Origin: Frankia alni
GTDB lineage: Bacteria; Actinomycetota; Actinomycetes; Frankiales; Frankiaceae
Assembly (NCBI GenBank): GCA_026225295.1
Contig: JAMFSN010000112.1
Span: 1 to 37,082, forward strand
DNA length: 37,082 nucleotides
Direction of reading: 5' to 3'
Shown: positions 1-37,082 of the stretch, in pieces
How positions within the stretch are numbered: the stretch's first letter is position 1
Layout of the letters: each line of letters begins with the position of its first letter
The notes under the pieces: generated by a model
What the model saw: only the letters and a program-made list of their open reading frames with translations
Database searches by the model: none
Told to the model about the DNA's origin: nothing
Program-made: the position numbers and the translations under genes

Positions 1-1092
1 CGCGGCCGGCGTACCGACCGATCGGTCGGCCGCGGCCTCATTCGCGGCGATTGGTGGTCGGACCTGCCGGTCGGCCGGGTCATACAGCTGGTCGGTACGG
101 ACGCGGTCCACCTGGATGGCGCGCTGGAACCGCTGCCGACCGCGGCTCCGGCCATCGTCACCTACCGCCCGCCCGCGCCGGTCACCTCCACCGCGGCGAT
201 CGCCCGGTTGCTCGACGCTCTCGACGCGGTCGCGATCAACCTGTTTCCGGCCTGGCTGCCCGGCGCCGCGGCACTCACCGGTGACGGGGCGGCGGCCGCG
301 CCGGCCCTCCGGGTGTTGGCCGCCCGGGCGGCCCTCGGGACCGGCGGCAGCGCCTCCTTCCTGGCCAGCCGGGCCGGCCGGGCCATGACCGGCCGGGCCG
401 ACCGGATCCACTTCGCCGACGAGGCCCGGGCCCTCGGCCTGACCCGAATGATCGCGACGAGCTACGACCGGGACACTTTCGTTCTCCTCCTCGAGGTCCC
501 GGCCGCGGTGACCGAGGAAGCGGGCCGGGCGCTGCTCGCCGCCTGCGAGTGGTTCGCGCACCATGGCCGGGCCGGCGTCTGGTTGACCGGGGCGGTTCCG
601 CCGAGCAGCGGCGAGCGGATCCGCACCGCTCATATTGATCTTCCCGCGTTGCCGGGCCCCGATCCGGAACCGGACGCCCCCGCGGAATCCGAGGTCACGT
701 ACTCGGCGATTGCCGGTCGACCCCACCCGGGGAGCGCCGCCGAGCAGGCCCTCGAGCGGGCCCTGGCGCCGATGCCGTGGGCGACCGGGCGGCTCTGGAA
801 CCAGACACACCGCTTCGGCCCGCTCGCACCGGTGATCCGAGTCGACCTCGGGTGGCCGGTTGAGCAGTGCGTCATCGAGATCGACGGTTCGGACCACCGA
901 CGACGTCAGAAATACGCCGACGACCGGCAGCGTGACCGACGGCTGACCGTCAACGGCTTCGCGGTGCTCCGCTTCACCAACGACGAGATCATGACCAACC
1001 TCGCCGCGGTGCTCCACGACATCCGGTGTTGTATCGAGCGACGGCGTAGTGAGGCAGCGGAAGGACGGACCCAGTGGCCAGCGAGACATTGA
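1..1092 (+). CDS. DUF559/Vsr-like PD-(D/E)XK nuclease, 5' end outside window
   Basis: The reading frame is open from base 1, so the start lies upstream; 363 residues are visible. The last ~110 residues match the DUF559 (very-short-patch-repair-like) endonuclease fold. Likely metal-binding residues are Asp282 (in VDLG) and Glu293/Asp295 (in IEIDGSDH, with His299), followed by a DDRQRDRRL helix and the closing VLRFTNDEI strand (window numbering). The preceding ~245 residues do not match a family I recognise; they contain plausible alternating strands and helices and an Ala/Gly-rich stretch. A Pro/Asp/Glu-rich linker near residues 217-235 separates the two parts. The gene overlaps the next by 19 bases, indicating one operon with the winged-helix and dual-ATPase genes. 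By family knowledge DUF559 proteins are DNA nucleases; a role as the cutting subunit of a defence-type complex is inference. Confidence 0.8.
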   Translation, partial: RGRRTDRSVGRGLIRGDWWSDLPVGRVIQLVGTDAVHLDGALEPLPTAAPAIVTYRPPAPVTSTAAIARLLDALDAVAINLFPAWLPGAAALTGDGAAAAPALRVLAARAALGTGGSASFLASRAGRAMTGRADRIHFADEARALGLTRMIATSYDRDTFVLLLEVPAAVTEEAGRALLAACEWFAHHGRAGVWLTGAVPPSSGERIRTAHIDLPALPGPDPEPDAPAESEVTYSAIAGRPHPGSAAEQALERALAPMPWATGRLWNQTHRFGPLAPVIRVDLGWPVEQCVIEIDGSDHRRRQKYADDRQRDRRLTVNGFAVLRFTNDEIMTNLAAVLHDIRCCIERRRSEAAEGRTQWPARH

Positions 1093-1790
1093 CCAACAGC
1101 GAGGTGGCGAGCCTGCTCGTCCTCATGGCCGAGGCTCGGGAGATAGCCAACCCGGAACTCAGGGCAACCTACGGACTCACTATCGACGGCCAGAGCCGGC
1201 TCAAGCTCAACAAGCTCAAACTGGTCGAGAGCAACAAACGGGGCCGGTCGTACGTGCACCTGTTGACCGATGGTGGCTGGGCCCGGTGCGCGGCGGAGTT
1301 CGGTTCGCCCGTTCCCTTGAACGGCCGGGCCAGCGCCGCCACCCAGGGCGCGCTGTACGCGATTCTGGCCAGCCTGCAACGGCATTTCCAACGGCACGAT
1401 CTCGTTCCCGCCGAGGTCTTCGAGCCGGCCCGCGACGAGGATGAGCCGAACGCGCCCACCATCGGCGAGACCCGGATCCGCGAAACGCCGGTCGACGGGA
1501 TCCTCGCGGGGGCCGGGAGCTCCTCGCCCGACGTGGAGGCGAAAATCCGCACGTCCTATCGGACTCTCGTCCGACGGCCCGGTGAATGGGTGGGGCTGGC
1601 CGCTTTGCGGCCCTCCCTCGGTGACGTTCCGCGGGCGGCCGTGGACGCCGCGCTCAAGCGTCTGGCCCGGATCCCGGGCATCAGCGTCGTGCCGGAGGAG
1701 AACCAGAAGATGCTCAGCGCCGCCGACCGGGCCGCCGCCGTCAACATCGGAAACCAGGCCAACCACTACCTGGCCATCGCGGACGCATGA
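1074..1790 (+). CDS. Uncharacterised protein with two apparent winged-helix segments
   Basis: 238 residues, GTG start at 1074 with a purine-rich GGAAGGACGG just upstream. The N-terminal segment (~residues 6-68, starting LTNSEVASLL and ending in an RGRSYVHLLTDGGW wing-like hairpin) looks like a winged helix. The C-terminal segment (~155-238, RRPGEWVGLAALRP then PRAAVDAALKRLARIPG and a VVPEENQK hairpin) looks like a second. The middle (~80-150) is a helix plus an acidic/Pro linker. No catalytic motif is visible. The gene starts inside the nuclease gene and its TGA overlaps the ATG of the dual ATPase by four bases, so all three are probably co-translated. A DNA-binding adaptor between nuclease and ATPase is inferred; I do not recognise a named family. 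Confidence 0.72.
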   Translation: MASETLTNSEVASLLVLMAEAREIANPELRATYGLTIDGQSRLKLNKLKLVESNKRGRSYVHLLTDGGWARCAAEFGSPVPLNGRASAATQGALYAILASLQRHFQRHDLVPAEVFEPARDEDEPNAPTIGETRIRETPVDGILAGAGSSSPDVEAKIRTSYRTLVRRPGEWVGLAALRPSLGDVPRAAVDAALKRLARIPGISVVPEENQKMLSAADRAAAVNIGNQANHYLAIADA

Positions 1791-4700
1791 GTGCCCACCC
1801 GACAACGGCAACGACCCCGCCACCGACCGACCCACCCGCGGTGAATCCCCGGGCGGCGGACCTGGCGGCGATGGCGTTCGGCGCGCTCCGGTTGGACTGG
1901 GCCGACACCCCGTACAACGTCTGGCACACCTCCCCCGTCCATATCGACGGCCTGCACGAGGGCGCAACCCGCCAGATTCTGCGGGGTATCGCGGACGCGG
2001 GTGGGGCGCCCGGCCCGAGCCCCCTCGGAATCGCCGTCCAGGGGCAGGCCGGGTCAGGCAAGACGCATCTGCTGGGTTGGACCCGCGAACAGATCCAACG
2101 CCGGGGCGGCTATTTCTTCCTGGTCGGTCCCCTGCACGCCGCCGATTTCTGGGGAAGTCTGCTCTCTTCGGTCATGGAAGATCTCGACCGTCCGATGGAC
2201 GGCGGCGAACCCCAGGTCATTTTTTTCCTGCGGAACCTCTGCGACCAGCTCGGCGTGACGGGCGCGACGGCGGCCGCCGTCACCGGCCGGGCGCCGCTCG
2301 GCCTCGGCCATGTCAAGGATCTGGTCGTCGCTCTGTACCGCTTCGACCGGTCCCTGGCCCGAGAATGCCAGGACACCCTGCGGGCCCTGATTTTCTACGG
2401 CGCGGCCGAGGACACCACGACCCAGGAGGTCGGGCGCTCGTACCTCTTGTCGATGCCGGAGTTCGAGCCGCACGAACGCGCCCATCTCGGAATGCGCGGG
2501 GAATCCAAGCCGGCCCGGCAGATCCTGCGGGAATTCTCCCGGCTGCTCGCCCTGACCGGTCCGAGCGTCATCGCGATCGACCAGATCGACACACTCGTGG
2601 CTGAGTCAACCGTCACCCTGGCCGGCGAAGGAGCATTGGACCGTCAGGTCACAGGCGCCTTCGACCAGGTCGCGGACGGCCTCCTCATGCTGCGGGACCT
2701 CACCAGCCGGACGCTGTGCATCCTGTCCTGTCTGCCGACCACCTGGGTCCTCATCGACCGGTACGCGGTGAAGGCGGTCGGGGACCGGTTCCGGGTGCTG
2801 GCCCCCCTGGAGCGGATCGGCTCCCCGGATCTCGGGCAGGCGTTGGTCGCCCGGCGCTTCGCCGCGCACTACGGCAAAATTGGCTTCACTCCGCCCTACC
2901 CGACCTGGCCCGTCGCGCCGTCCGCGCTTGCCGAGGCGGGCGACTTCATCCCCCGCGCCCTCCTGCAACGCATCGACCGGCACGTCGACTCGTGCCTGCT
3001 CACCGGCGCGTACACAGAACTGCGGCGCCTGACCGATGACCTGGGATCCGACCCCGTGGACGGCTTCAGCGACCCGCCGGTCGGTGAGCGGGTCGACCAG
3101 CCCCGCCACGCCGGACTCGACGACCTGTTCAACCGGTTGCACGCCGAAGCCCCCGGCGGCGACGCACTGACCGCCCAGAACGAAGACGCTGAGGCGCCGG
3201 CATTGCTGGCCGCGGCCCTCACCGCCTGGATCATCGAGCACGGCGGTCCCTACGAACAGGATCCCCGGCCGGGTCCCAAGCCCGCGTTGCACGCCCGCCT
3301 CCGCCACCTCGTCGACGAGTCGACCGGCGAGGAACGGCACTGGGCCTTCCGCACGATCCTGAGCGAACACCCGGTCGCGGCCTTGACCCGGTTGCGGCAC
3401 GCCGCCACCGCGGCCGGTATCGAAGGATCGGGCCGGGGTCGACGGTTGTTCCTCTTGCGCACTACGGCCTGGGGAAACGGGGCGAAGACGCGGGAAGCCG
3501 TGGCGGCTTTCGACGCGGCGGGCGGCGTGACGTTGGCCCTTGACGGAGACGATCTGAAGACGTTTGCCGCGCTCCGCACCATGCTCAGCCAGAAACCACC
3601 GGGCCTGCGCCCCTGGCTGAGCGACCGTCGGCCGGCCGGCCGGTCGCGGCTGCTGGCCCGGGCGCTCACCGACGCGGACCTGGCATCTCCGGCCGCGCCG
3701 CCGGGCCCGGCGGTGACAACCCGGCCATTGCACCCCGTCTCGCTGGCTGGGCCGTCTCCAGCGTCCCCGTCCGCCCCCGCGGACCTCCTCCCGGAAGCGG
3801 GCGCGCGATCCGAAACGGGCGGTACTGGGAGCGCGCCGGCCCCCGAGGCCTGGGACGAGCGCCGAATCCTGCTCGGTCGGCCGGCGGACGGTTCCTCGGC
3901 GCCGCCACTGACCGTGGACCTGGAGGCGCTGCGGCGGCACACGGCGATCTTCGCGGGCTCCGGGTCAGGCAAGACGGTCCTGATCCGTCGGCTGGTGGAG
4001 GAGTGCGCCCTGCGGGGCGTGTCGTCGATCGTTCTTGATCCGAACAACGACCTGGCCCGCCTGGGTGACGCCTGGCCGGAGCCGCCCGACGGATGGCGGC
4101 CGGGCGAAAGCGAGCGGGCCGCGAAATACCTGGCCGCTACCGACGTGGTGGTCTGGACCCCGCGATGGACCGGCGGACGCGCGCTGACGTTCCAACCGTT
4201 GCCGGACTTCCGGGGTGTCCGCGATGACCCCGATGAGTTTTCGGTCGCGATCCAGACCGCCGTGACCACGCTCGCGATCAAGGCCGGAATTGCCGGGACG
4301 GCCGGCAAGGCACCGATGGCCCGAGCGGTTCTGACCGAGGCGCTCACCCATTTCGGGCGCGGCAACCGCACGAGCCTCACCTCGTTCCTGGACCTTCTCG
4401 AGGAGCTGCCGGACGGAGTCAGCACGCTCAAGGACGCGGAAAAACTCGCGGCCAACATCGGGCAACAGCTGCGGGCCGCGATGGTCACCGATCCGCTGTT
4501 CGGCGGTCAGGGCGAGCCCGTCGATCCGGGCCTGCTCCTGACTCCCCCGACCGGGAAACGGGCCCGGGTATCGGTTATCAGCATGCTGGGTCTACCCGGG
4601 GACGAGCAGCGGCAGAGTTTCGTGAATCAGCTGCAGACGGCGCTGTTCGCCTGGGTCAAGAAGAACCCGGCCGGCGACCGCCCGCTCGGCGGGCTGTTCG

Positions 4701-5101
4701 TCATGGACGAAGCACAGACGCTGGCTCCATCCGGAGCAATGACCGCCTGCACCCAGAGCACATTGATGCTCGCCTCCCAGGCCCGCAAGTACGGACTGGG
4801 TCTGGTTTTCGCCACCCAGGCGCCGAAAGGATTGCACAACGGGATTCCCGGCAATGCCAACACCCAGTTCTTCGGCCGACTCAACAGTCCCGCCCAGATC
4901 GACGCCGCGAAGGGCATGGCGAAGGCCAAGGCCGGCGACGCGTCCGATATCGGCAAGCTGCGGATCGGGCAGTTTTACGCCGCCGGTGAGGGCTTCGCGT
5001 TCCAGAAGATCCAGACGCCGCTGTGTCTGACCCACCATCCGAAGAGCCCACTGACCGCCGAGGAGGTCGTGACCCGGGCTCGCGCTGGCCGATCCGCCTA
5101 G
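1787..5101 (+). CDS. Dual P-loop ATPase: AAA-like module fused to HerA/FtsK-like module
   Basis: 1104 residues. The first module (~1-420) has Walker A GQAGSGKT at residues 86-93 and Walker B ending VIAIDQID with Asp265, followed by a winged-helix-like section, typical of AAA/STAND-type ATPases. Residues ~430-690 are variable and end in an Ala/Pro-rich linker. The second module (~695-1104) has Walker A GSGSGKT at 724-730, an ILDPNND-like strand, Walker B FVMDEAQ with Asp974/Glu975, an LVFATQAPKG sensor and the conserved NTQFFGRLNSP segment. These mark the HerA/FtsK (DUF87/DUF853) DNA-pumping clade. The ATG overlaps the stop of the winged-helix gene (ATGA). HerA-like proteins typically form hexameric DNA translocases beside nucleases (e.g. 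HerA-NurA, DptH). Having AAA and HerA in one chain is unusual. Specific function unknown. Confidence 0.85.
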   Translation: MSAHPTTATTPPPTDPPAVNPRAADLAAMAFGALRLDWADTPYNVWHTSPVHIDGLHEGATRQILRGIADAGGAPGPSPLGIAVQGQAGSGKTHLLGWTREQIQRRGGYFFLVGPLHAADFWGSLLSSVMEDLDRPMDGGEPQVIFFLRNLCDQLGVTGATAAAVTGRAPLGLGHVKDLVVALYRFDRSLARECQDTLRALIFYGAAEDTTTQEVGRSYLLSMPEFEPHERAHLGMRGESKPARQILREFSRLLALTGPSVIAIDQIDTLVAESTVTLAGEGALDRQVTGAFDQVADGLLMLRDLTSRTLCILSCLPTTWVLIDRYAVKAVGDRFRVLAPLERIGSPDLGQALVARRFAAHYGKIGFTPPYPTWPVAPSALAEAGDFIPRALLQRIDRHVDSCLLTGAYTELRRLTDDLGSDPVDGFSDPPVGERVDQPRHAGLDDLFNRLHAEAPGGDALTAQNEDAEAPALLAAALTAWIIEHGGPYEQDPRPGPKPALHARLRHLVDESTGEERHWAFRTILSEHPVAALTRLRHAATAAGIEGSGRGRRLFLLRTTAWGNGAKTREAVAAFDAAGGVTLALDGDDLKTFAALRTMLSQKPPGLRPWLSDRRPAGRSRLLARALTDADLASPAAPPGPAVTTRPLHPVSLAGPSPASPSAPADLLPEAGARSETGGTGSAPAPEAWDERRILLGRPADGSSAPPLTVDLEALRRHTAIFAGSGSGKTVLIRRLVEECALRGVSSIVLDPNNDLARLGDAWPEPPDGWRPGESERAAKYLAATDVVVWTPRWTGGRALTFQPLPDFRGVRDDPDEFSVAIQTAVTTLAIKAGIAGTAGKAPMARAVLTEALTHFGRGNRTSLTSFLDLLEELPDGVSTLKDAEKLAANIGQQLRAAMVTDPLFGGQGEPVDPGLLLTPPTGKRARVSVISMLGLPGDEQRQSFVNQLQTALFAWVKKNPAGDRPLGGLFVMDEAQTLAPSGAMTACTQSTLMLASQARKYGLGLVFATQAPKGLHNGIPGNANTQFFGRLNSPAQIDAAKGMAKAKAGDASDIGKLRIGQFYAAGEGFAFQKIQTPLCLTHHPKSPLTAEEVVTRARAGRSA

Positions 5102-5113
5102 AACCCCACTTTC

Positions 5114-5182
5114 CTGTCAGTTGATTAGTATGATTTGACAGCGATCGCCGGCAACGCTAGTTTAGCTATCGATTGATAGCTA
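5114..5182 (+). promoter_or_regulatory. Promoter and overlapping operators of the amidohydrolase gene
   Basis: A consensus -35 TTGACA (5135-5140) is followed after 17 bases by TAGTTT (5158-5163) as -10. The -35 lies in an outer inverted pair CTGTCA (5114-5119) / TGACAG (5136-5141). A second, perfect 8-base inverted repeat, TAGCTATC (5163-5170) / GATAGCTA (5175-5182), sits at the expected transcription start, 20 bases before the ATG. The same CTGTCA/TGACAG words recur at the MarR gene promoter downstream, so repression by that MarR protein is the simplest reading. Confidence 0.6.
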
Positions 5183-5202
5183 TTGCGATCGGAAGTAGGA
5201 CC

Positions 5203-6177
5203 ATGCCGCTCATCGCCATCGAAGAACACTGGATCTCGCCGGAGCTGACCTCCGCCCTCAACGCTGTGCCTCGTCGGGACGAGAGCCTCGCCTTCAACGA
5301 GATGGGCGACCACCGGCGGCGGCTGGAGGACCTGGGCGAGGGCCGGATCGCCGCGATGGACGCGCAAGGGATCGACGTCTCGATCCTCGCCCTGACGCCC
5401 CCCGGGACACATCCGCTGCCATCCGACGAGGCCCGGCGCCTGAGCCGGGCCGCGAACGACACGGCGATCGCGGCCGTCCACCAGAACCCGACGCGGTTCC
5501 GGACGCTGTCGACCCTGCCGATGTCCGCCCCGGAGCACGTAGCCGACGAGCTCGTCCGGGCCGCCGGGCAAGGCCACGTCGGGACGATGGTCTACGGCCG
5601 ATCCGGCGACCGTTTCCTCGACGACCCGGCCTACGAGGATTTCTTCGCGGCCGCCGCGGAACTCGGCCAGCCGGTGTTTCTCCACCCGCAGATCCCCTCG
5701 GACGCGGTGCGCGACGCCTCCTACCGAGGCTTCGACACGATCACCAATCTCGGCCTCGCCACCTTCGGATGGGGCTGGCACCTGGACGCCGCGACGGCGG
5801 CCCTCAGGCTCATCCTGAGCGGCACCTTCGACCGGCACCCGGAGTTGCGGCTCGTCCTCGGCCACTGGGGCGAGATGCTGCTGTTCTGGCTGGACCGGGC
5901 AGACAGCCTCGCCCGTATTGCCGGCCGGCAACGGTCCGTCGCGGACTACCTCCGCACGAACTTCTACATCACGGCTTCCGGCATGCTGAACCCGGCGCTG
6001 CTGCAGTACGCCCTGTCGGTGACTTCCGTCGACCGGCTGGTCTTCTCCACCGACTACCCGTTCCAGCACCCGACCCGGGACGAGATCGCCGCCTTCCTCG
6101 GGCACTTCGCCTCCGACGAGGACCGGCAGAAGTTCTCCTCCGCCAATGCGGCAGCGCTCTACGGCCTCGAACTCTGA
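5203..6177 (+). CDS. Amidohydrolase-2 family metal-dependent decarboxylase/hydrolase
   Basis: 324 residues, the usual length for the ACMSD / 2,3-dihydroxybenzoate / gamma-resorcylate decarboxylase family. The family's metal ligands are visible: Glu-x-His in the N-terminal IEEHW (Glu7/Glu8, His9), His in VFLHPQIP (~161), the LVLGHWGE helix, and the catalytic/metal Asp in FSTDYPF (~284). The ATG at 5203 is preferred over an in-frame start at 5173 because the GGAAGTAGGA ribosome site lies just upstream of 5203, the family N-terminus begins there, and 5173 falls inside the operator. The likely role is non-oxidative decarboxylation, or hydrolysis, of a small aromatic or cyclic acid; the substrate is not inferable. 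The gene is followed by a MarR gene with matching operators, suggesting induction by the aromatic substrate. Confidence 0.85.
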   Translation: MPLIAIEEHWISPELTSALNAVPRRDESLAFNEMGDHRRRLEDLGEGRIAAMDAQGIDVSILALTPPGTHPLPSDEARRLSRAANDTAIAAVHQNPTRFRTLSTLPMSAPEHVADELVRAAGQGHVGTMVYGRSGDRFLDDPAYEDFFAAAAELGQPVFLHPQIPSDAVRDASYRGFDTITNLGLATFGWGWHLDAATAALRLILSGTFDRHPELRLVLGHWGEMLLFWLDRADSLARIAGRQRSVADYLRTNFYITASGMLNPALLQYALSVTSVDRLVFSTDYPFQHPTRDEIAAFLGHFASDEDRQKFSSANAAALYGLEL

Positions 6178-6212
6178 CCACTCGCGGCAGCCGACACCAG
6201 CCCGGTCATTGC

Positions 6213-6288
6213 CTGTCATTTGACAGCAAAGCTACCGCGCAGCTAAAATTCCTGTCACTTGATACCAATCAAGAGGCACTGACGGAGG
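6213..6288 (+). promoter_or_regulatory. marR promoter, operators and ribosome site
   Basis: The -35 TTGACA (6220-6225) and -10 TAAAAT (6244-6249) are separated by 18 bases, a near-consensus vegetative promoter. The -35 is embedded in a perfect inverted repeat CTGTCA-TT-TGACAG (6213-6226). A related half-site TGTCACTTGATA (6253-6264) covers the probable transcription start. GGAGG at 6284-6288 lies nine bases from the ATG. Autorepression by the encoded MarR protein is inferred from position and from the shared motif at 5114-5141. Confidence 0.65.
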
Positions 6289-6297
6289 TCCGGGCGG

Positions 6298-6744
6298 ATG
6301 GATGAGGAGCAGACTTCGAGGCTGTTCGAGCTCGCTGACCTGATCCTGGCGGTGGGTCGCCACATCGAGGCGTCGAAGGAGGCCGAAGCCGAGTCGGGAA
6401 CGCCGTTGGAGGGAGCGGTGATGCGCTATATCGACCGCCACCCGGGCACGACGGCCAGCGCGGCCGCCGAGGCCACCCAGCTGATCTCCAGCAACTTCAG
6501 CAGGGCGGTGCGCCGCCTGGAGCAGGCGGGCTTCGTGCGCCGCGAAGTCGATGCGCACGATGCGCGGCGGGTACGCCTCTACCCCACCGAAAAGGCGCGA
6601 GAGAACCTGCGGCGGCTGCGGGAGGTGTGGAGCCGCCTCCTCGAAGAGGCCGTGGCCGATCCCGACGAGATCGCCGCCGCGATCTCGACCCTGCGGCACA
6701 TCGAGACCCGGCTGGTCGCCCGAACCCGGGGCGGGGCGCGGTGA
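6298..6744 (+). CDS. MarR family transcriptional regulator
   Basis: 148 residues, normal MarR length. The winged helix spans ~residues 38-105: TTASAAAEATQLISSNFSRAVRRLEQAGFVRREVDAHDARRV shows the classic recognition helix followed by the DxRR wing. Helical dimerisation segments flank it. ATG at 6298 has GGAGG nine bases upstream. The gene lies 120 bases after the amidohydrolase gene on the same strand, with its own promoter. Both promoters carry the same CTGTCA/TGACAG operator words, so it most likely represses itself and the amidohydrolase gene and is released by an aromatic ligand; the ligand is unknown. Confidence 0.88.
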   Translation: MDEEQTSRLFELADLILAVGRHIEASKEAEAESGTPLEGAVMRYIDRHPGTTASAAAEATQLISSNFSRAVRRLEQAGFVRREVDAHDARRVRLYPTEKARENLRRLREVWSRLLEEAVADPDEIAAAISTLRHIETRLVARTRGGAR

Positions 6745-6767
6745 GTCCGGCGATCCACTCCATCTGA

Positions 6768-6790
6768 CCGCCTCGCTGCGGCCGAGGCGG
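6768..6790. terminator. Hairpin between convergent marR and crotonase genes
   Basis: Perfect 8-base arms CCGCCTCG (6768-6775) and CGAGGCGG (6783-6790) with a seven-base loop, 24 bases after the marR stop and just before the convergent crotonase stop. There is no T-tract, as is common in high-GC actinobacteria. Confidence 0.55.
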
Positions 6791-6795
6791 CCCCG

Positions 6796-7851
6796 TCAAC
6801 CGATCGGGACCTGCTCGACGATCTCGTCGACGAGACCCCACCGCTGGGCGGTGACGGCCGGGAGCCGGGCCCCGGACAGGACCAGCCAGGCCGTCCGGCG
6901 GCGGCCCATCCGGCGGGTGATGCTCACGGTTCCGCCCGCGCCCGGCACCAGGCCCATCCCCAGCTCGGGCAGGGCGGCGAACGCGTCCGGAGTGGCGACC
7001 ACCCGGGCGGCGAACGCGGGCACCTCGATACCCGCCCCGACGCAGGCACCGTGCAGGTGGGCGGTGACCGGCGGTCCGCCGCGGACGATTTCGGCGCCGG
7101 CCGCGCACCCGATCCGGATCAGGTGCGCCGTGGCCGGGTCCGGGGTGGTGCCGAACTGGCCGAGATCGCCCCCGGCGCCGAAGGCCGCGCCGACCGCCTC
7201 CAGGTGGATGTCGTTGACACCCGGGTCCGCCCGGGCCGCGCGCAGCGCCGCGACCAGCGCGTCCCGGGTGGCGGTGTCGTACGCATTGCGGACCTCCGGC
7301 CGATTGATCAGCAGCCGCAGCCGGCCGCCTTCGCGCTTGACGACCAGCGGCTTCGGGCTCGGCCGGTAGGTACGCGTCGGACTCGTCGCCTGCCAGCGGG
7401 CGAACTCCGGCCCGGCCAGCAGGGTGGAGTAGGCCAACGACTCGGCCACCAGCGCGTCGAGCGCGGGTTGACCGGCCGACAGCCGGAGCAGCCCGCACAG
7501 CGTGACGGCCGCGATCGGGTTCCGGCGCACCGCGGTGATCAGCTCGGCCAGTCCGGGGCCGGCTTCCGCGACCTCCGCCACCTCCGGCAGCAGCACGTCG
7601 AGGGCCCCGGCCCCGTCCGGCCGGGTCGGCCGGCTCGGGTCCCCCACTCCGACCAGCACCAGCGGCGGCCGGCCGGCCGCGAGTTTTCGTAGGTCGTCCG
7701 GCCGCGACCGGTCGAGATCGACCGCGAGCAACGGAACCGGGAAGACGTCGGGAACCGCCGCCGGCTCGAGCGCGTCGAGGACCTCGAGGGCCGTCGCGGC
7801 GGTCAACAGTTCGCCGGCCAGGCCGGTCGGGGTCGACGACACCTCCCCCAC
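6796..7851 (-). CDS. Enoyl-CoA hydratase/isomerase family protein with N-terminal extension
   Basis: 351 residues, about 90 longer than a single crotonase. The C-terminal ~185 residues carry the crotonase core: the LVVKREGGRLRLLINRPEVRNAYD entry split by a few residues, the AFGAGGDL oxyanion-hole segment (AGGDL corresponds to the usual SGGDL) and the second oxyanion segment GACVGAGIEVPAFA, followed by LPELGMGLVPGAGGT and a GLVDEIV C-terminus. The N-terminal ~160 residues look like a degenerate second domain of the type seen in ~350-residue actinobacterial paralogues. GTG start at 7849-7851. It is divergent from the CoA-transferase gene with only 26 bases between, so their promoters must overlap coding sequence and the pair is probably co-regulated in acyl-CoA metabolism. 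The substrate is unknown. Confidence 0.82.
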   Translation of the reverse strand: MGEVSSTPTGLAGELLTAATALEVLDALEPAAVPDVFPVPLLAVDLDRSRPDDLRKLAAGRPPLVLVGVGDPSRPTRPDGAGALDVLLPEVAEVAEAGPGLAELITAVRRNPIAAVTLCGLLRLSAGQPALDALVAESLAYSTLLAGPEFARWQATSPTRTYRPSPKPLVVKREGGRLRLLINRPEVRNAYDTATRDALVAALRAARADPGVNDIHLEAVGAAFGAGGDLGQFGTTPDPATAHLIRIGCAAGAEIVRGGPPVTAHLHGACVGAGIEVPAFAARVVATPDAFAALPELGMGLVPGAGGTVSITRRMGRRRTAWLVLSGARLPAVTAQRWGLVDEIVEQVPIG

Positions 7852-7877
7852 GGTAGAGGGAAACGTAAGGTCAGCAC

Positions 7878-9431
7878 GTGGAGCGCCACCCGACGCCGGT
7901 CAACCGGGAGGCGCCCACCCCGGCCGGCGGCGACGGGGCCCCCGCCGCCGAACCACCCGGGCTGGCCGACCTGTTGCGGGTCCAGGGTCTCCCGGTGCCA
8001 GCCGAGCCACCGGCCACCACCGGTGCGCCCGGAGCCGTCGATCGAATCGCGGACTGGGCCCGGTCGGGGCTGATGTGGCTGACCGGACGACCGGACGGCC
8101 CGCCGCTCGCGCCGACCGGTCCGGTCCTGGCCCGGGCCCGGGCCAGCGTCGGGGTCCTCAACGCGTTCGGCCCGTGGCCGGGCGAGCCGGCGGCCGGGCG
8201 GCCGTTGCTCGAAAGCCTCCCGGTCGAACTGGCCCTCGGCGGCCGGGCCGCATTGCTCGGCCTCACCCGGCACGGAGCGGTCTCCGCCAACGGAACCGCG
8301 CGGCTGACCCGGTGCACCGACGGCTGGGTCGCGCTCAACCTGGCCCGGCCGGACGACGCCGACCTGGTCGGGGCGCTGCTGGAACGCGATCTGGGTCGGC
8401 CGGACGCCGACCGGCCGACGGCCGGCGCGGCGATCGAGGCGGCCTGGGCCGCCTTCGCGAGCGCGGCCCCCGGCCGACGGTCGGCGGACCTGGTCGACCG
8501 GGCCCGCCTGCTCGGGCTGCCGGCCGCCGCCGTCCCGCCCCGGCCGGCCGGGGCGGCTGTTCCGGGCCCGCCTGGTCGGGGTCAGCTGTGCGTCACGGTC
8601 CGCCCGCTCGGGCGACCCCGTCCGGGTCGACCGCTCCCCCGACCGTTCGTGCTCGACCTGTCGGCCCTGTGGGCCGGCCCGTTGTGCGCGCGGCTGCTGG
8701 GGGACGCCGGCCTGCGGGTCGTCAAGCTCGAAAGCGTCGGCCGGCCGGACGGAGCCCGGGCCGGTGACCAGACCTTCTACACCTGGCTGCACGCCGGACA
8801 GGCGAGCGTGGCGGTCGATTTCACGTCCCGGGCCGGACGGTCGGCGCTCGCCGCGCTGGTCGCCCGGGCCGACGTCGTGATCGAGTCGACCCGGCCCCGG
8901 GCGTTGGCCCAGCTCGGGATCGACGCGCCGACCGTCGTCGCGGCCCGCCCCGGCGTCACCTGGGTCAGCATCACCGGGTACGGCCGGGACAGCGGCGACG
9001 GTCCCGGCGCCGTGGCGTTCGGGGACGACGCCGCGGTGGCCGGCGGGCTGGTGGCCTGGGCTGGTCCGGCCACCGGCCGACCCGGTGCCGCCGGCGGCCG
9101 GCCCGTGTTCTGCGGGGACGCCATCGCCGATCCCCTCACCGGGCTCTACGCGGCGGCGGCCGCCCGGGCGTCGGTGGCGGCCGGCGGCGGCCACCTGCTC
9201 GAGGTCTCCATGGCCGCGGTCGCCGCCCACGCGAACGCCTCCGGCCCGGTCGGACCGGCCCCGGAGCCGGCGGCGCGGCCGGGCGCGGACGGCCGGTGGT
9301 GGGTGGCGGTCGGCACCGAACGGGTCGCGGTCGCCCCGCCCCGCCCGCCGTCCCCGGCCGGGTGGGGAACCGCCGCGCCGCTCGGCGCCGACACCCGCGC
9401 GGTGCTGGCCGAGATCGGCGCTCCGGGATGA
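7878..9431 (+). CDS. CaiB/BaiF (family III) CoA-transferase with permuted domain order
   Basis: 517 residues, GTG start. The canonical family III N-terminal motif, FVLDLSALWAGPLCARLLGDAG then VVKLES, appears only at ~residue 256. It is followed by the usual ADVVIESTRPRAL and VSITGYG segments and a GDAIADPLTGLYAA segment that carries the likely catalytic Asp. The first ~240 residues (DGWVALNLARPDDADLVGALL, then RSADLVDRARLLGLPAAAVPP) resemble the C-terminal part of ordinary family members, so the chain appears circularly permuted. It transfers CoA between organic acids by family knowledge; the acids are unknown. Its stop overlaps the next ATG by four bases, coupling it to the YtcJ-like amidohydrolase, and it is divergent from the crotonase. 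Confidence 0.82.
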   Translation: MERHPTPVNREAPTPAGGDGAPAAEPPGLADLLRVQGLPVPAEPPATTGAPGAVDRIADWARSGLMWLTGRPDGPPLAPTGPVLARARASVGVLNAFGPWPGEPAAGRPLLESLPVELALGGRAALLGLTRHGAVSANGTARLTRCTDGWVALNLARPDDADLVGALLERDLGRPDADRPTAGAAIEAAWAAFASAAPGRRSADLVDRARLLGLPAAAVPPRPAGAAVPGPPGRGQLCVTVRPLGRPRPGRPLPRPFVLDLSALWAGPLCARLLGDAGLRVVKLESVGRPDGARAGDQTFYTWLHAGQASVAVDFTSRAGRSALAALVARADVVIESTRPRALAQLGIDAPTVVAARPGVTWVSITGYGRDSGDGPGAVAFGDDAAVAGGLVAWAGPATGRPGAAGGRPVFCGDAIADPLTGLYAAAAARASVAAGGGHLLEVSMAAVAAHANASGPVGPAPEPAARPGADGRWWVAVGTERVAVAPPRPPSPAGWGTAAPLGADTRAVLAEIGAPG

Positions 9432-10960
9432 CCGTTCCCCCGACCGCGCCTGGACCGCCGCTGCTGGTCCGGCGGGCGGAACTCGACCACCACCGGGCCG
9501 GGCCGGCGCACGCCGGGGAACTCTCGGACGTGCGGACCGTGGGCGGGGTCGTCACCGAGATCTCGCCGGACCGGCTGCGTCCCGGTCCGGGTGAGATCGT
9601 GATCGACGCGGCCGGGGGCGCGCTCCTGCCGGGGCTGCACGACCACCACATCCACCTGCTGTCCCTGGCCGCCGAGGCGGCCTCGGTACCGGTCGGACCG
9701 CCCGCCGTCCACGATCGGGCCGGACTCGCCGAGGCGCTGCGGCGGGCCCCGGAGAGCGTCGGCGGCTGGGTGCGGGCCACCGGGTATCACCCGGCGGTGG
9801 CCGGCGAACTCGACCGGTACGCCCTCGACGCGCTCGTCCCCGACCGGCCGGTGCGCCTGCAGTACCGGACCGGTTCGCTGTGGGTCCTGAACTCCCGGGC
9901 GCTGGACCGGGCCGGGGTCCACGGCGGGCCCCGGCCCGACCAACCGGGGATCGAACGGGACGCGGCCGGGCACCCGACCGGCCGGCTGTGGCGGATGGAC
10001 GACTGGCTGGGCACGGTGGTGCCGCCGGTCGGGGTGGAGCTGGCCGCGGTGGGGCGGACCGCGGCCGCCGCCGGCCTCACCGGCTTCACCGACGCCACGC
10101 CGGGCCGGTCCCCGGCCGGGACCGCGACGCTGACCGCGGCCACGGCGACCGGCGCCCTACCGCAGCGACTGACTCTCCTGCGGCCCGAAGGTGGGGACGA
10201 CTCCCGGCGGCCGCCGCCGACGGACCGGGTCGGGTGGGGCCCGGTCAAGATCATGCTGGATGACACCGCGCTGCCGACCCCGGCCGGGCTCGCCGCCCGG
10301 ATCCGCGCCGCCCACCGCGCCGGGCACCCGGTCGCGGTGCACTGCGTGACCCGGATCCAGCTGGTGGTCACGCTGGCCGCCCTGACCGACGCGGGACCCG
10401 TTCGCGACCCCGCCGGCCCAGGGTCGGGGCGGCCCGCTCACCATGCCGGCCCGGACCGCATCGAGCACGGCGCGGTCGTGCCGCCCGAGCTGTATCCGGC
10501 TCTGCGCGACCTCGGGCTCGTCGTGGTCACCCAGCCGAATTTCATCGCCGAGCGGGGCGACCGGTATCTGGCCGACGTCCACGACGAGGACCCGGCGGCG
10601 CTCTACCCGGCGGCGGCGCTGCTGGACGCGGGCATCGGCCTGGCCGGCGGGACCGACGCCCCGTTCGGCCGTCCCGACCCGTGGGCGGCGGTCGCCGCGG
10701 CCGTCGAGCGGCGGACGGCCGGCGGGCGGGTGCTCGGTCCGGCCGAGCGACTGGCCGCCGACCAGGCCCTGGACCTGTTCCTCGGGGCCGCCGACGCACC
10801 CCACCGGCCCCGCCGGATCCGGGTCGGCGCGCCCGGCGACCTCTGCCTGCTGCGGGTGCCCCGGGCGGTCGCGCTCCGCGCGCCGTCCGCCGACCAGGTC
10901 GCGGCCACGGTCATCAACGGCCGGATTGTCCACGCCGCCGACGAGAACGAGCCCGGTTGA
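9428..10960 (+). CDS. YtcJ-like amidohydrolase (amidohydrolase family 3)
   Basis: 510 residues from the ATG at 9428, chosen because it overlaps the CoA-transferase stop (ATGA) and starts where the family does. Family landmarks are visible: GLHDHHIHLLSLA (HxH metal ligands), VRATGYHP, an aromatic-rich DRPVRLQYRTGSLWVLNSRAL region, VAVHCVT, DRIEHGAVV (second His) and GLAGGTDAPFG (catalytic Asp). The protein lacks a signal peptide, so it is cytoplasmic. It is probably a hydrolase of an amide or cyclic ring. Translational coupling to a CoA-transferase suggests that hydrolysis releases an acid that is then activated; this is inference. Confidence 0.83.
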   Translation: MTVPPTAPGPPLLVRRAELDHHRAGPAHAGELSDVRTVGGVVTEISPDRLRPGPGEIVIDAAGGALLPGLHDHHIHLLSLAAEAASVPVGPPAVHDRAGLAEALRRAPESVGGWVRATGYHPAVAGELDRYALDALVPDRPVRLQYRTGSLWVLNSRALDRAGVHGGPRPDQPGIERDAAGHPTGRLWRMDDWLGTVVPPVGVELAAVGRTAAAAGLTGFTDATPGRSPAGTATLTAATATGALPQRLTLLRPEGGDDSRRPPPTDRVGWGPVKIMLDDTALPTPAGLAARIRAAHRAGHPVAVHCVTRIQLVVTLAALTDAGPVRDPAGPGSGRPAHHAGPDRIEHGAVVPPELYPALRDLGLVVVTQPNFIAERGDRYLADVHDEDPAALYPAAALLDAGIGLAGGTDAPFGRPDPWAAVAAAVERRTAGGRVLGPAERLAADQALDLFLGAADAPHRPRRIRVGAPGDLCLLRVPRAVALRAPSADQVAATVINGRIVHAADENEPG

Positions 10961-10985
10961 CCGGGTCCGGCCGGGTCGGCGCTGG

Positions 10986-12689
10986 TCAGCCGCAGATGGC
11001 GCCCTGGGCGGCCGACCCGACCAGCTTGGCGAACTTGCCGAGCACCCCGTAGTCGAACTTGGGCGGCAGCGGCTTCCAGGCCGCGAGGCGGCGCTCCAGC
11101 TCGGCCGGCCCGACGACCAGGTCGAGGGTCCGGGCGGCCATGTCGAGCCGGATCAGGTCCCCCTCCTCGACCAGCGCGATCGGTCCCCCGACGGCCGCCT
11201 CCGGGGCCACGTGGCCGATACACAGGCCGGTGGTGCCCCCGGAGAACCGGCCGTCGGTGAGCAGCAGGACGTCCTTACCGAGGCCGGCGCCCTTGATCGC
11301 GCCCGTGACAGCGAGCATCTCCCGCATCCCGGGACCACCCTTGGGGCCTTCGTAGCGGATGACCACGACGTCGCGCGGCTTCAGGGTGCCGGCCGCGATC
11401 GCCTCCATGGCCTCCTGCTCACGGTTGAACACGCGGGCCGGGCCTTCCCAGGTGTCGGCGTCGAACCCGGCGCTCTTGACGACCGATCCCTCGAGGGCCA
11501 GCGAGCCGTGCAGGATGACCAGGCCACCGGTCTTGTGGATCGGGTCGGCCATCGCGTGGATGACCTTGCCGTCCGGGTCGGGCGGGCTGATCTCGCGCAG
11601 GTTCTCGGCCACCGTGCGGCCGGTCACGGTGAGCGCGTCACCGTGCAGGAGACCCGCGTCGAGCAGGGCCTTCATGACCACCGGGACGCCGCCGATCTCG
11701 TCGACGTCGGTCATCACGTACTGCCCGAACGGCTTGACGTCGGCCAGGTGCGGCACCTTGTCGCCGATCCGGTTGAAGTCGGCCAGGGTCAGGTTGACCT
11801 TCGCCTCGTGGGCGATCGCGAGCAGGTGCAGGACCGCATTGGTCGACCCGCCCAGGGCCATGACCACGGTGATCGCGTTTTCGAACGCCTCCATGGTGAG
11901 GATCCGGCGGGCAGTGATCCCGGCGTCGACCAGCGCCACCGCCGCCTCGCCCGACCGTTCGGCGTAGACGTCGCGACGGGCGTCGGGGGCCGGCGGGGCC
12001 GCCGAGCCGGGCAGTGACAGCCCGAGGGCCTCGGCGGCGGCGGCCATCGTGTTCGCGGTGTACATGCCGCCGCAGGCGCCTTCGCCCGGGCAGACCGCCT
12101 TCTCGATCTCGGTGACGTCGTCGCGGGTGATCCGGCCGGCCAGGCAGGCCCCGACCGCCTCGAACGCATCGATGATGGTCACGACCCGGTCGCCGACCCG
12201 GCCCGGCAAGGTGGCTCCGGCGTACAGGAAGACCGCGGCGACGTCGAGACGGGCGGCGGCCATCATCATCCCGGGCAGCGACTTGTCGCAGCCGGCCAGC
12301 AGCACGCCCCCGTCGAGCTGCTCGGCGCGGAACACCGTCTCGACCGAGTCGGCGATCACCTCGCGCGAGACCAGCGAGTAGTGCATCCCGTCGTGGCCCA
12401 TCGAGATGCCGTCGGACACCGAAATGGTGCCGAACTCCAGCGGGTAGCCGTCGGCCGCGTGCACCCCGACCTTGGCCCGCTTGGCCAGCCGGTCGAGCGA
12501 GAGGTTGCACGGGGTGATCTCGTTCCAGGATGACGCGACGCCGATCTGCGGCTTGCGCCAGTCATCGTCGCCCATACCGACCGCGCGCAGCATCCCCCGC
12601 GCGGCGGCCCGTTCGACCCCGTCGGTGACGATGGTGCTGTGCGGCTTACGGTGCTGCCTCGGCCCGGAATCCTCTACGCCCGTCACCAT
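10986..12689 (-). CDS. ilvD: Dihydroxy-acid dehydratase IlvD
   Basis: 567 residues, typical IlvD length. It dehydrates 2,3-dihydroxy-3-methylbutanoate and its ethyl homologue to the 2-keto acids in valine/isoleucine synthesis. Iron-sulfur ligands are visible: Cys61 (ITPCN), Cys134 (AGCDKS) and Cys206 ([12 protein letters not shown]). Further landmarks are [41 protein letters not shown] and [13 protein letters not shown]. The ATG is at 12687-12689. The gene stands alone, convergent with the amidohydrolase across 25 bases and divergent from an ArsR remnant; no ilvBHC genes are adjacent. Confidence 0.97.
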
Positions 12690-12793
12690 CGAACCCTATG
12701 ACGTCGCGGGACCGGCCGGCGTCCGCCACACCCGCCCGGTGCGCGCTCGGCGGCTGGGCAGGTGATCTTCGGGTCACCGACCTCTCGCGCGCG

Positions 12794-12916
12794 GTGGATG
12801 ACGACCGGGTGTTCAAGGCGCTGGCCGACCCGACCCGTCGCCGCTTGTCGGACCGGTTGCTCGAGCGGGACGGCCGCCCGCTCGGCGAGCTGGAAGCCGA
12901 GGTCGAGATGACGCCG
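12794..12916 (+). pseudogene. ArsR-family regulator, truncated after the recognition-helix start
   Basis: From a GTG at 12794 (an upstream start at 12698 is also possible) the frame reads VDDDRVFKALADPTRRRLSDRLLERDG then LGELEAEVEMT. This is the hallmark first ~40 residues of ArsR regulators of the AHSA1-neighbour type. The similarity ends abruptly at ~12913, where a normal member would continue with the recognition helix and wing. From there the bases are the 3' end of the opposite-strand glycosidase gene. The frame stays open to 13180, but that part is an antisense shadow. I read it as a deletion/insertion junction leaving a non-functional remnant. Confidence 0.6.
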
Positions 12917-12917
12917 T

Positions 12918-15422
12918 CTACCAGCGCAGGGTGCCGCCGGCCCGGTCGCCCGCGATCGTTCCATGCGCGGTGCCAACGACCACCGGGCCGGCCGCCGTCA
13001 GGCGCCCGTGGCCGGCCTCATCGACGGCGAAGGTCGACGACGCGAACGACAGGCCCGGCGAGCACGGTCCGGCCGTGGCCAGCGATCCGTCCGGCCGCGG
13101 TTCGACGCCCAACAGACGCAGGTAGGCCAGCACCGGCTGGGCATGGCTGTGCAGGTTCGCGACCGGGAAGGCCTGCATAGCGATCGGCGTGCCCGGGATC
13201 GACCAGGTCCGGCCGGGCGTCGCGCTTTCCGGGCCGTTGTAGGCGTCCGGACCGGACAACGTGCCCTCCCAGATCCGTGGGAAGGCGCGGGTGTGCGACG
13301 CGAGGGTCATCCGCCGCCACTCGTCGCGGGCCAGGTCGCCGTCGACACTGGCCGCCGCCCAGACCAACGTCGCGTTGACCGCGAACCACACGTTGGCCTG
13401 CTCGCGGTCCCCGCCGTCCCCGCCACCCGCGCCACCCGGGCCGAAGCGGATCCGGGTGCCGAGCGGCGATCCGGGCCGGCCGAGGCGGTCGATGGTGGCG
13501 AGCAGCTGTTCGGCCTGCTCGGGCGGGGCCGCGCCGCACAACAGGGCCCAGGGCTGGACCTCCAGCCAGCAGTCGTCGTCGCCGACCGGCGGGACACCGG
13601 GCGCGTACGCGCGGCGGAACCACCGCCCGTTCCAGGATTCAGCGACCAACCCCCGCAGCTCGTCGGCCATCGCCCGCGCCTCCACCGCCGCGGTCGGCTC
13701 GCCGAGCCGCTCGCAGGCGCCCGCCCACACGCCCAGCACCCAGGAGGCCAGGGCCGAATTGAGTACCGAACCGCCCCGGGCGATCATCAGGGCGCGGTCC
13801 ACGCCGGACGCGACGACGGCCGCGTCGTTCCAGTCGGCGTTGCGCATCCGCACGTGGCCGCCCTCGCCCCGCCCGACCCCGGTCACCAGAAAGGCGAACT
13901 GCCGTCGCAGGTGCTCGCGCAGCGCCACCGGTTCGGCGCCGTGCTCCGGGTGGTACGCCACCGGCGCGTCGAACGCGGCGACGTCACCCGTCGCGGCCAG
14001 GTATTCGGACGCGAGCCACAAGGCGTAGAGATTCTGGTCCGACGGCGTGAACAGGCCCGTCCACGGACGCTTCGCGCCATCCAGCGCGTACGGCAGATCA
14101 CCGTCCGGGGTCGCCCAGCCGCAGGTGTTCCGCAGGACCGACAGCGCCAGGTCCGGTTCGCTGTAGACCAGCGGCAGGGCGTGCTGGAGCGGGTCGCGGG
14201 CCGCGCCGTTCATCCCCAGTTCGTAGGCGTAGGCCGAACCCTGGTCGAGGGTGTGACCACCGATCACCTCGTCCCGGCACGCTCCCCCGGTCAACAGCGC
14301 GACGTGCCACGGAATCTCCCGGGCCGCCTCGGGCAGCGCCACCGACCGGGCGACCGGGAGCCGGGCGGTCAGTGCGGCCCGGTCGGTCGCGAGTTCCGCC
14401 GCGGGACCGCCCGTCCGCTCCGGGAGCTGGTCGGCGACCGGGTCGAGTCCGAACCGGAACCACAGGTCCCGGGATCCGCCTGGTTCCAGCACGACGTCCG
14501 TCACCAGTTCGAGCAGCGGATGCGCGCCGCCGGGCACCGGGTCCGGCGACCAGTCGGGACGGGACCCGCCGGTCAGATCGGCCAGGACGACGGTGCGGGG
14601 GGCACCGAAGACCACCGCCGGCCGGTAGCCGGCTCCGGGTCCGTCCCCGCCGAACGCCGCCGCGGCCGCGCGGGCCGCCGCCCGGTCCGGTTCGGAACCC
14701 CCGGAATCCTCCGCGCCGCGCGGACCGGGTGGCCCGAGCAGTCCGGAGCCATCCGGATCGACCCGACGTTCCCGCGCGGTCAGCCGGGCCACGCCCGGCT
14801 CGACGCCGTAGGCGACCGCGGCCTCGGCGACCTGCCTCCGGCTCGACGCGCCCGTGGCCAGCTGGACGAACCGGGGCCGCAGCGCCCACCGTTCCCGGTG
14901 CCGGATCCGGACCGCCGCCGTCGACCCGTCCGAAACTCCCGAGGACTCCGTGCCCCCCGACCCGGCGGACCCGGCGGACTCCAGCCGGACGTGGATCAGC
15001 AGGCTGGCCGCTTCCCCTTCCGGGCAGTGCACGGTCCGCTCCAAGCGCACCCCGGCGTGGGTGAGCTCGACCGCGAACCAGGTCGGGCCGAACGTCCGCA
15101 CCGGCGGCGCGGCCCCGGTCGGCCAGTCCGCCGACCCGGTCCCCACGGCCGGGCCGCCGTCCACCGAGACGACCGATACCCCCGTCCCGACCGGATCGGG
15201 AGCGGTCAGCCACCGGTGACCGTCCGCGCCGTCCCAGACGGCCACGGTGCCGTCCGACGCGACCTGAACGGAGAGGCGACGGTTGCCGATCATGATCCAG
15301 TGCCGACGGGTCGGCGGACCCGTCACGGGATCCCACTCGGTCGCCGGATCGGTCCGGGGATCAGCGTGGTACTCGAACGTCGGCTGCCCGCCGCGTTCGC
15401 CCCACCGGCCGAAATCGCTCAC
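12918..15422 (-). CDS. GH94-like (alpha/alpha)6 glycoside phosphorylase/hydrolase
   Basis: About 834 residues from the GTG at 15422 (MSDFGRWGERGG), chosen over an upstream GTG at 15464 because of a GGAGTGGCGG ribosome-like stretch and the family-like N-terminus. The N-terminal half is beta-sandwich-like. The C-terminal half carries clan GH-L/Q landmarks: YELGMNGAARDPLQHALPLVY (the GSGFRDQLQD-like block of GH94), then RMRNADWNDAAV with the probable catalytic Asp, and ASWVLGVWAGACERLGE. A Gly/Ser-rich insertion in the N-terminal half and a GGAGGGDGG loop in the C-terminal half look like recent expansions. No signal peptide, so it probably acts on intracellular oligosaccharide; phosphorylase versus hydrolase cannot be told. 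The stop abuts the ArsR remnant. Confidence 0.75.
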   Translation of the reverse strand: MSDFGRWGERGGQPTFEYHADPRTDPATEWDPVTGPPTRRHWIMIGNRRLSVQVASDGTVAVWDGADGHRWLTAPDPVGTGVSVVSVDGGPAVGTGSADWPTGAAPPVRTFGPTWFAVELTHAGVRLERTVHCPEGEAASLLIHVRLESAGSAGSGGTESSGVSDGSTAAVRIRHRERWALRPRFVQLATGASSRRQVAEAAVAYGVEPGVARLTARERRVDPDGSGLLGPPGPRGAEDSGGSEPDRAAARAAAAAFGGDGPGAGYRPAVVFGAPRTVVLADLTGGSRPDWSPDPVPGGAHPLLELVTDVVLEPGGSRDLWFRFGLDPVADQLPERTGGPAAELATDRAALTARLPVARSVALPEAAREIPWHVALLTGGACRDEVIGGHTLDQGSAYAYELGMNGAARDPLQHALPLVYSEPDLALSVLRNTCGWATPDGDLPYALDGAKRPWTGLFTPSDQNLYALWLASEYLAATGDVAAFDAPVAYHPEHGAEPVALREHLRRQFAFLVTGVGRGEGGHVRMRNADWNDAAVVASGVDRALMIARGGSVLNSALASWVLGVWAGACERLGEPTAAVEARAMADELRGLVAESWNGRWFRRAYAPGVPPVGDDDCWLEVQPWALLCGAAPPEQAEQLLATIDRLGRPGSPLGTRIRFGPGGAGGGDGGDREQANVWFAVNATLVWAAASVDGDLARDEWRRMTLASHTRAFPRIWEGTLSGPDAYNGPESATPGRTWSIPGTPIAMQAFPVANLHSHAQPVLAYLRLLGVEPRPDGSLATAGPCSPGLSFASSTFAVDEAGHGRLTAAGPVVVGTAHGTIAGDRAGGTLRW

Positions 15423-15486
15423 CGAACCGTCACCGCCACTCCAATCCGCCGCCGCGCGGGCCACGGCCGGCTTCCCACGACACAGA

Positions 15487-15852
15487 TCAGTCGCAGGCCT
15501 TCTGCAACTTGGTACCAGCGTCGATGAGGGGAGCCATGTCCGGCTGGACCGTCGATCGGCTGCTGACGCTCGTGCCGATGCTGGCCAGGCTGTCCGCCGC
15601 CTCGTTGCCGGCGGACTTCACGGCCCCGCCGGCCGAGTTCGCGGCGGCGCGGATCTTCGCGGCGCCATCGGCGTACGTCTTCCCCATGGCCGTCGGGTTG
15701 GCGATCTGCCCGCCCGCGGTCTTGGAGATGCTCTGGATCTGATCCTTGATGGTCCGGCAGGCGGCCTTGTTGTCGGAGCCGCCGCCGCTACATCCGGAAA
15801 CCGTCAGGAGAACGACGAAACCGGCCGCGATCGACAGGGATTTCAAGCGCAT
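15487..15852 (-). CDS. Small secreted lipoprotein of unknown function
   Basis: 121 residues from the ATG at 15852, preceded by GGAAGGGA. A lipoprotein signal is clear: MRLKSLSIAAGFVVLLTVSGC with Cys21 as the lipidation site, followed by a Gly/Ser/Asp spacer. The mature part is Ala/Ser-rich, predicted helical, and has one Cys pair (in ACRTIKDQI and the terminal KACD) that could form a disulfide across the domain. It matches the pattern of small actinobacterial cell-surface lipoproteins of unknown role. It lies upstream of, and on the same strand as, the glycosidase, so they may share a transcript. Confidence 0.75.
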   Translation of the reverse strand: MRLKSLSIAAGFVVLLTVSGCSGGGSDNKAACRTIKDQIQSISKTAGGQIANPTAMGKTYADGAAKIRAAANSAGGAVKSAGNEAADSLASIGTSVSSRSTVQPDMAPLIDAGTKLQKACD

Positions 15853-16040
15853 GATGCGTCCCTTCCAGGGGGTAGAGGGTCGGCGGAGACGGCGCCCAAA
15901 CCGGGGCGAACCGCGCAACCGTGCCGTTTCGCCAGCGGATCTTAAGGCGCTGTTCAGACAGGGCCGGATCCACCCCCGTCAATGCGGCCGTCGCCGTGGG
16001 GCGGAGAATGCCGGGCGGCTCCGGGCGGGGGCTCCGGGTC

Positions 16041-17237
16041 TTATCCGACGATGGGATCCGGCACCGGACCGTCCGGCCCCACCCGACCGATGCCGTCGGA
16101 CGGGTCGATCCAGATGCCGGCCTGCATCACCCGGGCCGGTCGACCGGCCCGGTCGAGCACCACCAGGTCCGCGTCGAGTCCCGGCGCGATCGAACCCCGC
16201 CGGGCCGTCATTCCGAGCACGGTCGCCGCCCGGCGGGCGCACGCGGCCGCTATCGCGGTCGACCCGAATCCGCTGTCGGCCAGCAGCCGCCGCACCGCCT
16301 CGCCCATCGTCAGGGTGCTGCCGGCCAGGCCCCCCGACCCGATCAACCGGACCGCTCCGTCGCGGACCCGGACCGGCCGGGAACCCAGCCGGTACTCGCC
16401 GTCCGGGGCGCCGGCCGCCGACACCGCGTCGGTGACCAGCACCAGCCGGTCGGGACCGACGAGGTCCGCCACCGCCGGATGGGTGTGCACCCCGTCGTTG
16501 ATCAGTTCGCAGGCCACCCCGGCGTCAAGGGCCGCGCCGACCGGGCCCGGGTCGCGGTGGTGCAGGGGCCGCATCGCGTTGAACAGGTGGGTGACCAGGG
16601 TCGCGCCCCGGTCGAACGCCACCCGGGCCTGCTCGTAGGTCGCGTCGGTGTGACCCACGGCCACCACCACCCCGGCGGCGACCAGATAGTCGAGCAGCTC
16701 GAGCGCGCCCGGGAGTTCGGGGGCGATCGTCACCACCCGCACGTGACCCCGGCCGGCGGCCAACAGTCGGCGCAGCACGGACCGGTCGGGCGCCAGCAGG
16801 TACCGCGGATCGAGCGCGCCGCAGCGGCTCGCGGCCAGGAACGGGCCCTCCAGGTGGACCCCGACCAGGCCGGGGGCCCGCCCGGCCTCGATCACATCGG
16901 CGATCCGGCCGAGCTGCGCGCACAACTCGATCACCGGCGCGGCCACCAGTGAGGCCAGGCCGGCGGTCGTTCCGTGCGCCCGGTGGAAGGCGAACGCCCC
17001 GACGACGTCTTCCGCCGAACGGGTCACGTCGTACCCGCCCCCGCCGTGCAGATGCAGGTCGACGTAGCCGGGCAGCACCAGCGGCCCGCGGACCACCTCG
17101 GTGCCCACCAGGAGATCGGTCGGGGGCTCCCCGGTGCCCACCGCGGTGACGGTCGCGTTCACGACCTCCACCCAGCCGGGCGCTATCACCCCCGCCGCGG
17201 CCACGACCCGGGGGGAGACCACGAACGACCGCGTCAT
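16041..17237 (-). CDS. nagA: N-acetylglucosamine-6-phosphate deacetylase NagA
   Basis: 398 residues, standard NagA length. It converts GlcNAc-6-P to GlcN-6-P plus acetate in amino-sugar/cell-wall recycling, in the cytoplasm. Metal and catalytic residues are visible: DLHLHGGGG (His62, His64), HLEGPF (Glu130), VGHTDATYEQA (His196), THLFNAM (His217) and catalytic Asp270 in LVTDAVSAAG. Ends with the usual GSIAPGLDADLVVLD. No nagB or PTS gene is adjacent. It lies 64 bases downstream of the glutathione peroxidase gene on the same strand and may be co-transcribed with it, though no functional link is obvious. Confidence 0.95.
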   Translation of the reverse strand: MTRSFVVSPRVVAAAGVIAPGWVEVVNATVTAVGTGEPPTDLLVGTEVVRGPLVLPGYVDLHLHGGGGYDVTRSAEDVVGAFAFHRAHGTTAGLASLVAAPVIELCAQLGRIADVIEAGRAPGLVGVHLEGPFLAASRCGALDPRYLLAPDRSVLRRLLAAGRGHVRVVTIAPELPGALELLDYLVAAGVVVAVGHTDATYEQARVAFDRGATLVTHLFNAMRPLHHRDPGPVGAALDAGVACELINDGVHTHPAVADLVGPDRLVLVTDAVSAAGAPDGEYRLGSRPVRVRDGAVRLIGSGGLAGSTLTMGEAVRRLLADSGFGSTAIAAACARRAATVLGMTARRGSIAPGLDADLVVLDRAGRPARVMQAGIWIDPSDGIGRVGPDGPVPDPIVG

Positions 17238-17301
17238 CCGTCCCCCCGTCGCCCGACCGGCCGCGACAGCGACCGGGCCGCCCTTCGATCAGCCGGTCGG
17301 C

Positions 17302-17838
<537 letters not shown>

Positions 17839-17980
17839 ACGACCGTCCTACCGTGCCGACCGGGTGACGTCACCCCATGGGAACTCCCGGTCCGCGGCCG
17901 CCGGGCCGCGCGGGCCCGTTGGTCGGCCCCGGCGGCCGGTTCCGGTCCGCCCACCGCGACGCGGGACTTCGCCGATGAGT

Positions 17981-18002
17981 AAGGTGACCGGAACGTCACC
18001 TT
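17981..18002. promoter_or_regulatory. Inverted repeat upstream of the tandem GntR gene
   Basis: Perfect 8-base arms AAGGTGAC (17981-17988) and GTCACCTT (17995-18002) with a six-base centre, ending 42 bases before the ATG at 18045. The symmetry and position fit an operator, probably for autoregulation by the adjacent GntR-type protein. It is not followed by a T-rich run, and it lies between divergent genes, so a terminator is less likely. Confidence 0.45.
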
Positions 18003-18044
18003 TCGTGAAATGCTGTCGGCCAGCGGGTATGGGACCATTTGTCT

Positions 18045-19691
18045 ATGGGTGTTGGGGCGGCCCTCACGGCCGACGCGGACGACGAGCCGACCACCATCGG
18101 CCGGTCGGACGCGGCTCTGCTGTCCCGGGCCCGGCCCGACGCCCCCGAGCGGACCCCCAAACTCGCGGCCGGCGTCGCGCGCCGGATCGAGGACGACATT
18201 GTCGCCGCAGGGTGGCCGGTCGGCACCAACTTCGGTTCGGAACCGGGCCTCATTGACCGGTACGGAGTCAGCCGGGCGATCTTCCGGGAAGCGATCCGAC
18301 TGGTGGAGCACCATGAGGTCGCCTACATGCGGCGGGGGCGGTCCGGCGGACTGATCGTCCTGGAGCCGAAATCGTCGTCGGTCACGACCGCCGTCGCGGT
18401 GTATCTGGAATATGTGGGCACCAGCATCGACGCCGTGCTCCGGACCCGCCTCATCATCGAATCGTTGGCCGCCTCGCTCGCCGCCCAACGCATCACCGAA
18501 GCCGGGATCGCCCGCCTGCGGGACATCGCCCGCGAGGACGCGAGCGCCGACCACAATCTGGTCAAGCCGCACCATCAGCGGCTCCACCTGGCGATCGCCG
18601 AGCTGTCCGGCAATCCGATGGTCATCCTGTTCACCGAGGTCCTGGCCACCCTTACCGCCATGTACCTCAACGGTCCGGGCGGTCCGTTCCCGCTCACGTC
18701 GGGCGCCGGCGGCGACGACCCCCCCGCGGCCACCGGTTGCGCCGCCATCGAACGCGCGCATGTCCAGCTGGTCGAAGCGATCATTGCCGGGAACAGCTCG
18801 CTCGCCGAGCAACGGGCGGCCGCGCATCTGGAGGCCATCCGGTCCTGCCTGGCCGACCAGTCGGCCGCGACCGACTGGTCGCCCGCGGCCGCAGGTGCTG
18901 GGACCGGACCCACGGGGCCGGGGCCGTCCGAAGGTGGGACGTCCGAGGCCCGTCCGGTGACGGCCGGCGCCGCCGGGGAGACTCCACCCGCGCCGCCGCC
19001 CGACCTGCCCAGCGGCAAGCTCGCCGAGCTGGTCGCGGACGCCCTGCGGGCCGACATCTCGCGCGCCGGCTGGCCGGTCGACCGGGTCTTCGGCTCGGAA
19101 GCCGAGCTGCTGACCCGCTACGGCGTCAGCCGCGCGGTCCTGCGCGAGGCGATCCGACTGTTGGAACACCATTCGGTCGCGCGGATGCGGCGGGGGCCAG
19201 GTGGCGGTCTGGTCGTCGACCGGCCCGACCCGAGCGCCACCGTGGAGGCGACCGCCCGGTATCTGGAATACCGCCGGGCCACCCTTCACGACCTACGCGC
19301 GGTGCGGGATGCCCTCGAACTGGGGGCCGTCGAAATCGTCACCCGGCGGATCGACCGCCGGATCGCTCAGCGCCTCGAGAACGCCCTACTGGTCGACGCC
19401 GCGACGGCCGCCGACCGGGTCGCCCCCCGCGGCCACGAAATGCACACCGCGATCGCCGCCGAAACGGGCAACCAGGCGCTGGCCGTCTTCGTCCAGGTGC
19501 TCACCACCTTGTGGGATCACCACACGGCCGGTGCCTGTAGTCGACCCACGCCGATGCCCGTCGGCGAAATCGGGGCGTCGGTCGAACGGAGCCATCGGGG
19601 AATCGTGGATGCGATCACCGCCGGGGACAGCGGGCTGGCCCGCTTCCGCATGCTGCGGCATCTGGAGGCGCTCGACCCCTGGTGGGGTTGA
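18045..19691 (+). CDS. Single-chain tandem GntR/FCD transcriptional regulator
   Basis: 548 residues from ATG 18045 (a TTG two codons upstream is possible). Two complete GntR-FCD units lie in one chain. The first winged helix (~45-110: GSEPGLIDRYGVSRAIFREAIRLVEHH, wing RRGRSGGLIV) is followed by an FCD-like helical domain to ~270. After a Gly/Pro/Thr-rich linker (~280-320), a second winged helix (GSEAELLTRYGVSRAVLREAIRLLEHH, wing RRGPGGGLVV) leads into a second FCD domain ending HLEALDPWWG. Normal GntR/FCD proteins are ~230 residues and dimerise, so this looks like a fused pseudo-dimer after tandem duplication. Ligand and targets are unknown; the inverted repeat at 17981-18002 is a candidate site. 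Confidence 0.87.
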   Translation: MGVGAALTADADDEPTTIGRSDAALLSRARPDAPERTPKLAAGVARRIEDDIVAAGWPVGTNFGSEPGLIDRYGVSRAIFREAIRLVEHHEVAYMRRGRSGGLIVLEPKSSSVTTAVAVYLEYVGTSIDAVLRTRLIIESLAASLAAQRITEAGIARLRDIAREDASADHNLVKPHHQRLHLAIAELSGNPMVILFTEVLATLTAMYLNGPGGPFPLTSGAGGDDPPAATGCAAIERAHVQLVEAIIAGNSSLAEQRAAAHLEAIRSCLADQSAATDWSPAAAGAGTGPTGPGPSEGGTSEARPVTAGAAGETPPAPPPDLPSGKLAELVADALRADISRAGWPVDRVFGSEAELLTRYGVSRAVLREAIRLLEHHSVARMRRGPGGGLVVDRPDPSATVEATARYLEYRRATLHDLRAVRDALELGAVEIVTRRIDRRIAQRLENALLVDAATAADRVAPRGHEMHTAIAAETGNQALAVFVQVLTTLWDHHTAGACSRPTPMPVGEIGASVERSHRGIVDAITAGDSGLARFRMLRHLEALDPWWG

Positions 19692-19775
19692 CCGGCTCAG
19701 CCTTCGTTGTCCGTCCTGTTGCCTGCGCCCCGCGCGGGCTCAATATTTCCGGTACGCACTTCTAGTCTGACCGCC

Positions 19776-20720
19776 ATGCCTTTCACCTCTTTACGGATAC
19801 ACCGCGCGTCCGTTTCCCTCGCGATCGTCGCGATCCTCGCACTCACGCTCGCGGTGGCCCCGGTGAACGCCAGACCGGCCCGGGCCGACGATCCCATTTT
19901 CCTCGGGTGGACGGCCCTGCTTCCACCGCTGATCGATCAGTACACGCCCTCCCAGGCGACGGAATGCACCAATGGCGAGCCATCCTGCGTCAATGCGACA
20001 ATAACGAAAATGAATGACCAGTTCAATCAGTTGAGCGCGACCTGCGATCACCGGGCGCTCTTCGCCCTGGCCTATCTGCGAACCACCCAGAAGTATCAGG
20101 CGGTCGCGGCGCAGCCCGGCTATTTCAACGACACCGGGTACGTCAACACCGAGGACGCCGTATTCGCCTCGTACTACTTCCGGGCCTATGCGGACTGGGC
20201 GGCCGGGAACACCTCGGCGGTACCGACCGCCTGGCAGATCGCCTTTTCCGCCGCAACCGGCCGGAAGGTCAGCGGAGTGGGCGACTTCCTGCTCGGGATG
20301 AACGCCCACATCAACCGGGACCTGCCGTTCGTGCTCGCCTCCCTGGGCCTGGTCACCCCGGCTGGAGTCAGCCGGAAAGCCGACCACGACAAGGTCAATG
20401 TCTTCCTCAACCAGGTGATCAATCCGCTGCTGCAGGAGGCGGCGGCCCGCTTCGACCCGAGCGTCACCGACCTCGGTACGCCCTACGGCATCAGCTGGAC
20501 CGCCTTCATGCAGATCATCGAGGTCTGGCGGGAGGCGGCCTGGACGAACGCGGAACTGCTCGTCGACGCGCCGACCCCGGCAGCCCGGGCGCTGGCCGCG
20601 CAGACCATCGAAACGACCGCCGCGACCGAGGCGGCCACGCTGCGGACGACCTACAGCTATCTGCCGCTGGTGATGACCACCGGACCCCGGGACGCCTACT
20701 GCCAGGCCCACCACGGCTGA
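19776..20720 (+). CDS. Secreted DUF5995 family protein
   Basis: 314 residues from the ATG at 19776, chosen because it begins a clean signal peptide: basic RIHR, hydrophobic SLAIVAILALTLAVAPV, cleavage near ARPARADD. The mature part contains FLLGMNAHINRDLPFVLASLGL, the signature I associate with DUF5995, with many conserved His/Asp residues, and a Cys pair in ECTNGEPSC. Exported, function unknown. It stands alone and is convergent with the c-di-GMP gene across a long palindrome. Confidence 0.82.
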   Translation: MPFTSLRIHRASVSLAIVAILALTLAVAPVNARPARADDPIFLGWTALLPPLIDQYTPSQATECTNGEPSCVNATITKMNDQFNQLSATCDHRALFALAYLRTTQKYQAVAAQPGYFNDTGYVNTEDAVFASYYFRAYADWAAGNTSAVPTAWQIAFSAATGRKVSGVGDFLLGMNAHINRDLPFVLASLGLVTPAGVSRKADHDKVNVFLNQVINPLLQEAAARFDPSVTDLGTPYGISWTAFMQIIEVWREAAWTNAELLVDAPTPAARALAAQTIETTAATEAATLRTTYSYLPLVMTTGPRDAYCQAHHG

Positions 20721-20784
20721 GCGGTTCGCCGGCTCGTGACACCCGCGACCCGGCCGGCCACTGGGGGGCCGACCGGGCGCGAGT

Positions 20785-20818
20785 CGCCGCCCGCCGTGAC
20801 CGGTCACGGCGGGCGGCG
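20785..20818. terminator. 34-base perfect palindrome between convergent genes
   Basis: The left half CGCCGCCCGCCGTGACC (20785-20801) is the exact reverse complement of 20802-20818. It lies between the DUF5995 stop (20720) and the opposite-strand GGDEF-EAL stop (20821). In RNA it would form a ~15-bp GC-rich stem with a tight loop on both strands, so a bidirectional terminator is the likely role. No T-run follows on either side. Confidence 0.6.
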
Positions 20819-20820
20819 CG

Positions 20821-23730
20821 TCACCCGATACCGGCTGGCGGTACCGGATGTCCCAGGAAGTAGCCCTGCCCCTCGTCGCAGCCGAGCTGCCGGAGCAGGG
20901 TGCAGACTTCCGCGGTCTCGATGCCTTCGGCAATCACCCGCAGCCGCAGGTTGTGGGCGAGATCGATGATCGAGCGCACGATCGACTCGTCCCGCGGCTG
21001 ACTGGCCAGGTTCAGCACGAACGACTTGTCGATCTTGAGATTGTGGACCGGCAGGTCCCGCAGGTAGGCCAGGGACGAGTAGCCGGTGCCGAAGTCGTCG
21101 ACCGACATCCGGATGCCGGCGTCCCGGATCTGGGTGACCACCTTCATGGCGTTGCGCCGGTTGACCATCACGGCACTCTCGGTGAGCTCGAGTTCCAGGG
21201 CCTCGGGCGGCATCCGGGTCCGGGTGAGCTCGGCCTGGACCGTGGCCAGCAGGTCGGTGTCGTGCATCATGCGGGCCGAGACGTTCACCGCGACGGACAG
21301 CTCGCTGCCGGCTTCCCACCAGACCCGGGCCTGGTCGAGCGCCATGGCGAGCACCCGACGGGTCAACGGGCGCACCAGGTTGCTCTGTTCGGCGAACGGG
21401 ATGAACCGCCCGGGCTGCACCAGGCCGTGCCGCGGATGCTGCCAGCGCACCAACGCCTCGACCGCGCGCATCGCGCCGGTCCGCAGGTCGATCTTGGGCT
21501 GGTAGTGCAGCAGCAGCTGGTCGCCCTCGATGGCCTCCCGCAGGCCGCCGAGCAGCTCCAACCGCTCGCGGTGGTAAAGATCGCCGTCGCTGCTGTAGAT
21601 GACCGCGCCGGCCGCGTCGGCCTTGGCGCCGTACATCGCCACGTCCGCGCAGCGCAGCAGTGCGCCGGCGTCCCGCCCGTCGCCGGGGGCGAAGGCGATG
21701 CCGACGCTCCCGTCGACGTGCAACCCGAAGCCGTTGACGTCGATGCGTTCGGTGAGCGCCGCGCGGACCGCGGCCGCGACGGTGAGCGCCGTGGTCGCAG
21801 CCGCGACAGGGAGCGTGGTCGCGGCCGCCACAGGGAGCACCGTGGTCGCGGCCGCGACGGGAAGCGCCGTCGCCCCGGCCGGGACCGACGGCAGGAGGAT
21901 CGCGAACTCGTCCCCGCCCAGACGGGCCACCGTGGCCCCGGCCGCCTGTTCGGCGACCGTGCTGGTCAGCCGGCGGGCCACCTCGCACAGGACCCGGTCC
22001 CCCACGGCGTGACCGAGCGTGTCGTTGATTTCCTTGAAGTGGTCGAGGTCCATCAGCAGGAGCGCGACCCGGCGGCCCCGGGTGCCGGCCAACTCGACCG
22101 CCGCCGCGATCCGCTGGTGCAGCAGCGTCCGGTTGGCCAGACCGGTCAGGGGATCGCGCATCGCCATGGTGCGGATCCGGACCTCGTACCGGTCCCGCTC
22201 GATCGCCGCCCCGAGCACATTCGCGACCGACTGCACGAAGTCCGCCTCGTCCGACGTGAACTGGCGTTGGACGACGGAATGGGCGGCCAGGATCCCGTAC
22301 GGCCGGGTCCGGCCCCCGATGCGCGCGCCGACCGCGCTGACCACTCCCCGGTCGCGGAGCCAGGGCTCGTCCGCCAGCTCCGGGCGGTTGCGCAGGTCGT
22401 CGACCGCCATGGGGCGGTCACGCTCGAGTACCTGGCCGGCGAACGACGTCGGCGTCACCCGCGGCACCGGCCACCGGCGCACCGCGGCGGTGCGGTCGGC
22501 CGCCCGGTGGGTCAGGCTGACCCGGCCCGGTCCGTCGGCGCCGACGGTCGCCCGGGCCACGAGCCGGCCGGCCGCGTCCGGAGTCACCGCGGGCTCGTGC
22601 TCAAGCAGGTCACACAACGGCGTGCCCAGCATCGAGGCCACCATCCGGGTCGCGGCGGCCAGCAGCGCCGGCACGTTCCGGCCCGACAGGGCCCGCTGGC
22701 CGAGGCGGGCCAAACCGGCCTGCTGCCGCTCGACCCGCCGCAGGTCGGTGACGTCGTGCAGCACCAGTGCGAGCAGCTCCGCGCCGGACTCGTGCACGAA
22801 CGGGATCACCGAGACCCGCAACGCCCGCGGCGGGAGATCCGACCCCTCGGGGCCGGCCCGCTCGTCGCCCTCGGAGCCCGCCGTCTCGGGCGTCCGGTCG
22901 GTCCTCGGCGGGTCCGGGTCCGCGTCGGCATGGGGGTCGGTATCGGGGTCCGGCTTCCGATCGGGGTCCGCCGACGCGGCGCGGCCGAGATCGAAGTCCG
23001 CGAGCTGCGGGTGTCGGGTCCGGACGGCCACGGCGACCAGGCCCCACTCGCCACCCAGCGACCGACCGGCCCCGGGGCCGGGGCCGAACAGGGGGTACAA
23101 GCGCGCCAACGGCGCGCCGACCGGCTGGGTCACCCCGAGCATCCGGTCCACGACGCCCGATCCCCGCAGGAGACGCAGCTCGTGGTCGTAGACCGCCACT
23201 CCGACCGGCATCTCGTCGGGATTCGTACCCCGGGAGGCGAGCTCCAGCAGCACGGCATCCTCGCCGACGGCCTCGGCGCCGAGCCGACCCTCGGTGATGT
23301 CAACAATGGTGCCGACGTTGCCAACGATGATGCCGTCCGGGCCGCGCATGATGGTCGCCCGCAATTGGATCCAGCGGTAGCCGCCGTCCCGGCGCAGATA
23401 GCGGGTCTGGTGATGGCAGTGGTCCGCGCCGCCCGCGACGACCGCCATGAACAACGCGGTGGTCGACTCCCGCTCCTCGGGGTGCACGAATTCGAGAAAG
23501 TGCCGACCCAGGCTTTCGGCGGTGCTGAAACCGGTCAGGGTCGTCCAGGCCTGGTTCAGATAGGTCCAGAACCCCTCGGGGTCGGTTCGGAACACGACCT
23601 CCGACAGCGTGTCGAGCAGCGGCGGTAAGCCAGCACCGACCGGCATCACCGCGGGCGGAATGTCACCGAGCGTGTCGGCATCGGCAGGGAGGTCGGGGTT
23701 TGCGTGTTCAACGTCGCCGTCGGGGGACAT
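20821..23730 (-). CDS. PAS-GAF-GGDEF-EAL cyclic-di-GMP signalling protein
   Basis: About 969 residues from ATG 23730 (an in-frame ATG at 23826 would add 32 residues that do not resemble the family). Order: PAS (~35-150, LDTLSEVVFRTDPEGFWTY and RYRLRRDGGYRW-type motifs), a second degenerate PAS-like section with a Pro/Asp-rich insertion (~270), a GAF domain (~345-505), GGDEF (~515-700) with an intact RLGGDEF motif, and EAL (~715-965) with intact EALVRW, TESAVM, DDFGTGYSSL, DKSFV and EGIET. Both synthase and phosphodiesterase sites look competent, although in such hybrids one is often silent. It has no transmembrane segment, so it is a cytosolic sensor. An unusual PVAAATT repeat interrupts the GGDEF domain. 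Confidence 0.93.
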   Translation of the reverse strand: MSPDGDVEHANPDLPADADTLGDIPPAVMPVGAGLPPLLDTLSEVVFRTDPEGFWTYLNQAWTTLTGFSTAESLGRHFLEFVHPEERESTTALFMAVVAGGADHCHHQTRYLRRDGGYRWIQLRATIMRGPDGIIVGNVGTIVDITEGRLGAEAVGEDAVLLELASRGTNPDEMPVGVAVYDHELRLLRGSGVVDRMLGVTQPVGAPLARLYPLFGPGPGAGRSLGGEWGLVAVAVRTRHPQLADFDLGRAASADPDRKPDPDTDPHADADPDPPRTDRTPETAGSEGDERAGPEGSDLPPRALRVSVIPFVHESGAELLALVLHDVTDLRRVERQQAGLARLGQRALSGRNVPALLAAATRMVASMLGTPLCDLLEHEPAVTPDAAGRLVARATVGADGPGRVSLTHRAADRTAAVRRWPVPRVTPTSFAGQVLERDRPMAVDDLRNRPELADEPWLRDRGVVSAVGARIGGRTRPYGILAAHSVVQRQFTSDEADFVQSVANVLGAAIERDRYEVRIRTMAMRDPLTGLANRTLLHQRIAAAVELAGTRGRRVALLLMDLDHFKEINDTLGHAVGDRVLCEVARRLTSTVAEQAAGATVARLGGDEFAILLPSVPAGATALPVAAATTVLPVAAATTLPVAAATTALTVAAAVRAALTERIDVNGFGLHVDGSVGIAFAPGDGRDAGALLRCADVAMYGAKADAAGAVIYSSDGDLYHRERLELLGGLREAIEGDQLLLHYQPKIDLRTGAMRAVEALVRWQHPRHGLVQPGRFIPFAEQSNLVRPLTRRVLAMALDQARVWWEAGSELSVAVNVSARMMHDTDLLATVQAELTRTRMPPEALELELTESAVMVNRRNAMKVVTQIRDAGIRMSVDDFGTGYSSLAYLRDLPVHNLKIDKSFVLNLASQPRDESIVRSIIDLAHNLRLRVIAEGIETAEVCTLLRQLGCDEGQGYFLGHPVPPAGIG
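21791..21868. repeat. In-frame tandem repeat inside the GGDEF domain
   Basis: Three imperfect copies (24, 27 and 27 bases; each begins GTGGTCGC on the + strand) encode repeated V/L-PVAAATT units. They lie between the GGDEF motif and the domain's final strand, lengthening that loop by roughly 20 residues. The frame is kept. Confidence 0.8.
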
Positions 23731-23828
23731 GCGACGATATTGGCACTGACTCCGATCGCGCGCCCGGCACCGGACTGTAGCAATCGCGGCGTGTTGTGCG
23801 CACTCTCCACATCCAGCGACCATCATTC

Positions 23829-23843
23829 AATAGATGATCTATT
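23829..23843. promoter_or_regulatory. 15-base palindrome upstream of the GGDEF-EAL gene
   Basis: Perfect 7-base arms AATAGAT / ATCTATT around a single centre base, about 100 bases upstream of the ATG at 23730. It is strikingly AT-rich in GC-rich surroundings. A protein-binding operator is the likeliest reading; the binder is unknown. Confidence 0.4.
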
Positions 23844-24163
23844 TTAGATGCCTGTTTTATCTTGGCCCGCGATACCGCGCACGGCGTCGGGCGATGAGAG
23901 GTTCGTCGTCCGGAGATGCTGCGGGTCTTCGACGCGTTGTTCGGGGCGCACCGGGACCGGCGACGTTCGGGATGACCGACGATCAGTAGCAGCGACCCCG
24001 CTACCGGTAGCGGCCACGTACACCCCACCGACCCGGCGCACTACCCGCTGACCAGCCGAAACACGCCAGGTAGCAGGTAACGGCACCACACGCCCGCGGC
24101 TCGAAAACCGCCCCACGGCGTGCCCGGCGCCCCGCCGCAACCGCTACCCCGGAAAGGACTCCC
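23844..24163. other. Intergenic region with a 16-base palindrome; no gene recognised
   Basis: No convincing coding sequence. It contains the perfect palindrome CCGCTACCGGTAGCGG (23998-24013) with related CGCTACC and GGTAGC words nearby (~24069, ~24141), and ends in GGAAAGGA before a GTG at 24164. It marks the transition from typical GC-rich chromosome into AT-richer DNA. Confidence 0.45.
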
Positions 24164-24500
24164 GTGGACGACCCGACCACCATCCCGCCGGAACCGCACG
24201 CTTTCGACGCGTACCAGGATTGTGGAGCGCCGGAACCGCAACCCTCAGCCGCGGATAGCGTGCATCCCCAACCCGGGGTCAGACACGGACGCTCAGAACG
24301 GAACCCGTACGAACGGCTGGATGTACCGACTCGATCCGAAATCTTACCGGTGCAACGAGATAGTCATCGAGATGCCGGGACAGGGCGAACCCGTCTGCCG
24401 CCCCGCGTTCTCGAATGCGACGTATACCTCGGCATCGGTCCGATTCGTGCCCTCGAATGAAATCACGCAGAACAAGACATCACCACCCCCCGCCGTATGA
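24164..24500 (+). pseudogene. Small hypothetical gene, probably frameshifted
   Basis: A GTG with a good GGAAAGGA ribosome site opens MDDPTTIPPEPHAFDAYQDCG. Downstream, protein-like sequence continues in a different frame (NGWMYRLDPKSYRCNEIV through VRFVPSNEITQNK to a stop at 24500). Joining the two needs one frameshift near 24250-24300. Either this is a small ~110-residue gene broken by an indel, or only one part is expressed. No family recognised. It lies at the start of the compositionally odd segment. Confidence 0.3.
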
Positions 24501-24540
24501 TTCATCTAGTTCCCCAATCCCGTTTTGCCTTTTGTGGAGC

Positions 24541-24637
24541 GCCGTTCCCGGTCGTAGATCCGCTGTTCATCCCCTTCTCGGCGGGCAGGCCGTTTCCGCG
24601 GCCCGCCCCGGACAAACGGTCTACGACCGGGAACGGC
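24541..24637. repeat. Nested inverted repeat with 18-base perfect arms
   Basis: The left arm GCCGTTCCCGGTCGTAGA (24541-24558) is the exact reverse complement of 24620-24637. Inside the 61-base interval a second inverted pair GGCGGGC / GCCCGCC (~24580-24606) can form an inner stem. The arms carry the CGGTCGTAGA word found twice more in this segment. It lies downstream of the small minus-strand gene ending at 24685. Candidates are a terminator, an origin-like structure of a mobile element, or paired regulator sites. Confidence 0.6.
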
Positions 24638-24684
24638 AGTTCATAGGACGAGCCGAAACGCAACCCGCCGGGCGTGCATGCACG

Positions 24685-24906
24685 TTAGGGTCGGTCCCGA
24701 GCAGGGCCAGACTCGCCCGGTGCCACCGGCGTGACCGTCATGTGTGTGTAGGCGGGCGATAGGTTGAAACCACCCTCCGCGAGTTGCTTGGCACCCATCG
24801 AGCGCGCATGATTCTCGGACGGCACCCAGACGACAAACGCGGTGATCTGTGTTCCGGTCATCCTACTGACCAGGGCGACACGAAACGGGGTATCTTCCTT
24901 AGTCAT
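24685..24906 (-). CDS. Small hypothetical protein of the island
   Basis: 73 residues, MTKEDTPFRVALVSRMTG then ITAFVVWVPSENHARS and AYTHMTVTPVAPGES. The alternating strand/helix pattern and codon use look protein-like, and the start and stop are clean. The translation suggests a small alpha/beta protein; no motif or family recognised. No strong ribosome site is visible. It is the last of three minus-strand genes behind the XRE regulator (gap 142 bases to the preceding gene). Confidence 0.5.
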   Translation of the reverse strand: MTKEDTPFRVALVSRMTGTQITAFVVWVPSENHARSMGAKQLAEGGFNLSPAYTHMTVTPVAPGESGPARDRP

Positions 24907-25048
24907 GGCTGTATCGGCATTTCCGCGCGCCCCAACGTCCCGTCAAAAGTCAGCGCGAGAGTATCGAGGCAAAGAATCGAAATTCCGGGATCACCCCGCC
25001 CTACGTCAACGGGCAATGCCCGTACGATGCGACCCGGCAGACGTTCAG

Positions 25049-25645
25049 TCACGATTCCTCGCCCTCACCCTCTGCGACGTCATCAAAAATGAGGGTGAGA
25101 GATTCGTTTTCCCGTTTAAAGTCGGCGGCCTCGTCGTGAAGATAGTCCACCAAGACCAGCCGAGAGCCAGGCCTATTGTGAAGGTGCATGTGCCCAATTG
25201 CAATCTCAGCGGGCAGTGCTCCGAATGGAATCTCAACGTGAGACTGTCCGTGCCGTTCCTTCGGGACAATGCGGTGCTGTGGGACGGGGATCTTAGAGCG
25301 GGATAGCGCGACCGCCGTGCGTCGAGCGGCCGGTACGGGCGGCTCACTCTCGTCCAACGGTTCACCAGCCGTAGGGACCCCCGAGGCCAGTGTAGGCGTC
25401 CGAGCCGGAGATGTGCGAAACGTCAGGATGAGATCCGTTTCACGTTCCGAGATATGGCCAATGAGCTTGGCAGCGCTCCCCAAAGCGCAGAGAATACCCG
25501 CGAGGTTTTCCGCCGACGTCAGCAGCGGAGCACTAATTGTGACGGTATCCTGTGTTCGCGCGACGGTAGACACCCCCGACACGGCATAGTCACGCTCACG
25601 TTGCGGCAGACCAGAAGGATAGCGGTCGGCGGGTTCATCGCTCAT
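25049..25645 (-). CDS. Hypothetical protein of the island
   Basis: 198 residues from ATG 25645 (MSDEPADRYPSGL); an in-frame start further upstream would run into a palindromic promoter region. Residues ~30-80 (VTISAPLLTSAENLAGILCALGSAAKLIGHI then ETDLILTFR) look like a small alpha/beta domain. A Pro/Ala-rich linker follows, then a C-terminal strand-rich half (HVEIPFGALPAEIAIGHMHL, LVLVDYLHDEAADFKRENESLTLIFDD). No family recognised. Codon use is less GC-biased than in the flanking chromosome. It lies 210 bases downstream of the XRE-TPR gene on the same strand. Confidence 0.55.
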   Translation of the reverse strand: MSDEPADRYPSGLPQRERDYAVSGVSTVARTQDTVTISAPLLTSAENLAGILCALGSAAKLIGHISERETDLILTFRTSPARTPTLASGVPTAGEPLDESEPPVPAARRTAVALSRSKIPVPQHRIVPKERHGQSHVEIPFGALPAEIAIGHMHLHNRPGSRLVLVDYLHDEAADFKRENESLTLIFDDVAEGEGEES

Positions 25646-25650
25646 AACAT

Positions 25651-25719
25651 GGCACCCTAGGGCGTGCCAAGGTCGTCGGGGTTCACACCTGTTAACCCTG
25701 TGGGTCGACATCTGTGAAC
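25651..25719 (-). promoter_or_regulatory. Palindrome and paired GTTCACA boxes before the 25049-25645 gene
   Basis: Directly upstream of the ATG at 25645 is GGCACCCTAGGGCGTGCC (25651-25668), a near-palindrome around CCCTAGGG. Further up is an inverted pair GTTCACA (25681-25687) / TGTGAAC (25713-25719), with a third GTTCACA at 25839-25845. The arrangement suggests operator sites for a regulator, most simply the upstream XRE protein; this is inference. Confidence 0.4.
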
Positions 25720-25855
25720 TCGTTCGATCATCGACACGGGCGACGGAGCGATACCCGGCCGCGCAGGCCCCCGAATGGCAGGCGCCGGACAGGTTATCGG
25801 TCGTAGATGGACAAACAACGCGAGATGCCTCTCCCGCCGTTCACAGTTTGCGGAC

Positions 25856-27064
25856 CTAGACGGTCACCCCCATACGGAAGGCCATTCCGCGCAACTCCCT
25901 GCCGCCCGCATCTAGCTTAGACCGGCGCATCATAGATGCGACGTAGTTTCTCACGTGCGGATGCGCTCGAACGTAGACCGGATTGAGTTCCTTCGCACGC
26001 CGAAACGCAGTAAGTGTCTCACGGTCATTTTTGCGGTTCTGGGCTAGACCTCGCCCTAGTTCAACGTAGTAACCGGCTTGCCTCATGTGTGAAGGAATAG
26101 CACGCGGATTCACGGCAGCGGCAAGTTCCCTCACTTTTCCGCCGTCTCCAGCCTCTGCCGTATAAGCCATACGCCAGATATTGACATTCGTGGGACCGAA
26201 CCACAAACGGAATGAATGTGCTTCCCCCGTTTGTGCCGCAACATCGGTAGCTTCCGCAAGGTGTGGCAGAGCGTCAACCGCCGCACCTGCACTCGCACTC
26301 GCGAGGGCGGCATTGAGATGCAACATGCCGTAGACCTCCAAGGCTGTTCCGGTAGGCGAATGCCGCTGTAGTTCTTCCGCTGCGCGGGTACTCACGGCCC
26401 TAGCGCGTTGGTAACCACCGACCGCAAACAGAGCATGACCACGTAGGAAGTCAGCGAATCCGAGGAGCATCGGATCGTTCACGTTCTTAGCGGCTTCCCG
26501 GGCGCGATCCGCAAGCATCCAAGATATCTCGGGGTGACCTAGATCCCGCGCGACCCAACATGCCTCCTGGCAGACCACGGTAACAAATAGCTCTGTGGCT
26601 TCCTGGCGATGCTCACCGGTCGCAATAGATTCGTGTAGTTCGTCCAGTAGTGCGGGCAGCATTCCGGCCGCCCCCCCGTAGTTGGAAGCATCCCGCAGTC
26701 GTCCGACTTGTTGGGCCTGATCTCTGAGTACACGTAGCGGCCGGGACCCGGTGCCTTCCGCGTAGTTAAGAGTACGGTTCATCAGCACATTACGGAGCGC
26801 AATGATTCCTGAATACGACTCCGCAGATGCCTTGCCAGTCAGCGGATACGGCTGTCCCGTAAGGTCAGTAAGCGACACCCTGAGAGCTTCCGCTATGGCC
26901 GCAACATGGTGCCTACCGTTCAGAGAACGTTTATCATTCTCTACCATCGACAGGAAGCCTTTAGACAAGCCCGATAGACCGGCGAGGGTTTCGAGGCTCA
27001 TTCCACGGAATCGGCGGCATGACCGTATCCGACTGCCAATCGTCTCGATTTCCGCATCCGTCAT
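25856..27064 (-). CDS. XRE-family HTH regulator with TPR-like C-terminal region
   Basis: 402 residues; AGGAAG ribosome site upstream of the ATG at 27064. Residues ~8-65 form an XRE/Cro helix-turn-helix (IGSRIRSCRRFRGMSLETLA, then LSKGFLSMVENDKRSL). The remaining ~330 residues are Ala-rich helical hairpins of TPR type (e.g. FADFLRGHALFAVGGYQRARA, ETLTAFRRAKELNPVYVRAH). This build is common in actinobacterial regulators on plasmids and integrative elements and in ligand- or peptide-sensing regulators. The copy of the CGGTCGTAGA word 60 bases upstream of its start is a candidate autoregulatory site. Confidence 0.85.
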   Translation of the reverse strand: MTDAEIETIGSRIRSCRRFRGMSLETLAGLSGLSKGFLSMVENDKRSLNGRHHVAAIAEALRVSLTDLTGQPYPLTGKASAESYSGIIALRNVLMNRTLNYAEGTGSRPLRVLRDQAQQVGRLRDASNYGGAAGMLPALLDELHESIATGEHRQEATELFVTVVCQEACWVARDLGHPEISWMLADRAREAAKNVNDPMLLGFADFLRGHALFAVGGYQRARAVSTRAAEELQRHSPTGTALEVYGMLHLNAALASASAGAAVDALPHLAEATDVAAQTGEAHSFRLWFGPTNVNIWRMAYTAEAGDGGKVRELAAAVNPRAIPSHMRQAGYYVELGRGLAQNRKNDRETLTAFRRAKELNPVYVRAHPHVRNYVASMMRRSKLDAGGRELRGMAFRMGVTV

Positions 27065-27278
27065 GGCGATTTTCTTCCTGAGAGTGATTCGCGCACCGGC
27101 TATCTCCCATGGTAGCGGTGGTGTCTACGACCGCGTTGCATTCAACGTCGCGTCGCGTTGTGTTCCCCCGGACCGGTCCGCTGCCCGGGGGAACGGCGGG
27201 CCAACTCTCCTGCCGGGCCACCTGCCCCGGGCACGCCCCCGTGCCCCGATGCCTGGGTCTGTAACCGCAACAAGGCAG
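27065..27278. other. Upstream region of the XRE gene; no gene seen
   Basis: Contains the TCTACGACCG word (27124-27133, reverse complement of the repeated CGGTCGTAGA) 60 bases from the XRE start. Otherwise it holds GC-rich sequence with no supportable reading frame. The promoter of the XRE gene should lie here. Confidence 0.4.
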
Positions 27279-27650
27279 GTCAGGGGCTCGACGGGCGAAC
27301 TGCCACTAAATGGTACTTGCGAACGGGACGACCGTGTAGCCGTCCTGGACCCAGAAGGTGCCGGTGTCGTGGCCGCCGCGTTGAATCCGTTGGCGGCGCC
27401 CCGTCCGCAGGTGGACGGGGCGCGGGATCCACGGTCGGCGGGACGGCTGCGGTGTGATGCGCTGAACGAACTGTGTCGCAAAGTCATGAGCGACGGGGAC
27501 CTACCCGCCACCGGTGGGAAACGCCCCCACGTGTCGGTGCTCGTGCCGTTCTCGACCCGGACCGGGGCTCTGGACGAAACGTCGGGACCCTTCGGATTCC
27601 AACGTTGCGACCGGCCCGCCAGCTGGACGGGGGTGATGGGCCGCCGGTGA
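27279..27650 (+). pseudogene. DUF222/HNH (13E12-repeat) protein remnant
   Basis: The frame reads VAVLDPEGAGVVAAALNPLAAPRPQ then DPRSAGRLRCDALNEL and KRPHVSVLVPFSTRTGALD, the central part of DUF222 proteins. It then jumps to RCDRPASWT, the Cys-rich start of the HNH segment that normally lies some 50 or more residues further on, before stopping at 27650. The N-terminal part and the HNH catalytic residues are absent. So the gene has lost its ends and has an internal deletion. Such HNH proteins are multi-copy in actinobacteria. Confidence 0.65.
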
Positions 27651-27857
27651 TCGACAGTTATACGCGGTTGTCGTAGAGGACGGCTCCACCATCAATGCGG
27701 ATGAGCAGGTCGAGATGGGCGAGGAAGACATCGTCCGGCGCCGGGGGCGGGTCGGGCTGGTGTTTGGGGACATTGGACTGGGACGGCACCGACCGGCCGC
27801 GCGAGCCAGCCCCCACCCACGGCCGAAAGTGTGGCCAGAATCGGGGATGAACGGGCC

Positions 27858-28112
27858 GACCCGTGGATGTCGCGGTGGCCCTCGCAGGTCATGCGAGCGC
27901 TACGTAGATCGGCGGGTTGGCGACCTTCCTGTTCTCGCCGATGGTCGGGCCTTTTCGCCGACAGTGAGATCACCAGCTCGTCCGCGCCGGACAGCCGCCA
28001 CTGCCGCTTGGCGACGATCTTCGGTGCGAAGGTTCCGTCCCGGTCCCGGGGCACGTCGATCTGGACGGTCCGACCTCGGTCACCACCGTCTTGGCCCGGT
28101 AGGCGTATCGGC
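27858..28112 (-). pseudogene. IS256-family transposase remnant
   Basis: Read from 28112 leftwards, pieces of a mutator-type transposase appear in alternating frames: YRAKTVVTEVGP, then (shifted) VQIDVPRDRDGTFAPKIVAKRQWRLSGADELVISLSAK, then (shifted) GENRKVANPPIYVALA, then (shifted) CEGHRDIHG. Between SLSAK and NRKVANPP about 70-80 residues of a normal transposase are missing, including the first catalytic Asp region. Multiple frameshifts and a deletion make it non-functional. Terminal inverted repeats were not found. Confidence 0.7.
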
Positions 28113-28316
28113 CAGCAATCGCCCAGCCGCCTGGGGCGGGTCCGCGAACGGGTCAGGGCGGACGCGGCGCTCAGGTGTCGCCGTTTGGGATGGCCGACTG
28201 CTTTCGGAGACATTTTCGGGGACAACGGACGACCTCGCGATCAACGACGTGAGAAGCTGGGAAGTCGGGGCATCGACACATCTGTAGGCATGCAGAGGAG
28301 AGTCTTTGCTTGATTA
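28113..28316. other. Gap before the FkbM gene; no gene seen
   Basis: Possibly holds the decayed N-terminal part of the IS256 transposase at its left end. The right end, AT-richer, should contain the promoter of the FkbM gene; no clear -35/-10 pair is evident. Confidence 0.3.
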
Positions 28317-28355
28317 GTGCCGTGTCAGAGAGTCGACCACCCATGGAGCGTGATC

Positions 28356-29111
28356 ATGAAATATCGACCGCCGGAGTTCTCAATGATTTCTTATGGGGGA
28401 AACGCGGAAGATGTTGTTCTGATGCGTGCGTTCGCGGATCGCCGGGAAGGCATATTTGTCGACGTCGGTGCCGGTGATCCGGACGCCGGATCGTTGACCA
28501 AGAATCTCGTGGAGCGTCTTGGCTGGCATGGAGTGAACGTCGAGCCCTTGCCGGAGCGACACGAGCGGCTGTCTCTCGTGCGACCCAACGACGTCAATCT
28601 GTGCGCGGCCGTCGGGATTCGGCCGGGCCGAGAGACCTTTCATCGGGTTCGGCCGGCGTCTACAGCATCCAAAAACGTCGGGTTGAGCACGTTGAACCGG
28701 GACGTTGCCCAACACCATCGGGCCGACGGGTTTGTCGTCGAGGAGTTTGAGGTGGACGTCGTCACCTTGGAGTCGGTGCTGCGCGCGCACGTTCCACCGG
28801 CCTTCGACCTGCTGAAGGTGGACGTAGAAGGAGCCGAGGCCGCGGTGCTGGCCTCGGCGGACCTGAGCTATTGGCGTCCCAGCGCCATCGTGATCGAGGC
28901 GACTCTGCCGAATCGGCCGACACCGAACCACTACATGTGGGAGTCCAGCGTCCTGGCTGCTGGTTACCAGTTCGCGCTCTTCGACGGACTGAACCGTTTC
29001 TACGCCCGCAACGACCTCCCGGAGCTCGCTGAGCGTCTGTCGGTTCCGGCCAATGTCTTCGACCGATGGATTCCGGCCGCCTGGGCGAGCGCGTTGGGCC
29101 ATCCGGTGTGA
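28356..29111 (+). CDS. FkbM family SAM-dependent methyltransferase
   Basis: 251 residues from ATG 28356 (alternative starts at 28317 and 28383). FkbM signatures: ISYGGNAEDVVLMRAF at the N-terminus (the usual SYAQNFEDV-like entry), the SAM-binding FVDVGAGDPDAGSLTKNLVERLGW then GVNVEPLP, and FDLLKVDVEGAEAAVLASADL in the catalytic half. FkbM proteins O-methylate sugars or small molecules. GC content is lower than in the main chromosome. It stands alone after transposase debris, consistent with an acquired gene; substrate unknown. Confidence 0.87.
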   Translation: MKYRPPEFSMISYGGNAEDVVLMRAFADRREGIFVDVGAGDPDAGSLTKNLVERLGWHGVNVEPLPERHERLSLVRPNDVNLCAAVGIRPGRETFHRVRPASTASKNVGLSTLNRDVAQHHRADGFVVEEFEVDVVTLESVLRAHVPPAFDLLKVDVEGAEAAVLASADLSYWRPSAIVIEATLPNRPTPNHYMWESSVLAAGYQFALFDGLNRFYARNDLPELAERLSVPANVFDRWIPAAWASALGHPV

Positions 29112-29220
29112 TGGTCCACGAATGCCGTACCCCTGCTTGAAGGCGGCGCCCGGCTCGGCAACTCGGGCGACGCCGTGGCGGTGAGACTTCTCCTCGGCCC
29201 GCGAATCTGTGCCGCCAGGA

Positions 29221-29240
29221 CCTCCCGCCTTAACGGGAGG
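29221..29240. terminator. Hairpin between FkbM and WD40 genes
   Basis: Arms CCTCCCG (29221-29227) and CGGGAGG (29234-29240) around a CCTTAA loop, between the convergent FkbM (stop 29111) and WD40 (stop 29408) genes. The rest of the 29112-29407 gap shows no gene. Confidence 0.5.
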
Positions 29241-29407
29241 GTCGATGACGTTGGAGGAAGCCCTTGTGCCGACCGTCGGGCCTGGTCAGGTCCTGGTGCG
29301 CGCCGGCGAGCTACTGTCGCGCGGTGCGTCGAGACCTGGCGCGACAACTCCGCCTCAATTCTGCCTCAATTCGCCGCGCCGACGTCGGCGTCCGCTACTC
29401 GGGTTCG

Positions 29408-30748
29408 TCAGGCGGAGGCGCGGGTCGCTGATGTGTCGAGTGTCCAGAGGGCGGTGTCGCCGTTGTCGGATCCAGTGGCGAGGAGTCGTCCGTCGGGGCT
29501 GAACGCCAGGGTCGATACTTCGGCGCTGTGCGTGAGAGTCGTGGTGGGGCGGGGCCGGGTCGGGTCGGTGACGTCCCACAGCCAGACGGTGTCGCCTCGG
29601 CCGGCGGTGGCCAGGAGGTGTCCGTCGGGGCTGAACCGGACCGACCGCATTGTTCCAGGGTTACCGACGAGGGTGGCGCCGTGGGCCGCCACGCCGAACG
29701 CGGGGGGTCGGGCGAGGGTGACGATTCTGGTGGGGTGAGCGGCGTCGTGCAGGTCCCACAGGACAACGGTGCTGGTGTAGCCGGTGACGTAGTCCCCCTC
29801 GACAACCTGCTCGCTGGCGGTGGCCAGCAGCCGGCCATCAGGGCTGAAGTCGACGGCGTGGACCGTGATGGAAGCGGGCGCGAATGCTCGCCCGTGGGGT
29901 CGGATCGCCCCGAGCCGGCTCGGTCGGGTCGGGTCGCTGATGTCCCACAGCGTCACGGTGGTGCGGGCGGCCAGGGCCAGCATCCGCTTACCACCGCATG
30001 GTCCGACGGCGCAGCCGCCGTGACCGCGCCCGCGACGCGGCATCGGCAGGGTCGCGGTGGGGACCGGTCGCGCCGGGTCAGTGACATCCCAGAGGACCGC
30101 GTCCCGGTCCATGACGACGAGGATCCCCCCGTCGGGACTGAACCGGGTCAGGCCTCCCGTGGTGTCGCGGCGGTGGCGGGGACCATCGATGGTGGCCACG
30201 CGGACGGGTCGGGTCTGGTCATCGCGCCGCTGCCAAAGGGCCACCGTCGGCGCGGTCTGGTTGTCGGAGGCGGCGGCGAGCAGCTGGCCGTCGGGGCTGA
30301 ACGCCACGCTGACGACGGTGGTGCCGGCGCCCCGGTCGAGGGTCGCGGCGGGGACGGGACCGGCCGGATCGGTGATGTCCCACAGGGCGACCCCGTCGTC
30401 GCCGCCGACGGCGAGCAGGCGGCCGTCGGGGACGAACCCGACCGTGCGTACGGCGCCGACGTGGCGGGGGGCCAGGTGGGCCGTCGGGTAAGGGAGGGGA
30501 ATCGGTCCGGGTCGAGACGTGTCGACGACCGCCCCATCCCCGGACGGCGAGGAACGGCGCCACCGTGTCACGGGTGTACCGGGCGGCAGCGCCGAGCGGG
30601 CCTGCTCCTCGCGGCTGTATTGCGCCAGCGTCACCCAGACGAGGTTGACGCCGAGCGCGTTTGCGGGCAGCAGGACCCACCAGAAATCGTGGTACCAGAC
30701 CATAGCGCCGCCGACGGCGCAAAACACCGCCGCCGGTAGGTAGTTCAT
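29408..30748 (-). CDS. Membrane-anchored seven-blade WD40 protein
   Basis: 446 residues from ATG 30748 (a GTG at 30784 would add 12). Two hydrophobic segments near the N-terminus (YLPAAVFCAVGGAMVWY and WWVLLPANALGVNLVWVTLAQ) form a hairpin anchor. A short linker leads to seven WD40 units of the pattern FSPDGRLLATxS...LWDxxDPxRP, enough for one closed beta-propeller. WD40 propellers are protein-interaction platforms; actinobacterial ones often occur in signalling or NTPase contexts. Here there is no kinase domain. It lies 98 bases downstream of the DyP peroxidase gene on the same strand, where an encapsulin gene would often be. Function unknown. Confidence 0.8.
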   Translation of the reverse strand: MNYLPAAVFCAVGGAMVWYHDFWWVLLPANALGVNLVWVTLAQYSREEQARSALPPGTPVTRWRRSSPSGDGAVVDTSRPGPIPLPYPTAHLAPRHVGAVRTVGFVPDGRLLAVGGDDGVALWDITDPAGPVPAATLDRGAGTTVVSVAFSPDGQLLAAASDNQTAPTVALWQRRDDQTRPVRVATIDGPRHRRDTTGGLTRFSPDGGILVVMDRDAVLWDVTDPARPVPTATLPMPRRGRGHGGCAVGPCGGKRMLALAARTTVTLWDISDPTRPSRLGAIRPHGRAFAPASITVHAVDFSPDGRLLATASEQVVEGDYVTGYTSTVVLWDLHDAAHPTRIVTLARPPAFGVAAHGATLVGNPGTMRSVRFSPDGHLLATAGRGDTVWLWDVTDPTRPRPTTTLTHSAEVSTLAFSPDGRLLATGSDNGDTALWTLDTSATRASA

Positions 30749-30846
30749 CACCCGTCCGCCCACAGCACCCAGTATCGGTCCCACCGGCGCAACCGGCGGT
30801 CACCTCGAAGGATTCAAGCCCGCGACACCCGCGCAGCCGCCCCGAG

Positions 30847-31905
30847 CTACTGCTTCAGGCTGCCGATGCCAAGCGACGACGCCGCGCCCGCGCTCAGGCC
30901 GTCATCCCCGGGGCCGGACTCCCCGCTGTCCGCGGCAGCGGCGTCGCTCGGCGCCGGGTCAAGGGTCGGCGGGGCGGCCAGGAATGCGGCCGGCGGGGCG
31001 AAGAACAGTCCACCGGACACGGCGGTCGAGAAATCCAGCAACCGGTCGTAGTTTCCGACCGGTTCACCGATGAACATATGGTTCAGCATCAGCTCGGTCA
31101 CCGTCGGGGAAGCGGCGTAACCGATGAAGAAGGTTCCGAACTCCTTCTCGCCGACCGCCCCGAACGCCATGTTGTGCCGCAAGATCTGGCGCTGCGTGCC
31201 GTCCGGTTCCTCGATGACGTTGAGGGCGATGTGGGAGTTGGACGGTTTGACATCGTCGGCCATCTCGATGTTGTCGAGTTTGGACCGGCCGATCGCCCGT
31301 TCCTGCTCGCCGACCGGGAGTCCGTCCCAGCCGTCCAGATCGTGCTGGTACTTCTGCGCGATGACATAGCTGCCGCCCCGGAACCCCGGGTCGGCGCCGT
31401 CGACCAGAGCGGCGGCCACCCGGTCGGGGCCGACCGGATTCTCCGTGCCGTCGACGAAGCCGATCAGGTCCCGTTCGTCGAAGAGGGTGAACCCGTGGAT
31501 CTCCTCGATGACGGTCACGGCGCCGGCCAGGCTCCGGGTGAGGTGCTTGGCGAATTCGAAGGCCACGTCCAGCCGTTCGGCCCGGATGTGGAACAGCAGA
31601 TCGCCGGGCGTCGAGGGGGCCCGGTGGACCGCGCCCACGAACTCCGGCAGCACATGCAGCTCGGCCGGGCGGGGGCCGTCGAACAGGCGGTCCCAGGCCG
31701 CTGACCCAATCGCGGCCACACAGTTAAGGGTGGCGGTCGGGACCCGGGAACCGACCGACCGGACCAGGCCCGCCAACCCGGACAGCGCGTCGGCGACCGT
31801 CGCCTCGCCGCCCGGGTCGACGGTGGCGACCAGGAACACGGCGGCTCTGGTCAGCGGGCCGAGTACGGACTGGGCATGGGCGTCGGGGGAATCCGGCTCG
31901 GTCAT
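30847..31905 (-). CDS. DyP-type haem peroxidase with encapsulin-loading tail
   Basis: 352 residues. Haem peroxidase features of the DyP family: GFVDG (residues 149-153) with catalytic Asp152, proximal His225 in NSHIALN, and distal Arg243 in ILRHNMAFG. After a Pro/Ala/Asp-rich flexible stretch (~310-335) the chain ends in SSLGIGSLKQ, closely matching the C-terminal LGIGSLKG-type cargo peptide that docks DyP inside encapsulin shells. No signal peptide. The expected role is oxidation of dye-like or aromatic substrates or peroxide defence inside a nanocompartment. No encapsulin gene is present on either side in this window. Confidence 0.94.
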   Translation of the reverse strand: MTEPDSPDAHAQSVLGPLTRAAVFLVATVDPGGEATVADALSGLAGLVRSVGSRVPTATLNCVAAIGSAAWDRLFDGPRPAELHVLPEFVGAVHRAPSTPGDLLFHIRAERLDVAFEFAKHLTRSLAGAVTVIEEIHGFTLFDERDLIGFVDGTENPVGPDRVAAALVDGADPGFRGGSYVIAQKYQHDLDGWDGLPVGEQERAIGRSKLDNIEMADDVKPSNSHIALNVIEEPDGTQRQILRHNMAFGAVGEKEFGTFFIGYAASPTVTELMLNHMFIGEPVGNYDRLLDFSTAVSGGLFFAPPAAFLAAPPTLDPAPSDAAAADSGESGPGDDGLSAGAASSLGIGSLKQ

Positions 31906-31970
31906 CGGGTGCCTTTCTCACGAGCGGAAAACCACCCTATCGACGGGCCGGTCGTCGTCGCTCGGTCGGG

Positions 31971-31995
31971 CGCTCCGGGCGGTCGGCCCGGAGCG
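31971..31995 (-). terminator. Hairpin downstream of the membrane-protein gene
   Basis: Arms CGCTCCGGG (31971-31979) and CCCGGAGCG (31987-31995) with a seven-base loop, 15 bases after the stop of the gene at 32010-32774 (minus strand), and before the DyP start. Confidence 0.55.
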
Positions 31996-32009
31996 GGCGG
32001 TCCCCGGGG

Positions 32010-32774
32010 TCAGTCGTCGCCGCCCGGGTCGGGACGCCCCGCGACCGCGTCCGAGAAGGCGTTCTTCCAGTGGATCCACCGGGCGTCGTGCCGGCGGGCC
32101 CGGTCGGCGGCCCGCAGCTCCCGGCGGGAGCCGGGCCGGTAGCGCCAGCGGGCCCACGGCGACCCCGGCCGCCCCAGCCGGACCGCCCCGACCAGCGCGA
32201 ACAACGGGAAGACGATGCCCAGGATCCCGAGCCGCAACTTGCCCTTCAGGAAGGTGATCACGACCAGCACGACGTTGATCAGCAGCGAGCCCACGTAGTT
32301 CCACAACGTGTGGCTCTCGGAGCCGTGCAGACCGTCGCTACCGAGCGGCAGCGCGCCCAGAACCAGCATCCCGGTCACCGCCGTGCCCAGGATCACCGCG
32401 TCGACCGATGTTCGGCCCTGCTCCGCCCAGTAGACGTCCCGCAGATGCAGGATCAGCGCGAACTCGTCGAAGACGAGGGCCCCACCGATCCCGAACAGCG
32501 CCGCGAGGACGTCCCGCCCGGGCGACTCCGACCCGGCCGGGGTCGCGGCGCCGACGCCGGCCAGGAACAGCAGGATCACGCCGAACACCATGTGATGGAT
32601 GTGGGTGTCGCCGGCCGAGACGTTGCCCGGCCACCAGGACACCTCGGCCCGGATCATCCGCACCGCCAACCGGATGAACAGGAAGGTCACGACGAACGCG
32701 ACCAGCAGGAGGAACAGCGGCTGCTTGCCCGGCTCGACGATCACCCGGTGGTAGAGGTCGGCGGGACCGTTCAT
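32010..32774 (-). CDS. Conserved polytopic membrane protein
   Basis: 254 residues from ATG 32774 (MNGPADLYHRVI). Predicted membrane segments include PLFLLLVAFVVTFLFIRLAV, MVFGVILLFLAGVGAA, VLAALFGIGGALVFDEFALI, a segment around AVILGTAVTGMLVLGALPL, and LLINVVLVVITFLKG with ILGIVFPLFALVGAV. A HIHHM motif and Asp/Glu-His residues (FDEF, LHLRD) lie near the membrane face and could bind a metal or proton. The tail is basic and cytosolic. It resembles actinobacterial integral membrane proteins of unknown function; I know no assigned role. It is divergent from the ABC importer genes. Confidence 0.78.
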   Translation of the reverse strand: MNGPADLYHRVIVEPGKQPLFLLLVAFVVTFLFIRLAVRMIRAEVSWWPGNVSAGDTHIHHMVFGVILLFLAGVGAATPAGSESPGRDVLAALFGIGGALVFDEFALILHLRDVYWAEQGRTSVDAVILGTAVTGMLVLGALPLGSDGLHGSESHTLWNYVGSLLINVVLVVITFLKGKLRLGILGIVFPLFALVGAVRLGRPGSPWARWRYRPGSRRELRAADRARRHDARWIHWKNAFSDAVAGRPDPGGDD

Positions 32775-33120
32775 CGGGCTCCTCGGGCGGGTGTCGGCTG
32801 CGCCCAGAGTCCGTCCTGGGCCGACGGACCGCATCTCGACCGGCCACCGACCGCCGTCCGGCCCGGTCCCCGGGCCGGACTGCGGGACGGCGGGCCGGAC
32901 GGCTGGACTGCGGGACTGCGGGACTGCGGGACTGCTCACATCAACCTGGTCCGGGCGCCGGAGGACCGCCCCCGCCCGGCGGTCATCGGCAACTATGGGC
33001 CGTGGGCACCGTCGCCGGATCCGCGGCGACGTCCGCCCACCAAGGCCGACGGCGGCCCGGCTACATCCTTTCGCGCCGCCGGAGGCCTCCGTCTCGGGCA
33101 ACACAGGGGGCACCGGACCG
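32775..33120. other. Divergent intergenic region with 8-base tandem repeat
   Basis: Holds the promoters of the membrane-protein gene and the importer. A GACTGCGG unit is repeated 3.75 times (32906-32935). I looked for a thiamine (TPP) riboswitch, expected for some importers of this type, and did not find the CTGAGA or TGATCTGG-like cores. An in-frame ATG at 32995 exists but its translation is unlike an ABC ATPase. Confidence 0.5.
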
Positions 33121-33885
33121 GTGGGGGCGGACGACGACGACGGCATCCGGCTGGTGGGAGTGACCCGCCGGTACGGGGACGTCGTCGCCGTCGACGGACT
33201 CGACCTGGTGGTGCCGCGCCACCGCCGGCTGGGGGTGGTGGGACCGAGCGGCTGCGGAAAGTCGACGGCCCTGAGCCTGATCTGCGGCCTGGAGGAACCC
33301 GACGAAGGCCGGATCACCGTCCTGGGGGCGGCCGACGGGCCGGGCCGGCTGGCCCGGTGCGCCTGGATGCCCCAGCGCGACCTCCTTCTGCCGTGGCGGT
33401 CGGTGCTGGCCAACGCCTGCATCTCGCTGGAGAACCGGGGAGTGCCCCGGCGCGCGGCCCAGGCCCGGGTCCGTCCGCTGCTCGACCGGTTCGGCCTGGC
33501 CGGCTTCGAGGACGCGCGTCCCGACGAGTTGTCCGGAGGAATGCGTCAACGGGTCTCGTTCCTGCGCACGCTGGTGGCCGACAAAGAGATACTGCTGCTC
33601 GACGAGCCGTTCGGCGCGCTCGACTCGATCACCCGGGCCGGCGCCCAACAGTGGCTGCGGGAGACCCTCGCGAGCGAGCCCCGCACCGTCGTGCTCGTCA
33701 CCCACGACGTCGACGAGGCGCTGCTGCTGTCGGACGAGGTCGCGGTGATGTCGCGGCGGCCGGGCCGGATCACCGCCCGGCTGCCCGTCGACCTGCCGAC
33801 CGGGTCCCGGCGCGAGGTGATCGCGTCGGCCCCGTTCGTCGCGTTGCGGGACCGGCTCCTGGCCGAGCTGGAGGGTGGGTGGTGA
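33121..33885 (+). CDS. ABC importer ATPase (ThiZ/SsuB type)
   Basis: 254 residues from GTG 33121, the normal length for the family; upstream in-frame starts would add a disordered Arg/Pro tail. Walker A GPSGCGKST at ~41-49, Q-loop WMPQRDLL, signature LSGGMRQR at ~137-144, Walker B LLLDEPFGALDS at ~158-169 and switch His195 are all present. It energises uptake by the permease and binding protein that follow. Its TGA overlaps the permease GTG (GTGA), so the three genes form one operon. Confidence 0.93.
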   Translation: MGADDDDGIRLVGVTRRYGDVVAVDGLDLVVPRHRRLGVVGPSGCGKSTALSLICGLEEPDEGRITVLGAADGPGRLARCAWMPQRDLLLPWRSVLANACISLENRGVPRRAAQARVRPLLDRFGLAGFEDARPDELSGGMRQRVSFLRTLVADKEILLLDEPFGALDSITRAGAQQWLRETLASEPRTVVLVTHDVDEALLLSDEVAVMSRRPGRITARLPVDLPTGSRREVIASAPFVALRDRLLAELEGGW

Positions 33886-34676
33886 CCAGCGACCGCACCC
33901 GGCGGCGGGCCCGGCGGCGGGCCCGCGCCTTCCTGCCCGCGGTCGGGGTGTTCCTCGCCCTCATCGGGCTCTGGGAGCTGGTCACCGTGGCGTTCGGGAT
34001 CCAGGACTACATCCTGCCGGCGCCCGGTGAGGTGATCTCCACCCTGATCGACCGGTGGAGTGACACGCTGGCCTCCGCCACCTGGGTGACCGCCCAGGAG
34101 ATCGTGCTCGGCTTCGGGATGTCGGTCGCGGCCGGCCTCCTGATCGCCGGCGGCCTGCACTTCTCCCCCATCGTCCGCCGGGCGCTCTACCCGCTGCTCA
34201 TCGGGTCGCAGACGGTCCCGGTGGTGGTGCTCGCGCCGATCCTGGCCATCATCTTCGGCTACACGCTCACCCCGAAAATCATCCTGGTCGCGCTGATCTG
34301 CTTCTTTCCGGTGGTGGTGGGCACGCTCGACGGACTGGCGGGCGTCGATCCGCAGCTCGTCCGGATGATGCGGACCCTGCACGGAACCCGCTGGTCGATC
34401 TTCCGCCGGGTCGAGTTCCCGGCCGCCCTGCCGTCGGTGTTCACCGGGTTGCGGCTGGCCGCCGCCTACACGGCCACCGGAGCGGTCTTCGGCGAGTACG
34501 CCGGAGCCACCGACGGCCTGGGCAATGTGATGCGCCAAGCCGTCCCGCAACTGCAAAGTGGGCTGGTCTGCGCCGCGATCGGCCTCCTCACCGCGATGGC
34601 GGTGCTGTTGTTCATCCTCGTCAGCCTGCTCGAACGGATCCTCGTCCCCTGGACGGGTGAAGGGAACGACCGATGA
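33882..34676 (+). CDS. ABC importer permease (ThiX/SsuC type)
   Basis: 264 residues, GTG start coupled to the ATPase stop, with GGAGGGTGG upstream. About six transmembrane segments, e.g. FLPAVGVFLALIGLWELVTV, IVLGFGMSVAAGLLIAGGL, and segments ending in LLTAMAVLLFILVSLLERIL. The EAA-loop-like segment around LVRMMRTLHGTRWSIFRRVEFPAALPSVFTGLR matches the binding-protein-dependent permease signature. It overlaps the binding-protein gene by four bases. It forms the channel for a small solute. Confidence 0.92.
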   Translation: MTSDRTRRRARRRARAFLPAVGVFLALIGLWELVTVAFGIQDYILPAPGEVISTLIDRWSDTLASATWVTAQEIVLGFGMSVAAGLLIAGGLHFSPIVRRALYPLLIGSQTVPVVVLAPILAIIFGYTLTPKIILVALICFFPVVVGTLDGLAGVDPQLVRMMRTLHGTRWSIFRRVEFPAALPSVFTGLRLAAAYTATGAVFGEYAGATDGLGNVMRQAVPQLQSGLVCAAIGLLTAMAVLLFILVSLLERILVPWTGEGNDR

Positions 34677-35785
34677 CCGGGCACCGTCCCACCACTCCTG
34701 ACCATCCCCGGACCGGGGGCCGACCGGCATCCCGCCGGGTCGCGCTGAGCGGCCTGGCCACGATCCTGGCCGGCGTGCTCGCATTCGCCGCGGCCTGCGG
34801 GGGTTCGGGGGGCGGTGGTTCGGGAAGCGGTGGTTCGGGAAGCGGTGCCTCCGGGGGGACCAGCTCGACCGGGGCGGCCCGGAAGGTCACGGTCCTGCTC
34901 GACTGGGACCCGAACCCCGATCACGCCGCGCTCTACGTCGCCAAGAACTCCGGGTACTACGCCGACAAGGGCCTCAACGTCTCCCTCCAGCCCCCGTCCG
35001 ATCCGTCGGACCCGGTGAAACTGGTCAGCGTGGGCAAGGTGGATCTCGGCATTTCCTACGAACCCGAGACGGTCATCGCCGCCGCGCAGGGACTCAACGT
35101 CGTGTCGGTGGCCGCGCTGATTCCGACCGCGCTGGACTCGATCGTCGCGAAGGGCAGCGAACACATCACCACCCCCGCCGACCTGGCCGGCAAAACCCTC
35201 GGCACCTCGGGCCTGGACACCGACAAGGCCTTCCTCGACGCGATCATGTCGAAGTACGGGATGAAGGCGGGCTCGGTCAAGCAGATCAACATCTCCCAGG
35301 ACCTGCTGTCCGCGATGATCACCGGCAATGTCGACGCGACGCTCGGCTCCTACCGCAACGTCGAGGGGGTGGTGATGAAGGACCGGGGCCTGGACCCGAC
35401 GATCATCCCGGTGACCGACGCCGGCGTACCCAACTACGACGAGCTGGTCGTCGTGGCCAACCGCAGCCGCCTGGCCAGCGATCCGGCCTACCGACAGATG
35501 GTCCGCGACTTCCTGGCCGCGACGGCCCGGGGCAACGCCACGGCCATCGCCGACGTTCCGACCCTCAACGCGACCATGAAGAAGGTCGCGAAGGGCTACG
35601 ACCCGGCCGACCTGCCGAAGATCGTCGATGCGACGGTGCCCCTGCTGCGCAATCCGGCCGGGTTCGGCCAGATGGACATCGCCGACTGGCAGTCGTTCGC
35701 CGACTGGATGCACTCCGAGAAGCTCATCACCACGACCGTGAGCGGGGCCCGGGTAGCCACCAACGCCTACCTGCCGGCCAGCTGA
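34673..35785 (+). CDS. NMT1/THI5-like solute-binding lipoprotein (ThiY type)
   Basis: 370 residues. Basic N-terminus with SRR, hydrophobic LATILAGVLAFAAAC and lipidation Cys42, followed by a flexible Gly/Ser linker (~43-65). The mature part starts VTVLLDWDPNPDHAALYVAKNSGYYADKGLNV, the hallmark of NMT1/THI5 proteins that bind aminopyrimidine thiamine precursors, and continues with LGISYEPE and LAGKTLGTSGL. It captures the solute outside the membrane for the permease/ATPase. The pyrimidine precursor is the best guess; taurine- or nitrate-like solutes are possible relatives. No thi gene or TPP riboswitch is adjacent. Confidence 0.9.
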   Translation: MTGHRPTTPDHPRTGGRPASRRVALSGLATILAGVLAFAAACGGSGGGGSGSGGSGSGASGGTSSTGAARKVTVLLDWDPNPDHAALYVAKNSGYYADKGLNVSLQPPSDPSDPVKLVSVGKVDLGISYEPETVIAAAQGLNVVSVAALIPTALDSIVAKGSEHITTPADLAGKTLGTSGLDTDKAFLDAIMSKYGMKAGSVKQINISQDLLSAMITGNVDATLGSYRNVEGVVMKDRGLDPTIIPVTDAGVPNYDELVVVANRSRLASDPAYRQMVRDFLAATARGNATAIADVPTLNATMKKVAKGYDPADLPKIVDATVPLLRNPAGFGQMDIADWQSFADWMHSEKLITTTVSGARVATNAYLPAS

Positions 35786-35788
35786 GCC

Positions 35789-35811
35789 GGGCCGGGCCGC
35801 CGAGCCGGCCC
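35789..35811. terminator. Hairpin between importer and haemoglobin genes
   Basis: Arms GGGCCGG (35789-35795) and CCGGCCC (35805-35811), directly after the importer stop (35785) and before the convergent haemoglobin stop (35823). Likely a bidirectional terminator. Confidence 0.5.
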
Positions 35812-35822
35812 GCTGCATCGGG

Positions 35823-36362
35823 TCAGGGCTGGTAGGGCGGCGCGACGCCCCACCCCCAGTGCGGCACCGGAGCCCGCGCCACGACCTCGGCGCCGGGCTG
35901 AGAGTTGTTCATGGCCAGCCGGGTGCCCCACTCCAGGTAGCCGACCAGCGCGGCCCGGAACTCCGCGTCGCCCGGCAGGTGGGCGTCGTCGGCGGCCCGG
36001 CTCATGAGCGAGGCGAACCGGAACCGTTGCTCGGCGGTGATGGCCAGATCCCGGTGGTGGCTCAGCATCCGCTCGTAGCCGCCGAGCCGGGTCGAGTAGT
36101 CCGCCGGGCCGCCGAACACCTCGATCCACCAGCGCGTCACATGATCGCGGTGCTCCGCCGTCACGCCGCCCGGGAAGAGCGGACCGAGCAGGTCGTCCGC
36201 CTCGACCCGGTTGTAGAAGGCGTCGATGAGGCGTTCGATCGCCGGCCCGCCGCCGGCCCGCCGATGGGGCGTCGGGGCCAGGATCCCGCCGGACCTACCC
36301 CCTCGGCGGCGAGCGCCGGAGCCCGCCACGCTGCGCGGCGGCCACCTTGCGAAATGCAGCAT
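35823..36362 (-). CDS. Group II (2/2, trHbO-like) truncated haemoglobin
   Basis: 179 residues from ATG 36362; the first ~35 residues are Arg/Gly-rich and unlike the family, so the true start may be internal. From RAGGGPAIERLIDAFYNRVEADDLLG on, the sequence follows group II globins: LFPGG, the helix E region HRDHVTRWWIEVFGGP, YERMLSHHRDLAIT with the proximal His, and the characteristic tail VPHWGWGVAPPYQP with the group II-specific Trp. It binds haem and O2/NO, probably for nitrosative or oxidative protection. It is a single gene. Confidence 0.9.
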   Translation of the reverse strand: MLHFARWPPRSVAGSGARRRGGRSGGILAPTPHRRAGGGPAIERLIDAFYNRVEADDLLGPLFPGGVTAEHRDHVTRWWIEVFGGPADYSTRLGGYERMLSHHRDLAITAEQRFRFASLMSRAADDAHLPGDAEFRAALVGYLEWGTRLAMNNSQPGAEVVARAPVPHWGWGVAPPYQP

Positions 36363-36624
36363 TCAAGAATCAGTCGGCGCGACAATCCGGCGCGATCATA
36401 CTGGGCTGCAGTAAGAATCGGAGAGAAAGCGACCTGAATATATCCGGGCCGGTCGCCGAATGATGAATCAGGCTTCGATGTGCGGTATTTCACAAACAAC
36501 ATCAATCATTTGCCATGTGCATATACCGCGTGTCTATGTTCATCGCTGTGCACGGCCGACCGAGCCGCACCTACCGGGCGACACGCCAAATTCTGCCCGC
36601 GTCCGGTAGACCTAAACAATCATC
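36363..36624. other. AT-richer leader region upstream of the riboswitch; no gene
   Basis: No supportable gene. The sequence is AT-richer than its surroundings, and CATATA/TATGTT words near 36520-36540 could be -10 elements for the riboswitch-rpf transcript. An inverted pair GCGGTAT (~36482) / ATACCGC (~36523) is present. The haemoglobin promoter should lie in the left part. Confidence 0.35.

Positions 36625-37082
<458 letters not shown>

What the first reader, a model, noticed from the sequence alone, without database searches (positions are those of the whole stretch)
1..5101. Unnamed nuclease / winged-helix / dual-ATPase operon
Seen: a DUF559-type nuclease, a small two-winged-helix protein and a 1104-residue AAA plus HerA fusion, joined by 19- and 4-base overlaps. 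Known: HerA-like pumps and PD-(D/E)XK nucleases recur together in anti-phage and DNA-modification systems (e.g. DptFGH, HerA-NurA). Inference: a compact defence-type machine in which one chain carries both the sensor-like AAA and the translocase, the winged-helix protein recognises DNA, and DUF559 cuts. I cannot match it to a named system. More genes may lie left of the window.
Basis: partly seen in the sequence, partly recalled or inferred. Interest (0 to 1): 0.78.

Follow-up and report, generated by a model that had tools for sequence, protein, structure and literature searches.

The report
Actinobacterial HerA core with swappable effector
This is a three-gene operon that looks like a phage- or plasmid-defence machine: two genes form a conserved DNA-sensing motor, and the third, here a DNA-cutting enzyme, is swapped in relatives for other toxic enzymes or is missing.

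Summary
A DUF559 PD-(D/E)XK-type nuclease, a two-winged-helix protein and a 1104-residue AAA-HerA fusion lie head to tail with 19- and 4-base overlaps. The nuclease starts on a neighbouring contig, about 118 bases after a housekeeping gene, so the operon has three genes. Structure comparison puts the N-terminal ATPase in the Orc/Cdc6 clade; the C-terminus is a HerA translocase. Among 47 compact loci (Actinobacteria and two alphaproteobacteria) the winged-helix and AAA-HerA genes always pair, almost always overlapping by 4 or 1 bases. The upstream gene varies: DUF559 in 26, TIR/ParA-like proteins in 3, a STAND-like ATPase in 3, a DUF4365 nuclease pair (PADLOC candidate PDC-M02) in 2, and no recognisable effector in 13. 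In one genus the nuclease alone is present or absent between otherwise matching flanks. So the unit is a two-gene sensor/motor core with an exchangeable effector. It fits the published but untested class of 'HerA/FtsK capture' systems as a fused three-gene variant that I found under no name. Anti-invader defence is the best reading; nothing has been tested experimentally.

The parts
1..1092 (+). DUF559 PD-(D/E)XK-type nuclease, effector gene; 5' part lies on contig C207 (possible GTG start at C207:10610)
   Evidence: catalytic-type residues (D282, E293, D295, D308, R311, D312) invariant in 10 homologues; motif intact in 24 of 26
862..1029 (+). DUF559 (Vsr-like) domain within the nuclease
   Evidence: Pfam residues 288-343, 2.6e-12; PDB 3hrl endonuclease-like protein 4.4e-13 with the family profile
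1074..1790 (+). double winged-helix protein, core sensor subunit, overlapping the nuclease by 19 bases
   Evidence: 4-base overlap with the next gene
1524..1787 (+). C-terminal winged-helix domain of that protein (motif E-NQK-L...A...H), shared with giant plasmid and phage-like proteins
1787..5101 (+). AAA-HerA fusion ATPase, core motor
1856..3064 (+). N-terminal Orc/Cdc6-clade AAA+ domain; Walker A GQAGSGKTH; Walker B IAIDQID (Gln where Glu is usual, invariant)
   Evidence: VIA-align Z 15.3 to ORC/Cdc6 structures, 12.6 to BrxC; invariant DQ-D
3104..3688 (+). conserved middle domain, predicted alpha-beta-beta-beta-alpha-beta; possible inactive restriction-nuclease-like (iREase) domain
   Evidence: secondary structure of the AlphaFold2 model; no sequence match; identity unproven
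3869..5086 (+). HerA/FtsK-family translocase domain; Walker A AGSGSGKT, Walker B MDEAQ
   Evidence: DUF87 7.7e-12; PADLOC mad8 3e-20; HerA structures

Best explanation
An anti-invader defence operon. The winged-helix protein and the AAA-HerA fusion form a conserved DNA-sensing motor. The winged helices and the Orc/Cdc6-like AAA domain would bind and size up invading DNA. The AAA domain carries an invariant Walker B glutamine, so it may hold ATP and act as a slow switch. The HerA domains assemble into a ring that translocates on dsDNA. Engagement recruits or switches on the effector encoded upstream; here that is the DUF559 nuclease, which then cuts DNA (the invader's, or everything, killing the cell). 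Because the core pairs with chemically different effectors (DUF559 or DUF4365 nuclease, TIR proteins, STAND ATPase), it probably transmits an activation signal and does not merely feed DNA into one nuclease. Shown here: gene order, domain content, conserved motifs, effector exchange. Inferred: DNA binding, ring formation, translocation, activation, cutting, phage or plasmid target.
For: Domain content. Universal pairing and translational coupling of the two core genes: overlap of 4 bases in 35 and 1 base in 10 of 46 measurable loci. Effector exchange at the same upstream position: TIR plus ParA-like/TIR/CATASP (PADLOC PDC-M28B 1e-27), DUF4365 plus partner (PDC-M02A 6e-69, PDC-M02B 1e-140), nSTAND3-like ATPase. 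Single-gene nuclease cassette gained or lost between flanks of 79-84% identity. Patchy distribution: 25 of 97, 19 of 100 and 2 of 100 genomes. No homologue of AAA-HerA in phage records or viral contigs. Walker motifs kept in 46-47 of 47 and the nuclease motif in 24 of 26. Precedent: HerA-DUF4297, where assembly raises nuclease activity about 300-fold (PMC11291478). A published comparative-genomic prediction of defence for Orc/Cdc6 + HerA + REase + wHTH systems (PMC10853773). One effectorless core lies next to a Trypco1/WD40 conflict-type locus (G168).
Against: No experiment. In the window's genome the neighbours are metabolic genes, not a defence island, although a tyrosine recombinase lies one gene upstream. 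Thirteen loci keep the core with no recognisable effector at the upstream position, and in genus g10 some sit at conserved chromosomal sites, so the core may do something without an effector. Enrichment in defence islands was not measured. The AlphaFold2 model of AAA-HerA is of modest confidence (mean pLDDT 69).
Confidence: 0.68

Rival explanations
1. A DNA end-processing or repair machine analogous to archaeal HerA-NurA: the HerA ring pumps DNA ends to the DUF559 nuclease, with the winged-helix protein as a loader.
For: HerA plus a nuclease in one operon; conserved chromosomal sites of the core in genus g10; closest solved fold of the HerA part is SsoHerA.
Against: Patchy distribution within genera; the nuclease is exchanged for TIR, STAND or DUF4365 genes, which a repair nuclease should not be; no match to NurA.
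Confidence: 0.12
2. A restriction system that reads DNA modification: the winged-helix protein discriminates modified from unmodified DNA and DUF559 cuts one of them.
For: wHTH plus HerA plus REase resembles DndFGH and the Mad8-containing MADS, which act beside modification genes (PMC10853773; PADLOC mad8 3e-20).
Against: No DNA methylase or phosphorothioation gene was seen beside the operon in the window or its neighbouring contig, nor in the annotated Tsukamurella locus; TIR versions would not need DNA cutting.
Confidence: 0.1
3. A domesticated mobile-element or plasmid function (DNA transfer, partition or exclusion), carried as cargo and not as defence.
For: The C-terminal winged-helix domain also occurs in giant proteins of actinobacterial plasmids and a phage; a tyrosine recombinase is near the operon.
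Against: No relaxase or transfer genes were identified beside it; most loci are chromosomal; effector exchange with TIR and PDC-M02 genes is typical of defence.
Confidence: 0.1

Closest known systems
HerA/FtsK capture systems of the Orc/Cdc6 class (Rakesh, Aravind and Krishnan 2024, PMC10853773)
   Same: Orc/Cdc6-clade AAA, HerA/FtsK ATPase, separate REase-type nuclease, multi-winged-helix protein; the paper says the domains occur in various fusions and predicts anti-invader function; related Orc/Cdc6 proteins there are fused to TIR or STAND domains
   Different: The paper's main text does not mention DUF559 or, in the sections read, this three-gene layout; its active REases are of two families not named as DUF559; the inactive REase insert is not confirmed here; exchange of effectors on one orthologous core is not described in the sections read
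HerA-DUF4297 and HerA-SIR2 (Nezha) defence systems
   Same: A HerA ATPase with a PD-(D/E)XK or NADase effector in one operon; HerA complex activates its partner
   Different: There HerA is free-standing, with no Orc/Cdc6 AAA fusion and no winged-helix partner; the effector families differ
DndFGH (DptFGH)
   Same: HerA domain, REase domain, several wHTH domains, a P-loop partner
   Different: DndH carries SNF2, TRD, inactive methylase and REase domains on the HerA chain; the present protein has an Orc/Cdc6 AAA instead and a separate nuclease
MADS (PADLOC mad8)
   Same: Best PADLOC match of the HerA domain is mad8 (3e-20)
   Different: Only the HerA-type domain matches; no other mads gene matched among the three proteins and no methylase was seen beside the operon
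BREX and BREX-related capture systems (PMC12839542)
   Same: The AAA domain resembles BrxC (Z 12.6); BRC systems join HerA to BREX-like parts
   Different: No PglZ, BrxX methylase, DUF6079 or DUF4007 among the three genes

Membership tests
HerA/FtsK capture system, Orc/Cdc6 class | Orc/Cdc6-clade AAA+ ATPase | tested here: met
   Residues 24-426 align best to ORC/Cdc6 structures, Z 15.3 (7jgr, 1w5t), and to TnsC and BrxC
HerA/FtsK capture system, Orc/Cdc6 class | HerA/FtsK ATPase domain | tested here: met
   DUF87 7.7e-12; HerA 4d2i 3.9e-9 by profile; Walker A, DEAQ motif
HerA/FtsK capture system, Orc/Cdc6 class | active REase-type nuclease in the operon | tested here: met
   DUF559 with conserved catalytic-type residues; activity itself not tested; absent or replaced in 21 of 47 loci
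HerA/FtsK capture system, Orc/Cdc6 class | protein with 2-4 winged-helix domains (in a subset) | tested here: met
   Two winged-helix domains predicted; relatedness to DndG/SspB not shown
HerA/FtsK capture system, Orc/Cdc6 class | inactive REase domain between AAA and the C-terminal wHTH of the Orc protein | tested here: inconclusive
   Residues 466-602 have a predicted alpha-beta-beta-beta-alpha-beta order but no sequence match; not folded or searched alone
HerA/FtsK capture system, Orc/Cdc6 class | HerA domain falls in published clades 2, 4 or 5 | not tested
   The published alignment was not available
DndFGH | DndH chain with SNF2, TRD, inactive methylase, REase and HerA domains | tested here: not met
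   Pfam finds only AAA and HerA-type domains; nuclease is a separate gene
MADS | multi-gene set that includes a DNA methylase | tested here: not met
   No methylase among the operon genes or the Pfam-scanned immediate neighbours; only mad8 matches
HerA-NurA / HerA-DUF4297 / HerA-SIR2 | partner is NurA, DUF4297 or SIR2 | tested here: not met
   The upstream gene is DUF559; no such match in Pfam, PADLOC or NCBIfam
BREX | PglZ and BrxC | tested here: not met
   No PglZ match among the three proteins
Anti-phage defence system (function) | protects against phage or other invading DNA | not testable with these tools
   Needs phage or plasmid challenge

The most novel reading that the evidence does not exclude
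A modular immune platform not yet named: one winged-helix plus Orc/Cdc6-AAA-HerA sensor-motor whose engagement with invading DNA triggers interchangeable killers (DNA nucleases of two families, TIR proteins, STAND ATPases), so that a DNA pump works as a general alarm switch and not as a feeder for one nuclease.
Probability: 0.35. Interest if true: 0.78.

Novelty: new variant of a known kind. Interest (0 to 1): 0.58.

Why it matters
HerA rings are known in defence with two kinds of partner, but how a DNA pump turns on a killer is not settled. Here one orthologous core is coupled to nucleases, TIR proteins or STAND ATPases, which makes the question testable: swap effectors on one core and ask which signal passes. 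It would also give an experimental entry to the predicted Orc/Cdc6-HerA 'capture' systems in actinobacteria, for which I found no experiment in the papers held here.

Tried and rejected
PADLOC, NCBIfam and PHROGs scans of the three proteins: no named system; mad8 only for the HerA domain. Viral contigs and phage records: no AAA-HerA homologue. Literature searches for DUF559 with HerA and for KGGVGR with TIR: none. Profile comparison of the middle domain with the DUF559 domain: no similarity; Pfam and PDB sequence searches of it: nothing convincing. Considered and dropped: reading the Tsukamurella locus as an insertion that disrupts a ribosomal operon. The trio lies between rpsQ and rplN, but that S10/spc gap naturally holds other genes in Mycobacteriales (own knowledge). 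A larger census failed: several genome-search runs gave no answer, so frequencies rest on about 298 genomes, most of them chosen by kinship. A DNA pattern search of the own genome used a mistyped pattern and is void.

Full report
What is there. The window starts inside a gene. Frame +1 (1-1092) ends in a DUF559 domain (Pfam 2.6e-12). It overlaps a 238-residue protein (1074-1790) by 19 bases, which overlaps a 1104-residue protein (1787-5101) by 4 bases. The first 127 bases of the window are identical to the last 127 bases of contig C207 of the same genome, the mark of neighbouring contigs in an assembly graph. On C207 the nuclease frame runs back to a GTG at 10610; before it lies monomeric isocitrate dehydrogenase, ending at 10492. 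The true nuclease start is uncertain. Downstream come an amidohydrolase, a MarR regulator and CoA-type enzymes, which look unrelated. So the operon has three genes if the contig joint is right.

The proteins. The nuclease keeps the DUF559/Vsr-like pattern D...ExDG..H...D..RD..L...G..VLR; the key residues are invariant in 10 homologues and the pattern is intact in 24 of 26. Its family profile finds the solved endonuclease-like protein 3hrl at 4.4e-13. The second protein is predicted as two winged-helix domains joined by a poorly ordered linker; Foldseek finds mostly winged-helix regulators, with weak E-values. The third protein has an N-terminal AAA+ domain whose best structural matches are ORC and Cdc6 (Z up to 15.3), then TnsC and BrxC. 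Its C-terminal domain is HerA. The AAA Walker B reads DQID in place of the usual DE, and the DQ-D pattern was found in 47 of 47 homologues, so this ATPase may bind more than it hydrolyses; that is inference. Between the two lies a conserved domain with a predicted alpha-beta-beta-beta-alpha-beta order, which could be an inactive restriction-nuclease fold. Sequence searches did not support or exclude this.

Conservation. Homologues came from named genomes, plasmids and genomes chosen by kinship. In 47 compact loci the winged-helix gene sits directly before AAA-HerA; the two overlap by 4 bases in 35 and by 1 base in 10 of 46 measurable cases. The same order occurs in two alphaproteobacteria, Methylobacterium and a Hyphomonadaceae genome. 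The core is patchy: 25 of 97 relatives (22 of 35 in the own family, counted), 19 of 100 relatives of another carrier, and 2 of 100 genomes drawn across the phylum, one of them the window's own.

Effector exchange. The gene upstream of the winged-helix gene differs. DUF559 is present in 26 of 47. Three Amycolatopsis loci have a TIR protein and a ParA-like/TIR/CATASP protein (PADLOC PDC-M28B), with a SEFIR-NPCBM gene on the other strand. Three loci have a STAND-like ATPase; the Paractinoplanes copy and the one in the window's own family share 41% identity. Two loci have a DUF4365 protein and a partner, which match PADLOC's candidate pair PDC-M02A/M02B at 6e-69 and 1e-140; DUF4365 is a nuclease domain of short-Argonaute systems (PMC10810196). 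Thirteen loci have no recognisable effector there. On the AAA-HerA tree the labels need 8 changes, against 18.9 for shuffled labels: effectors cluster but have changed repeatedly. In genus g10, G149 and G129 share flanks and core at 79-84% identity, but about 940 bases holding the nuclease in one are about 57 bases in the other. A second pair (G136/G122) shows the same. Whether these are gains or losses was not settled.

Mechanism. The best reading is a defence module: winged helices and the Orc/Cdc6 AAA recognise and hold DNA, HerA translocates, and the effector is switched on. HerA-DUF4297 is the closest mechanistic precedent: assembly with HerA raises nuclease activity about 300-fold (PMC11291478). 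That effectors of different chemistry share one core argues for transmitted activation over direct feeding of DNA; this step is inference. No DNA-modification gene was seen beside the operon, so self/non-self discrimination would rest on DNA structure, replication state or another invader feature; unknown.

Known kinds. Rakesh, Aravind and Krishnan (PMC10853773) describe 'HerA/FtsK capture' systems built of Orc/Cdc6 AAA, HerA, active REase, inactive REase and winged-helix proteins in various fusions, and predict anti-invader function. The present operon meets four of these features, one is inconclusive, and the clade placement was not tested. DUF559 is not mentioned in that paper's main text. 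I file it as a variant of that kind. It is not DndFGH, MADS, BREX or HerA-NurA by the features tested.

Limits. The census is small and mostly chosen by kinship, effector calls rest on profile matches, 'no effector' means none recognised by the profiles used, the AAA-HerA model is of modest confidence, and there is no experiment.

Noticed in passing
window:1524-1787; L111:5971-6240; L112:2971-3252; L113:2971-3273; L114:1501-1863: The C-terminal winged-helix domain (E-NQK-L...A...H motif) also occurs in giant proteins of actinobacterial plasmids (a methylase/SNF2-like protein of Rhodococcus fascians; a giant protein next to a phage portal gene in Thermobispora, matched at four places in that plasmid) and, more weakly, in a tape measure protein of Gordonia phage Mollymur (29% identity, 1e-7). 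Defence sensor and invader proteins share a DNA-binding-type domain.
   Followed up: partly
L054:9846-14294 (-), L069, L070, L071, L072, L073, L074: A long AAA-HerA variant (about 1430-1750 aa) with a 270-620-residue insert of no recognised family between AAA and HerA and a shortened HerA domain, beside Ser/Thr-kinase-like genes in one genus of the window's family.
   Followed up: partly
L054:4504-14294: A compact trio sits directly beside a long AAA-HerA variant in one genome (G014).
   Followed up: no
L065:9384-12854: A TIR domain (8.5e-27) in one frame with a truncated AAA part beside a HerA frame (G013), probably a broken or rearranged fusion.
   Followed up: no
L094:8694-13065: An effectorless core (G168) lies beside a Trypco1 gene and a WD40-repeat protein with a possible trypsin-like start, the kind of genes described as prokaryotic conflict systems.
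   Followed up: partly
L005:5871-8075: A tyrosine recombinase (Phage_integrase 1.8e-11) lies one gene upstream of the operon, before the isocitrate dehydrogenase gene.
   Followed up: no
L018:7508-13228: In Tsukamurella the trio and a VapBC-type pair lie between the S10 and spc ribosomal operons.
   Followed up: no
L010:139-6194 and L017:98-6384: A conserved run of minus-strand genes (about 500, 608 and 657 aa, one with an AAA_23 match) lies divergently beside the trio in two Winogradskya species.
   Followed up: no
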